Assembly (NCBI RefSeq): GCF_000219625.1
Contig: NC_018210.1
Coordinates: 248,001 to 312,000 of the forward strand
DNA: 64,000 nucleotides
Direction: 5' to 3'
Source of the DNA: Zymoseptoria tritici IPO323
Lineage: Eukaryota; Ascomycota; Dothideomycetes; Mycosphaerellales; Mycosphaerellaceae
A program made the translations under genes and the position numbers. Of the stretch, positions 1 through 64,000 are shown one piece after another (position 1 is the stretch's first letter; each line of letters starts with the position of its first letter). The notes under the pieces are model-generated. The model saw only the letters and a list, made by a program, of their open reading frames with translations. It was not told where the DNA came from and did not search any database.

Positions 1-910
1 GCCCGCAAACGAGAAGATCCTACAAGCCCGACAGCTACTAGTCGAAGCGGCGGGGGATCTAGGCAGGATGCTAGAAGAACAAACCCGGGTTCTCGACCTT
101 CTCGAAGTCTTTCGGCACTTTACCGAGCGTATAGACTTTAGGACAACGTCCTAAATCCTCGCAAAGTAAGTCTCGAACCTAGAAACGACAATAAAGAAAC
201 TAGTAGCACAGGCGAAGAAGCCTACTTTCGTAGACGTTATTAAGGGAGATAGCGGATCCGCTACCTCTACCTCTACCTCCTCGATAACAAAGACAATACA
301 ACAATAATAACAACAATAACAATAGTAGACGACCGTCTCCCGGAGGGCTAGCAAGCTAAAAGAACAAGCAGAACCGATGCCTCTTATCCTTGTACTAAAG
401 GATAAAGAGAAGGAACTCGACTAGATCGCAACCCGAGACAAAATTAACGACGCTCTTAAAGGCGAAGACTAAGAGCTAGCTGTCCTTGCGATAAAGAAAT
501 TAGTTCGGGGTAACATTGTCCTAAACTTTGTAATAGAGAAAGCCCGCTAACGAACGATCGATAGCCTTACTAAGGTTACCGATATCGTAGGCGAGGCATA
601 GGTAATAGAGGACTCTCTCTAGCACAAGGTCGTAGTCTACGGCGTCTCGACCGCGAACTTTAATACGCTAACGGGCCTACAGGACATTTAACGAGAAATT
701 AAGACCTTTAATAGAGGTCTTAAACTCGCAGGCACCCCGATTTAGCTAACAAACGAAGAGAGAAGAAGGACTCTTACTAGGGCGACAGTTCTAGTAGGTT
801 TTGCTACCGAGGAGGAGGCAAAAAGGGCTATTTAAAACCGTCTATACGTAGGCGCGGACAGCCTAAGAGTCGAGAAGGCGAAGGATCGTATACAACAGAA
901 AGGGAGGCCC
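1..910 (+). pseudogene. LINE ORF1 (gag-like) remnant
   Basis: Reading through stops gives a charged N-terminal segment followed by a stretch around 640-890 of the kind seen in Tad-type ORF1 (VYGVSTANFNTLTGLQDI, then LVGFATEEEAKRAI and LRVEKAKDRIQQ). In related elements this is followed by CCHC zinc knuckles. Here the frame passes within a few codons into the endonuclease region and I see no knuckles, so the 3' part of ORF1 appears deleted. Many in-frame TAG and TAA codons make it non-coding. Confidence 0.6.
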
Positions 911-935
911 CTAGAACGTTCTACATGTTAGAACA

Positions 936-1762
936 CTCTCTACGGATCTTCCATGTTAATCTTAACCGATCTATTAAGGCTATAGAGTCTACCTTAGACG
1001 TCGCGGTTAAGCAGAAAGCCGACCTTCTACTAGTCTAGGAACCGTAGACTATAGAAGACCCGATAACAGGCTATAAAGAGACAAGATCTATCGCACACCG
1101 GGATTATAACCAGCTATTCCTAACAACTACGGATTCGACGATCCGGCTAAGAACAATACTATATATTAGCACAAGACTTAACGTTAATATCTCTCCTATT
1201 TTATTAGACGACAGCGACATACTTTCCTTTGTTATTTTAGACAAGAAGGGCAACAAGATCCAGATAGTTAATCTCTATAACGAGAAGGACCTTCGGGATA
1301 CCGAGAACCCGCAAAACCGACGAATAACAGAGAGAAGCCTCTACTCTCTACGCAACACGTTCCTTCTAAACACTCTACTAGTAGGAGACTTTAACCTTAG
1401 ACACCCGTCCTAGGATCCGAGGGGAAAGGATACTACTAGTGCCCGCGAATTTATAGAGTAGATAGAAGACTAGGGCTTTACTCTATGTAATACGATAGGT
1501 GTCGGGACCTTCTATAGGCCGCACCTAAACGCAGAGTCGGTCCTAGACCTTACGTTTACAAGAGGATCCTTATCTACGAAAGAAATCGACTAGAGAACGA
1601 TTCCGACAGGCTTAGACTATAAGGCTATATCTATAGACCTTATTAGCGCGCAAAATCGAGCCTAACAGAAGAAAGTAGTACTAGATATAGCTTCCGCGGA
1701 TTAGGAACTGTTTACAGATCTCCTAATAAGCAAGGCGACGTCTATTAACTATACGAACTCCC
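936..1762 (+). pseudogene. LINE ORF2 part 1: APE-type endonuclease remnant
   Basis: In one frame, through stops, the APE landmarks can be read: LRIFHVNLNRS at the start (LRILQHNLNRS in intact relatives), KADLLLV-stop-EP, and VGDFNLRHPS-stop-DPRG at about 1381-1425, where the stop takes the place of Trp. This enzyme nicks target DNA for target-primed reverse transcription. The frame is interrupted at 1762 by the SINE-like insertion and resumes after 2597 with one target-duplication copy removed. It is non-functional because of multiple stops. Confidence 0.85.
1750..1762. repeat. 13-bp target-site duplication, left copy (SINE-like A)
   Basis: tatacgaactccc occurs here and again at 2585-2597, directly bracketing the inserted element. 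Removing the insertion and one copy joins the LINE ORF2 in frame. Confidence 0.95.
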
Positions 1763-2584
1763 AGACGGCCGAACAGACTGCACCTTTACGCGGTGGCCGT
1801 CGTAAGTACCTTCCTCGGAAGGGAAACCAAGACAGTCTGGAAGAAACCTCCTCGAAAACCTCTCGAAATCCGCCCGAAATCCTTCTCGAAATCCGCCTCG
1901 AAATACAAGCTATAGAACAACAGCACGATTCGAACGAATAGCTCTCTACGCTACGAACAAGAAGAAGAAGAAGAAGAAGAAGAAGAGGCAGTCTACTCTG
2001 TCCTATACGCGCACCTCCTCGAAATCCGAACCGAAATCGCACCTCGTACACTTTAAAGAGCTAGAACAGTCGGTGGAATCTACAACTCTGCGATCAACCT
2101 ACGTAGCTGTATGCGTTTGGAAGCGGCATGCAGTTCCACAAAGGCGTATTAAGGATAAGAGGGGGCAGCGAGTTGGACAGCTGCTTATGCTGCTTTAGCT
2201 GCTTTTGCAGTGCTTTTGTACGGCATTTTGCACTACTTTTGCACGGCATTTTGCACTGCTTTTGCACTACATTTCGAACTTGCAGCGTACGTACGAAGCG
2301 GAAGGATCCGCTAAAAATTCTACAAAAAGCTTGGCGCGAAAATTCTGTAGCCCCGGCTGCAGACAACGACACTCGTTTGATTTCCTTTGTCTTGCGCTGT
2401 TTTAAAGTCCTTCGGCAGATCCTACTTGCAGGTCCTACCTTAGGCACGGGGTTTCCCCTAAGGTTAAAGAATACCGAAAGAATTTGATTGTAAATAGATC
2501 TACTGCCTTGCTTATAAGGCCGTCCTACATAGTCGTGGACTCCTAAAGGACGTAAATGGAACAAACAAACAAACAAACAAACAA
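1763..2584 (+). mobile_element. SINE-like non-autonomous element, copy A
   Basis: A 0.82-kb insertion inside the LINE, flanked by a perfect 13-bp direct repeat (tatacgaactccc at 1750-1762 and 2585-2597). It ends in (AAAC)n. Its last ~190 bp match the LINE 3' end (the shared strings include gtcctacatagt and ggacgtaaatggaac), so LINE machinery probably mobilised it. From about 1895 on it matches copy B at 34970-35778. The first 75 nt can fold as an HDV-like ribozyme. It holds an internal array rich in GCATTTTGCAC-type units at about 2205-2275. I see no meaningful ORF. It keeps many TG and CA dinucleotides, so it is less RIP-damaged than its host LINE. Confidence 0.92.
1764..1839 (+). ncRNA. Candidate HDV-like self-cleaving ribozyme, copy A
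   Basis: Hand folding gives P1 gacggcc (1764-1770) with ggccgtc (1795-1801), 7 bp. P2 is cagactg (1774-1780) with cagtctg (1833-1839), 7 bp. P3 is acc (1782-1784) with ggt (1792-1794), closing loop L3 tttacgc (1785-1791). P4 is ccttc/gaagg at 1809-1822. J4/2 contains ccaa (1827-1830), which fits the CNRA active-site pattern of this class. Strand order and spacing are those of the HDV double pseudoknot. The predicted cleavage point lies within one base of the element's 5' end. Cleavage is untested. Confidence 0.72.
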
Positions 2585-2597
2585 TATACGAACTCCC
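2585..2597. repeat. 13-bp target-site duplication, right copy (SINE-like A)
   Basis: A perfect match to 1750-1762, immediately after the (AAAC)n tail. Confidence 0.95.
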
Positions 2598-4990
2598 TCG
2601 ACGACATTACAGACTCCTTTACCTCGTGTATTACCGAATCGATGCGGGGAGCAATCCTAGAGAAAGTAGTACACGCCTGCGCAAAACCTTGGTAGAATAG
2701 AGAGCTACGCACGCTACGCCGTACAATGTCTAGAACATATAGACAGACCTTTACCTACAGACGTACGCCGACGCTAGACGAGAAAGAGGCGTATACGAAA
2801 GCGAGAAACGAGTACTTCTAAGCTATTAAAACAGCTAAGAAGAACTACTAGAACGCTTTCCTCGAAAAAGAAGACTCGAAATCTATCTTTAAAGCTATGT
2901 CCTATACTAGGAATAGCAGCCGAAGACAGATACCTACGATAAACAACGAAGATTCTTTCGAGGGGAAATATAAGGCCTTCTCCGAAGCCTTATTTCCGCG
3001 CCCTCCTGCCGAGGAACCTCTACCTAGCCGTTAGGAAGCGTATACAGCCGGGGATTAGGGCTGGACTACGCTAACCGAAGAGGAACTCGCTGCCGCCTAT
3101 AGTACGAAGATAGTAAAAGGAAAAACGCCGGGCCTAGACGATATTACGCAAGCTATTATTAGTAAAGCGTACGGCGCTATTCCTATTACCTTTCTACATA
3201 TATACAGTAGGCTACTCGACGAAGGACACTACCCCTAATGCTAGAAAGTTGCGATAGGCGCAGTTCTAGCAAAGCCGGGAAAACTAGACTATTCGGTCCC
3301 TAAGGCCTACCGAGTTATCTCTTTCCTAAACTGCCTCGGTAAGATTAGCGAGAGAATACTCGCAAAACGCCTAGGGATTATCGCAAAGACGAAGCCCCTT
3401 CTACACGACTCGTAGTTAGGAGGGCGAAAGAAGAAATCGGCTATCGATACGGTGCTTCTCTTAACGAACGAAATCGAGGAGAATTAAAGAAAGAAAAAGA
3501 AGACTTCAGTTATCTTCCTCGACGTAAGAGGAGCATACGACTACATTACAAAGAACCGACTATTAAGAATAATAATCTAGTTAAGGCTTCCGCATAGCCT
3601 TATACATTAGGTTTAGTTGTTTATAAGTAATAGACGCCTACGAATAGCATTCGACGGACAGATATAGGAATTCCAGGACGTAGAGATCGGCGTTCCGCAA
3701 GGTAGCCCGATATCTCCTATCCTCTTTCTTATCTATACGCGCGACATATTCTTCTCGCTACAAGGAGTTACTCCTAGTTCCTACGTTAACGACATTAGAC
3801 TATCTACCTCGTCTACGTCCCTTAAGAAGAACTCTAAGGTACTAGAACGTAAGGCAAGAAGGCTAATAGACCTAGGAAAGAAGAACTCGATTGCTTTCGA
3901 CCTAGCAAAGATAGACCTAGTACACTTCTTAAAAGGGAAAGGGTCCGATTGCCCGGTAATTCTTCTAAACAGCGATATTGTTCGCCTAGCAAAGAAAGCA
4001 ATAAGGTAGCTTAGGATTTAGCTAGACGCCGGTCTTACCTTTAAGGAGCATATTATAATAAGATCGGCATAAGCATAAGCGGCATTCTATTAATTAGAAA
4101 GACTAGCAAATACCGAACGCGGTCTATCTTCTATATCGTTAAGAAAGATCTACCTAGCCTGCGTTACTATAATAGCAGACTATAGGGCCCCGGTTTGGTA
4201 GCGGTCGAAAAAGAGTATAAAACCTCTAGTATCTCTATAAAGTAAAGCTTATAGAAAGATCCTAGGCGTTTTCCGTACTGCCCTAAACGTCCCGTCCGAA
4301 GTAGAGTCAAATCTCTTCCCCCCGGATCTACGCTTAGAGAGACAGTTAATTTTATACTCTCTACGCGTAGCAAAGCTACCCGAAAACTACCCTGTAAGAC
4401 TCGTTATCTAAAGCGCGCCTTCGGATACGCGAGAAGTCCGACACGAGGACTCGAGAGAGACACTTCCGCAAAAACGACAGAGAACATAGATATAACTACT
4501 CTATTATCGACTCCGACAATATAAGCATTTCGTAGAACACGAGAGGGCTAACTACGCAAAAGACGATCTCTTTAGCGTCTAGAAAACCCGATACGAAATA
4601 GTAAGACAACAGGAGATTAATAAGGTACCTAGGAATACAAATAGCTACCTTAGTCGATTTCTATAGAGCTCGCTAGGAAAACATAGAATAGGAGGAAGAC
4701 GCGCTTTAACTAGTACCTTCTATACTATCCTATTAGGACACGGATACCTAAAGTCCTATCTCTATCGCTTTAGATACGCAACGACGCTAGACTGCCCTTG
4801 CGGACGACGAGAAACAGCAGAACACCTCATATATAGCTGCCCTATCTACAATGTATTTAGGCTACTACCGCTACGATAAGCACAATCTCTACTAGAAATA
4901 GTAGAAGATAAAGAACTCCGGAAACACCTTACTACCTTTCTCTCGGATATAAAGATTGCTTCTAGGTCCTGGCACCTAGCAAGAGGCGAA
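2598..4990 (+). pseudogene. LINE ORF2 part 2: reverse transcriptase and CCHC knuckle remnant
   Basis: This continues ORF2 after the nested insertion. It begins with the pre-RT motif AKPW-stop-NREL at about 2680-2710. RT block GVPQGSPISPILFLIYTRDI lies at about 3689-3750, followed by the catalytic box, which reads YVND at 3782 instead of YADD, so two of four residues are changed by transitions. KAYRKILGVFRT follows near 4245. A knuckle of the form CPCGRRETAEHLIYSCP lies at about 4793-4845. The stops are mainly TAG in Trp positions. The enzyme is dead, but the copy is complete at its 3' end. Confidence 0.9.
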
Positions 4991-5215
4991 GACGAGACCG
5001 TCTAGCCTACACTCCTTTTACTTTTCCTTATTTGTCTTTCTTTAAAGTCCTTCGATACTAGCTTGCTACTATCCTAGGCACGGGTCTTTCCCTAAGGTCA
5101 AGAGATACGAGAGAACAACGATTGTACATAGATAGACTGCTATCGCGAGACAGCCGTCCTACATAGTTATAGACTCCTATAGGACGTAAATGGAACAAAC
5201 AAACAAACAAACAAC

Positions 5216-5715
5216 AAATACTACTATTATTACGATACTTCGATACTCTACGATAATAGTATTAGGTAGCGGAACGTCCTATAGGGATCGATATATTAGT
5301 TAACGCTAGAATAAATACGTTTTCGAATATATTCGCGAATACGTTCGGAAACGTATTATATAACATATTAGGCTACCTTCTCGTCTAGTAGGGTAATCGT
5401 ATAAGTAGCCTCGAAAAGATCGTCCTCGTTATAGAGCCCGTCGGTATACAAAGCCTTAAGTAAATCTATAATAAAGAAAGGTATAATTTTACGTAATATT
5501 TTATAAAACAGCGTCGCGATACTACGTATAAAGATTTTTCACTAATGCTAAGCCTACCCCTTACTTCCTCGGCCGACCCTAAACGCGAAAATGTCGGAAT
5601 TTAACTAGTCGGCTTGGCATGTGCGACTGGTCGGCCGGGCTGTAGACACGTTCTTTCCGACTGTACTCCCCCGAGACATTTGGGCCTGGTCTGAACTTAG
5701 CGTCTTTGAACAACA
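5216..5715. other. Degenerate AT-rich repeat relic, then promoter region
   Basis: 5216-5540 is TA-rich with many in-frame stops and no Trp codons, like the RIP-damaged elements. It is probably the repeat into which the LINE inserted; its family is not recognisable. Ordinary-composition DNA resumes at about 5545 and leads to the gene starting at 5716. Confidence 0.5.
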
Positions 5716-7161
5716 ATGACGATGGCCAATCTTTCATCAAGCACGCGTGTGCTTTTGTTCACTGGCCGGCGGCGCTTTGCACGATGCGCCGATTCAAGCC
5801 TTCGTTTCCCAGTCCAAGGATCGCTTTCCGCACAACGACGAAGGAATTCCACTGGAAACGATGGATTCAATGCGCCCAAAGGCTTCAAGCCGCGCACTGC
5901 GACATCTACCGAGCCCACAGCCTCCACTGCAAGCCGGTTATTCCGCTCCGAAGCATCGCGCAAAGGCCTGGACTCGAAACCTGATGAGCCAGCACCGAAA
6001 GGCCGGCCCTCTATCGATACCTGCGGGCAGTATTTCAACAGCGAAGAGTATTATCGCTACTACCTCCGCCCTTCCAAGCCATACCATGGATTCGAGGCGC
6101 CCGGACATTGGCTGACCAAGATCGATGTCAACACCATCCGAGAGGAACTGCCGGTCGCATTGCAAGAGCGACCGCTTGACTTCTTCTCAAGCCCTTCCCG
6201 GGATATGACCATGGCGAGAAGATGTCTCGAAGTTTGGTCCACGAATGTCGAGTGCTCTAGACAAGGGATACGCGAGAAGATTTCAAGTGCTCGTGCTGGG
6301 TCTGCCGCTGAGGCGTGGCTAATGGAAGACTTTGACTCTGCTGATCTCAGCGCAGACCTTGGAGTTGGCTTTCTGAGACCGCTGGTTCACTGTCTGGTCG
6401 CAGAAGAGAAGCAGTGCAATATATGGGCATGGCTGAGGAGTCCACGCAGCCCTCGAGTGCTTTCGTCGCAGTCTGCATATGAACGTGCCGTGTGGCGTAC
6501 GGCAGTACTCCGTTTTCTCGTGGAGTCAGAAGCCTATTGGGATCCGGGAGGCATCAACCAATCTCTTCGAGCATTCGACAAAGTGTGGAGTCTCGAGACG
6601 ACCTCTGGACCTTCCCTTGTACGCGGCGATATGACTTTTGGAAAATCAATGGCTGGGCTCTGGATATTCAAACAGCTACTGTTTAACGGCGCGAACCGTG
6701 CTACTGACGTTGAACTTTATGACAACTTCGTGTCAACAATGCCACGTTGGAATAAGCTCCATTTCGGCTACGAGTTTAATCGTGTGAGATTGCTGCAAGT
6801 ACATCCTTCCAAGCCGGATATATTGCTATCGCTGGACTTCTTGCGACAATGCCTTGATGCAATTCCTCGACCAGATCACGTGCGGGAGTTTTTCAAGAAG
6901 TGGGTTGCATATGGATTTCTGTGCGATACAGCGAGAGCTCTTGAGCGTGCAGGTCTCAAAGCCGAAGCACGATGGGTGCTTGATATCGGTCGTGCAGAAA
7001 TGCCAAAACATTTCACACACAGTCCTCGCCTGAATGCCCACACGGACCGAACGCCTATGGTTCGTATTCATGAGGGGCTGACAAGTCAGCGACGACAGGT
7101 GGTCGACTCCGAGCGCGGGAAGAGAAGACAGGAGTACTTCGATTATAGGGCTCAACAATAG
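5716..7161 (+). CDS. Hypothetical protein, probably mitochondrial (481 aa)
   Basis: A single open exon from ATG 5716; a second ATG two codons later (5722) is equally plausible. The first ~60 residues are rich in Arg, Ser and Thr and nearly free of acidic residues, as in a mitochondrial presequence. The rest is alpha-helical in style, with paired helices from about residue 150 to 450 (for example FLRQCLDAIPRPDHVREFFKKW, then ARALERAGLKAEARWVLDIG). That recalls helical-repeat (TPR/PPR-like) organellar factors, but I cannot identify a family. Codon use is ordinary, with no sign of damage although it lies 170 bp from a repeat relic. The coding call is good; the function is unknown. Confidence 0.8.
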   Translation: MTMANLSSSTRVLLFTGRRRFARCADSSLRFPVQGSLSAQRRRNSTGNDGFNAPKGFKPRTATSTEPTASTASRLFRSEASRKGLDSKPDEPAPKGRPSIDTCGQYFNSEEYYRYYLRPSKPYHGFEAPGHWLTKIDVNTIREELPVALQERPLDFFSSPSRDMTMARRCLEVWSTNVECSRQGIREKISSARAGSAAEAWLMEDFDSADLSADLGVGFLRPLVHCLVAEEKQCNIWAWLRSPRSPRVLSSQSAYERAVWRTAVLRFLVESEAYWDPGGINQSLRAFDKVWSLETTSGPSLVRGDMTFGKSMAGLWIFKQLLFNGANRATDVELYDNFVSTMPRWNKLHFGYEFNRVRLLQVHPSKPDILLSLDFLRQCLDAIPRPDHVREFFKKWVAYGFLCDTARALERAGLKAEARWVLDIGRAEMPKHFTHSPRLNAHTDRTPMVRIHEGLTSQRRQVVDSERGKRRQEYFDYRAQQ

Positions 7162-7793
7162 ATTGCCTAGCTTCCGTCCACGATCACTACGAATTCTTGA
7201 CTGGGCTTCGATAAATCTTTCTGCGGATGCCACTCGGCCTGCTGGAATGCTCTGTCGAAGCAGTCCTGCTACCCTCCAACTCAAACGATAAGCAGAGAAG
7301 GACTTCTCAAACACCCGATGCTCTTGACCAGCAGAGCGCTCACACCACGGGTCATGTCGACATGCTTATCTGACCATATCGAGTACCACTCATGCCGAAC
7401 AACATCTAGAACTGGACATCTCATCAGGCCAACCGAAGGACAACAGTAGGACCACGCAGCCGAGCCGCCACAATCTTGCTACATCCCTGGAGCCGTCGCA
7501 GCCTCATGTGGATCCCTTGCCGCAGACTCTCACAACATCTCTGCGCGCGAAACGGACCACCTGCGATCACTACAGTACCAGCCTCCGATCTCACACGGAC
7601 AGAGACGCTCGTGGAAAGTTGGCCAGCCACTGAATGATGTGAAAGACAACTGAACTGCCCAGGATCTTTCGAGCGGTACACTCCAACGCCCGATATTGAG
7701 TCGCAGCTTCGTCGTCCGATCAGGTCGAGATCAAGTCCAGCTCGGAGCAGTGGCACAGGCAGAGAACAAGAGGTGGATACTCCGGACACCTCG
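7162..7793. other. Intergenic, nothing recognised
   Basis: About 630 bp of mixed composition. Short ORFs on both strands lack coding character. Confidence 0.5.
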
Positions 7794-10122
7794 ATGGTAT
7801 CTCACACACCGTCGATGCATGGGGACCCAACTTCCTCCGGTCAAGAGCTCACTCCCGCTGCTTCTACTGTCGATCAAGTGTATGAAGCACTGGCGCCCGC
7901 ACAACTTGAAGCCATCCCCACTTCACTCAGCAGCGCCAAGCTTGGCACTATCAACGTGCCTTCGACATATATCCCACCTCATCGGCGTGAGCGTGTTCCA
8001 AGACCCGTTGTCTCAGATGTTACCAAAGCTCTCGAAGTCCTCACACCACCTCCACGCGAGCAAAATCCTTCCGCCAGTCACGATCAACGCTTCGAAAGAG
8101 CCGACTTCGCCGTCCCATATGTTTCCGCCAAAGTCGTCCCACCTCATCTCCGCACCATATCCAACCTCCCGTGGTGGCCGCAGAAGCAGCAATCGAGCTT
8201 GGGCTCGCAAAACTTGGCGCACCTCTCGCCCCGATGCCAGGCATCTGGGACGCCACAAACACTGCAGTCAACCCACCAACGAGGTCTGCTGAATACCACC
8301 AGAACATCGTTATCCTGTCAAATGGTGGCCTTCTTACCCTGTTGGCGTCCACGCGACCGGAAATATTCGGTAGGAGTGTTGCGCTGCTGCCAAAGGTGGA
8401 TCGTCAAGCTGCACAACACGCCGACGTGACAGTGATGGAGGCAATTTCAGAGGCGGCGGGTGATGTACTGCCGGGCAAGAGGAGTGGCCGTCCTGCCATC
8501 ACTCGCAAGCTCGCGTCGTACGGCAAAGATCTGAGCGAGCGTCTGGTCAAGTCATATAACCACGCCTTCGACAGTCCTCACCGGGCTGGCGTCACGGTCA
8601 ACGGCTTCTCATACATGAGCACAGAAGAACTCGCACTGGCACTATACGTGGGCTCACATGCCTCATCCGAAAACACCAAGCGCGCTCACGTCTACCGCCT
8701 GGAGGTCACCAACGGCTCTGGTTTTGATCTCCGGGCCGTGCGGCAATTGAAAGAGCGGCAATTTCCCCACCTGCGAGCAGTCGAGATCTGCCAATGTCCA
8801 GAGTTCTCAGTCCACACCATCTTGACCGATGACTTTGACTCAAGTGACGACGACTCGAACAACGGATCAGAAGATGAGTGCACTGACGAAGCCGATGCGC
8901 CAATTATTTGGAAGAAGCTCGACGCGCTTCAACATTCTGTCGATTTCGATCTCTGCGAGCCACAGCCGAAGCGTGCTGCCCATATGGGCGTCGATTCTCA
9001 TGCTTACATCTTGTGGCATGAGGCCACTCCATACAGCATTGCAGCGGCCATCATCTGGTACAAGCCAGATCGGGTTCTCGAGTCGCCTAAATTGCTCCGA
9101 CAGCTGTTCTCCTTCTTGAACAAACGAGACCGCGCGTACCGCACTGACTCCATGGACCCAGAAACGCTCCGAAATCGGAAACCTCGACCGCATTTGGAAC
9201 GCCTTTCATTTGAGGACTTCTCCTCCTCGCCGATCTCATCAAAGGCGATACTACAGGCGACCGGGCAATGAACTTTCGCCGCCTCATCGCCATTTGCATG
9301 CACCACGGCGGCGACGACACCAAGCTACCCCGCCATGGCGCAAAACTTGTCAAGGAACAGCTGATGGAAGACGTGCGTTGTCCCGGCTGTGGCAAGTGGG
9401 CTCCCTCGGGATGCTACACACCACCTGCATTGCGAGATGCCCGACGACACGAGGGCCTCGGCTGTGTTGGATGCCGCGGAAAGAAGGCGACCGAGGAGTA
9501 TGCCGATACGGTGCGAGTCCACCTCAACGAGGCCGACGAAGCCGGCAAGCCAGAGATTCATGAATGGCAGGAGTGGAATGAAGACTACACTGCGCCGTTG
9601 CATGAGCGCGTGGTCGAGCGCGATGCTGACCTGAATCCGGTACACCACAACGAGGAGCTCATGGAGGCTCGCCCGAGTCCGCTGCTTTGCCAGCCACACC
9701 ACAATCATTCCCTCGTTCCTCCGACGATGCCGGCTGGTAGCCGCGACCAGATTATCACCACTCTGCAGCGATCGGCCCTTTAGGCTGCCGAGGAGCTGGA
9801 GACGAATCGGCGCTGGTACGGCAAGCTTCTGCGTGGTGAGACTTCGAGTAATCACGCATGGTTCGGTCTTCTGTCCAATGCCGATTACGATGTCGACGGT
9901 GATGGTCAGAAGATCACCAAGTACAAGTCTACATTCTCCGCTATCTACGAGAACTTTGAAGAGGTCAGCGACGAGGAGCAGTACTTGTTCAAGCTCGCAT
10001 GTCAAATGCCGGATTTCGCCCATGACTGGCGCGATCATCCGCTGGCATTTGCACCTCCAATCGGCAATCACGAAAGGAGAAGGAAGCGAAGGCTACTGCC
10101 GGCTCTTCTGGTACTGGATTAA
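7794..10122 (+). pseudogene. Decayed hypothetical gene with two frameshifts and one nonsense codon
   Basis: Protein-like sequence continues across three frames. Frame a (ATG 7794 to about 8165) is Pro-rich with two PPHxR motifs. Frame b (about 8168-9215) is the longest part, with LEVTNGSGFDLRAVRQLKER and an acidic stretch DDFDSSDDDSNNGSEDE. Frame c (about 9226-10122) starts LADLIKGDTTGDRAMNFRRL and has a probable zinc site (CPGCGKW ... CVGC). A TAG at 9781-9783 interrupts frame c, after which AAEELETNRRWYGKLLRGE continues in frame. No intron of plausible length repairs the shifts. The second shift falls in a ctcctcctc run near 9220. No family recognised. Assembly error is an alternative, but three lesions favour decay. 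Confidence 0.55.
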
Positions 10123-10246
10123 CTTCGTCGTCCTTTGGACAAGAAGGACAAGGAGGACGAACTACCTTATTCGTACACTACACACTCGTAGACCTAGCCT
10201 CGTCACCAGTCCATCTCGACTTTCTTTCCTGGCTGCATCGTCGATG

Positions 10247-11144
10247 TCACGCTTTCTTTCCCACTACGACCCAGAACCTCTGATGCTTTCCTGCCTTTTC
10301 CGAAAAGTATCGCAACATCTTCCTCTCTATTGCAGCTAGATGCTCCGGCGTCTTTCCCGATCCGAGAATCCTCTTATAAGCGTCAAAGCTCGCCGATCCC
10401 AGATACTTGGTCGAATAAGCCGAAATGTTCTCCGTCTCTGGATGGCCAGGCCACTCGCCAAACATCCATCGGAACTCTTTCACTTCCACATTCACGAATC
10501 CCGCATTTCGCAGCAGTCCAGCCAGCTTGGGAGCGACGTCCACGACCAGGCCTTGCCTCATGAACTCCAATTCCATCCCAATCGCGTAAGCATCTCGCGG
10601 GAGGGGGTTCTGATCGGCGTCCCAAAATCGAGAAACATCAAGCTCCTGCAACTCCAGATATCCGCCGGGAGCGAGGAGAGACTTGGCTTGAGCTATGTAC
10701 TCGCGCCAGTCAGTCATGCCGTACACCAGCATGCGGGAGAAGATGTAGTCAAAATATCCTGGTGGGAAAACGGTTTCGTCCCCGGCGAAGGTGTGGAAGT
10801 CCCCTTGGAGACAAGCGACATTTCTGGGCAATCGCTCCTGATCGGGGATGGGAGAGATGTCGTTGCTGATGACTGAAGCCGAAGGATGTTGATTGGCGAG
10901 CTTGCGGGTGATAGCACCGGTTCCGCTGCCCACTTCGAGGATCTTCGAAGGCTTCTCGAGAGGTGCATGATGGTATTTCCCACGCATCATCTCGTCAATC
11001 GCTGCGGACTGCAAGTTGAGACGTTCATGTTCAGCCGCACTTGGTCGTTCAGTCAGTCGGAGGATCAGAGTAGAAAAGAATTGTCTGACTCAACTCGTTC
11101 GACGATTGATAGAAGGTCGAGAATATGTCCTGGATGTCACCCAT
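10247..11144 (-). CDS. Class I SAM-dependent methyltransferase, LaeA-like (280 aa)
   Basis: I infer two exons: 11144-11095 and 11039-10247, with a 55-bp intron (GTTGAG...CCAAG, branch CTGAC/CTGAA). Splicing joins a start with MGDIQDIFSTFYQ to AAEHERLNLQ, which matches the usual fungal layout of an (E/D)xxRLxxQ segment just before the fold. Motif I is ILEVGSGTGAIT, followed by a VISNDISP acidic loop, an ACLQGDF motif and LLAPGGYLELQELD (post-I to motif III). The family uses S-adenosylmethionine; fungal members act on diverse substrates or regulate secondary metabolism. No biosynthetic cluster is visible here, so the substrate is unknown. Its 3' end converges on the decayed gene at 7794-10122. 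An ATG within exon 2 would give a shorter protein. Confidence 0.85.
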
Positions 11145-11298
11145 CTTGCCGTATGTTGATGGAAAGATGAAACGACTGTGAGCGAATCGAGATACTTGTG
11201 CTCATGCAAGGGAGCTTTGCCGTGGATGGCTGATCGCGGGCGCTGCAGATTTTGGTAACACAACTGACATCAGCTGCGATGCATCCCGGCCTACCGCC

Positions 11299-11316
11299 TG
11301 ACAACAAAATGGAAAC
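11299..11316. repeat. 18-bp terminal inverted repeat, left (mariner relic)
   Basis: tgacaacaaaatggaaac; the exact reverse complement is at 12571-12588. Confidence 0.93.
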
Positions 11317-11350
11317 AAATCTAAAAAATTCATAACATTCAAAACACTAT

Positions 11351-12493
11351 CTAATACTGCGTCTTTTGCCCGTTATTGTCTAGAACAGTATGCATACGCG
11401 CCGGCATACTCTCTATACACTTATTTATTGTCTCGTAAGTAATAGAATCGAAGCTAGCTAAGGCTTCCGCGCGTACTTCGTCTCTCGTAAAGCGACCGTT
11501 CTTTCGAAACTTCGTCTTTACTACACCCGCTATTGTCTCGACAGCCGAAAGATCCGGAGAGGTTCGCGCGTTTAAATAAGAAGTAATGCCGTGTTTCTTC
11601 TTATACGCGTTTACCTCTTTAGAATAATGCGAGCCGTCGTAGTCTTCCTCGAGAATAAGATCCGGAAACTCTTTTAAAAGCGGTAAAATAACCGGTTCTA
11701 AGAAGTCTTTAATATATTGTTTACTCGACATCTTTCCGTTCGAGTTACGAGGCTCGTATTCGATAAATCTCTTAAAGTTGCGGCCGATAAGAGCAAAGAA
11801 GTGTACGTCTTTAGTTTGTTCGTCGTTTCGCGGGTTTTCGTTTCGTTTCGGTCCGGGTTTCTTCTTTTTTCGTTTCGAGACTCGACGTATACATTCCGGT
11901 TTATCGCGCGTACCGATACGCCGCTAAATATAGTGCCGATTCTCTTATTGTCCTTGCCCGAAGTGAAACTCGTCCGAAAAGTAGACGTTATTCTAATCCG
12001 TCTTCTTAGGCCGTACGTCGAGAGAATCTAACGCGAAATCTATTCGAACTTCTGCGTGTTTCTCGTCGAGTTCCTCTTCCGTACGCGCAATATGCCGGCC
12101 TATATCTTCTTCTCGTTGTAGGCCTCGTTTTATCGTTCGATCCGAAACGTCCAGAAGCTCGGCTTCGTATCGAAGAGTATCGATATCTACGTCGTGTCTA
12201 GCGAATCCGTTGTCCTCGATAACGCTTCTCGAATCCTCGATATTCTGTTTATTATAGTGTCGCTCTTCGTCTCCTTAAAACCCGCCGCGTGTCTCGTTTT
12301 GTTGTATTCTTCGGGGCTCGTTTGCGGTCGTAATCTTCGAGATGTTGCCTTTCGAGGTTTTAAAACATTTAGCAATATCGTCTTATGTTACGATTATTCC
12401 TTTCTCCCGCTCGAGGTATTCGCCAAATTTAGCTACACCGAGGATCTTGCTCTTCCTCGGGGTATCGAAGTGCTTCTGTCCTTTCTTCGGCAT
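11351..12493 (-). pseudogene. Tc1/mariner transposase remnant
   Basis: From ATG 12493 (MPKKGQKHFDTPRKSKILGV) one frame of 381 codons runs to TAG 11351, interrupted by six stops, several where Trp or Gln is expected. An N-terminal helix-turn-helix segment (DDIAKCFKTSKGNISKI) is followed by the catalytic region: NNVYFSDEFHFG (first Asp), LILEEDYDGSHYSKEV (second Asp) and SPDLSAVETI (third acidic position, usually SPDLNPIE). The last 126 codons (11731-11351) are still open but lack the first Asp. Inactive. Confidence 0.88.
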
Positions 12494-12570
12494 CGTGTGT
12501 GTGTTGTGTATATGTACAAAGGTGTTAAAACATCGAAGAAATTGCGACGCGGGGGATCAGCCGTTGCCAA

Positions 12571-12588
12571 GTTTCCATTTTGTTGTCA
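12571..12588. repeat. 18-bp terminal inverted repeat, right (mariner relic)
   Basis: gtttccattttgttgtca; the exact reverse complement of 11299-11316. Confidence 0.93.
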
Positions 12589-12821
12589 CCACCTTGCCCG
12601 GCGCCTACCTGAGGCGCAGAGACGCCAAGAGCTATCCATCATCACCAGTCCCGCATGTCGACGTCTCCCTTCCAGAACGCCTTGAGCAGGTCCCCGGGCA
12701 CACGAACGAATTCTCCATAGTTGTACGAAAGGGTTAAGAGACGACCTCCATTATCGGACAAGTCTGCAGGCTGCTCCTCTGCAAATTTCTGGCTCAAGCT
12801 CGTAGATTCGAGCGGACCAAG

Positions 12822-13349
12822 TTACATGCCAGGAATCTGAGCTTTGCGAGTTTCAGAGGACGACTTCGAAGTAGGCCCACGAGAAGCGTTCAAGGTGGGT
12901 CGCATGGTCAACAGACTACCGTGGAGATGCTTCGGCTCGCAACTGAATCCTGAGAACAACAAGCTTGACGACCAATGTGAAGATAATAGAGCGGCCGCTC
13001 GATGCGGTGTCCCGGCATCTGTCAAAACAGAGGGACGTGACGGGTAGGGTCCGGGAGTCTTCCTGGGATATGTGGACGTCCATTGAGTCCGCGGCGCTCG
13101 TCCGAGGCCAGTCGTCGGCTCGTGTAAGAACGCATCAAGAGCAGCAGGGTCATGCCAGTTTGACACCGCCTCACTGGAGCGTGGCTTCCCGGTACTCGGT
13201 GCCGCGAACTGTGATCGAACATGTTTACCTCGTGCTTTACCCCGCGAAGATGTTTCGACAGGCAGGCCATCCTTCCCAAAGTAGAATGAACGTCGACTGT
13301 CTGGCACCGCTGGCAGGGGTACGGTAACTGCAAATCCTGGACTTTCCAT
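12822..13349 (-). CDS. Possible hypothetical protein (175 aa), weak
   Basis: An open frame from ATG 13349 (MESPGFAVTVPLPAVPDSRR) to the stop at 12822. It is rich in Ser, Arg, Pro and Thr and has a basic stretch (SSRGKARGKHVRSQF). No domain is visible, and composition alone does not separate a disordered protein from chance. It would be divergent from the secreted protein starting at 13491, with about 140 bp between the start codons. Kept only because the frame is long for this gap and starts with ATG. Confidence 0.3.
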   Translation of the reverse strand: MESPGFAVTVPLPAVPDSRRSFYFGKDGLPVETSSRGKARGKHVRSQFAAPSTGKPRSSEAVSNWHDPAALDAFLHEPTTGLGRAPRTQWTSTYPRKTPGPYPSRPSVLTDAGTPHRAAALLSSHWSSSLLFSGFSCEPKHLHGSLLTMRPTLNASRGPTSKSSSETRKAQIPGM

Positions 13350-13490
13350 CAGCAGACTCAGCAGGATTTCAACTATCTGAACCCATCTCTTCCCTCGCTC
13401 TGTCTGCTTCCTCTTCCATTCTTTCTTCTTCAAGACCTCCACTCAGCCTCCGAAAAAAAGTCATTCCCACCAAGACTCTACAACTCCAAA

Positions 13491-13919
13491 ATGCAGCTCA
13501 AATCAGTCTTGCTCGCTCTCGGCATGATCGCCATAGTCAATGCATGCGGCGGAAGGGACGGTGGTATGTTGTCCATCTGCATCACCACCCACAGACTCCA
13601 CGACCTGTGACTAATTCAAACCACAGCCAGGTGCACCCAGAACAGCAACTGCAACTCGAACCGATGCAACGGCGGTAAGTCCATCACGATGTCGCGCCAC
13701 TCCTGGTTCGAAGCCTGACTCGATCACGATGATAGGTCGCTGCGTTCCATGCAAGACTGGTATTGCCGCCGGCGGAGAGTGTCCGACCATCGACACCAAT
13801 GATCCTTGCTGCAATTCGCAATGCCGTAAGTCAAGTCACTCGTTGCTGTGCGTGCTGTAGCTGAATGATGTGCGACAGACATGGCTCCGAACGGCATGGG
13901 CGTGTGCAACAAGTGTTGA
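13491..13919 (+). CDS. Small cysteine-rich secreted protein (83 aa, four exons)
   Basis: Assembled from splice signals: exons 13491-13563, 13627-13674, 13736-13825 and 13879-13919, with donors GTATGT, GTAAGT, GTAAGT and acceptors ACAG, ATAG, ACAG. Phases agree at every junction. The product starts with a signal peptide (MQLKSVLLALGMIAIVNA). The mature part of about 65 residues contains 12 Cys, including a CC pair (NDPCCNSQC) and a C-terminal CNKC. Size, signal and even Cys number fit disulfide-stabilised small secreted proteins of filamentous fungi, a group that includes effectors and antimicrobial peptides. The function cannot be assigned. No single exon is long enough to be noticed as an ORF. 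Confidence 0.82.
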
Positions 13920-14338
13920 GGCGGCAGCTGGGTTCCAGATGCCAGCCTTTGTCTTGGACGGCGGGGCTACTCGATGGGCTCTGGACTTCTGATCAGCTGT
14001 GAGCAGCAGGAGCAGGAGCAAATGGAGATGGAATTGGAGAATGAGGGAGTGACTTTGCTGTTTTGAGACGGTTGCAGTAGTTTGATGCTCATTGAAACAT
14101 CTTTGAAGTTGACTTTTTGGAACGCTCAGTCAGTGAAACAGTGCCGCAGGCAGAGAAGAAGAAAGAGACCCTGCGTGTGTGGAAGTCAACAGTCGTCGCT
14201 GCTAAACAAGCTGTCAACAGAAGGGAAGGCGCTTTTGTCCCATTTTGCGACTCGCTTTGGCAGTGCCCCACACAAAACGTGCCGCTGCTCGCTTTTGTCG
14301 CAAAGGTCATGAAAGCTCATGCCAGGCTCACAATAACT
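13920..14338. other. Intergenic, 3' flanks of convergent genes
   Basis: About 420 bp between the secreted protein and the DUF2786-like gene on the other strand. No gene seen. Confidence 0.5.
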
Positions 14339-16822
14339 TTAGGTCTCCGCATCCTCAAGTCCTTGACCCTTGATGGCCTGTCTCTTGGGAGCGAGCTTCT
14401 TGGCGTCCACTTGGCCACTTTCATACGCCGCCTTGTCGAATGATTTCGCCTGGCTTTTGCGCCCTTTCTTCACCTTTCCCTTGTAAGCCTTCGCGAATGC
14501 TTCGTCGGCGATCTGATCGGCGTTCTTGTAGAATGTGACCATTGTGGTTTCGTCTTTCCAGGCCGCTTCTGGCTTGTCCTCGGGCTTGGAGGTAGTATTC
14601 GCGGCGGGTTGCCCGGAGTAGTCTGGCGGCGGAGTGGGCATCTTTCTCGCTCGGGCCTCCGACATCAGTGTGCGGAAGTGTTCTTGTTCGAAGTCGTCAA
14701 GTTCGTTGTCGTCGTTGTCACCATCGTGATCATCCTGGTCGGCTTTCGAGGTTTCCTCAGCTTCGTCTAAGGGATGTATGGTCAGCCTGCTTATCAATAC
14801 TTGTCACGGGAAGGAATACTTGCCGTCGTCGTCTTCCAACGAGGCGACATTCAGACGCTCAATCTCAGCTTGCCGTGCTTTTTCCTCTTCCTGGATTCTG
14901 CGCGCATGATCTCTCTCCCGAGTTCGCCCTGCTTCTTGAGCTGCTCGGGCCTCATACTCTCGTTCAAGCATCGCCATATCGTGGAGACCTTTGCAGACTC
15001 CTCGACAGTATGAACTGCGTGCAGGAATGCCTTTGTACTCGAGTGCCCATCGACTGATGTCGTTGTAGATCTTGACGAATGCATGGGCCGAAGCAACGGT
15101 GTTTTCCGCGATACCACCGAATTTGATGTAAATGAAATCCGTCTTGACGACCCCCTTCATGTACGCGTGGTGGTTTTGAGTGCGGACTTTTGTTGCGAAG
15201 AAAAGTTTGATCGCATGACAAAGGTCGTTCGTCCATGCGTTGAAGAGCACAGGGAGCTCCTTATTGCCGTCCCTTCTTCGGATCGCTACTGTGCTTATCC
15301 CGTCTTGGTCTTGCCGACCTTCAAAATGACTGATGACCTCAGCTTTCGTGACGTTCCATCGATGAGTCAACCTCACGGCCTGTCTGGCGGCATTCTTCAT
15401 CTCTCTCTCGTTGCCTTGACTGTCGATAACAGCGAACAAACTCCTGAGTCTGATCATGTCAGATTCAGCACAGTCCCCAGTAGAAGGTCCCACACGCGTG
15501 GCGGTCTCATCTATCTCTGCGAAGTACAGTGACTGCGGTTCGGGTTTTGCCCGTTTCTTGCTGGGTTTGGTGGGCGGCTGAACTAACGTCTCGACCTCTT
15601 CCTCTTCCTCATCCGATTCAGCGCTGTCACTGTCGTCGGAGCTGCTGGGTGACTTAGAGCGAGGCCGCTTCTGCGGAATTGTGAGCTTGATGCTCTGGGC
15701 ACGGTCTCCGCGAAGATCCTTGAGGATGAAGTTTGGGCCTTCCTCCGCCGTGGACGCGGGCCCAAATCCAGCTGGCTGACTCTGCGGCACGGGTTGCGTA
15801 GCGACGGTCTCCTCTTCATCGTCCGAGCTTCCAATAGAGATGACGCTGACAGCCCGTGATCTCCTGGTTGGCTTTGAGACCTGAAGGACTTGACCGTCGT
15901 CTTCATTACCACTGCCCATCTGGCCAGGCTGAGGCTTGCGGGCAGGCAATAATGCTGTGTCTCTTCCCGTACCAGTGGTTGCACTGATGCTCGTGGAAAC
16001 TGCGGATCTCTGGGAAATACTCTTTTGAGCCTCCCTAATCTCTGCCTGTTGCGCAAACATCTTGTCACGCAGGCGTTTCTGCTTCGCCAGCACCTTCTCG
16101 TCATTAGTCATAGGAGTATAAGAGGCGTTGCCGAATGTAACCACCGGTACTGCCGGCGTTGGCGTCTTGTTGCGGTTGAGACTTGATGAACCTAGATCAA
16201 TCGGTAGAGACGATTCTCCTGACTGAGTGTGATTGTCGGAGGCCATATTTGTACTCTTTCCCGCTTCAAGTGCTGAGCTCTGCGCTTGAGCAGGCTCCTT
16301 CGCACCCATTCCGAAGCTTCCCGAGCGAGCGGCTTCAGCGCGTCCCGCGTTCTCCTTCGCACTCTGTCTCTGGTCGAGGAGACTGTCTCGGCGAAGCACA
16401 GCTCGATCCATCTTCAGCACCGGGTCGATCTCCCGAGATTGCTCCTTCGCGGACGGTCCAAACTTCGGGCTACCTGCCTGCCCATAAGTGAAAGGTCGCG
16501 TACGGTTGTCTTCGTCATGACCTCCACGGCGACCTCGAAGAATAGGAGCTTCGCCCTGCTGAACTCCATCTGCCTGACCAACGGTCCTGGCGCCAGTGTC
16601 AGACGCCGAAGAGGTGCCTTGCTGTTTCTGATATCCATCCTGGGTTGCAATCTTGCGGCGGGCTCCACCGGCGTCATAGTCGATTTGACGGAGCTTCACT
16701 GTCCGCACACCGGTCCTGCCAACAGCATCAGCTGCTGAATCGCTGTCGCGCCTTTTCTGTCTATCGTTCTGCGCGAGACTTTGTCCGGCGGGTTGAGTGA
16801 CGGAGCTGAAGGCGAACCACAT
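14339..16822 (-). CDS. DUF2786-like protein with long disordered N-terminus (808 aa)
   Basis: Two exons, 16822-14824 and 14766-14339, joined by a 57-bp GC-AG intron (donor GCAAGT at 14823, branch CTGAC, acceptor TTAG). This gives DDD|DEAEE in frame. Residues 1-430 are low-complexity, with acidic and Ser-rich patches (SSDDEEE, SSSDDSDSAESDEEEEE) and basic nuclear-type stretches (KPSKKRAKPE). From about residue 460 a folded part appears: IRLRSLFAVID, then REMKNAARQAVRLTHRWNVT, resembling the DUF2786 helical repeat, followed by a domain ending SRWALEYKGIPARSSYCRGV. The C-terminus is coiled-coil and charged. Probably nuclear; the role is unknown. The start may lie upstream, since the first codons (MWFAFSSV) look arbitrary. 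Confidence 0.75.
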
Positions 16823-17713
16823 CACTGCTGGAGTGGCTGAATGAGCCGGCGCAGTCTGCGGTGGTGTATTGGTGTATAGCTGTGAGAGTGTGGTGATCGA
16901 GGTAGAAAGGTCGGGAAGGTTGTGAAGTAGGAGGGTGTAACCAATGTCTCATCCGTCGAAGGTCGAAGTGTTATTGTGACGATGTTTCAATTCGAGGTGG
17001 ATGAAGAGGAATAAAAGGAAAGAAGAGAAGAAGAAGAGGGCATGTAGAGAGGCATAGAGAAGCAGCAGCAGTGCCTCCGCATGTGTTCGCAGCTGAAGCT
17101 CGTGCTCCATGCTTTCGCCTCGATCGCATGCGCTCTAGCACTCATATACGTGCGAATGCACTCACCGTGGCGATATTGCGAGCAGTCTCACATGTTGCGA
17201 CTTGTCAGCGAGAATAGATGTCCTGAAGAGGAGAGAGAATATCTTACCTGGCCTCGACCAAGCCTGGTGATAGGTCGGCCCGTCCACAGAACCAATGCAG
17301 AAGGTGTGAAAGTCAGAAGAAGAAATGCATGAAAGAAGCTCGTACGTTGAATTTCCACCCTTGCACCTCTCCCTTCCAGAAATGCATCCTCAACAAACCC
17401 TACCACACATGCGACTCACGGGTATAAATGTGAACCGTTTCCCCAAAAGCCATTCCAAAAATGTAAAATCTCGCACTGTCGCTCGAGCAGTGACTTCTCG
17501 CAGCCTCGCGGCTGACAATCCAGGCGACAGACTGTGTCGTCCGCTTTGAAAAATTTCTCATCCCATCCCAGCTCTCCCTTCTCCTCTTTGAAACCATCTT
17601 ATACAGCGCCATGTTCTGCGTGTGATGGCGTGTCTTGCCCATGCTCTTCCTCAATTCCACGTCACGGTGAACCCATCTTCTCCTCCTCACCGCTCCATTA
17701 TCACTTCCTCCTC
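16823..17713. other. Intergenic; purine-rich tract at 16995-17060
   Basis: Upstream of the minus-strand DUF2786-like gene. It contains a long GA-rich run (a CT-rich tract on the gene's strand), common in fungal promoters, and then the 3' flank of the Ras gene. Confidence 0.5.
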
Positions 17714-18701
17714 TTACATAACGACGCACTTTGCGCAACACCCTGCCTCCCCCTCTTGGTCCTGGAATCCCATCTCGTCCTTTGGCCCGTTCCGGCCTCC
17801 ACCGCCGCCTGCTGCGCCGGATGGGTAGCCAGACATGTCCTTGTTGTATTTCCGGATCTCGCGCACGATATCGTAGAAGGCGTTGTCGACGTTGATGCGT
17901 GACTTGGCGGAAGTCTCGATGAATTTGCAGCCGAAAGATTCGGCGAGTTGGCGGCCCTCTAAAGTTGAGGTAGTGGTTAGCGGTTGTTGTGGAGGGAAAA
18001 GGATGGAGAAGCTGTGTGGAGATGAGAATGCCTGCGCACGCCATTGCAAGTCCGATCTTCACATCGTCTTCAATACCCAAGATGTCATTGCGACTCACCT
18101 TCCGTGCTGACCTTTCGGTCCGCCTCCAAATCGCACTTGTTGCCCACCACAATGATCGGGAAGTAGTCCTTATCCTTGACGCGCAATATTTGCTGCTGGA
18201 ACGTGACAATCTCGTCGAAGCTCTCGCGCGACGTGATGCTGTACACCAGCAGGAAGCCTTCACCCGTGCGCATGTATTGCTCGCGCATGGCGCTGTACTC
18301 TTCTTGGCCGGCCGTGTCGAGCACGTCGAGGAGGGCGACTTCGTCGTCGATGACGCATTGCTTGCGGTAGGAGTCTGTTGTGGGAGAAGAGAGTGTCAAT
18401 GAGAGCGCGCCGTGATGGGAGGGGTGGAATGTGGGATGTGATGTGTCGGAGGATGTGTTCAGGTGTATCGTACCTTCAATTGTCGGGTCGTATTCATCTA
18501 CGAAATGCGACTGGATGAGCTGGATGGTCAGACAACTCTTTCCCACTCCTCCACCGCCGACGACGACCAGTTTGTATTCCCGTAGGAACTGGGAAGTGTG
18601 ATGTTAGCTTGAAACTGCGCACGCGCCATTGGATCTCGTCGCAGCATCGCCGAAGTCGACGCTTTGACAGCATCGGTGGGTATGCGTACTTTGGAAGCCA
18701 T
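17714..18701 (-). CDS. ras1: Ras small GTPase (215 aa)
   Basis: Four exons: 18701-18690, 18588-18474, 18374-18099 and 17958-17714 (introns 101, 99 and 140 bp, all GT-AG). The first exon is only four codons (MASK) and splices to [19 protein letters not shown], a canonical P-loop start. Switch I is YDPTIEDSYRKQ, switch [22 protein letters not shown], the guanine motif [11 protein letters not shown] and the SAK box ETSAK. The C-terminus GCCAKCVVM has a CAAX box with upstream Cys residues, predicting farnesylation and palmitoylation and a plasma-membrane location. Glycines at positions 11-14 of the P-loop are as in fungal RasA/Ras1. It should signal to the cAMP and MAPK pathways. The gene symbol reflects similarity to the Ras1/RasA group. 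Confidence 0.95.
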
Positions 18702-19142
18702 TGTGAGTTGTGTGATGTCGCGAGGAGTCTAGATAGACTGGTTTGGGGGTAGATGGCTCGCGTTGAGGTCGTCCGGAAGACCGGCGGGTTGCGGGGACGG
18801 AGTAGGCGCCGACGACGACGAGGACAGCAGGGATATGGTGGTTGTGAGCGCGGTGATGACAGTGTGGTGGCGGATGAAGGCTCTTTCTCGGCGGAGGTGG
18901 TTCGACGGGGTGTGTGTCTTTGTGTGAAAGATGGCAGGTCGAGGCAAGGGACGGGCCAAACGTGATGAACGACCAAGCGGGTGCGAAGGGTTGGTTGGTG
19001 CGTGCGGAGGAGAGAAGTTGGACTAGTTCTAGTGGAGAGGCGGCGGCGCTGGGGTGGCAGGCTTAAATTCTTCGCGTGGATCGCTGGAGGTCTGGGCGTT
19101 GGGATGGAATTCTTGTGCAGGACACTGGATTTCTCTTTGATG

Positions 19143-19166
19143 GCTGAGGCTGAGGCTGAGGCTGAG
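19143..19166. repeat. (GCTGAG)4 microsatellite
   Basis: Four perfect hexamer copies upstream of the Ras gene. Confidence 0.9.
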
Positions 19167-20385
19167 AGACAGGGGAGCGGTGCTGTGGTGGTGGTATTCC
19201 ACGGGAGATGCAATGCAATGCGGGAGGTAAGGTAAGGTATGCAATGCGAAGCTCTCGCCTCGGTTCGATTTTATTACCAGATCGATCGTGGACAGGGGAT
19301 GAGGTGAAGACCGGAGCTTCGAGCTAGGTCTAGGGTGTTTGGGAGGGTTGATAGTAGGGGTATATCACACCGTCCTGGAGGTGCTTGGAGGAGATCTAGA
19401 ACTACCGTGCTAGTTCTACCTCGTACCTCACTGATGAAGCACTTGCGATGGCTGTCAGAAAGGCGTCATCTCCTACAGACTCAAGGAGACAGCTTGGTTC
19501 CACGGATTACCATACCGCCGAACAGAATCTCACTCACAATCCACTGGAATGTATTCTATTGCTATCGTGCAGTTGGCAGGGGAGATGTCTTCACGATCCC
19601 CGTTCCAGGCGCTGCAGAATCCCTCTCCGATCACATGTCACTGCCACTGACTTCAGCACACTCCCGGTGTCTACTACGTCGTCGTCGTCCATTACACGAG
19701 CATGGCACCTCTTTAGCTCTGTCTGGTCTTGGACCACGAGGACATCCCTCATCTCCGGCACGAACTTGCAAGAGCCGTCGCATATTCAAGCTGGCATAGG
19801 CCTGCCTCCCCTGCTCGGCACTTGACCTTGCGTACTGCATCTCGTGCTTCGTCCCGACTGCAAGACCTCATCGGCTCATCCTCCTCCTCCACCAAGCCTT
19901 TCAAAGCGCCACATCCGCCGGGACCCCTCCCCGAAGGACTCGCTGCCGCCGAGCCGGGCGTCCTAGCAGCATCGCATCTCGATCGCATCTCGCCGCTTGT
20001 CTGTGTTCTCCTTCAGAACATCCAATCTTCGAGACAGACATTACCACAATCTTATCAAATACACAGGCCGAGGGAGGAGCGAGCGAAATCTTATTAGTGA
20101 AAGACAGGAGGTAGCGGCGGACACTACTTATCATGACTGACTCTCCGACGGAAAAAGGGTCATCCAAATCCAGAAGTTCCGTCGAAAAGACGGTACGGTA
20201 CGCCCGTTGAGAACACCTAGCGTGGGCGCCGGGATCGACAGCACGTCTTTGTGTGTTGCGGTCTCGACTCTCGACTCTTCCATTTCTTCACTTTCATCGT
20301 AAGCCATATTCCAGCATACATGGTTCGCAGCAGCCCAACGCACCTCTCTCATCAGAGGCGTTCCTTATGCGTACAGCGTGGAAGC

Positions 20386-20400
20386 CACACACACACACAC
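20386..20400. repeat. (CA)7 microsatellite
   Basis: Alternating CA run in intergenic DNA. Confidence 0.85.
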
Positions 20401-20480
20401 ATCTGCCATGCACTTTCCACGTTCCCACTGTCCACTCTCAGACCCATGGTTTTTGTGGTCCAACGCCGGTTGGACGCCGC

Positions 20481-20530
20481 TCCGCCTCTGTCCGCCCCTC
20501 TCCGCCTCTGTCCGCTTCCGTCCGCCTCTT
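20481..20530. repeat. Tandem repeat, 5 x 10 bp (TCCGCCTCTG-like)
   Basis: Five consecutive 10-mers beginning TCCGC: tccgcctctg, tccgcccctc, tccgcctctg, tccgcttccg, tccgcctctt. Confidence 0.85.
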
Positions 20531-21243
20531 CGGGACTCAAAGCTCCGATTCGTCCTCATTTGCACCACATGCACCACATGCAGCAGCACAACATCCTGCA
20601 TCGACCCTGCTTTCGTGGTGATATTCACAAGTCCGTTTGCAGGTGAGTTTTACTCAAGGTACCAAATGTTTGTATTTCACACCCGGAGCACATCGTCGCT
20701 GGATCTCGGAGTTCGACTCCGTTCGATGACTTTGGCTCCTTCCTAAAACGAGGTAAGACTGGCGTTGAATGGACTATGATTCATGCACATAACGTCCCGT
20801 AGGCTTATAGGCAGGACTCGGGTGCGGAATGAAAGCACACTGATATTTGGATTACGACTGCTGCTCGGCTCTGGATCGTTTTGCACGAGATATTGGTGAG
20901 GTGGAGGTGGATGTCTCGCTGATGAAGGGTAGGATGAGGTGACGTGAAGTGAAGTGGAGACTGCGCCCTTGCGATACGTCTTTCATACTTCATGATTATC
21001 CATGCTTGCCCATCTTGCTCTGCAACAGACTCCCGTTCCTGAAGAGACGCCGTACTCCATAACTCCGTCCATTCCGTAATGCCTTCCCAGTCCCGTTGAC
21101 GTATCATTCAGCCTTCGCACGCTCAGATGAGCGCCGAGAGGACGTCTTTTCAGATCTCCCGCCCATCAGAACCATTGCCTTTCTCCTTGACACCTCATTC
21201 CTTATTTGTTGCCTCGCCCGCCTGCAGTACCGACCAAGATGTC

Positions 21244-22545
21244 TCAGACAGCGGGCTCCGCCTCATCGCGGTCGACTTCAGCATCCTCCGCTTCGCCTCG
21301 TGACTTTGCCGGCGGACTGACGGACCACTCGAGCTCTTCCTCGGCGTGTGGCGTTCGGCGTGTGAGAGTTGCGTTGCTGTATGTCGATTCGATCAAAGCC
21401 TTGAGCCTGTCGAAATCTTGCTCGTTGATCTTGGTGCGTGCTCCCTTACCAGCATTGATCGTTTGCCATATGAGCTGCGCGCGCTCTTCTTTGGTCTCAT
21501 CCCAGTCAGCTCCGTCCCGACCCAAACCGTCTTCATCGTGCTCGTCATCGTCTGTATGCTCGGATTCGGTGTTGTGCTCCGAGGTCTGCTCACTCCACGG
21601 CTCCACGTCGTCCTCCTCTCCTATATCGGAGTATGAACCAGTTTGGGAGTTGGCGCAATCTATCTCCAACTGCTGCCTGGCACGCTGTTCGATCCACGAC
21701 GCCACGAGTGGATCTCCAACTTCAACTTGCGCCGCGCCATGCCAGTAGAACTGCCGCCAAGACTTGCAGTCAAGATGCTTGGACCCGGCAAGCGAGACGA
21801 CAGCATCCGCGAGCTCGCCTACAGTGAAGCCGCGTTCCGACGTACTGTAGATGGGCTCAAAGTCCTCGTTAAAGCAGCCGTAATCCTCCAATTCATGACT
21901 GCGGTCCTTGCATTCCGCCGTGGGCCAAAGGACGTTGATCGGAGGGTTGCAAATGGCCATGTCGCGTGCGCGAGAGCCAAAGCTACGAGTCCATATGCTG
22001 GGTATGGTTCTGGTCGGGCAGTGAATGACTTCGACGGAGATTGTACAGAACTGATCGGAGGTCGCCATCGGGTTTCTAGTTGCCTCCACATCGCCGGGAT
22101 AGAACATCCTGCACGTCAGGATGTGCTGGTCTTCCTTCATGAACCGTCTTGTCACCGTGCCTCGATAATCGGCTGACTGGTCAAAGAAAGGCGAGTAGAA
22201 TGCCTTGCCGGTAGGCGCTAGACCAAGCAGCCTCTTGAGCTTGAGGGATCCTTCGATCGTGTCCTTCCAGCAGCGCTGTGTGCTCATCGCACGAAGCAAA
22301 TCAACAGGTTCGCTGTACGACAGAATCTGTTCGAGCAGTTCGCACATGTCGAATACCTTTTGAGCGGCAATGCCTGCTGCACTGGCTTGGAAGACTGCGA
22401 GGTGACGTGACGGTGGTTTGCAAGACGAAATAGCTGTGTTCTGACGCGGACTCAATCTGGCCTCGTCGATGGCGCTGTTGGCGGAGTTCGGCATGGGCGA
22501 AACCTGGCGAACGTCCTGAATGTTCTCGAGTGGATGAGTGGCCAT
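21244..22545 (-). CDS. F-box-like protein (433 aa)
   Basis: A single exon from ATG 22545. After about 60 disordered residues comes an F-box-like segment, VFDMCELLEQILSYSEPVDL followed by LRAMSTQRCWKDTI (about residues 64-97), with the fungal consensus spacing (VF..pELLE.IL......L..a..v.r.W...i). F-box proteins recruit targets to SCF ubiquitin ligases through Skp1. The middle part (about 110-290) has no known motif. Residues 300-345 are strongly acidic (SEHTDDDEHDEDG) and the C-terminus is charged. No WD40 or LRR repeats, so the substrate is unknown. No introns or lesions seen. Confidence 0.75.
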   Translation of the reverse strand: MATHPLENIQDVRQVSPMPNSANSAIDEARLSPRQNTAISSCKPPSRHLAVFQASAAGIAAQKVFDMCELLEQILSYSEPVDLLRAMSTQRCWKDTIEGSLKLKRLLGLAPTGKAFYSPFFDQSADYRGTVTRRFMKEDQHILTCRMFYPGDVEATRNPMATSDQFCTISVEVIHCPTRTIPSIWTRSFGSRARDMAICNPPINVLWPTAECKDRSHELEDYGCFNEDFEPIYSTSERGFTVGELADAVVSLAGSKHLDCKSWRQFYWHGAAQVEVGDPLVASWIEQRARQQLEIDCANSQTGSYSDIGEEDDVEPWSEQTSEHNTESEHTDDDEHDEDGLGRDGADWDETKEERAQLIWQTINAGKGARTKINEQDFDRLKALIESTYSNATLTRRTPHAEEELEWSVSPPAKSRGEAEDAEVDRDEAEPAV

Positions 22546-23271
22546 GATGTCGGTATGTTCGGGTTGGTAAAGACTGCACTTGGATCACACGATAGAATCT
22601 GGCTCATTCACGAGCGCGGTGTCGATGACGCGGCGTCTGAACCGTCGTCGTCGGTTGATGATGAGGTGGCAGGTGAAGAGAGCGGTGCTGATGAGTACAA
22701 TCAACAGTGGCGGCGTCGACGGAGCTGACACGCGCGATGTGAAGACTGAAGTCGATGATGTTCTTGCCAGGTAAATCAAAGTCTGGAAGACGTCAAAGGA
22801 AATGAAGTGGACTTTCGAGCAAGAAGCCGCGATGACTGACCTGGGAAGAGCGAAAAGAGGCAGAAACGATTCTCTAGCTCCGTGCTCACTTAGTTCTACC
22901 GCGGGCATCCTCAGTTGCTTCACATCACTCACAGAACATGATTTATGTTCATCATGCGTGCACATTTGCTCCTTACTGTGGTCGAGCAAGCTCCAAGGCG
23001 GGTGTCGTAGCAGAGATGACAAAAGTCGGAGATGTTATAGCGACTTCTTGCCTTAGGCATCACTCGCTGCTGCCTCGTCTACAAATCTACCTTCGATCTC
23101 CGAACCACAAAGAACATTCACCAGACACTTCACGAGTCACTACGAATCTCATTTCAGACAGCTGTCTTCCAGATCCCTCACCGCAATGCGCAAGACACTT
23201 ATTTCTCTGACCTGCACGCGACTCAAACGCGTTCGACACCGCGCCTCTGCCGGCTGAACAATCAAATCAAG
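22546..23271. other. Shared promoter region of divergent genes
   Basis: 726 bp between the minus-strand F-box-like gene and the plus-strand gene at 23272. No further gene recognised. Confidence 0.5.
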
Positions 23272-24504
23272 ATGCCACGAACATTGCCATGGATGAATGG
23301 CAGTGCTGTCAAAAAAGAGAAACGCCCCATACCTGCGCCTGCAAAACGTGCCTCCTCGCCCTCCGATCTCGTCAACTCCGACCTCGAAGATGTCCACCCA
23401 GGCACCCCTCCACCCCGCCAACGGCCGAGAAATACCTCCCGCGAGCCTTCCACTTCTCCGCCGCCAGGTCCTCCTCCGATTGAGACAATGCGCTCCGGCT
23501 TCGCTCAGGACGACATCTTCCGCATGGTCGAAGACGAGTTTCTCTCTACTGCTCAAACCTACACTGCTCACATTCACCACGCCGAGTACGCGCGACTTAA
23601 GAAGTTGCATCGATCACGAGGCCAGATGACATTGAAGGAGCTCGAGCGAGCGACGGATGGAAAGACTGCGCAGAGTCGGATGCTGCAGGTGCAGAGGGAG
23701 AAAGAAGGGAATGCAAAGAGGCAACGGGAGGGGATACGGAAGATCAACGGAGGCGAGGACGAGGAACACGAGGACGAGTATCTGCTAGATCCGCAGCTGA
23801 AGGGATTGATGATGAGTTCGCAGGCGCAGAACAAGACGGGCAATCTGGCAGGTTTGAAGGGCTTGGAGAGGCCGAAGGCGGATACCCGAGCTGCTGCGGG
23901 ACTGCAGAGGAGCCCGTGGAGAGGGAATGCAAAGAAGAAGAATGTGTACGATGGAGACGACGCGGTCTTCCGAGGGGAAAAGGAGCCGGGACCGAGGGGA
24001 CAAAAGCAGCTGGTGGTACACCCGAAGGGGCCAAACTACGATCAAGACGATGAAGAGGCAGACGTGATGCCGAAGATGGAGCCTGTCGATGATGACCAGG
24101 ACCAGACCGACGACGACGATCTGGACGCGCCTGTACGCGTACGAAAGGAGAGACTTGCGGTTTCGAAGTGGGCAGACAAGGTCGTCGCATCCACAAGCGG
24201 CAGACCTCCGAACGACAGTAACTCACAACCCTTCGATCGACCCGGCGGACCCGTCAAAGCAGAGCCAGCATCTTCGCCCGATCGATTCTCAGCACGCCGG
24301 CCAACGCGAGACCGATCTCCCGCTCATGTTCGGCAAGAGAGCGTGGTGAAGATCAAGGAAGAGCCTGTCTACACGAGCGCTTCACTCCGGGCTGCAAGTG
24401 AAGCAAAGACCGCTCTCGCCCGTAGGAAGGCGGAGAGGCGCGCGGCTGAGGCCAAGAAGCTTGCTAAGTCGAAGGAGGTGGTTGTGCCGACGTTCCTGGT
24501 TTGA
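23272..24504 (+). CDS. Conserved-looking disordered protein, probably nuclear (410 aa)
   Basis: A single exon from ATG 23272. Most of it is low-complexity and charged. One ordered segment (about residues 72-125) reads RSGFAQDDIFRMVEDEFLST, then HHAEYARLKKLHRS, and looks helical and conserved. The remainder contains an acidic patch (DDDQDQTDDDDLD), three KxEP/VKxEP motifs resembling SUMO-acceptor sites (MPKMEPVD, VKAEPAS, IKEEPV), and a basic C-terminal helix (ARRKAERRAAEAKKLAKSKE). This composition fits a chromatin or DNA-repair accessory protein, but I do not recognise the family. Coding potential is clear from length and composition. Confidence 0.75.
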   Translation: MPRTLPWMNGSAVKKEKRPIPAPAKRASSPSDLVNSDLEDVHPGTPPPRQRPRNTSREPSTSPPPGPPPIETMRSGFAQDDIFRMVEDEFLSTAQTYTAHIHHAEYARLKKLHRSRGQMTLKELERATDGKTAQSRMLQVQREKEGNAKRQREGIRKINGGEDEEHEDEYLLDPQLKGLMMSSQAQNKTGNLAGLKGLERPKADTRAAAGLQRSPWRGNAKKKNVYDGDDAVFRGEKEPGPRGQKQLVVHPKGPNYDQDDEEADVMPKMEPVDDDQDQTDDDDLDAPVRVRKERLAVSKWADKVVASTSGRPPNDSNSQPFDRPGGPVKAEPASSPDRFSARRPTRDRSPAHVRQESVVKIKEEPVYTSASLRAASEAKTALARRKAERRAAEAKKLAKSKEVVVPTFLV

Positions 24505-24925
24505 AGACTGCATCACGAGTGGTGGTCAGGATACAACGGGGCATACAAGATACGGCTCCAGCCACTCAGGTCTACGATGCACATTCGACCTTGTTCAGGC
24601 ATATTGTCGGCATCTCTGCGGCATCGGCACTGGAGCTTTTACCCCGGATCGACAGCTTGAAGCTCATCAACCTGGAAGTGACGCAATTGGAGCTTTGAAG
24701 CTTCGATTTCCAATGCCCGCATTTCTAAGCACTTGAAAGACGTGATTGTCTTACCTCACTCTCCTACGCCTTTGTTCAATTTATACCGCTCTCTTCATCC
24801 CTTCAACTTTGTAAACCTTTGCAAAACTTCATCGATTCACAGTCCTCGTATCATCCTCAAGCCTGCGTCTCACAGACACAGCGTTCAAAGACCCCGCTTC
24901 CCATACCACATCTCCTCGAGCGACA
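24505..24925. other. Intergenic and SDR 5' leader
   Basis: About 420 bp. The last 150 bp before the ATG is C/T-rich, as in many fungal 5' leaders. No gene seen. Confidence 0.5.
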
Positions 24926-25739
24926 ATGTCCGCACCCATCGCCATCATAGCAGGCGTCGGTCCCGGCACTGGCGCTGCTGTTGCTCGCCGATTCGCCAAA
25001 GCCTACCCAGTCGTCCTCCTCGCCCGCAAACCCGCCAACTTCGAGTCGCTCGCCGAAGAGATCAACAAGTCTGGCGGTCAGGCGATCGGAATCTCCACAG
25101 ATGTCAGCAGCGAGGAGAGCATGAAGAATGCGTTCAACAAGATCAAGGAGAAGTTTGGACAGGATGTCAAAGCCGCGGCGGCGGTGTTCAATGCCAGTGG
25201 AAGCTTCACAAGGAAACCGTTCTTGGAGTTGAGCACGGAGGAGTTCGAGGTTTCATATCAGGTTTCTGTGTATGTCAAAGCTGCCAGACCTGCTCAGCAC
25301 TGTGCAAAGGACCACATTCTAACAACCCAACAGCAAAGGAGCCTTCCTCTTCTCCCGCCACACCCTCCCGCTCCTCCTCCCTCACGTCCAATCCACCGGA
25401 ACGCCCAATGTCTCCCCACCAACCCTCATCTTCACCGGCGCGACGGCCTCCATAAAATCCAACGCCCAAATGTCCTCTTTCTCGACCGGCAAATTCGCTC
25501 TCCGCGCCCTCTCCACTTCCCTCGCGAAAGAGTTTGGACCACAGGGTGTACATGTCGCGCACGCGGTGATTGATGGAGTGATTGACATTGAGAGGACGAA
25601 GGGATGGTTGGTGGGACAACCTGCTGAGGCCAAAATTGGTGCGGACGATATCGCGGAGGTTTATTGGGGGTTGCATGGGCAGGGACGGAGGGGGTGGGTT
25701 AATGAGGTTGATGTTCGGCCTATGTTGGAGAAGTGGTAG
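24926..25739 (+). CDS. Short-chain dehydrogenase/reductase, atypical active site (249 aa)
   Basis: Two exons, 24926-25269 and 25334-25739, with a 64-bp intron (GTATGT...CAACAG, branch TCTAAC). Splicing restores QVSVKGAFLFSRHTLPLLLP. The N-terminal Rossmann motif is AGVGPGTGAAVARRF (TGxxxGxG variant), followed by VVLLARKP and a cofactor-binding STDVSSEES. The NAG-type motif reads FNASGSF. At the catalytic site the usual YxxxK reads FSTGK: Lys is kept but Tyr is Phe. The C-terminus (HAVIDGVID ... VDVRPMLEKW) matches a fungal and bacterial SDR group in which Phe at this site recurs. The reaction and substrate are unknown, and classical oxidoreductase activity may be lost. Confidence 0.87.
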
Positions 25740-26866
25740 ATTTGATGGCTGCCCTGAAGTAATATCGTTAATCGAAAGCATCCAAATTGGTCGAAATTTG
25801 ATGGAAAGCCGCCCGAAACATTGATGGAACCTTGTAACACCTCGGACGCGCGCCATCCCGCCCGTTCTCGCCATCCTCTCTCTCTCTCATCTTTCGCCGC
25901 AACATCAGCGAGCCAAAGCTCTGACAAACAACAACGCGAGCTGGATACAGCAGTTTGAACCACCCCGCCGAACACCCGGTCCGTCCGTCCGTGCCGTGCG
26001 ATATCCACTGCAGAAATCTCTGCCCCTGGAAATGGTGTATATATGCAGCCACACGACACGGGCTGCGAGCTGCCCCATCAAGCCTATACCACATCTCGCT
26101 ATAGCTCACGCCTCCTCGCGTGGCTGCAGCTATCTCCACACGGACAGGGCTATACAGGTCTAGGCGACCATGCTCGGCCAATCTAGCCGGGCGAAAGACT
26201 ACCCTATGGGCTGACCAACACGCCTCGCACGGCTAAGACAAATAGTCCCAAGTGCTCGAGCAGAAATATTGGCCCCCACGAGTAATGAGACTGCAGGCTC
26301 TGCAGTGTCCGAGATGTAATTTCGGTCTGGGTTCAACTCTTGGCCTCGATTCCGTGATTTGGCGATGCGCAATCTGTCCGATCGTCTACCGAGAGGACAT
26401 GCCAAAGGACCTCGGATCAAAACTTGAGACATTGGCAGTTCCATTCACCTACAACGCTGTCAGAAGCACGCGAACAATTCAAGCAGCATCCTAGTCGAAT
26501 CAATCCAAAGTGCAGACGGAATTCAGACCCCGTCGGCCATGACTCGAAAAGGCCAAACCTTACAGCCACAAACACCAAGTCACTGGTTTCAAGCCTCTTT
26601 CAGTACAAGGTCCGACGACCTGGACTTTGATGGGTCGCTTAACAAATACGAAGCTGACTCTCGCCTGCCGGATGTAGAGGCACAAAGGTAGGCGAAGTGG
26701 ATTGTTCTCCCGCGTCACGAATCGACGGCTCAGTCTAGGTTCCGCCTTTGTCCTCGATACACTTTCGCCCCTCTCCTCATATGAGAGCGCCCGATCCTTG
26801 CGACCATCGCCCTTGCTTCCTCGATCGCTACTTCCACACTTGACGATCTGAAGAAATCAAGCCACA
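25740..26866. other. Intergenic, no gene recognised
   Basis: 1.1 kb containing a short GTCC microsatellite near 25980 and small ORFs on both strands without protein character. The last part is the promoter of the ankyrin gene. Confidence 0.5.
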
Positions 26867-29659
26867 ATGGCACCTAAGGGTAAAGGAACCCTGCTCGAGC
26901 TGTGCACATCGACGACGATTCAAGGAAACAGCATCGCCGTTCACGTACTGGAATATCTCAGTATCGCCCAGACTCCTCCTCTTGGATTTCGAGAAGTAGC
27001 CGTTGAATTTCTGGAAGTCAGTCGGGTTCTATTCACAGCCAGAGCTGGACTTTCAGATGCCACTGGCCGTACTACAGCGACTTCCACAGTCGAAGTCAAC
27101 CGGGACTTTCACGAGAAGGTCAATCAAACTAAGAATGTCTTCACAATCTACGACCAGATGGTCAACAAGCTCCTCTCCACGGAGAAGAAGCAGACGTTCG
27201 GAAAGCTGGGCAAAGGCCTTCGATTGATGTTTGCCGATGGTGACATGGAGAAGCTGAGGGTCAGCTTCAGTCAATGCCGCGCTGCTCTCTCACTGGCTGG
27301 ACACCTGTTCCCCGAGGCCAGAGCTGGACACAGTGTCGACGCTGCCTCAACGATCGGATACACGGCATTGGCGGCTGTCATGGAACGAGTTGACCCAAGC
27401 CGACCGGCATCAAGCCATGCAGTTTTGCCAAAGACCGGCCTACCACCGTCTCCACCGCCGACCATCCCGCTTCCTTCAGCGCCTCTATCAATGCGCAGCG
27501 AGACCAGAAGCCCTCCCGTTGTCGCAAACGAGCCTTGGACACACATGTCGCCTGTTCGTTCACCCGCCGAATCGACTGGCACCGCCAGCACCTCTCGCAG
27601 CCATGCCACATTTGCCTCGTCGTTGCCTCGTTTCAGCAACGTGAGCTCAATGATTGGTGGTGGTCATGGAGACAACGTTTTCGGCACCGCGGACAACATG
27701 TCCGATATCACAGATGCGACTTCGATCATTTCTAGGATGGATATCTCGGACACCACTCGTCAGTCCTACGCCAACGGCGACAAGCTTCCTAAACAAGCAA
27801 TTCGCATGAAGATTGATCCTACGAAAGCTCAGAGATGGGCTCCAAAGAGGACGGTGGGCAACATCACGGAAGCTGCAAAGACTGCATTGGCGACGGCGGT
27901 TCACCAGAAGCATCACAAGATGATTGAGCAGTTGCTTGATCAGGGCGTACCCGCCAACAGCGCAAGCGGCAACAACCTCCTCTGCGACGCTGTCATCAAT
28001 CACGACTTGGAGAGCGTTCGTCTCCTGCTCCTCTTTGGCGCCGACGCGAACGGCACGGACAAGGACAACTGTACGCCACTTTATGCTGCCACCGGAGCAT
28101 CGTTTTTCGAAGCAGCACAATTGCTCATCAACTACAATGCAAACCCAAATCAATCTGCTGGAATGTACGGTGAATCGCCGTTCGCCGTTTCCTTGTCGGA
28201 CGCCAAAGCACCGTTCGCCCACATGTACCTTCAATATGGTGCGGACCCATCAGCAGTGATGGAGAACGGCGACACCGCTTTCACCCAGTCCATGAATAAG
28301 TATACACCTTCTTGGCTCATTGAGCTGATGCTCTTGTACTCGACTCCGGTCGATGCCAAAAACGCTCGCGGTGAGACCGCCCTGTTCAAAGCCATCAATT
28401 CCGCCCGCCTGGATCTGGTCTCAAAACTGTTGAGCGCCCGCGCAGATCCCAACCTTCCCGGACCAAAAATTGTGCTCTGGCCTGCAGTCCACCACCCTGC
28501 TATCCTCGAAGAGCTTCTCACTCACGGCGCCGATCTGCGCCGCGCACCCGGTGTTCTGGAGCTGGCCACTTCCACTAACTCCACGGAAGCAGTGAACATC
28601 CTCCTTCACCACGGTGCTGATACCAACGCCAAGAAAGACAACATTTACACTCCGCTCTGTTCCGCTATTCGAGATGATCGTGAGGCTCTCGTCGAGACCC
28701 TGCTCGCGGCTGGTGCAGATCCCAACCTCAAGGCTCTCGACTGGCCCCTCTTCAAAGCGGTGTCTTATCATCGCACGCACATGATTCCGCGTCTGCTCGC
28801 CGCCGGCGCCGATCCACATCACCCCAAGGGTTTGATCGAATCTGCCGTTGCACACGAGAACATGCCAGCGTTGAACTATCTCCTCCGCCAAAACATTGAT
28901 CCCAATGCTCGCAACGCAAAGGGCTATACTGCATTGACAACCGCGATTCGCGATAACCACCCGGAATACATTGACGTCCTCCTCGCTCATGGCGCCGATC
29001 CTTCTGTCCGCGGACAAGACTGGCCCATTAGTATGGCAGTCAAGCGCCCCGCCATCCTCGCCAAGCTTCTACCGCACATCCAGCCCTCCAAAATCCTCCC
29101 AGGCGCAATGGAACTCGCCGTCGTCGCCGACCAACTCGAGTCGGTCCGTCTGCTCGTCAACGCGGGGATGGATCCCGAGTCGAAGAACGGTGGCGTCTTC
29201 TCCCCTCTCACTACCGCCATCCGCGAGAACCGAAAAGAGATCTTCCGATACCTCGTTGACGAAGCGGGTGCAGACGTCAACACTCCCGGTGAGCACTTGC
29301 CCATCATCAAGGCAATTCGCCGTCATCGCGAAGAGGATCTGAGTTACATCTCCCACTTACTCGAGAACGGCGCGAACGTGAACCTCATGTACCGCGGCTG
29401 GAACGCCGTGCTGCAAGCGCTGGAGAATGGGGATCTGGAAATTCTCAAACTATTGATGGAAAAAGGCCGTCCCGGTCCGGATCTCGACCAACAAGACGAC
29501 AGCGGACGGTCGGTGAGAGACATCATCCACGAGAGAGATCTAATCGAGGAAGAAGAGATTTTGATGGGCAGGCGAGGCGAGGTCGTGCAGTTGAATACGT
29601 TGGAAGGTGGAGGCAAGACGAAGAGAGTGGGTGTGCAGGTCAAGGAGTTTGTGCTTTGA
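26867..29659 (+). CDS. Ankyrin-repeat protein with helical N-terminal domain (930 aa)
   Basis: A single exon from ATG 26867. Residues 1-160 form a helical domain resembling the N-terminal domain found on fungal NACHT/STAND-type proteins (FREVAVEFLEVSRVLFTARA ... FSQCRAALSLAGHLF). Residues 180-320 are a Pro/Ser-rich linker. From about 335 to 890 there are roughly 15 ankyrin-type repeats, several degenerate, recognisable as LLxxGADPN and TPLxxAIxxxxxEIVxxLL variants (for example VRLLLLFGADANGTDKDN). No NACHT P-loop is present, so the architecture is N-domain plus ankyrins. Probably a protein-interaction or immunity-type scaffold; partners unknown. The stop is TGA followed by CTAG, and the same frame stays open for 65 more codons (separate entry). 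Confidence 0.88.
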   Translation: MAPKGKGTLLELCTSTTIQGNSIAVHVLEYLSIAQTPPLGFREVAVEFLEVSRVLFTARAGLSDATGRTTATSTVEVNRDFHEKVNQTKNVFTIYDQMVNKLLSTEKKQTFGKLGKGLRLMFADGDMEKLRVSFSQCRAALSLAGHLFPEARAGHSVDAASTIGYTALAAVMERVDPSRPASSHAVLPKTGLPPSPPPTIPLPSAPLSMRSETRSPPVVANEPWTHMSPVRSPAESTGTASTSRSHATFASSLPRFSNVSSMIGGGHGDNVFGTADNMSDITDATSIISRMDISDTTRQSYANGDKLPKQAIRMKIDPTKAQRWAPKRTVGNITEAAKTALATAVHQKHHKMIEQLLDQGVPANSASGNNLLCDAVINHDLESVRLLLLFGADANGTDKDNCTPLYAATGASFFEAAQLLINYNANPNQSAGMYGESPFAVSLSDAKAPFAHMYLQYGADPSAVMENGDTAFTQSMNKYTPSWLIELMLLYSTPVDAKNARGETALFKAINSARLDLVSKLLSARADPNLPGPKIVLWPAVHHPAILEELLTHGADLRRAPGVLELATSTNSTEAVNILLHHGADTNAKKDNIYTPLCSAIRDDREALVETLLAAGADPNLKALDWPLFKAVSYHRTHMIPRLLAAGADPHHPKGLIESAVAHENMPALNYLLRQNIDPNARNAKGYTALTTAIRDNHPEYIDVLLAHGADPSVRGQDWPISMAVKRPAILAKLLPHIQPSKILPGAMELAVVADQLESVRLLVNAGMDPESKNGGVFSPLTTAIRENRKEIFRYLVDEAGADVNTPGEHLPIIKAIRRHREEDLSYISHLLENGANVNLMYRGWNAVLQALENGDLEILKLLMEKGRPGPDLDQQDDSGRSVRDIIHERDLIEEEEILMGRRGEVVQLNTLEGGGKTKRVGVQVKEFVL

Positions 29660-29857
29660 CTAGCTATCGATGAGCAGAATGAGAAGAAGGAGAGGGAGGA
29701 GAAGAGGCTCGCTAAGGAGGAGGAGATGAAGGTTAAGAGGGAGGAGGAAGAGTGGAGGAGGCAGACCGCGGAACAGAGGGGGAGTGAAGGGGAGAGGATG
29801 ATGGAGAGTGTGACGCAGTGGTATTTCCGGGAGAGCTTTTTGGTGGGGAAGCAGTGA
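29660..29857 (+). other. In-frame coiled-coil extension after a leaky-type stop or short intron
   Basis: After TGA (29657-29659), followed directly by CTAG, the ankyrin frame continues for 65 codons to TGA 29855-29857. The encoded segment is a charged, coiled-coil-like helix (EKKEREEKRLAKEEEMKVKR), then EEEEWRRQTAEQR and a final VTQWYFRESFLVGKQ. UGA-CUAG is the known high-readthrough context. Alternatively, a 48-bp intron (GTGGGT... to ...GATGAG, a multiple of three) would remove the stop. Both give a longer C-terminus. Confidence 0.5.
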
Positions 29858-30514
29858 AGGTCTTGTCGTCTCTTGGGTGGAGGCTTTGGGTTTTGTTTAC
29901 TGCTTGATACCTCTTTGAATGTTTTGTTATGTTATTCAAAAGAAAATCCCGCAGTTGGAGCTGCTGCCTGTCATGGTTGCTACCTCCGTTATGCCGCTCA
30001 GACTGGACCGCAGGTGTCCCGCTCCGGTGGCATGGAGTATGCAGTCCTCGCAAGAAACCGGGGACAGAATCCAAGGAGGTATGTGTCGACGCAGCACCAA
30101 AGTAGCAGGTATGAATACTTTTGTTCTTGGACTCACACTGTACATCTAAGCCACTGGGAATGCAAGCTACAGACCATAATTTGAGAGGAGCCACGGAGGT
30201 AACATCTCCGGACTTGCAATCCTTCAAGCTTGGAAGCTGGATTCACTTCACTCGCCTTAGCGTAAAGCTTGTTCCTGGAAGCTCGATCCTTGCTATTAGA
30301 GCGTGACCCGCGATAAAAGTGGCTCGTTGAATGGATACGTGAAAGTGGCAAGGTTCCGTTCTGTGTAAGGCATGGGCAAAGCGGAGCTTGCCAAGACCAA
30401 ACGCCTGCCTTCCGTCTTTGAATCTAAATCAACCAATACACACTTCATCGATCCATCAATCCTCCTTAATTCCTCATCGCTTCCATTCCATCTCCGCGAG
30501 CAACGACTGGTGCC
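29858..30514. other. Intergenic, nothing recognised
   Basis: About 660 bp between the ankyrin gene and the 2EXR-like gene. Confidence 0.5.
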
Positions 30515-31391
30515 ATGCGAACGATGGCGACTCCATCTCCTCAAGGCGTCGACTTCACGACCGCCTCTCCTCAGACTGGCAGCAAGCTCCTCAGCCTGCC
30601 ACCCGAGGTCAAAAACGACATCTACGAGATAGTTCTCCAAGATCTCACCGTCACTCTCGAAGTACCGGACGACAACGGCGACACGGCTCTCGGTAAAGGG
30701 CCTGGCATACTCCTCGCCTGCAAGGAAGTCTATCAAGAGACCTGGAAGCTCTACTATTCCACCGTTACCATTATTGTTCCGCTAGATGGACCCAGACACG
30801 CCGACGACGCGGATGATGAGACAGGCAGGAGACGCCTGGACAAGTTCTTGCGCACGATCGGACGGGACAAGAGTGCGCTTCTGACTTCCATGATCGAGAC
30901 GCCAAACATGCAGCCATCGATCAACTTCCATCGCCGTGCATATCTCGATGACCATGCCGCCAGCTTTTCTACGACCATTTTGCAAAAAGTTCACCTCATT
31001 GAGCACACAAAACGAGCCCTGGGCAGGTCGCTGCTGATGTGCTGGTACAGTAGCGCGAATGGAAAGCCGGAGTACTCCAGAGATCCGGTCCAGAGCTTCT
31101 TGGATTGGTCGGAAGCTAAGGAACGCAACACACGGATCAAAAAGCAGGTTGAGTTGCTAGTGCAGATGGCAAGAATAGGGTTCGAGTACCAGTTGATGCA
31201 TCGCGAGGTCGACAACGGTAAGTCCTAGCAAATATCTGCTTGATGCTTCCAAGGATGGGATGCTGACCAATTTGTCAGTCCTCCTCGAGACTAGGCAACA
31301 CAAGCCCCCGGTCGACACCGAGGCTTACTTGTATTGGTCAAATGGTGGAGGACGCCGGCGCGATGTGCCGTTGCGAAGCAAGTCTACATGA
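30515..31391 (+). CDS. 2EXR/F-box-like domain protein, paralog 1 (271 aa)
   Basis: Two exons, 30515-31217 and 31279-31391, with a 61-bp intron (GTAAGT...GTCAG, branch CTGAC); phase 1 joins DN|VLLETRQ. The N-terminal motif is LLSLPPEVKNDIYEIVLQDL (about residues 25-44), a form of the fungal LPPELRNxIYE element. It is followed about 25 residues later by the usual GILLACKEVYQETWKLYYST. The family is lineage-expanded in ascomycetes and of unknown biochemical role. This is one of four intact members, plus a possible fragment, between 30.5 and 43.5 kb. An alternative start is Met-4. Confidence 0.78.
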
Positions 31392-32871
31392 GACGTTTTC
31401 ATGTCCCTCTTGGCCGCACGCGGGAGACGAAGCAGTGGGAACCAAGATGACACCACTGTCATGTTGACCAGGCGATAGCATTGTGCCGGCCTTGCTTCAT
31501 TGTATCTGGGATTTGAGCGCTTTGCACTATCCACGGCTTGCTTTTATCGAGTGCACAGTCCAAAGGTACTTCGGCGCAAGACGAGCGGTGCGGGTAAATC
31601 CACGGAGCTATGTGGTGTCTTCTTCATCGGATCATGCGATTGAAACAACACCAGTCGTTGTTGGGGATTCGCGCCCTTGGTGAATTTCTATTATCGACCA
31701 AGACGATTCACGCCTCCTTTCAAGCCTCCGATCTAATAGCAACTTGTCAGTTCCTTTTCCTTGATCCATCTTGCTCACCTTTCAGTTGTGCTACATCCAT
31801 TCTCCGAAGATTACGAACAAACATGGCCGGCGATCGGACTGCAGGTCCTGGACTTCACGGCAAGATTCCTGGCCCAAGTCGAGATCAACATGCGCCGCTC
31901 ACATTGCTCGGACTCCCTCCTGAATTGCGCAATCGTAAGGCGTCGACTTCATCCTCTGGTCCAAGGATCCCGACAAAGATAAAGTCGCTTGGAGATTGTA
32001 CTTGCAGCTACGAGCAGATCAGAACTTGCTCGATCGTACCGCTGCTCGAATTACAGCTCAGGCCGGACCACCTACTCACGTGCTGCCGATGTGGTTGGTA
32101 CCGATTCATGCTGCCGTCTTGCAAGATGCTACATGGTCGCCTGGGGTGATCAGGACCTTCTGGGCGGATACTTGAAGGACTGAAGCGGGCTTGACGCGGC
32201 TGCCATTCCAGCTCCTGTGGCGCGAGTCAGGGAGACATGGCATAGATGCGAGTACAGTCGGCGTCAGAGTCGACCGCCGTGTGCGGTGATGCCGATTCCG
32301 CATGCCGTTTGCCATCGCTCCAAACGCTGTGATGTCTTTGCTTGATCGTGCGACGAATGTGGTGATCCTGGCACTGTCAATGTACGACATGCATATCCAT
32401 GCCAGCAGGGTCAGTGCAATCTGCAACCCCGGCAGCTGACCAAGCAATACGAGACTCAAAAAGAACAAAGGACTTGCGAGATGCGACTCGACAACATCAT
32501 GACTGGAACAAGCAAGTCACCGACTATCTTTTCAGTAACTGACTCCGATCTTCCCCCATCCATTGCGGATCGCTCCAGGACTTCCGCGTACAGGTAATAT
32601 CATGTACCGATCGAAGAGAACTCCGCCAGGATTGCCGCTCGTCAATTGCTGTAAGCGTCAGTGCGTGGTCACGCCTACCCGAAGAGGACATCGATTGAGT
32701 TGGAGCTATCCATAGTTCGCGCTCAACATCCTTGCAATCATGGGCTGGAACCAGCTCACTGGAACGACGCGGACCGATCATTACTGTATGTAGCCTTCAG
32801 CCAGACCCATTCCCCGGAACGGTTGCACAGCCCTCCGATCCTGGCGGGACTGCAAAGAATCAACCCACTTA
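31392..32871. other. Intergenic region containing gene debris
   Basis: About 1.5 kb between the 2EXR paralog 1 and the Harbinger element. The only protein-like material is the fragment at 31823-32170. Confidence 0.5.
31823..32170 (+). pseudogene. 2EXR-like gene fragment, broken
   Basis: ATG 31823 opens a short frame with LTLLGLPPELRNRK, the hallmark of the neighbouring 2EXR paralogs, but the IYE and CKQ parts that should follow are missing. The protein-like signal moves to another frame at 31939 (GVDFILWSKDPDKDKVAWRL) and ends at a TGA at 32172-32174, and this second part does not resemble the paralogs. No plausible intron links them. I read it as a truncated, rearranged paralog. Confidence 0.45.
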
Positions 32872-32886
32872 GGGTGCGTTTACCTA
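32872..32886. repeat. Harbinger terminal inverted repeat, left
   Basis: gggtgcgtttaccta, preceded by TTA. Confidence 0.93.
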
Positions 32887-33384
32887 AGGTCTGTTAATAG
32901 GTTATATAGCGCCAAGAGCAAATAACGAGCCATTCTGCGACTCGTTCACTTACCATAATCCGAAGAAGTTCTAGTTATTGCTTATTAGCTCGCTGTTGCT
33001 GCTCGCTAACTATATTAAGTTAGTATATAGCCGTCCTATAGGTTTGTATATTAACGGACTCTATAGTCCGTTTATTGTAGTTATTGTAGCCCGTGCGGAA
33101 GCTATGTCGCGACTCGCGAGCCCTTTAACGTATATAGCCGTTGTAGTTATATATCTAGTCTAATAGCTCTTATATATATCCGTTACAATACTACTACTAG
33201 AGCCGATACCGAGGAAGAAGAGTAAGAGTAAGTCTAGGGAGCCTCTATCGTCTAGTCGGAAGCGTAAGAACGACGCTAGTAAGGATAAGGATAAGGAGCT
33301 AGTAGCGTCGTCTAGTAAGAGTAAGAAGAAGTAGAAGAAGTAGAAGCTAAGGGGCTATATATATAGCTCCGAGTATCCCTTAAT

Positions 33385-34000
33385 TAGCCGGTAGGATAAT
33401 AAGTATGTCGACGTCTTGTTTAAGGCGTTATTAAGGCTTAAGAGTAGAGGTATAATGCAACATAACAACACCTTTGCTACGAAGTACCTACGACTAGTTG
33501 CCGAGAAGATATATAACCGGTTTAAGCGCTTCTTTAAGTAAGAGACCCTTACTAACAAGTAGCGCGAGTTAAAGAGAGCATATACGCTATATGCCGCTTA
33601 CTTAAAGCATATTAGTAGATAGAATAGACACCCTATAAAGCCGGTAGATAAGTCTATTAAGGATGCTTATTATAAGGCGCACCCTACGTACGAGCCCTTT
33701 AGAGACTCCTATCCGCTATTCTCCTTCTTAATCTATACTATTCTCGGTACTAACGTAGCTATTAGTAAGTACGCTATCGGCGGTAGAGGGGGTGCTCGTC
33801 TCGCTAAGTCTAAGGATAAGGGGTCTAATAAGGATAAGGACGAGGGCTCCGGTAAGGATAGGGGCGAGGACGATAGCGCTAGCGAAGCGGCGAATTCGGA
33901 GGATAAGGTCGAAGAGGTAGAAGGCAGCGAGTAGATCCTAAGAGCCGCGCAGTTAGCTAGATCTAATAAGGAGCGCCGCGGTAAGGCTAAGAAGTAATAG
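33385..34000 (+). pseudogene. Harbinger Myb/SANT-like DNA-binding protein remnant
   Basis: Through stops the frame reads NKYVDVLFKALLRLKSRGI, NNTFATKYLRLVAEKIYNRF, then K-stop-RELKRAYTLYAAYLKH. This is the helix pattern of the Myb/SANT-like domain that recognises element ends in PIF/Harbinger transposons. A Lys/Asp/Gly-rich low-complexity region follows. Trp positions read TAG. Non-functional. Confidence 0.7.
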
Positions 34001-34955
34001 ATCGTTACTAAGGTTAATCCTAAATACCTTAGAGCAATCTATAAGCTTATAAAGCCGCTATAGTAGATAATAGCTACTATAGCTAAGAAGGTAGAGCTAA
34101 AGGATAAGACGCCGCTAGAGCTTCTTAGTAAGCGGCTAGCTCGCGACGAAGTCGTACTAGAGGGTATAAGCAATAAGGATAAGGACCTACTTTTAATAAG
34201 GTTATTAGACAATCTAAACCTCGCTGTTACCGCTAAACCGCTACTAAAGGAAGAGCTAAGTAGCCGCCTTAGATTATACCTACGAAGGATTATTATATAG
34301 GCTAAACCGTCTACGCCGGCGCCGGTCGAGAACCCTCTACCTTACTATACTCCGGCGTAACACGCCTATCTATAGTAGAGTTATACATTCTCGCTATTCC
34401 CTTAGTCGTAGCTACTACCGTTAATTAGTAAGATATATAGCGGACTATATAGTTACCGTCGTTAATAAAGGAGGTAGAGTTAAAGTTGTAGGTATTTAAA
34501 TTTAAGATATAAGAAGTTGCTTACTAACCTATTTTTAGTAGTTTTAATAATAGAGGAGCACTTAGGACGTAAAGATACCTTTAACTACCTTACTAGAGCT
34601 CGCGGAAGAGAAAAGTAGGGCTATACTATCGATTTATATAGAGGTGTTTTAAGAATTTGCTAATATTCGGCCTAATTAGGAAGGAGCAGCTCTGTTTTTC
34701 GCGCTAGTTTTAAGCTTTAGTATCTCGTAGTATCTTCGCGCCCCGCCCTGTCCTCTATCTATAAAATACGGAAATTTCTACCTTATAGACGAGAGGTCGG
34801 TATAACGGCCTTAGCGTAAGAAACTCGCGAATTAACTAGCAAATATATATATTCTTTATAAGAACGCCGTTCCGCGCTCTCTTAAATAGTATTAGTCGAA
34901 TTCGTTACCGCTTTAAGGGCCCCTTATGTCTAATCTACTCCTTTCGTAGTATTCC

Positions 34956-34969
34956 TAGTAATCCTTTTA
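34956..34969. repeat. 14-bp target-site duplication, left copy (SINE-like B)
   Basis: tagtaatcctttta, repeated at 35779-35792. Confidence 0.95.
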
Positions 34970-35043
34970 GGCCGGCGACGAGGAACACCTGTACGCGGTG
35001 CCGGCTACGAACCTGCGATACTATCGCAGAGCCAAGTTTCCTC
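34970..35043 (+). ncRNA. Candidate HDV-like self-cleaving ribozyme, copy B
   Basis: P1 ggccggc (34970-34976) pairs with gccggct (35000-35006), 7 bp with a G-U at the cleavage-site pair, as in HDV itself. P2 gaggaa (34980-34985) pairs with ttcctc (35038-35043). P3 acc (34987-34989) pairs with ggt (34997-34999), with L3 tgtacgc between. P4 is ctgcgat/atcgcag at 35013-35029 with a 3-nt loop. J4/2 contains ccaa (35032-35035), fitting CNRA. The first P1 base is exactly the first base after the target duplication. Untested. Confidence 0.76.
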
Positions 35044-35778
35044 AGGAGGATTGGAGAGGCCGTTAATCCCTCTTCCCTTACAACAACAACAACACGACCT
35101 GGAGGTACGCCTCCTATCGAAATACAAGCTACAACAGAACAACGGCACGATTCGAACGAACAGCCCTCTACGCTACGAACGAGAAGAAGAAAGAAGCAGT
35201 CCACTCTGCCCTATACGCGCACCTCCTCGAAATCCGAATCGAAATCGCATATCCCTTCTCTAGAGACTTCGTCGCCCTCGAAGGAAGCATATATGCACTT
35301 CAAAGAGCTAGAACTCGGTGGAATCTACAACTCTGCGATTAACCTGCGTAGCTATATGCGCTAGAAGGCGGCATATAGTTCTACAAAGGCATATTAAGGA
35401 CAAGAGAAGGCAGCGAGTTGGACAGCTGCTTTTTGCGCCTTTGCGCTATTGCGCCTTTGCGCTACATCGCCTTGCGCTGCATCTCTTTCGAATTCGCAGC
35501 GTGTGTGCGAAGCGGAAGGATCCGCTGAAAATTCTGCAAAAAGCTTAGCGCGAAAATTCTGCAGCCCCGGCTACACGACACTCGTTGGATTTCCTTTGTT
35601 TTGCGCTGCTTTTAAAGTCCTTTGGCATTTTGCCTTAGGCACGGGGTTTCCCCTAAGGTCAAAGAATACCGAAAGAATTTAATTGTAAATAGATCTACTG
35701 CCTTGCTTACAAGGCCGTCCTACATAGTCTTGGACTCCGAAAGGACGTAAATGGAACAAACAAACAAACAACAAACAA
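34970..35778 (+). mobile_element. SINE-like non-autonomous element, copy B
   Basis: A 0.81-kb insertion in the Harbinger element, flanked by a perfect 14-bp duplication (tagtaatcctttta at 34956-34969 and 35779-35792) and ending in an (AAAC)n-type tail. It matches copy A (1763-2584) from the tcgaaatacaagct region onward, including gcagcgagttggacagctgct and the last ~190 bp shared with the LINE. The first ~130 nt are unlike copy A in sequence but fold the same way. The internal tandem array differs from that of copy A (tgcgcctttgcgct units at about 35435-35490). No protein-coding capacity. Confidence 0.93.
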
Positions 35779-35792
35779 TAGTAATCCTTTTA
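35779..35792. repeat. 14-bp target-site duplication, right copy (SINE-like B)
   Basis: Perfect match to 34956-34969, directly after the tail. Confidence 0.95.
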
Positions 35793-35939
35793 TATTGTAC
35801 CGGCTATCTTATTACGGAACCGCACCCTCGCCCTACTACTAATATTACCGAGATTATCGAGAACATCCTCCTTATCGCTATCCGCATTGTCGTCGCTATC
35901 CTCGCTATCGTCGCTACGTAAGTCCCGGAGGAAGGGCTC

Positions 35940-36570
35940 CGAGTCTAGCGGCTAGTTACCGCTTAAGAGGATAAAGTTATAAAGGACGAAGTAGTAGAGG
36001 ATAAACCGCGTCTATTTACGGATACTATAACTAGTATACGCTCCTTATGCGAGGATTAGGAAACGCTTCTTAATAATACTAAAGACTCGCTCGATAATAT
36101 TCCGTAGTTATATATAGCGTAGGTTATATAGCTCTTATATCGTCTTAGGCCGGCGCATTACTATACGCTATTTACGGATATAATATCTCGTACTCTCGTA
36201 TAGTACGAGTAATCGACTATCGAGCGTAGAGTATCTACCGTCGGCGAGGAAGTATTTACTAGGAGGTACGTCGAAGCTATCCTTATATGCCTTCTTTAAG
36301 ACAATACTATTAGGAGCAGAGCCCTTATAACCGACTATAATATACTAGAACACTATGTCGAAGTCGTAGGCTACTATAATATTCTATAAGATAAATCCCT
36401 TCCTACTATTCTATACCCCTCTAACATCTTTAGGCAGATTTATTAGCAACAACGTGCTATCTAGCGCTCTAATAGCATCCTTAAACTAGTAGAATTTGCT
36501 ATAGTCTAAGCAACTTGTATTATCCTTACTCTTCTTTATTATTCTCTCGTACGGCGGCGGTAGATTATAC
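35940..36570 (-). pseudogene. Harbinger DDE transposase remnant
   Basis: The minus-strand frame, read through stops, matches DDE_Tnp_4-type transposases in order: FKDAIRALDSTLLLINLPKD (first Asp region), IIVAYDFDIVF, IVGYKGSAPNSIVLKKAY (second Asp region, Asp here Asn), KYFLADGRYS, RPKTI-stop-ELYNLRY, LRNIIERVFSIIKKRFLIL (Glu region) and FVLYNFILL. The catalytic Asp-to-Asn change and the TAG codons fit RIP. Inactive. Confidence 0.88.
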
Positions 36571-37243
36571 TAACTCGGCATCTAGACAAAGTCCTTACTT
36601 ATAAGGCATATAATCTTACTAATGCGTTTAATAATAGCGTAGAAGGTCGCCGCCGAATGCTAATACTACCTTCGTAGCTAACGAATCGATAGGTTATAAG
36701 CTAGGAAATCGAGGAATATAACTACCTACTTAGCGACGGATATACCGGAAACTCGACTACCGCTAGCTCTACGAGCCTCTAATTCCCTTACGAACTTCTT
36801 TAATACTAGCTGCCGCATACAAGTAGTATAATAGTAATACTCTTCCGGTCTATATAAGTACTTAAACGCCTCCTTTATACCGGCAACAGGATCTACGAGA
36901 GTCTCGACAACACCTAAGGGCTTATACTAATAAACGCGTCGACTAGTCGGAAGGAGCGTAGTAGTAAGAGCGAGAGTAATAGTAGCTATTATACTAGCAA
37001 CAACAGCAGACTGCACTAGATCTATAGCTATGTTAGAGCGTAAATAAGAAGAGTAATAAGACTATAGCAATATACGAGAAACGCGAGATATATACGATAT
37101 AAGGTAAGTAATAGCTAAGCCGGTAACTTCCGTAAGACTCTACCGCAATAACGATAGCGTTTACTTAAAAGCTGTTAATTGTAGCGACAACGAGGGCTCG
37201 TTATTAAATAACTGGAAATCACTAATAACTAATTAACGAGCGC

Positions 37244-37258
37244 TAGGTAAACGCACCC
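37244..37258. repeat. Harbinger terminal inverted repeat, right
   Basis: taggtaaacgcaccc, the exact complement of the left repeat, followed by TTA. Confidence 0.93.
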
Positions 37259-37327
37259 TTATCGCCTTTCGCCCGTTCAATGGAACAACTATCTACGTTC
37301 TCCTTCTGACCAACACTCCGTTCTACT

Positions 37328-38505
37328 ATGGCCGTACTTCAAATTCTCCTTTCGCTGGTCGCTGCCTTCGCCGTTGGTACAGATTCGCTATCTGTCCCTC
37401 TACATCAAGGTTAGGGCGACGTAAGTAGGAATCAGCTAGTTGCTAGAGCGGTACACCGGAACCTCTAGGAACGATCTACGGGCCTGGAGTCGGTCATTCG
37501 GGACACCGCGGGCTTCTGGTACGGGTCGGTCGATGTGGGCGACTCTAAAGGTCTCTCTCTCGTTCTCGATACCGCATCGCTTTACGTCGTTGCTAATACA
37601 GGTCTTTACCAGCCGAGTGCTGCATCCATCGATCTCAACGACACCTACACTTTCGGACTTGCTAGCACAGAGTCAAATAGATGCGGCATTAGCAACATCT
37701 CGACTCGAGTCTTTAAGGACGACGTCACGTTCGCCGGGTTGACAGCTAAGAACTTGACCTTGTTCGACGTCGTACCGAAGCCGGCACCTGAGCCGGGCAC
37801 GATCATACAAGCTTAAGAACAGGGCTTAATAGGTCTGGGAATGAACAAATTGTCGTTCTTTCCCACGCTCTGTGCTCAAGGCGTCGTTGACGAATGCCGT
37901 TATAGATTAGCATTTGGTCTGGATGGAACCGGCACAGCTATACTCGGCTCGAAGGACCAGGGCCTTTATGAAGGAGAGCTATCCGTACAGAAAACTGGCC
38001 AGGACTGGGACATGACCAACAAGCTCATGGTCGATGGCACGGAGATTCTGGCAGAGAGCGACACAGTAGTCCTCGACAGCGGAACCGTCAACGTACGTTT
38101 CAGCCTCCCTTTTCATCCAGTACAGACAGGTATACAGAGTCAGCTGATTCATCGTAGGTCATCGTCCCAACAGCAGTTGCCCGCAAACTCTTCACCGCTT
38201 TGAACATTCAAATTGTGGAGCAAACTCTCCCGGGCTGCACCAATTCCATATTCGGTTACTATCCATGCGACAAGCCTCCGACAGTCGGTTTTCAGTTCGG
38301 AGATAAAGTGTTCAACATTGAGTCTTCCCGGTTCCAGCTGGAGGACAACGGCAACAACAATTGCACAGCGATCATCACCGGGATTGATGTAACTGAAAAA
38401 CATCCGAATCTGTGGCTTATTGGACAGGCCTGGATGCAGGGGAAGTATGTTGACTTCCGCAAGAAGGACGATGGGTATGAGATTGGGGTGGCGGATCTGA
38501 AGTAA
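37328..38505 (+). pseudogene. Secreted pepsin-like aspartic protease, three nonsense codons
   Basis: One frame from ATG 37328 to 38092, then a 65-bp intron (GTACGT...CGTAG), then 38158-38505. A signal peptide (MAVLQILLSLVAAFAVG) leads into an A1-type fold. The first catalytic box reads LVLDTASLYVVA (DTG usual; Gly is Ala here), the second VVLDSGT is intact. The C-terminal CTAIITGIDV and LWLIGQAWMQGKYVDFRK match the family. In-frame stops lie at about 37409 (TAG), 37466 (TAG) and 37814 (TAA); the first two are 150-210 bp from the Harbinger end. The stops and Gly-to-Ala suggest RIP leakage or decay. The rest is well preserved, so inactivation looks recent. Confidence 0.82.
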
Positions 38506-39211
38506 GTTCGATGGCTTTCTTGGACCAGGCAGTGATTCCCGTGAGCTGAGCTGAGTCACCAGGAATCCTGGGTCGGGATGTCCGTAGGAAAGGAGGCAGT
38601 CATGTGCATGAGCTTCGCCATTGTACAAAAGCGCACGGCATTGTACAGCTGAGCTATTCCGTCTACCGTTAGAGAGCCTCTAACTGTAATTTTGTTCTGT
38701 CGTGTCTGTCGATGGAAGCACAGCTGGGAAACCCATTGTTGTCGTCTCACGATAAGTTCCCCATGTAGGCGACGATGAAGGCTGCTCGGCTTAGCCCGCC
38801 ATGTGAATAGTCAATTGCAATGGATGCATGAGATAGCTGAAGTGTCAAGATACCTGCCAATGGCGTCCACACCATACCAATACAACGATCGAGAATTCTG
38901 GGGACAAAATGCTCTGCAGCTCGCTTGCTGTGCTGTTCGTGCAGGCCTTGGTCAGCACGGTGACAATTGGAAGAAGGCTCGCAAATAACTTTCGCTCACA
39001 ACATGCCGGATGATATCTTGCCACGTTGGAGTCCCTGACACTAAGGCCAAGCTAGCGCCGATTCAAGACGTGAAGTGAATGCAGATCGGGTCTAAGACTA
39101 CATTGCGCCTAGCGCAAATTTTGTTGTTGTAAGTGTGCAGCGCACTTCCCCTTCAACTTCAACCCAAACATCGACATTCTATCAGCCAATATCGTCTACT
39201 GTTATCTAATA
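38506..39211. other. Intergenic, nothing recognised
   Basis: About 700 bp between the protease pseudogene and 2EXR paralog 2. Confidence 0.5.
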
Positions 39212-39937
39212 ATGGCGACCACCAAGCTCCAAGCACTCCTGCCCAGCAGTGTGTCCGGTCCAAAGCAAGCTCAGGACTCCCAACTCACATCTCTTGCCCC
39301 TGAATTGCGCAACCGCATTTACGCTCTCGTGTTCGTCGGCTACATCAACGACGCTCTGGCCAACGAAAAGGACGCCCGAAGCACCACAGCTGCCACACCA
39401 GGTCTGATCCTGGCCTGCAAACAATTTCATCAGGAGGCACTGGGTATCTTCTACTCTCATGCCGGGTTCCAATTCTGCGACCTCTATCGCTTGAGCTTGT
39501 GGAAAGAGAGGATTGGCAAAGCCCGCACAAAGTTCATACATCACGTAAGGGTGCTGAGCTCGTACCTTCATACGGATTGGTTCGATGAAACGGATGATGA
39601 GAGTTGCACAGCGGGGTACTGCCGAGACATCGGACAAGCCTCTGATCTCGAAATCTGGTATCGCACAGGATGGCACCACGACAAGTCCATCAACCGCAAG
39701 TTCTATCTTTGGACCAGGGACCCACTCGAAGCCGCGGTAGATTGGAAGAAGTATCTGGCCATGCGACGCGTCCACATTTTCGCATTGTTCGACAAGGAGA
39801 TTGAACGCCTACTAGCGCAGATCGCACGGAAGGATCTCCATCCTTCGTGGATTCTCGACGTCGAGCACGCCCATCATGGCGTTGGCGAGGATCGATGGGA
39901 TAAATCGGAAGTGAAGACGTTCTGGTCGACTTCTTGA
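39212..39937 (+). CDS. 2EXR/F-box-like domain protein, paralog 2 (241 aa)
   Basis: A single exon from ATG 39212. The motif LTSLAPELRNRIYALVFVGY (about residues 26-45) is the family LPPELRNxIYE element with Leu-Ala in place of Leu-Pro. It is followed by PGLILACKQFHQEALGIFYS and a hydrophobic F/W-rich stretch. The C-terminal half (DWKKYLAMRRVHIFALFDKE) is helical. It shares domain order with the genes at 30515, 41111 and 42692. The role is unknown. Confidence 0.78.
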   Translation: MATTKLQALLPSSVSGPKQAQDSQLTSLAPELRNRIYALVFVGYINDALANEKDARSTTAATPGLILACKQFHQEALGIFYSHAGFQFCDLYRLSLWKERIGKARTKFIHHVRVLSSYLHTDWFDETDDESCTAGYCRDIGQASDLEIWYRTGWHHDKSINRKFYLWTRDPLEAAVDWKKYLAMRRVHIFALFDKEIERLLAQIARKDLHPSWILDVEHAHHGVGEDRWDKSEVKTFWSTS

Positions 39938-41110
39938 TATGTTCGATCAAAGTTCACGGTCGTCTGGGACCCTGGACTATGGACATGCTGAGCAGCGAGT
40001 CGATCACACACGTTCGACGGGGGGTGGAAATTAGACCCGGTGCTTCTGAAAAGTGATATGTCATGGTGGGACAAGAAGACCTGAGCTGCAGTGGCATGTA
40101 ACATTGCGGGCGCCAATTTGTTGGCAATCGACGGCAGCAGAGAAAGGAGATCTGTTGTGTGGGACAAAAGTATTGCTCCTACAATTGACTCTCACCCGAC
40201 AGAATAATGACAATCAAGGACCTATTCCTCAAAATGGCAAAATGAAACTGCGTCATGGCTTCATTCGCCATGGGCACAATCTTCCCAGAGTCGAAGAGTC
40301 AAATGACAATTACGACACGCAAGAGCGATCTCACGCATCGGATATCTCGGATCGACCTCTTTCGTGTGGGCCAACCTTGGGCCAATCTTAGACCAAGTAC
40401 AGGTTCTCAAACCTCGATCTTGTCGTCTTCCCGATGTTCCGAGACGTATCCGGCCTCAAGATCACTGCAATACGTCGCAAGAGCGCACTACCCCGCAAGA
40501 ATCTGTCCCATCCATGGCAACCCTGAGCGCACGTGTAGCATCGGCACCTGCTCTTCGAAGCAGAAGTCTATCATACTTCAGCAACGGGGGCCGAAGCCGG
40601 AGTCATACATCTTCACGCTTGATAGAGACATCGACATTAAGGAAACCGAAGCAGCCGTGGTACGGCGTTCAAAAGAAGTGCACTTCGAAAACTTCACGGT
40701 AGAGCCCTTGATACGCCTCATCCAGTATGGACGCTCGACGAGGATTGTGCGATTGTCGTGGGAGATTCTTCAACGCACCCAAGCAGACTCATCGATCTCC
40801 TAGCCTGTGGTGCACCCTCGTGGGTACCCTCAGATCTAGAGTAGGCCTGCGTCTATCCGGAAATCACTTCGTTGAGACTTCTGAAGCTTTCACATGCTCA
40901 CAACAGCATCATGTGCGCCATTGTTCTTTCGTCATCTTTCCCTTCCTATCGCATGAAGCCCATCATCACATGAAAACGACGCCACTTAGCTCTCAACTCT
41001 CTTCTCTCCCATTTCCGTTCACCAACCTTCCAACAACATCCTTCAAGCTGAGATTCAGACCGCTTCAAAACTTGATCTTTTACGACAGCCAACTGACGAC
41101 CATCCAAGGC
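39938..41110. other. Intergenic, no gene supported
   Basis: About 1.2 kb. An open frame at about 40255-40803 has some protein-like text but no motif and no clear start; I did not accept it. The 3' part is the promoter of 2EXR paralog 3. Confidence 0.45.
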
Positions 41111-41979
41111 ATGGCCCCACGCAAGCGTCAGAGCGAGGGCGAGCACGAAGGCAACGCACCAGCCAAGCGCCCCCGCCAGAGAAAAGGCGGCGTCGACTTC
41201 GACACTGCCGCGACCCAAGACAACTCACCCTTACTTCAACTCCCGGCGGAACTGCGAAACCGGATTTTCGAAATGGTTTTCGAAGACATGACCATCACTT
41301 GGCCCAGAATCAACACGACCAAAGGCGCAGTGAACAAGCCGCAAGGTCCAGCTCTCTTGTTCACCTGCAAGCAAGTGAGCGCAGAAGCCTTGAAGATATT
41401 CTACGCCAATGCTACATTCGCATTTGGAGCGCCCAAGAGATTGCCGTCATGGCAAAAGAAGATTCCACAAGGCCTCCAACGCCTTGTGCTGTTCAAGGTT
41501 GTGTTCGTCATGACTGGAAATAGCGACAAGGAATTTCAAGACGCCAAGGACCTTGGGATGGACTCGGAATTTCTCGACATGACCGTGCTCCACTGGAAGA
41601 TGGGCAGTGCTGAAATCCCCTGTAGGCTTCTTCCGTGCTGTGTAGCACACTCGATCCCATGCTAACATCACCGATAGGTTACGTCTATCGCCTGGAGTAC
41701 GGTGATCACAAGCAGCAACAACGGTGGACACCTGTCTGGCCCGAGGTGGTACTACACAGCTATATCGTGGGTGATGGTGCGACCCTTCGATCCAACAAGA
41801 AGATCCTCGAGGAAGCCAACAAGAAGACGCCGTACGAGCCAAAGACAGACCGACTCCGCAGGGTCGACTGGAATCGGCCTCCGCACAGCATCTTTCAACT
41901 ATGGAGCTTGTATCCCAATGGTCGCAAGATCTCTCCCTTGTTGAACAGTCTCGAGATGCGCACTGGTCCTGTCATTTGA
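41111..41979 (+). CDS. 2EXR/F-box-like domain protein, paralog 3 (270 aa)
   Basis: Two exons, 41111-41621 and 41678-41979, with a 56-bp intron (GTAGGC...GATAG, branch GCTAAC); phase 1 gives EIP|CYVYRLEYGD. A basic N-terminus (APAKRPRQRKG) suggests nuclear entry. The domain motif LLQLPAELRNRIFEMVFEDM is followed by ALLFTCKQVSAEALKIFYAN and ATFAFGAPKRLPSW. The open frame continues upstream of the chosen ATG, but that part has no resemblance to the paralogs. Closest in the window to the gene at 42692, including an equivalent intron and the downstream WTPVWP segment. Confidence 0.82.
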
Positions 41980-42691
41980 AGCCACAGCGTCAGTACTGCA
42001 CAGCAAAGCTGCAGGCACGAACGCATTCTCCGATGGCAGACTCCCGCCATTCATTCGCCCCTGCCGTCTTTCTACCAGGTGGATCACCACGAAAAGCTAT
42101 TTCAACAGATTGAACCACAACACAGAAGCCTTTGCGCTCTGCATGCGTCTTGTTCACATGTTCTTCTTCGGCGAACATAGTCAACGACCACACTACTAAA
42201 CGTGGCGAAAGCACTGAATTCAAAATATCCGCATGACCGAATGCGGGAGTCGAATAGCATAGCCTTTGATACTGTTAAATTTACGTTTGAAACTTTCAGA
42301 TTAGGAAGGTAGGTGACGTCATCCGAAATGTAAGTGAATTAGCAGAAAGACTTCGACGCTGGGAGAGCAGACCACGGCTTTGAACAATCCGCCACGCCTT
42401 CGAACCGACGACGACAGATTGAGAAGTCAGAAAAGCAAGAGCTTGGTCGATGTATCCCATTTGCATGCCCCTTAAGCATATGCATAATGCAACGTACGAT
42501 CCATGCATCACATGCAGCCGGCCAGCCTCACATGTGCACACTGAGATCGACACGAGTCAAGGCATCCAACTTCGATTAGCTCAACCGATCGGCTTCTTTT
42601 CAATTCTCCACATCAACATTGTTGTCAAGATCCACAACTTCGCTCCACAACACCCAACGCCACCACTCCGCCACTCGCTACCGCTCACATC
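41980..42691. other. Intergenic, nothing recognised
   Basis: About 710 bp between two tandem 2EXR paralogs; it serves as promoter for the second. Confidence 0.5.
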
Positions 42692-43520
42692 ATGGACTCA
42701 CACAAGCGCAAGCACGACGATTCGGGTGACGATCGCCCACAAAAACGACCGCTTCTGACCAGACCAGGCACGGCGCGCCCAAAGCGTCCTTGTAAGACAG
42801 AGCCTCCCAAGACAGATCTGAGCACCAGACCTCCAAGTCCTCCACCAAAGGCCTTCGCGTTACTGCGCCTCCCGCAAAACGTTCAGAACATCATTTACGA
42901 AATGGTGCTACGAGATGTGACATTCACGTATCCGCCATCGAGTCACTTGCTCCCAAAAGAGCCCCCTCTCGTCATGACTTGCAGGCACATCCACAACGAG
43001 AGTCTGGAGATCTTCTACGCCAATGCCTCATTCGTTTTCGGTCATTGCCGCCGGCTCGCACAGTGGAAAGCTCCACAGCATCTTCGAATCATGGTGCAGC
43101 ACAAGGTGATCTACGACTTGGTCGATTGGAATAAGCCCGGTGCTCTTGCCTCGGACAATTACGAGTCGGTCCCCTGGCGCTGCGGGCTGGGGCCGCTGAA
43201 CGAGAGGACGACGACGCTGAAGTGGAAGTATGGCCCGGGCCGGTATCAGATCAGTAAAAACTCATCGTTCATTCCTACTTTTCGAACAAGTACTGACTTT
43301 ATCGCCAGGGGTGTTAAAGCGCTACAAGATCGGCAAGCTGAAGAGATGTCAGCAGTGGACGCCATCCTGGCCACAGCACTTGTTGACGAACACGACTTAC
43401 TTCGGCATTTGCAACAGCCATCACTCAACGGTGGCAACCCTGCAAAAGGCGAATGCAAGCGACGGAGTTGGTGAGAGCTATGAGCTCAGCACAAGGTTTG
43501 CGCATGCTGATACGCTGTGA
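42692..43520 (+). CDS. 2EXR/F-box-like domain protein, paralog 4 (257 aa)
   Basis: Two exons, 42692-43253 and 43309-43520, with a 55-bp intron (GTAAAA...GCCAG, branch ACTGAC). The splice is supported by the paralog at 41111: it yields VLKRYKIGKLKRCQQWTPSW, parallel to VYRLEYGDHKQQQRWTPVW there, at the same intron place. Reading through instead gives an unrelated 260-residue product. The N-terminus is basic (KRKHDDSGDDRPQKRP). The domain reads LRLPQNVQNIIYEMVLRDV (ELRN replaced by NVQN), then LVMTCRHIHNESLEIFYANAS. Tandem duplicate of paralog 3. Function unknown. Confidence 0.8.
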
Positions 43521-44713
43521 AAGGACAAAGGTTTGCGTAAGCCTTTCCTTGGGACGAAGAAAGATGCTTGCTTACATTCAAGAATGCAGAATCTCCATCT
43601 GCTTGAGCCGTTCGGAAGCCACGCTACCCTGATCCCCATTCACGGTCTTAAGAATGCTGTCTTTTTGCTGAATGAGCTGCGATGTCCTCTGCCAGTTGGC
43701 GATTCCAGAAGCGAGCAATGGAGATATCGATGAGCCCGCTCCAGGTCGAGGTGGAGTTCTGCCTAGGAGTTGTTGCAGGAAGCATCCGGAAACTTTGGAC
43801 CCTCACCCAGGTAGTATTGATATTGACAGTCGAAACAGGGTGTTCCAACTCAAGAGATGGCGTGAGAGTGTCGGTGAAAGGCTCGTGGGCGCTTCATATT
43901 CGAGACGTGGGGATCCTGTAAGCGCTACAGATATGATCAGTCTGCGGGGTTCGGGGTCAAAGCAAGAGTCGTATGATGTCCTCAAGAGCCAGTCCTGCCG
44001 TTCGAACGACCATCCAGGTCATATCTGCCTGGAGTGGTCACGACAGAAGCGGTGAGAATGGATGGCAGTATCGCCACGAGCAGGGTTCTGAACTAAATCA
44101 ATACTCACAACAAACGTACGAGACGTCGTCGACATGGTCGCGCTGCCGGTATTGGTGGAATATTCATGTCGCCACTCATGCATGCAGAAGACAGGCATTT
44201 TGAGGCTTTATTGGTCTGCTCCCCTGCAACAAAACCGTTCGCGCTAGTTCCATTGTTCCACGGCAAGGGTCCGACGGCGAGCAGTCCGATGCGCTCTCAG
44301 GCACAATGCATGTGGTAGAGGAATTTCGATGGCTTCATCTCGATATCAAGGCCGTTCAGTTGAAGGGGTTGTCTGGGGACTGCTCAAGCTTTGTGAGAGA
44401 TGGGCTTGGAGTTCGCTGCCTGGCTTCTTCCTCCCTTGCCATCGGGAGCAGGACGGACGTCGGGCTGTGGCGAAGCTGGGGACCATGAACCTGGTATCAC
44501 GCTCTCATGGTGCGGGGTCTGGACTCTGATAGTTCGGTATCGAGAGCAATGGCATCATCTCCAAGAGCGTCCTGTTCCCGGACCGTGATGGGTCCAAGAT
44601 CCGAACTGGACGGCATAAAAAGGGTCAGCAATGCCTCGAGATTTCCAAACTGCAACATCTCAACACATCACCAATAAGAAAAACATCCTCAAACCAACAT
44701 CTCTCCAGTCAAG
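43521..44713. other. Intergenic with a TATA-like site near the 3' end
   Basis: About 1.2 kb. ORFs at about 43672-44055 and 44306-44588 lack motifs and were not accepted. Confidence 0.5.
44614..44622 (+). promoter_or_regulatory. TATA-like box of secreted-protein gene
   Basis: cataaaaag lies about 95 bp upstream of ATG 44714, a usual distance for a fungal TATA element with a short leader. Judged by position and sequence only. Confidence 0.4.
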
Positions 44714-45256
44714 ATGCAGTTCACTCTCTCCCTCCTCTCAACCCTCACCGCTCTCGCAAGCGCTTCCCACCCAGGAACCGGCAATATCTGGAGCGGCGAC
44801 AATGTCTCCGCGGGCTGCACCAACGGCCAGTGCTCTTATTCCTTCACCTTCAGCGGCCACTCCACCAAGGACCTGCCCGAGTTCGAAGCTCATTGCAGCG
44901 GACACACCGGGATCTTCGATGCGGTTCTGCGCCCATGCACGCTGGTCCCAGGAAAAGGACACACGTCGTCGGCGGTTGTCGAGGCGTCTGCCTATCTCGC
45001 GCTGACCCCACCGAGCAAGGAGGATCCGGATGGCAAGGCGCAGGCGGTGTTGCGGCTCGACTTTAACGACGCGTGAGTACTATTCTGTCTTGCTTCTATC
45101 CCAGGGAGATTGTGGTTTGAGTTCGACGGTCACTGACGGTGAAACAGGAACCCTTTCGTCGATCAGTGGCAGGGCACGAAGGATGGATCTTACACGGAAT
45201 TCGCGCAGGCCGGATATTCCTTTAAGGTCATTACGGGTCCGAACACTGGCGCTTAG
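44714..45256 (+). CDS. Small secreted protein (155 aa)
   Basis: Two exons, 44714-45072 and 45148-45256, with a 75-bp intron (GTGAGT...AACAG, branch ACTGAC); phase 2 joins LDFNDA|NPFVDQW. A signal peptide (MQFTLSLLSTLTALASA) is followed by a mature domain of about 138 residues with four Cys (SAGCTNGQCSYSF, AHCSGHTG, RPCTLVPG), suggesting two disulfides, and beta-rich alternation. The second exon supplies the end of the fold (GYSFKVITGPN). No enzyme motif is visible. A TATA-like box lies about 95 bp upstream. Probably an extracellular or cell-surface protein of a fungal-specific family I cannot name. Confidence 0.82.
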
Positions 45257-46409
45257 AGATGAATGGGAGAGTCGGTCGGTGGTGTTGTCGAGAAGAACTG
45301 ATGGTGTGTCTGTCAGCCATTTCGCCGGTGTGGATGCATGTGCTTGTCGGGAATGTTGGATCTGTCCGCGGCTGGTGTCTGGATTCGAAGAACCAGCGAG
45401 GCATGTGCGGGGTTGCATTCAGCATAGTCAAGTCAATGGAGCTCATCGGACCTTTGCTCGTCGCATTCTCAAGTGCGAGTCACGCACGTCTGTTGGTCCT
45501 GGCATCCCGGTTGGCTGGATCATGGCCGGAGCCGATTTTCCCTTTGTAGTTGTCATCGAAAAAAACGTAGAGGAGCCTGCGGTATCTGATGAATGAGACT
45601 GAAGTCTGGCAGTCAGTAGTCTGACGTTGATGAGGACCATCGCATGGGACCTTTTGAGCTGGGAAGATCCTTGGAAAGTGCGGAGAGAATTTGATTGATT
45701 GGAAATCTATCTTGTTGACAGCGATAGGTCTGCATCTGCGCGCAAAGGTGGCAGCAGCAAAGCCGCGATGAGATAGCGTCGCCAGCTTCCTCATTGAAGA
45801 ACTGTGATTGAGGTCAGATGACAAATATACCAGGAAATGTATCCAGCCTTCAAAACGCTCATCTCCCAGGACTTTCATGTCAAGGAGCGCTCTGTAAGCG
45901 GGAAATAGTACATCAATCTTCGCTAGACGTATAACTGCATGTAGCCATAGCTTTGTTGGGCTGCTGAGTAGATATCCTAGCGGTTGTCATATGGATGCAG
46001 GGACGGGAAGAGGAGAGAGAATGGAAAAGGAAAGGGTACGTCAGCACAGCGAAACATCGCAGTGGGCACAAGAGATGGGAACAGAGAGCACAAGATCGGG
46101 GTGACTCTGAGAACCTTCACTGCCTGAACCGGCAGGGAGTGTGCGCAAGACCTGTAGCACCCCAATGAAGAGATGAAGAACAAGGTGGAAGCAGGAAATG
46201 CACTGGGTTTCAAGTCGATTTCTCGGGTATGGTATCCACGTATCTCTTTCGCCAAAGAGAGAAAATTTCGCCAGCCAGCAGACGTTGTCAAGTCGCATCC
46301 ATGTGTGTACGAGGACAACGCCGCAGAACGCCATCCACCCAGCTCATAACTTTTCATCCACCTCTTCCGACATCTTTCTGGTCAAGGGATGCGGTGTGTG
46401 GTGGGCAAT
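45257..46409. other. Intergenic, no gene supported
   Basis: About 1.15 kb between two convergent genes. Frames on both strands (for example 45480-45878 minus) lack motifs. Confidence 0.5.
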
Positions 46410-46874
46410 CTAAGCAGACTTGCGCTTCTTCTCGTTGGCCTCGCGGCCTTGGCTGATGCGCTCGATGATCTTTTCGCGGTCCTTGTCGAGCTTGAGCTTG
46501 GTGATCTCAACCTTGGAGGGTGCAATGCCGAGAGGGACAGCCTGGCCGTTGGACTTCTCGCGGGAGACACGCTCGATGTGGATAACGTATTTGAGGCGGT
46601 AGACGGAAGTGACCTTGCCCTCGCGGCCCTTGTTGGTTCCACGCTTGATGATGACTTCGTCGTCCTTGCGAATTGGGATGGAGCGGACCTGATGAGGTGT
46701 TAGTCGGGTCGGAGAATTGTGTTGCCATGTGGTGAGATGTACGTTGTGCTTCTCGCGGAGCTCCTTTGACAGCGGTGCGGACATGATCACACGGCGGACG
46801 CTGGATGGCGCGGAGAAATGAGCCTTGCGGCTCTTTCTCCGGCTGGAGGACAAGTTCTTGTTGATGACAGTCAT
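46410..46874 (-). CDS. rpl26: 60S ribosomal protein uL24 (L26) (136 aa)
   Basis: Two exons, 46874-46743 and 46688-46410, with a 54-bp intron (GTACAT...CATCAG, branch GACTAAC) between KELREKHN and [10 protein letters not shown]. The intron is a multiple of three and has no stop, so retention would insert 18 residues. The protein matches the eukaryotic L26 family over its full length: [20 protein letters not shown], a KOW motif around [20 protein letters not shown], and a Lys/Arg-rich tail. It belongs to the large subunit near the exit tunnel. Divergent from the gene at 47309 across a 434-bp region. Confidence 0.96.
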
Positions 46875-47308
46875 TTTGGCGATTTGTCTGGGCGGAGTCG
46901 ACAGAGGTTTGGTGCTGCTGTGGTTAGTTGTCGCTGTAGAAGCAGAATTTGAGAAGTGTCGCAAAATCTCAAAGTGTGGATGGCACCTGCCAAGAGTGCA
47001 ACGCCGCGGTTGAGCCGACACGCTAGTGAACTTGCCGCGCTCTGGCTTCACATGAAGCTCACCGTGGGAGGCGCGTTGCGACAGTGTGAACTTGTAATAT
47101 GGGAGGATCGCAAATGGACAAGACTTTGTTGGAAATAAAGCTTGGACAACTGCGACCGCACTTCTGCGTGCAGAGCACCTGAAATTCGATTACCGACGAC
47201 AACTCGAGTCGCCTCCGCATGGGCAAGGAGGAGCCGGACCAACGACACCCACGGAGACGAGACGACGAGCCCGATTGCCTCGTTGCGGTCGAGACGTAGC
47301 CCTTCGCC
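46875..47308. promoter_or_regulatory. Bidirectional promoter region (uL24 / AT-hook protein)
   Basis: 434 bp separates two divergent start codons and must hold both promoters. No TATA box or AACCCTAA-type ribosomal-protein motif was recognised. Confidence 0.5.
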
Positions 47309-50300
47309 ATGGCGCCCTACACGTACAACAACAACTTCTACGATCCCGTGGGCAGCCAGTCAAATCAGCAACCGCAAGGCTACACCTACTCCAACAATGC
47401 GCCGTCTACGTCCGCTCAGTATCCCAGTCAAGCTGCGTCTACGTATGGAACGAACTACACGCAGCAGTCGTACCCGAGTCAGTATGGCACGCAGACATAC
47501 GGGACCAGTGGTCAGCAGGCGTCAAGTCAATCAACAGGCGGGAACACAACTCGCGCAGCGCAAGACTATTCAGGTCGGTCCAACGACACGGCTTCTCAAT
47601 ACGACAACACCACTTGGAACGCAACGCAGAACTACGCATCTAGCGCCTATGATCAGCTGTCGAACCGAAGCCAGGCCAACCCCTCACCTCTCTACGCGAC
47701 AAGTTCAGCTGCCTCAACGTTCGGCCGGCTGAACTTACCGGCCGAGCAGCAGTCCCAAACCTCTACAAACACATTCGCCGGAACTCAGTCATACCCCACG
47801 ACATCGTCAAATGCGAGTACTCAAAATGCGACACTATCAGCTGCTGCACAACACCGATCGTACATGACTGCTTACACTCAACAGCAGACCCAGCCTCCTC
47901 CGAGATACAACAGCCCTTTACAAGCCGTGCAAGCGCAGAATCAGCAAAAAGGCCATCGTAAGCAGGCTTCGAGTTCTGCAAACGCCGAACCGTCCCCTCA
48001 ATTTGCGGCGCGCAATCTACAACAGCAACAACACCGGCAGCAGCAGCAAAGTCAACAACAGCGCCAGCAGAGCGCATCTGTAGAGCCATCTCCCACCACC
48101 GTCGATCCTTCACAAGTCTACGATTTTCGAGCCGAGCAGGAGCGAAAAGCGCGCATCGACGCTGAGAAACGCAGAAAGATTCAGGCGGAAGCGGCAGCGC
48201 GCAAAGCAGAAGAAGACGCCCGACAAGCCGAGGAAGACGCACGGAAGGCGGAGGAAGCTAGGATTGAAGCGGAAAAGGCAAAGGCCGAGGAAGAAGCGAA
48301 GAAAGCCGCCGCGGACGCTGCAAAGAAGAAGGCTGCGCTCGAGCGTAAGAACGAACAGCGGAGAAAAGCAAGGGAGGAGAAGCAGAAAAGTAAGACGGCT
48401 GCGACAGCATTACAGCAGATGGCTTCGGGCGCGGGCGTCGGTGGTGCTGCCTCAGGGAGTGGAAGTGGAAGCGGGACCATGGCTGCTATGGCTGCTATGA
48501 TGGGCGATCAGTCGCAGCCCCCGGCAAACAGCGAAGAAGCCGAGATGCGCGCCATGTTCAAGAAAATGCGGGAGTTCAACGCGCGCAACCCTGACATGCT
48601 GGCAAAGTTGTGGGAGGAGGAGAGGACCGCACATGCATCCAACAGTTCTCCGCAGCAGCCTGCACAGGCATCGCCACCCAGACAACAGCCTCCGCCCGTC
48701 GCAGCGCCGACTGTCCCACCATTGTCAACCTCAGGATACAAGCCTTTTGCGACTCCTGCCGCTGCGCCCCCTCCGACTGGACCTTCGTCGAACTTCCGAG
48801 CAACGCAAGCTGCGCCGCCGACTCCTGCTCCTGCCCAACAAACCAACGCAGCTCTGTGGCCTCCACACAAAAAAGGCGCTTTGGCAGAAGCCGCTGCGAA
48901 GTGGTTGGCTCTTCTGCCTCAAAACCAAGGTACAGGCAGACACATCAGTAGGGAGCAGGTCCTCAAAATTCTGGACACCAACCCATCGTACGTTCAGCTC
49001 TGTGAAATGATCGAGAAGGAGGGTATACGATTCGAACGCTCGGCTTTGGCAAAGGAACTTCTCAAAGCTGTCCCGGATGGCATGAAGAGCCAAGCAGGAA
49101 AGCCCGGACCTCCGGCCGCGCAAAGTCGGATGACCGCACAGATGAATGCCGCTGCTGCTCCTAACAGTGAACCAAAGAAACGAGGACGACCAAAGAAGGA
49201 CGGCCCCAAGAAGAACTGGTCGTACAACAGCTATGCTTTGCCTGGAAATAAGAGCAATGCAGGGACTGTTTCCTACCAGACGCCATCGTTCTCGTCCTTG
49301 ACGGAAGCTGCCCGAGAGATCAACAGCATGAGCACAGCGCCGTCTTACCCAGCCACGGGATCACTCGCTTCTACTTTGGCAGGTGGTGCTGTACAGCCCC
49401 CTAGCGATCCATTCTATGATGCACCGATGACCATCCACGACGATCCCGCACCAGATATGTCTCAGCCTCCAGAAGTGAAGCCAGAGGAGCCGCGCCGTCC
49501 ACCAGCCAACAAAGAGGAGGCTGCCAGGAAGCGCACCTTCAACGATTTGGTGGATCTGACCAAGGAGGACGAGTCCGAGGACGAAGGGCCCCCGCGGAAA
49601 ACAGTCTTCGCCCCAGCCAGCAGACCTTCAAACGGCGTGGCCATCCCACAACAGAGACCGACGAACGGGACTTATCCTGCAAGGAATATGACGGAGACTG
49701 AATACAGGATGCGTGTTGACCAACAGCCGCGGCCGATGTACGCACCGATCAAGGCTCCATTACCCTCTCAGCCAGTGCCTCCCAAGCCCACGGGTCCGAG
49801 TCAGGAAACACTACAAGCCGATCGCGTTCGCGGAAAGATGATTGTCGAGCCCATTATGCGTGATCGTGTTGCGCGAAAGTCGACATACGACAGTCGAACG
49901 ATTGCCCGGGACGTTCTCCTCGCGACCGGCCGTCATCCAGACATGCGTGCATTGAATGCTCACTTCAACACCATGCAGAACATGCTAGGACATCATGGCG
50001 GTGTCGTGGACGGCGCCGGTAACAAGAGTGATCTGGCGACTATCAAATGGGATATCATCGATCCTGGCGAGCCTGCAGAGGCCGCCAAACCGAAAGTCCG
50101 GACAGACGATCCAAATGAGACCGAATCTGAGGACGCTGACGATGAGAGTGAGAAGAAGCCGTCCGCGCCACAGCAATCCGAATCCGAGATCAGCCACAGC
50201 GCCAAGGACGTCAAGCCACGAGTTGGTCGCCCGCGGACCTCTGAACCCAAACGTCGGCGGCGCTCATCGAAAACGACGCGTCTTCCTGCCGATTCATCCA

Positions 50301-51517
50301 CTTCCACTCCACGTCCCGTCACCGCCACATCCGCCGACACGCCTTCGCCAAAATCCGCCATGTCCGTCGTAAGCGGGACTGCAATTGGCTACGCCGCCTT
50401 CAAGCAATACGATGAGAATGGCAACGAGATCAAGCGAAAAGGTCGACCCGTCGGCTGGCGTAAAGACATCCATTCACGTGCAGCCGCTGGCCTCACGCCC
50501 GCAAAGGCTGGCCATAAACCCACATCGTCCGCCTCTCGCCTTCGTCAATCCACGACCGCCGCGTCCACTTCCCCGAGCACCCTAAAGTCCCCTCATTATC
50601 AGGTCTATCCGTGTGGCATGAAGTCATGCACTGCAGAGCTTGATAACATCGAGCGTCTGAAGAAGCACCTTATCAAATTCCACGGCCACCAGAACGACGA
50701 GGAAGAGTTCACATGTGAGTGGAAAGATTGTGATAATAAAGGACACCATGTGGATAAGAAGGGCGTGAAGAAGAAGGGCAAGGCGGGCGTTGCCACCTTC
50801 GACACCATCGAGGAGTGGCTCGCACATGTGGACAAAGTACACCTGGGCCCGCTACGGTGGAAGCTGGGCGATGGGCCGAGAGGCAAAGGTGAGAAATCTT
50901 GATTTTGCACACTTGTGACTGATATTGCGTGCGCATGCGCGAACACGTCTGCAGCTTACCGCAGTTCAACTTCCCATTGTCAACATGGCTCGAGCACGTT
51001 TTGTCTCGATCGAAGAGCAGGGAAAGCAGACTTGCGGCGCAAGGACTTGTACATTACTCGCACTACAAACAGTGTTCCCGACAACGACACATTCACACCA
51101 ATTTGTTCATTTTCCTTCAATTTGTGCTTCTCAATCTTTACATGCTCTACAGCTGACTCTTCGCCTCCACCAGAATTGCACATCGATTCCGATTCGTACC
51201 TTTCCGACGCGACCGGCCGATCAGTCACACCACTTATCGTTCCCGCTTCCGATAAGCCCAACAACAGCTCCCAGCCGCCTTCGCAAACACACCAACGTCG
51301 CAGTCCATTCTCACTACCTCCATCCGAACCAGGACCCGGCGTGGTCTATACCAAGGATGAGAAAGATGCGATCGCGGAGCTGAGGAAACTGGAGGCGTTG
51401 AAGAAGAAGGAAGGAGGATTCTTGGGCAAGCAGGGTGGCAGATTGGTGAACGAGAAGCGGAGACGAGGATTCTTGGATGATGAGGACTTTGAGGAGGTTG
51501 TGCTCGAGAGCGATTGA
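47309..51517 (+). CDS. AT-hook and C2H2 zinc-finger nuclear protein (about 1314 aa)
   Basis: Exon 1 is 47309-50888; I join it to 51153-51517 (GTGAGA donor, CTACAG acceptor, phase 1), giving RGK|ADSSPPPELHIDSD. Without splicing it ends GKGEKS after 1197 residues. Residues 1-270 are Gln/Ser/Tyr-rich, 275-360 a long charged coiled coil, then Ala/Pro-rich linkers. A conserved helical block lies at about 515-590 (ALWPPHKKGALAEAAAKWLA, NPSYVQLCEMIEKEG). AT-hook-like motifs are KKRGRPKKDGPKK, VGRPRTSEPKRRRR and KRKGRPVGW. A C-terminal C2H2 finger reads CGMKSCTAELDNIERLKKHL-IKFH. It probably binds DNA in a chromatin or transcription complex. The 264-bp intron is long for this genome and may hide a small exon. 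Confidence 0.8.
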
Positions 51518-52347
51518 GTCCGGGACGGGGACTGTCGTTGCAGAGGCAAATTGATACGAAGGCCATGGCCGAAAAGGCGACAACTTTGCGCGGTCTGAGT
51601 TACACGGTGTCTTTCTGGCGCCGAGAGCTGCTCTACATGCAACTTATCTCTGTCGATATTTGAGGACGCAGGAGTCGCTCACGACTTGCCTGTGAGCAAA
51701 TATTATCGGAGCCATCCAGCATATCGGCAAATACCATCTTCTACGTATGCTACTGGCTATCATTCAGCGTGGATTACTCCACCATCACAGGCCGGCGACC
51801 GTCAAAACTCAAGACTCGTCGGCGGGCATTGGACGCCACGACCCCCACGAACGGCTGCCGCGTGCGCAACGATCTGCACAAGGTTCTCCACGCGAGAAGA
51901 ACGTGAAGATGCCAATGACTGGGGTTCGCGGACTTGAGCTCCGACACGAATTCTCCATCGGGGCTTTCTGAGAGCGTAGAGATGTATTGTATGCACCAGC
52001 AGTGTTCATTCAGAATAACATCATTTTGCGTGTCGCATCTGTGTTTCCCGATTGGAAATCAGCTGGTCCGCTTCCTCTTTCCCCATACAGTTCATGCGAA
52101 AGCCTTTAAACTTTGGGATCGTGCAGTCTAGAAGTCTTAGATCGGTTCCGTGCGGAACATCTCAACCACATCAGCCCTTCCGCCGAGCAGACTTCTTGAT
52201 TCTTTTCGCTGTATACATGCGATTGTCCTTACCATTGCTAAGGCTCACAACCACACCCAATCCACCCGATATATCCTTGCAACCTCTCCGAAGCCCTAAC
52301 CTGGACCGAGGCAATGCGAATGCCATCTGTGCTCGTGCTCCCAAGCA
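51518..52347. other. Intergenic, histidine kinase upstream region
   Basis: 830 bp without a recognised gene. Confidence 0.5.
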
Positions 52348-55300
52348 ATGGACGATGAGTCGGCGGAGATGGAAGAGAAGCGGAAGCTGCCGATTGAGTT
52401 GACAGGGCTGGTGGACTTCTTGGACTGGGAAGAGGCGCCAAATGCGATTGTGAGGGTCGGAGGAACAGTAGGCACACAAGATGTGGTGTACCTGAACCCG
52501 GCTCTCACGCAGCTCGTGGAACGGGAACAAGAGGTCACAGATTTGACAGAGGCAATACGGAGGAGTTGGACCACTCAGGAGGAGAGATGGGCTTTTCATG
52601 GCAAGGAACTCGAGGGAAAGAGATGGCGGACGAGAATGACGGGTGAATACTGTGTTGCGACAGCAATCGGGCAGAGGAAGCAGAGCACGGAGCGCCCTGC
52701 GTCTAATGGTACGGCTATTGTGAATGGACATGAGACAAGCGAAAAGAACGATACTTCTCAATCCCTGGACTGGACTCGCCATCCCATAACCAGTCCGTCT
52801 GCATGGATCGAGTCCATTCGTACCATGGACTGGTCATCCACCGCAATTGGACCCATGTCGTCCTGGTGTCCGACTCTGCGTCAGTACATGCTCCACATCA
52901 TGTCCAATCCTGAACCACGACTCCTGATCTGGGGTGAAAGCATGACCTTCATCTACAACGAGGCCTGTGTGGAGTTCTTCGGCGAGAAGCATCCTCATGT
53001 ACAAGGGAAGAGTGTCCAAGAAGCGTGGAGCGAGATCTGGGAGCCAATATCGCCTATGATCAAGGCTGCGTACGCAGGACAAACAGTCAAGCTGGCAGCA
53101 TCGTTGCAATTTATCGAACGGCACGGGTACACGGAAGAGACGTACTGGGACTTCGCCATGGTTCCGATTGTTGGGCCGGATGGTCGCGGTATTGGCTTGA
53201 TTGATGAGATTACAGAGACCACGTCGATGATTACGGCTGATCGGAGACGACGATTTCTCAATGAGTTGAGCGAAAAGATGCAGACTGCAGCCACCCTCCC
53301 CGCCGTCTGGACGGCTGTATTGGAATGCATAGAGTCCGCCAGTCCGGATTTACCCTTTGCCATGCTCTATACCGTTGCTGACGACTTGGGCGATGATGCT
53401 GATGGAACGACGTCTGATTACGCTGCCTCAGTGGAGTCGCAACAGCCATCACGGCTAAAGAAGTGTGTCCTTGCGGGTACTGTCGGTGTCTCGGACGACA
53501 ATGCGGAGGCCGTGAAAACATTCACACTTCACGACGCCGAGCACCCCTCAAGTATTGCAGGACGTTGTTATGAAGCTTGCAAAGGTGGCAAAGCGATCCA
53601 TCTCTCCTCCAGCGAAGGGACACTTCCAGAATCTCTTCGTGGCCCGATTCCTGGTCGAAGTTTTGACGACGGAATACGAACAGCGATCGTTTGTCCTCTC
53701 GGCTCAGCCATGAGCTCTGACATTGTGGGAGTACTGGTCTTAGGATTGAATCCTCGGTCGCCCTTCAATTCGGAATACAAGATTTTCCTTCACGTTGCGG
53801 TTGAGATGATCGAAAAGGCTGCGGCATTGATCTCTCTACCCGAAGAGCAACGACGAGCGCAGAAGCTGGCAGACGATATCACCACTGCCCTCACTCAGCA
53901 GCTCCGCTTGTCGAACATCCAGGCTGAGAAGAACGAAGCCAAGTTCTCGCGCATGGCCGACTCCGCACCCATCGGCATGTTCATGTTCGGACCAGACGGC
54001 AAAACCATATATACCAACAAAGCGTACAAGGACTTACTAGGAGTGGACAATGGAGAAGAGACAGCGATAACATCGCAGAAGCAGTTCAACTCGTGGGGTG
54101 ATCTCCTTCACGCCGATGACTTGGACCTCTTCCTCACTGCGTGGGCGAGGGTCACCGACGAGAAAGTTCCGATCACCTTCGAGTACCGGCTGAAGAGGCC
54201 GTGGTCATCGATTGATAAGTCCACGGGTCAGAACACTTCGGGTGAAACGTGGTTACATGCTACGGCTTTTCCGGAGATTGCGCCGGATGGCTCGGTGACG
54301 ACTGTACAAGGTTGGCTCACGGATATTTCGCATCGCAAGTTCTCAGAAAATCTGCTTTCGCAGAAACTTGAGGATGCTCTGGAGAATAAGCGGCAGACGG
54401 AGAACTTCATTGATATGACGTCTCACGAAATGCGGAATCCGCTCTCGGCAATTCTTCAGAGCGCAGACTCTATCCTGTCCACCCTATCCGCGACTGGGAT
54501 GCCGATATTGAACGAAGACCTGGTGCTGCCTGCCGAAATCGCCGAGGAGATCATCGACGCCGCTCAAGTCATCGTTCTGTGCGCGCAACACCAAAAGCGC
54601 ATCGTAGATGACATCTTGACACTTTCGAAGCTTGATGCGAGTTTGCTGGTGATCTCTCCGGACAAAGTCCAGGTTCCGGCGCTGATCAAGAAGGCTCTCA
54701 AGATGTACGAGGCCGAGATCGAACGTGCTGATATCGATGCTCAGCTTCAGATCGAGCCGACTTACGAAGATCTAAAGGTTGACTGGGTCGTGCTTGATCC
54801 GTCTCGATTACTTCAGGTCGTCATCAATCTGCTGACCAACTCGATCAAGTTCACCCAGTACTCCTCCACACGGAAGATCAAAATTTGCATAGGTGCTTCG
54901 CGCCAACGGCCCTCCGGCCAGCATCACGGCATATCTTTCGTACCACCACGCTTCAATCGTCCGTGTAAGACGCCCGCAGCGGAATGGGGACACGGCGAAG
55001 ACATCTACCTTCAAGTCGCTGTCTACGACACTGGTCGCGGGCTCAATGATGATGAGATGAAAGTCCTCTTCGGACGCTTCCAACAGGCGAGTCCGAAGAC
55101 ATACCAGCAGTACGGCGGTTCCGGACTCGGACTTTTCATCTCCCGAGAGCTGTGTGAGCTGCAATGCGGACAGATCGGGGTGTCCAGCAAAGACGGCCAA
55201 ACAGTCTTCACCTTCTACGTCCGAGCCAAGCGCTGGCTGAACGACGACCACCTCACGCAAGCTCCCGCGAACGCCTTCGCCAGCGCTTCAGCCTCTCCAA

Positions 55301-55998
55301 TTGCCTACAGCCGTCGTGGAAGCATAGTCATGAACCCTCCCGAAGACCAAATGGAAGCATCCGCCCCTCTCCCCGACGGCTCCACAGTCACGACCTTCAA
55401 GCCTCTCTCCCGACAGCCGTCATACACCAAGACCCCACTCCAACTCGTCACCGAACAGACTCCCGATCAGGTCGATGCAGCGACAATGACCTCCCCCACC
55501 GCCACCCCCACCTCAGCTTCGACCAAACCACCTCAACTCCACGTCCTCATAGTAGAAGACAACACCATCAACGCCCGCGTCATGTCCAAACAACTCCGCC
55601 GCGCAGGCTGCATCGTACACATCGCCAACCATGGCGGCGAATGTCTCGACTTCCTCGACCGATCGTCCTTCTGCGCTCCAACTCCGCCTTCCACGCCTAC
55701 ATCTCCGAACGTTCCTCCTACTCCCTTATCAATCATCCTTCTCGATCTCGAAATGCCGACTATGGATGGACTGACCTGTATACGCCATATCCGCGAGAGA
55801 CAAGCGAACGGACGGCTAGTGGGCCATGTTCCGGTCATTGCGGTCACGGCGAATGCTAGGAGCGAACAGATTCATTTTGCAATTGAGGCGGGGATGGATC
55901 AGGTTGTTACGAAGCCGTTTAGGATTCCGGAGCTGGTGCCTAGAATGGAGGGGTTGGTGGGGGAGATTTTGGCGGGGTTGAAGATGAATGGAGGGTGA
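52348..55998 (+). CDS. Hybrid histidine kinase (1216 aa)
   Basis: A single exon from ATG 52348. Domain order: a PAS-type sensor at about 155-300 (MDWSSTAIGPMSSW ... WGESMTFIYNEACVEFFG), a GAF-like region at about 310-500, a second PAS at about 530-665 (MADSAPIGMFMFGPDGKTIY), HisKA with phospho-acceptor His about 693 (MTSHEMRNPLSAI), HATPase with N-box VINLLTNSIKFTQ, DTGRGL and GGSGLGLFIS (about 920), and a C-terminal receiver with LLDLEMPTMDG (Asp about 1133) and VTKPFR. No transmembrane segments, so cytosolic. It should autophosphorylate and relay through a phosphotransfer protein to response regulators and MAPK output. The signal is unknown; I cannot assign its fungal class with confidence. 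Confidence 0.94.
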   Translation: MDDESAEMEEKRKLPIELTGLVDFLDWEEAPNAIVRVGGTVGTQDVVYLNPALTQLVEREQEVTDLTEAIRRSWTTQEERWAFHGKELEGKRWRTRMTGEYCVATAIGQRKQSTERPASNGTAIVNGHETSEKNDTSQSLDWTRHPITSPSAWIESIRTMDWSSTAIGPMSSWCPTLRQYMLHIMSNPEPRLLIWGESMTFIYNEACVEFFGEKHPHVQGKSVQEAWSEIWEPISPMIKAAYAGQTVKLAASLQFIERHGYTEETYWDFAMVPIVGPDGRGIGLIDEITETTSMITADRRRRFLNELSEKMQTAATLPAVWTAVLECIESASPDLPFAMLYTVADDLGDDADGTTSDYAASVESQQPSRLKKCVLAGTVGVSDDNAEAVKTFTLHDAEHPSSIAGRCYEACKGGKAIHLSSSEGTLPESLRGPIPGRSFDDGIRTAIVCPLGSAMSSDIVGVLVLGLNPRSPFNSEYKIFLHVAVEMIEKAAALISLPEEQRRAQKLADDITTALTQQLRLSNIQAEKNEAKFSRMADSAPIGMFMFGPDGKTIYTNKAYKDLLGVDNGEETAITSQKQFNSWGDLLHADDLDLFLTAWARVTDEKVPITFEYRLKRPWSSIDKSTGQNTSGETWLHATAFPEIAPDGSVTTVQGWLTDISHRKFSENLLSQKLEDALENKRQTENFIDMTSHEMRNPLSAILQSADSILSTLSATGMPILNEDLVLPAEIAEEIIDAAQVIVLCAQHQKRIVDDILTLSKLDASLLVISPDKVQVPALIKKALKMYEAEIERADIDAQLQIEPTYEDLKVDWVVLDPSRLLQVVINLLTNSIKFTQYSSTRKIKICIGASRQRPSGQHHGISFVPPRFNRPCKTPAAEWGHGEDIYLQVAVYDTGRGLNDDEMKVLFGRFQQASPKTYQQYGGSGLGLFISRELCELQCGQIGVSSKDGQTVFTFYVRAKRWLNDDHLTQAPANAFASASASPIAYSRRGSIVMNPPEDQMEASAPLPDGSTVTTFKPLSRQPSYTKTPLQLVTEQTPDQVDAATMTSPTATPTSASTKPPQLHVLIVEDNTINARVMSKQLRRAGCIVHIANHGGECLDFLDRSSFCAPTPPSTPTSPNVPPTPLSIILLDLEMPTMDGLTCIRHIRERQANGRLVGHVPVIAVTANARSEQIHFAIEAGMDQVVTKPFRIPELVPRMEGLVGEILAGLKMNGG

Positions 55999-56983
55999 AG
56001 TCGGGGGGTGGTACTGTGATGATATGATGGCTGTTGAACAGCCGCCGGGGAATGCTTCGATAGCGCCTCGACATCATTTGCCCAGATATGGCAAGTTACA
56101 TCGGACAGGCTCCAGAACCGCACCTGTCTCTGAGCAGCGGTGCCGATGCCGTGGCCACACAGCGTAACGATGATGCTGCGATGCCTTGGGTCGCGACGAG
56201 TTATGCAGTGCAGTACCGAGGCGAGCTTGAAGCACTCCGTGTTGCCCGCATACTCGCGCGGTGTCGCAAGCCGCATACATCCTCAGGGCAGGACAATACG
56301 GCAGTGTATTCGTCTCGGAAAAAGCCTGTACTTGGAGAGAAAGCAGCATCGCCATTGGTATACCGGAGTACTCACTTCATGTCCGCGGCAGCATGACCGG
56401 GTCAACAGTCCCGAACAGAAGATCTGCGCAGAAGAAGGAGAGAACGGAGATGAGTAATGAAATAGCTAAAATGTAAGGTAGAGTTGATATGTAATGACTC
56501 TGCAAGCTATCAGCATAGAAGAAGAACTGATGTGAGGGCGTTAACGCTTTGCTCCACGAACGCACATGTTAGCTTATACCATTCAACGCAAATGTCCCAT
56601 CAAAACAACGCCGCTGTCCAATGGAGGTTTCAGGCGATATACTGCAGCGTACGAGACGGATCTGTGCTCGCGTAGTGTCGATGTGGTAGTCGGTATAGAG
56701 GCGTGGCCCTAGGCTACAACCCTAACCCTAACCCTGACGATTTACTGACGACTTCGACATTTCGCCTCACGCTCAGGCCTCGTGTGATCAATTCGTTCGG
56801 TCGTGGCGAAACTCGCTGTGCCGCTTGGAGAGGAGTGGAAATGTTGCTGTGAGACTCGCAAAAAGGCAGAATCAACAGGGCATAATTGGGTATATCCAGC
56901 GTCTGTACTCTATGTCACCACACCACAGCGGCGATGACCTTCTGGTCCATCACTGCGGCTCTCCCCACCACGATCCCCTCAAA
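55999..56983. other. Convergent intergenic region with a telomere-like motif
   Basis: 985 bp between the 3' ends of the histidine kinase and PP4 genes. Apart from 56718-56735, nothing was recognised. Confidence 0.5.
56718..56735. repeat. Interstitial telomere-like repeat, (AACCCT)3
   Basis: Three perfect copies of the fungal and vertebrate telomere unit (TTAGGG on the other strand). The same motif is the binding site of Tbf1-type factors. It sits between two convergent genes, so neither a promoter role nor telomere remnant status is clear. Confidence 0.85.
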
Positions 56984-58481
56984 TCACAAAAAGTAATCCG
57001 CCACCGGCTTCTTCGCCGGCATCCCGCGACTATCCTGCGGCGCCGCGTCAAAAACCCTATACCTCCTCCCGGGCCCCATCTTCTGCTCCACCCCCGCGGT
57101 ATTCCTCTCCCCCAACCCCAAACTCCTCCCAACATCCCCATTGCCCCGTCCCGCATACCCCGCATTCGCCCCATCCTCTCCCAACTCCAGTATGGCCGCC
57201 ACATTCCCACACCGATAACAATAATTCGGCGCGCTCCAGACGGTCACAATCGTCGAATCGAACATTTCCTTAAACCCTTCCATGACGAGTTGATGCGCGC
57301 GACAGATGAGCGAGAGGTCATTTTTGTGGTTGAAGCATTTGACGATGTCGGCGCCGAAGAGGAAGCCCGCGCCGCGGGGTGAGAGGCCCCAGCCGTCGAT
57401 GTCGTCGGGGTCGGACCAGAGGAGGTCGCACATGGCGCCTTCGTGGGGGACTTCTTGTTTGCGGTCTAGGAGGCGGATTTTGTCGATCGAGTCGATGAGG
57501 GGGGAGAGGCCGCCGTGGACGCAGAGGACGGCGCCGCCGGGGTTGTGGGAGGAGGAACCTTTTGCGGAGGAGGTGGCGCCTGTGCCGGGTGGGCCGGTGG
57601 GTTGTTGTTGAGGTTGGGAAGGGGAGGAGGGTGGGTTGGAGAGTTGGGAGGTTTCGGTTGAAGTCGTGGGTCGAGCGCGGGGGAACCGATTGATGATCTG
57701 GCCTTGGGCGTTGAGAATTTCTATTTCGATGTCTTCCGAGTCGGGGTTTGCTTGGGCTGGGTCGGCAAAGGCGGCGTCGGTCGGGTCGAGGTCGGTTGCT
57801 GCGCCCATCACTAGGGCGCCGAGGGCGAGGTAGTCGAAGACTTCGCAGCAGTATCTGGGGAAATGTAAGCGGGAGAGATGAGGAACTTTCGAAACTTGAT
57901 AGGCCTCACCTCCACACATTCGCACTGCCGTATTTTCGTAAACATTCATCGTAAAAGCCGTAAACTGTTGTGATCTGTCGGGACTCGTGGTTTCCACGAA
58001 TCAATGTGATGCGGTCTGGGTATCGCACTTTAAGGCAAAGAAGAAGGAGGAAGGATTCCAGCGAGTAGAATCCGCGATCGACAAAGTCGCCTGTGAATGT
58101 CAGTTAGACGTTCACGAGCGAGATATGTTCACCGTACCCATGAAAAGGTAATTCGTGTCTGGCACATCTCCGCCCACTCGAAATAGCTCCATCAAGTCGT
58201 GAAATTGTCCGTGGATGTCGCCGCATATCTGCATTGCCCGACATCAGTCTGCTTCCTGTCATACGGTGTGTCCTTCTCATCATACCGTCACTGGCGCATC
58301 CACGCTGACCACATTGCCCTCTTCTATCAACAGCTCTCTCGCTTTATAACACAGCTCCCGAACTTGCACCTCTGGTATCGGACGGCATGCTCGCAGTTGT
58401 GCGATCGCTCTGGCCCATCGTTAGCACTGCGATGTGTCACAGGAACATCTCAAGTGCTTCGTACTTGTCCAAGTCGCTCAT
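56984..58481 (-). CDS. PP4-type Ser/Thr phosphatase catalytic subunit with large insertion (427 aa)
   Basis: Five exons: 58481-58465, 58409-58286, 58228-58138, 58090-57910 and 57854-56984; introns 55, 57, 47 and 55 bp, all GT-AG with consistent phases. It starts [19 protein letters not shown], as in PP4/Pph3. Metal-binding motifs are [22 protein letters not shown] and [10 protein letters not shown]; the C-terminus ends DYFL, the methylation-type tail of PP2A-like enzymes. The family is usually about 305-310 aa. The excess is a ~105-residue Pro/Gln/Ser-rich, acidic insert after DYLALGALV and a shorter Gly-rich insert near the C-terminus ([20 protein letters not shown]). Known roles of PP4 include DNA-damage checkpoint recovery. 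It could be confused with PP6/Sit4, but the N-terminus favours PP4. Confidence 0.92.
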
Positions 58482-59235
58482 CTTGAACGATGCGCCCGGC
58501 GGCGCCGGAAGGGAATCCGTGTACCCAAGATCTCCTCCTTCCTACCCTATTCTCGTTCGGATCTATGCAACAGCTCTTTTCGACACTCCGTCCTGCGGCA
58601 CAGACTCTATACTGCCAGACGTGCTCGTTCGCTTCGGCGGTGTGTGGCGATCGTGTGTGCTGTGAGCTCGGTCCTGGGAGAAGGTCGTGGGTGTCCGTTG
58701 TCGGTCGCCGGAAGAATGTCCGTGGAATGCGATGATCGATATGGAGATGGATGTCGTAGTATGTGAATTGTTCAATCCTGATAGCGGTTGCTCTTCACAT
58801 GGACGAGGTTTGGTGGTCGCATCGAAAGTTGCTGGCGCCGGCGGGATCGGCAAGCTAGCGCATGAACTCTATATAGAACCTACACGTTTCTTGGCCCTGT
58901 TTCTTCTTCCTCCTTTACCATCACCACGACAGAATGTATCCTCGATCGATACTTATTCGAGGTTCCTAGAGATCAGGAAGAAGATCGAAGTCTCCCATGG
59001 CAATACTAACACGACCAGCGCCGAGCCGATAGGCCGGTCAATCCAGAGCTATGCCGACAGCAAAGAAGGAGAGCGCTGTGGTACCTCTCGATGGACCATG
59101 GCGAACCTCAGGTTGGACTGAAATCTGGAAGGTAAAGCAAAGGACACTCCGCCTCGATACATTACTTCATTATTCCGCAGTAGTTTGGGAAAAGCCAACC
59201 ACCCTCAAAACCTTCCATCGTCCTCTCACACATCA
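58482..59235. other. Intergenic, PP4 promoter and Fig4 3' flank
   Basis: About 750 bp with no supported gene. Confidence 0.5.
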
Positions 59236-62200
59236 TCACACCCCAGCACTAAACTCCGGATCAACTTTACTCTGCTTGAACAAACTCTTGCCCCTCATCA
59301 ACCACTGCCGATACGCCTTATACCTCTTCTTCGCCCCGTCCTCCTCCGTAACCGTCAGTGCATCCGTCCTCGGCGCCAGAAACGCCTCGTAATCCCTCAG
59401 ATCCTCATCGTCTACCCCATCATCCTCCTCGTCCTCCTCTTCTTCATCCAGAAACTCAAAGCCGTACTCCTCATCAAGCAGCGGAGCTCGGAGATGGGGT
59501 TTCGTGGCTCGCATGGCGCTGCCGAGTGGCGCGACGGTCGACTTACGGATATACTCGACTAAGTCTCTGTTTTTGTTTCCTCCGTCGGGCGCGATTTCGG
59601 AAGAATTGGAGATGACGAGGGGCAGGTGGAGGGGATGGGAGATGTAATGTGCGTATTCGGCGGCTTCGGATTCGGAGACGTGCGGGTTGAGGGATTGCGT
59701 GTGGAATTGGTTGAGGGTCCAGAGGTGCATGATGGATTTGTCGGCGGGTTTGAAGGTGGAGTTTGTCATGCTGTTGTTGTTGTTGAGGGTGGTGGAATTG
59801 GTGGTGTTGGTGGGAGGGTTTGAGGCGGAGAGCGAGGATATGGAGGCATGGTGGGAGTGGCGGCTGTCTCTCAGAATGCTGTGTTTCTCATCGAGGGGTG
59901 GGTGGGGGATGGCGGGAGTTGAGGGTGGTGCGTCGGGGAGGAGTTGAGAGTCTTTCTCGGAAGGGTCGAGGGGCGAGAAGGATGCTAGACGGCGTTCGCA
60001 TTCGCGCTCTTCGTAGGGGTCGACGATTTTGACGCCTTTGCGGATTGGTTTCTTTTCGTCTTCGGCTTCGTTGAGGTGGTTTGAGGATTGGGAGGTGCTG
60101 TGTTTGTGGGGGTCGTTTCGCCGAACAAAGGGCGAGAAGTCGTATTTATTGTCGCCGTATGGTCGTTCCGGGAGGTAGCGCTGTGTGGAGGTCATGCGGT
60201 AGGAGTAGACTTTTGCCAGAGAAGAGAGGGTTGTCGGACGATAGCACTCTCGCCAATAATCATCAAGAGCAGCAATAGGTTCCGGAGAAGGATGATCTGC
60301 AGAACTGGTCAGCCGAAGAGGCAAGCTCCGCGGTTGCAGATGCTCCGGCGTGAACCAATGTATGTAATTCCGCCGATTTCGTTGCAGCCAGGCTCGAGGA
60401 TCGCTATGGTGTAGGTAGTAGTCCGTAGCCAGATCCCAAAGCATAGGCGCTCCCTGGGCCCAGATGTAGTTGCCAAGGAAGAGGTTGTATGCCTCTTGTC
60501 GCTGTGAATCGAGAAAAGAATTGTGGTAGTACCGCTTGAAGCTCTCCACCATGTCTCGAGAGGAACTCTGCCAGTGACTGAGTTTGCGGTAGGTAGCCAT
60601 GGTATTGACCAGGTGCGATCCTCCGTATTGCATGGCGATGTTATCACCATGGTCGTGGAACATTGCCGTAAAGAGGTTGACTGCGTCAGTATCGTACGCC
60701 AATTCCGACTTGGTGATGACACCCAGAATCTTCAGCTGCTGAGCAAATGCGTGCTTTCCGATGACGAATTGCGCAGCGTTTGTCCTATCCAGACAGTCGA
60801 TACAATTCGTCCTGGCGATACCATTCTGCACTTGCGGCTCCTGCAATCCTTCTTCGCCATTGTGAAACAGTCCGGTCCTCTCCAAGATGTCCTTTGCAAT
60901 CACTTCCAGCCCGCCAATAACATCGCTGTTCCTCGTCTTCGCCGCCCTCGACATATCGTACGCCTTGTACAAGATCTTCTTGTCCTCAGGCAAGCTTTGA
61001 TTGAGATAATTGATGCAGCCTTGGAATTCATGCAGCAACTTCGACTCTCTTGGCACTTTCTCTCTCGACTTGATCAGATTGAGGACATACACCGGGCACC
61101 CATACCGCTCAAAGAGATTGTCGAAATGCTGCGCCGCGGGCTGATAGAACGGATCGCTCAAGTTGATGTCAATACCTGGCTTTGGTGTCACACCGCTATT
61201 GTCTTGCGTCCAGTACAGCGGTATGCTGCCTCTGTGATGCAGATACGATGTATAGTTCGGATTGGCGAACAGTCTCGGACCTGGAGCATGGAAAGAAGTG
61301 CTCAACTTCTCTGCAACAATCTGCTCAGTCTCGACATCGTTGGCCACATATCCCATGTCGTTCACACCACGCTTCAAGAATCGAGCACCGGCGAAATGGC
61401 GTGACCGTCGTCCAATAATTGTGACATACACCGTTCGCCCGAAAATGTCCAGCGCCGCTTGGTCCAGAAATCCATGTATAATCGGCAAACACCAGTCGAA
61501 AGGATGCTTCAAGGCTTGCACTGCCGGTTTCAGCAGATGGTGATTCCAGACGAACATGGCATTGTAGTCGTTCGCCGCAACTTTCAGCCCATCGTTCAAC
61601 GCCTGCCGTGCTCGAATGATGTTCCTCTGCAGCGAGCTCGTGATGTCGTAAGCATAACTGAAGTAGAAGCTCTTCGTCAGATCCAGATTATTCAAGATCC
61701 CCAGAAACCTTGCCTCCTCCGCATTCCGATCGCGCATGAACGAGCTGCTCGCACCAGTCGTAAGCGGCACCAACTCCGTCCCTTCAACCTGATAAACATA
61801 ATGCCCTCCAATCATAGCCACCTGCTTCCTCTTCGTAATAATAAGCATATAATACGCCTCGGTAAACCTGATAAACCCAAGCAGTCCCCAAAAGCTAAAC
61901 TTCATCCGCAACCCTCCATTCGGCTTATTCCCCTGATCAATCGCATTGAGGACATCGTGCATCTGTCTCCGATCATACACCGTCTCGTCCTCGAACAGCG
62001 CGATCTGTCCCGGAGCACTATTACGGTCGATTCGCAAGAGGCGGAAATTCTGGTCGGTGATGTCGGCTCCTGTGATCCAGTATCGGACGTTCGTCTCGTA
62101 GAGCGTGAACTTATACATGCGATGCGGGCGGGCGTCTTGGTCGTGGAGTTGTTGGACTTCGTTGGGGTCTTCTTTTAGGTGGGCGTCGTCGTCCTCGGAG

Positions 62201-62541
62201 CGGACTTCACCGGCGACTTCTGAGGCGGTGGCGCCGACTCCGGGGTAGGTCGGTGGGTCCAGGATTGAGGAGGGATGACTTGCAGATTGGACAAGACCGT
62301 CTTCGACGCTGTTGTTATCGTCATTTTGAGTGCGAGACGATGATCTGGCCGGCTCCGGTCTAGCTGTTCTGAGGAGACCACCGAGGGAGGCACTGCGGGC
62401 ATCAGAGGCGTTGGCGGCAGTGGCCAATCTCTTCCCGACATTCTTGGGCTCAGATCTTCGTCTTTCAGTGTCATAGTCTGAGCCTGTCGGGTCGTAGTCT
62501 CCATCCGTACTTGGCCCGGCATCGATTGGTCCCTGGTCCAT
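59236..62541 (-). CDS. fig4: Fig4-type SAC-domain phosphoinositide phosphatase (1101 aa)
   Basis: A single exon from ATG 62541. About 135 disordered residues precede a SAC domain that begins RMYKFTLYETNVRYWITGAD and LLRIDRNSAPGQIALFEDET, close to Fig4. The catalytic CX5R motif is NCIDCLDRTN, with Cys about 580 and Arg about 586. Fig4 homologs dephosphorylate PI(3,5)P2 and support its synthesis in the Fab1/PIKfyve-Vac14 complex on the vacuolar membrane. The domain continues to about 790, with WFTPEHLQPRSLPLRLT and RPYGDNKYDFSPF beyond. The C-terminal 250 residues are Ser/Asn-rich, with an acidic patch (LDEEEEDEEDDGVDDED). It is longer than yeast Fig4 (879 aa) because of the disordered ends. 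No membrane anchor. Confidence 0.93.
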   Translation of the reverse strand: MDQGPIDAGPSTDGDYDPTGSDYDTERRRSEPKNVGKRLATAANASDARSASLGGLLRTARPEPARSSSRTQNDDNNSVEDGLVQSASHPSSILDPPTYPGVGATASEVAGEVRSEDDDAHLKEDPNEVQQLHDQDARPHRMYKFTLYETNVRYWITGADITDQNFRLLRIDRNSAPGQIALFEDETVYDRRQMHDVLNAIDQGNKPNGGLRMKFSFWGLLGFIRFTEAYYMLIITKRKQVAMIGGHYVYQVEGTELVPLTTGASSSFMRDRNAEEARFLGILNNLDLTKSFYFSYAYDITSSLQRNIIRARQALNDGLKVAANDYNAMFVWNHHLLKPAVQALKHPFDWCLPIIHGFLDQAALDIFGRTVYVTIIGRRSRHFAGARFLKRGVNDMGYVANDVETEQIVAEKLSTSFHAPGPRLFANPNYTSYLHHRGSIPLYWTQDNSGVTPKPGIDINLSDPFYQPAAQHFDNLFERYGCPVYVLNLIKSREKVPRESKLLHEFQGCINYLNQSLPEDKKILYKAYDMSRAAKTRNSDVIGGLEVIAKDILERTGLFHNGEEGLQEPQVQNGIARTNCIDCLDRTNAAQFVIGKHAFAQQLKILGVITKSELAYDTDAVNLFTAMFHDHGDNIAMQYGGSHLVNTMATYRKLSHWQSSSRDMVESFKRYYHNSFLDSQRQEAYNLFLGNYIWAQGAPMLWDLATDYYLHHSDPRAWLQRNRRNYIHWFTPEHLQPRSLPLRLTSSADHPSPEPIAALDDYWRECYRPTTLSSLAKVYSYRMTSTQRYLPERPYGDNKYDFSPFVRRNDPHKHSTSQSSNHLNEAEDEKKPIRKGVKIVDPYEERECERRLASFSPLDPSEKDSQLLPDAPPSTPAIPHPPLDEKHSILRDSRHSHHASISSLSASNPPTNTTNSTTLNNNNSMTNSTFKPADKSIMHLWTLNQFHTQSLNPHVSESEAAEYAHYISHPLHLPLVISNSSEIAPDGGNKNRDLVEYIRKSTVAPLGSAMRATKPHLRAPLLDEEYGFEFLDEEEEDEEDDGVDDEDLRDYEAFLAPRTDALTVTEEDGAKKRYKAYRQWLMRGKSLFKQSKVDPEFSAGV

Positions 62542-63035
62542 GGTGATGTCTTCGCCGTCTGATGCGCCGTTTGAAAGATGTTCACATCATTCCATGCTTG
62601 ATGGCAGCCGTGAATTTATGATGGAAGTGGTAGGATAGATCCGGTCGTATGCCGTGCGATATTTGATTGTTTCTGCGAAGACTGCGCAAAGTTTTGGTGA
62701 TGTGACGGAAGAGACGACGGGAAAGATTTCGAGGTGGAGACTAAAGTTGGGGCCAAATCGGCGACAGCTCCGTCCCCGGTATAAGTCCTGCCTCAGGCGA
62801 CAAGGAGAGAGACGGGAGAACAGTGAGGTAAGGTAAGAAAGCATTGTACCTTCTTCACGTTTCAGCGTAGAAAGAAAGCCTGCCAAGGTAGTTCCCTTTC
62901 GATGAGGCTCAGGTATTGGCCCGGCGAATATATGCTCCTGTCTCAACAAACATGTAGCCGTACCGCCCCAGTGGAAGAACAGAAGAGCTCAGCCTTATCT
63001 AGCCAAACCGACTCGTCAACACAGCACACTGAGCG
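62542..63035. other. Divergent promoter region (Fig4-like / HET-related)
   Basis: About 490 bp between divergent start codons; no gene seen. Confidence 0.5.
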
Positions 63036-64000
63036 ATGGAACCAACAAGCGCATACCGATATGTCCCACTGAGGAAGGAGGCATCTGAGTTCCGCATACT
63101 GGAGCTTCTGAGAACACCACTGGAAACGGACGCCTTAATCGAATTGTTCGAGCGCCCCTGGTTTCGGTGAGTGGGCCTCCCAGTCCTCCATGCTATATCG
63201 TCTGACATATTCGTGCGAGAAAGACGAGTTTGGGTCGTTCAAGAGATCGCAGTCGCTACCAAAGCCCGTCTAGTCTGTGGTCCAGAGGAGATGAACTTGC
63301 TGGGTCTCCTTGACATCGTTGCATGGCTTTCTGCATATCATCTCTTCAGCATATCACCCGAACTGAATGCAGCCATGTGGAACGTCTATCTACTGTTTGA
63401 TGCACGGTCCAACTTCTCCCACAGCTCTTACTTGACCCTGTTCGACCGACTACAACATACCCGGGATTTGCTGGCGACCGACCCGAGGGACAAAGTATTT
63501 GGAATGCTAGGACTTCTGGAGCCGCAGACTGCAAGTCAGCTGATGCATCCTGACTACACAAAGTCAGTCTCTGCAGTCTACCAGGACGCAGTCAGACAAT
63601 GCGTCGCGGTCTCCCACATGCCACTGTGGCTGGTCGACCTCATTTCGCATCGAGACGAGTCGGATCTGACCGACGATTGCCCATCATGGGTCCCAAGATT
63701 TGACCGCGCATACGATGGAGATTTAGACTGCCACCCCTTTGACCATGGCACGCTCCATGGCATCGGACGAGTGGAGCTGTTAGCCACGGCGGCCAAGGTC
63801 GGCGCCAATGAGCCCGGTATCCTTGTCCTGCCAGGCTTGGAATTATGCCGCATTGTGGAAGTCTCCGCATTATTCGATGCCAGCACTTCTCAAGATCTTG
63901 CACTCCTGCAAGCAGAAGCCATCGCATCATGGTTCAAAACAGCCACGACGATGCTGCAAGACCATGGCATTGTCGGGTGTAATGCAGCAGATGCTACTGC
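63036..64000 (+). CDS. HET-domain-related protein, partial, lacking the HET core
   Basis: Exon 1 63036-63166, a 57-bp intron (GTGAGT...GAAAG, branch TCTGAC), exon 2 from 63224 open to the window end. The splice gives LIELFERPWFR|RVWVVQEIAVATKARLVCG, the signature that follows the HET core in heterokaryon-incompatibility proteins. DRLQHTRDLLATDPRDKVFGMLGL also matches the family. The N-terminus (YRYVPLRKEASEFRILEL) resembles the start of a HET protein, but the segment between, normally holding the LSYxWG and WIDAICINQ-type motifs, is missing. HET proteins trigger cell death on fusion of unlike strains; this one may be a derived or defective form. The C-terminus is not visible. Confidence 0.78.

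Follow-up and report, generated by a model that had tools for sequence, protein, structure and literature searches.

Two short repeated elements in the genome of Zymoseptoria tritici IPO323, here named A and B, each begin on their first base with a sequence resembling an HDV-like ribozyme, and are best read as non-autonomous, LINE-dependent retroposons whose RNA would have its 5' end set by predicted self-cleavage. Judged from the sequences and their genomic copies, this reading is given a probability of roughly 0.87.

The window, by which is meant the whole stretch of DNA analysed, comprises 64,000 nucleotides of contig NC_018210.1 (positions 248,001 to 312,000, forward strand). Ordinary genes are also found in it, encoding an ankyrin-repeat protein (26867-29659), a hybrid histidine kinase (52348-55998) and a SacI-domain protein (59236-62541). 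Element B and its insertion footprints were placed as follows:

34970..35778, + strand: element B, a SINE-like non-autonomous retroposon of 809 bp, delimited by alignment and insertion footprints
34956..34969, + strand: 5' target-site duplication of element B, TAGTAATCCTTTTA, 14 bp, recognised from the empty site in locus L157
35779..35792, + strand: 3' target-site duplication of element B, TAGTAATCCTTTTA, from the empty-site comparison
35636..35778, + strand: 3' end of element B, common with the partner LINE (80%), with a (CAAA)n-type tail

Once joined, the flanks of element B match the paralogous empty site L157 over 414 bp at 97% and without a gap, demonstrating that element B is an insertion and that its first base is G34970. 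An earlier note on this DNA had claimed that the fold starts on the first base after a 14-bp duplication, and this is borne out by the presence of TAGTAATCCTTTTA at both ends and by the empty site L157. Shortly after the ribozyme, element B contains a (CAA)n stretch (35080-35095). The flank at 34700-34969 is itself repeated, occurring in 12 further places at 73-98%; by eye it is TA-rich and CA/TG-poor, resembling the product of repeat-induced point mutation.

The first 74 nt of element B can be folded into a full double pseudoknot of the HDV type, composed of the following parts:

34970..35043, + strand: putative HDV-like ribozyme of element B, 74 nt, a descriptor match found in 95 genomic places
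34970-34976/35000-35006, + strand: P1, 7 bp, first pair G.U, with predicted cleavage directly before 34970
34980-34985/35038-35043, + strand: P2, 6 bp
34986, + strand: extra C at the P2-P3 junction, a C in 56/56 distinct B places read
34987-34989/34997-34999, + strand: P3, enclosing L3 (34990-34996, 7 nt)
35013..35029, + strand: P4 hairpin, 7 bp (35013-35019/35023-35029)
35030-35037, + strand: J4/2, with CCAA at 35032-35035 and the presumed catalytic C at 35032 (CNAA)

The strand order P1-P2-P3-P3'-P1'-P4-P2', the helix lengths of 7, 6 and 7 bp for P1, P2 and P4, and the 7-nt L3 were all recovered as the earlier note had described them. Its reading of CCAA in J4/2 as a fit to CNRA, the consensus around the catalytic C of HDV-like ribozymes, was likewise upheld, the J4/2 C being present in 95/95 B copies.

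A strict descriptor, written after B was known, returned two sites (A and B) across both strands of the window, and thus located the element A site blind. The features of this second element are:

1764..2584, + strand: element A, a second SINE-like element, inside a LINE copy
1750..1762, + strand: 5' target-site duplication of element A, TATACGAACTCCC, with one extra A at 1763 before G1
2585..2597, + strand: 3' target-site duplication of element A
1764..1839, + strand: putative HDV-like ribozyme of element A, found by the descriptor, with 172 genomic heads
1764-1770/1795-1801: P1 of A, 7 bp
1774-1780/1833-1839: P2 of A
1782-1784/1792-1794: P3 of A
1809-1813/1818-1822: P4 of A
1827: J4/2 C of A
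1805..1825, + strand: loop-E-like AGUA (1805-1808) and GAA (1823-1825), around P4 of A

The joined flanks of element A match another copy of its host LINE over 300 bp at 96%, again without a gap. The bodies of A and B are related and their ribozymes are different, the letters in A being GACGGCC/GGCCGUC for P1, CAGACUG/CAGUCUG for P2 and CCUUC/GAAGG for P4. The AGUA/GAA letters, which resemble a loop E motif, are well kept, with GTAAGTA and GAAA in 46/46 A copies, and are absent in B. Several units resembling CTCGAAATCCG are found in element A, together with a run of GAA (1844-1906, 1960-1985).

Minimum-free-energy folding of B did not return the HDV-type fold, its best nested competitor lying at -28.1 kcal/mol, 5.4 kcal/mol below the -22.7 kcal/mol of P1+P3+P4; for A the corresponding values are -26.7 and -21.9 kcal/mol, and in both elements P2 is left out of the energies, as the nested-folding program cannot draw pseudoknots. 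The earlier note had suggested a search with covariance models of HDV-like ribozymes. At the gathering score, Rfam produced no match, and the ribozyme of element B was without a match even below that score, an absence which is a weak test in view of the omission of the pseudoknot from models of this type. Element A gave four weak matches, the best of which was the HDV-F-prausnitzii ribozyme, aligned end to end at 1764-1840 with 17.6 bits (E 0.24) against a gathering score of 44.

Across 60 dinucleotide shuffles of the window the descriptor matched 18 times, equivalent to 0.3 chance sites per window, such that the descriptor count by itself is weak. Both descriptor sites, however, fall on the first base of an insertion, which is not expected by chance. 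Genome-wide, the B head (first 45 nt, up to 3 mismatches) occurs in 95 places and the A head (the corresponding 46 nt) in 172, each count including the window copy, and the reversed-pattern controls gave 0 for either head. Two B-head searches, one with the 45-nt head and the other with a pattern containing J4/2 and P2', returned the identical 95 places. A motif internal to A and B, close to their 3' ends, was counted in 278 places against 267 heads (95 B and 172 A), and the terminal motif with its tail in 419, the LINE included; all three are pattern counts, unpaired place by place. A search for further L3-type cores, limited to families with A or T after P3', yielded 10 against 11 in the reversed control, with none fitting the descriptor within its 3-kb locus. 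Locus L003 holds, at 2729-2814 on the minus strand, a lone descriptor match outside A and B elements, which was judged to be due to chance.

The earlier note had named a loss of P1, P2 and P4 complementarity among genomic copies as one of the observations that would refute a ribozyme. The comparison was made and gave no refutation: nearly all B copies retain these pairings, as do, with other letters, most of the A copies that were read. All 95 B copies, chosen on their first 45 nt alone, have CNAA in J4/2 and an intact P2' strand. P4 of B exists in two lengths, 17 nt in 19 copies and 23 nt (9 bp) in 76/95, and within the longer form three variants (GC, AU and GU) are seen at pairs 3 and 5 and two (GC and GU) at pair 8; the helix is mismatch-free in 92/95 copies and has one mismatch in the other three. 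Among the 46 A copies, all 22 pairs of P1-P4 are intact in 33, one is broken in 11 and two are broken in 2, affecting the outer P2 pair (9), P1 pair 7 (3), P1 pair 1 (2) and another P2 pair (1). Broken pairs in the 56 B places were seen at the P3 end pair (3), P1 pair 1 (1) and one P1.1 pair (1), with the P3-end base changed in 7/95 heads.

Between the window copies of A and B, both sides of a pair have changed with pairing retained at 3/7 P1 pairs, 6/6 common P2 pairs (P2 being aligned from the P3 side), 4/5 basal P4 pairs and one P1.1 pair, while P3 is identical. As P1 and P2 are nearly invariant within each family, the covariation rests mainly on the comparison of A with B, together with P4. 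Pair covariation within 14 close B copies was not above shuffles (93/500 shuffles equal or better), and these copies being uninformative, the 95 B copies and family A were used instead. In the alignment of 51 B copies, variable columns (those with at least 2 copies differing from the majority) make up 5/57 of the core, P4 left out, and 192/632 of the body, for which a Fisher p of 3e-4 serves as a guide only, since columns and copies are non-independent. The changes seen in the B core are at P1 pair 3 (C-G to U.G), J1/2, the last base of L3, the P3 end and the N of CNAA.

Conservation also extends to positions outside P1-P4. The U at place 1 and the G at place 6 of L3, presumably the exact places of the U and G that pair within this loop, are found in 46/46 A and 56/56 B distinct places read, as is the J4/2 C, which in all 46 A copies is followed by NRA, and the extra C of the P2-P3 junction is present in 46/46 A copies as well. 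Such an L3 U/G reverse-wobble pair has been described for HDV-like ribozymes (PMC3774820), as has P1.1, a helix of 1-2 bp formed by L3 with J1.1/4 (PMC4908430). P1.1 of B consists of U-A in 56/56 and G-C in 55/56 places; that of A is a single pair, C-G in 38/46 and U.G in 8/46, with U.U in 46/46 at the place corresponding to the second pair of B.

The insertions are precise at their 5' ends. In the first 40 copies fetched the alignment always begins at base 1, and it continues to the last base in 39, the exception being L025, which stops at 424. A recognised tail was present in 51 of 56 B loci (L025, L113, L114, L117 and L118 being dropped for having none), and an exact target duplication of 9-20 nt flanks 49 of these 51 copies, measuring 12-15 nt in 46; L032 and L115 have no target duplication. 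The duplication abuts G1, with no intervening base, in 48 of the 51. Of 9 A copies tested, 8 have the tail motif and a duplication of at least 13 nt (L121 was dropped), which abuts G1 directly in 5 and is separated from it by one or two extra bases in 3. Starting from the other end, each of the best 40 places for the 3' end (40/40) carries the head of A or of B, as assessed by eye from coordinates for 33 and by fetching for 7 (for L125, the head side only). Few if any 5'-truncated copies of A or B were encountered.

Certain copies have features of their own. B copy L040 (G000:C9:18586-20427) adjoins CCCTAA-type telomeric repeats, and as these are present on both sides, the length of its duplication is ambiguous. 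B copy L026 (G000:C2:14550-16372) ends in a tail of about 40 A rather than (CAAA)n, and L120 and L122 each have a changed base that puts them outside the strict descriptor.

The element looks non-coding. A coding potential for B was considered and rejected, as its indel lengths are spread evenly over the three remainders (203, 242, 236) and the variability of its sites has no codon phase in common across the tested segments. The longest open stretch on the + strand of 51 B copies has a median of 125 codons, compared with 76 in shuffled sequence and 109 on the - strand. No A- or B-box consensus was found on the + strand of copy B, and a tRNA search found none in the element. Runs of at least 5 T occur in 17/51 B copies, and of at least 6 in 5/51, which is mildly against transcription by pol III. 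The term ‘SINE-like’, used in the earlier note, is a fair one, the element being short and non-coding, with target duplications and a LINE 3' end, although ‘SIDE-like’ may suit it better given the lack of an A- or B-box consensus on the + strand of copy B.

The LINE into which element A was inserted belongs to the family that shares its 3' end with A and B:

1..5218, + strand: LINE copy of the partner family, split by element A, 94-95% identical to the LINE at L061, tail at 5186-5206

The LINE at L061 has two frames, of 409 aa and 1148 aa, the latter with endonuclease (PF14529, PF03372) and reverse transcriptase (PF00078) domains, i.e. an APE-RT protein. Among the 120 listed of 183 related proteins, identity is 35-62%, and those named come from Sclerotinia, Bipolaris, Pyrenophora, Venustampulla, Elaphomyces and Hirsutella, with one labelled Pedobacter. 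The LINE matches A over its last 183 positions (78%) and B over its last 143 (80%), and the (CAAA)n tail is common to all. Six further LINE copies are alike from one common 5' base; the L061 copy starts 43 bases further up than these six sisters, with its own duplication outside. No HDV fold was found at the LINE 5' end in the 7 copies, relaxed settings included. From the first 100 of the 419 tail places, 20 loci were picked for having no listed head nearby, and these proved to be 17 LINEs, 2 A elements and 1 short piece (L145). Truncation within 1 kb affects four of the 17 LINEs, whereas the other 13 extend as far as the fetched piece does.

In the proposed mechanism, a copy of A or B would be carried in a read-through transcript, within which the ribozyme (the first ~75 nt) would fold and cut directly before G1, releasing an RNA whose 5' end is exact. 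The common 3' end leads us to infer that the APE-RT protein encoded by the partner LINE would be attracted by the LINE-like terminus with its (CAAA)n tail and would insert a full-length copy by target-primed reverse transcription. The duplications of mostly 12-15 bp expected of such a process are observed at the insertions. The exact 5' ends, the scarcity or absence of truncations, the LINE-like 3' end and a fold at base 1 that has been re-paired between families together fit self-cleavage followed by LINE-driven target-primed reverse transcription. Counting against this reading are that Rfam leaves B unscored and A sub-threshold, that nested folds are preferred, that P1 and P2 are almost constant within a family, that the second P1.1 pair of B is missing from A, and that some pairs are broken.

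An exact 5' end could also be set by a promoter starting transcription at G1, the fold being secondary to it or common with it, as in Pr77, which is known from the literature as a promoter (PMC4748587, PMC8190864) and also as the place where the L1Tc ribozyme lies (PMC4035085). Precise 5' ends, and conservation of the block behind them, would equally result from a fixed start site, and the partner LINE copies do have one 5' start with no HDV fold. We nevertheless hold this to be decidedly unlikely: the block differs between A and B along much of its length, yet the pairing, several letters of L3 and the C of J4/2 are kept, none of which a DNA promoter would need, and the + strand of copy B has no A- or B-box consensus. 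That the fold is a chance or vestigial, inactive one, its copies alike merely through youth, is highly improbable, given that variation is lower in the core than in the body, that P4 varies with compensation, that family A re-pairs P2 wholly and P1 and P4 partly, and that both folds sit on base 1 of insertions. Consistent with it are the recent appearance of the insertions (49/51 B copies with exact duplications), the 0.3 descriptor sites per shuffled window, the lack of an Rfam match for B, and covariation among 14 copies that is not above shuffles.

An origin of A and B as strict SIDEs, i.e. internal-deletion derivatives of an autonomous, ribozyme-bearing LINE, would follow the route of the known cases, the R2 SIDEs (PMC3414825) and NARTc (PMC4035085), and the genome search for such a LINE was non-exhaustive. 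The LINE that shares the 3' end, however, shows no ribozyme in 7 copies, and wherever the locus was read far enough (51/56 B loci; 9 A) the head belongs to the short element. Together with the further L3-type cores, which were no more frequent than in the reversed control (10 versus 11) and none of which fits the descriptor, this makes a strict SIDE origin unlikely.

These elements have parallels in several known systems. The fungal variant HDV ribozymes, of which 230 were reported in 26 species (PMC5640933, Li & Breaker 2017), are described as carrying a loop E in their P4 and, at the P2-P3 junction, one additional nucleotide that is mostly a C, and constructs of the Penicillium chrysogenum and Aspergillus niger variants cleave at the base of P1 (PMC5640933). 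The extra C is shared by A and B and the loop-E-like P4 base by A alone, B having a plain P4; the cleavage-site pair, typically C-G in the reported variants, is G.U in B and G-C in A. The same report gives these ribozymes ‘widely variable gene associations’, and the string ‘transpos’ does not occur in its main text (PMC5640933). The HDV-F-prausnitzii ribozyme (RF02682) resembles A, as its best Rfam match, end to end and in register, and differs in that the score of 17.6 bits is below the gathering score of 44 and in that B is unmatched.

With regard to retroposons, the Drosophila R2 element and R2/R1 SIDEs similarly combine a 5' HDV-like ribozyme with a LINE 3' end, the SIDEs being without machinery, and one hybrid SIDE joins the R2 ribozyme to R1 sequences (PMC3414825). 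Those SIDEs are R1/R2-derived and located in 28S genes (PMC3414825), whereas A and B are dispersed in hundreds of copies with duplications of mostly 12-15 bp. The trypanosomatid NARTc, RIME and SIDER elements with Pr77/L1TcRz are also short, LINE-related and headed by an HDV-like ribozyme; compared by description, they have this ribozyme in common with their LINE, L1Tc (PMC4035085), unlike the partner LINE here, which shows none. The SINEs of Aspergillus fumigatus are likewise fungal short retroposons with target duplications, and are tRNA- or 5S-related (PMC5063351), whereas no such part was found in A or B. The earlier note knew of no described case in an ascomycete, a statement that has to be narrowed, since both fungal HDV-like ribozymes (PMC5640933) and ribozyme-headed non-LTR elements (PMC3414825, PMC4035085) were already known. 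The union of the two in a fungal SINE-like element was not encountered in the literature searched: among open-licence PMC papers, a scope outside which the 2009 and 2011 papers on HDV-like ribozymes fall, there was no fungal SINE-like family with an HDV ribozyme absent from its partner LINE.

It follows from the presence of two ribozymes, many copies and a partner LINE that the step from self-cleavage to full-length insertion is directly testable: here two natural ribozymes of different sequence head nearly the same element, in hundreds of copies, and with an identified partner LINE. This would give the HDV-like ribozymes of fungi a definite place and a function open to test, where the 2017 report had only variable gene associations to offer, and it indicates a possible way in which SINE-like elements that have no pol III head could arise. 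More tentatively, and at slightly less than even odds in our estimation, the variant HDV ribozymes dispersed in fungal genomes may largely represent the 5' ends of such LINE-dependent elements, which would constitute a fungal class of short retroposons that define their RNA by a self-cleaving ribozyme instead of a pol III promoter, and in which the ribozyme can be exchanged or can re-evolve independently of the LINE.
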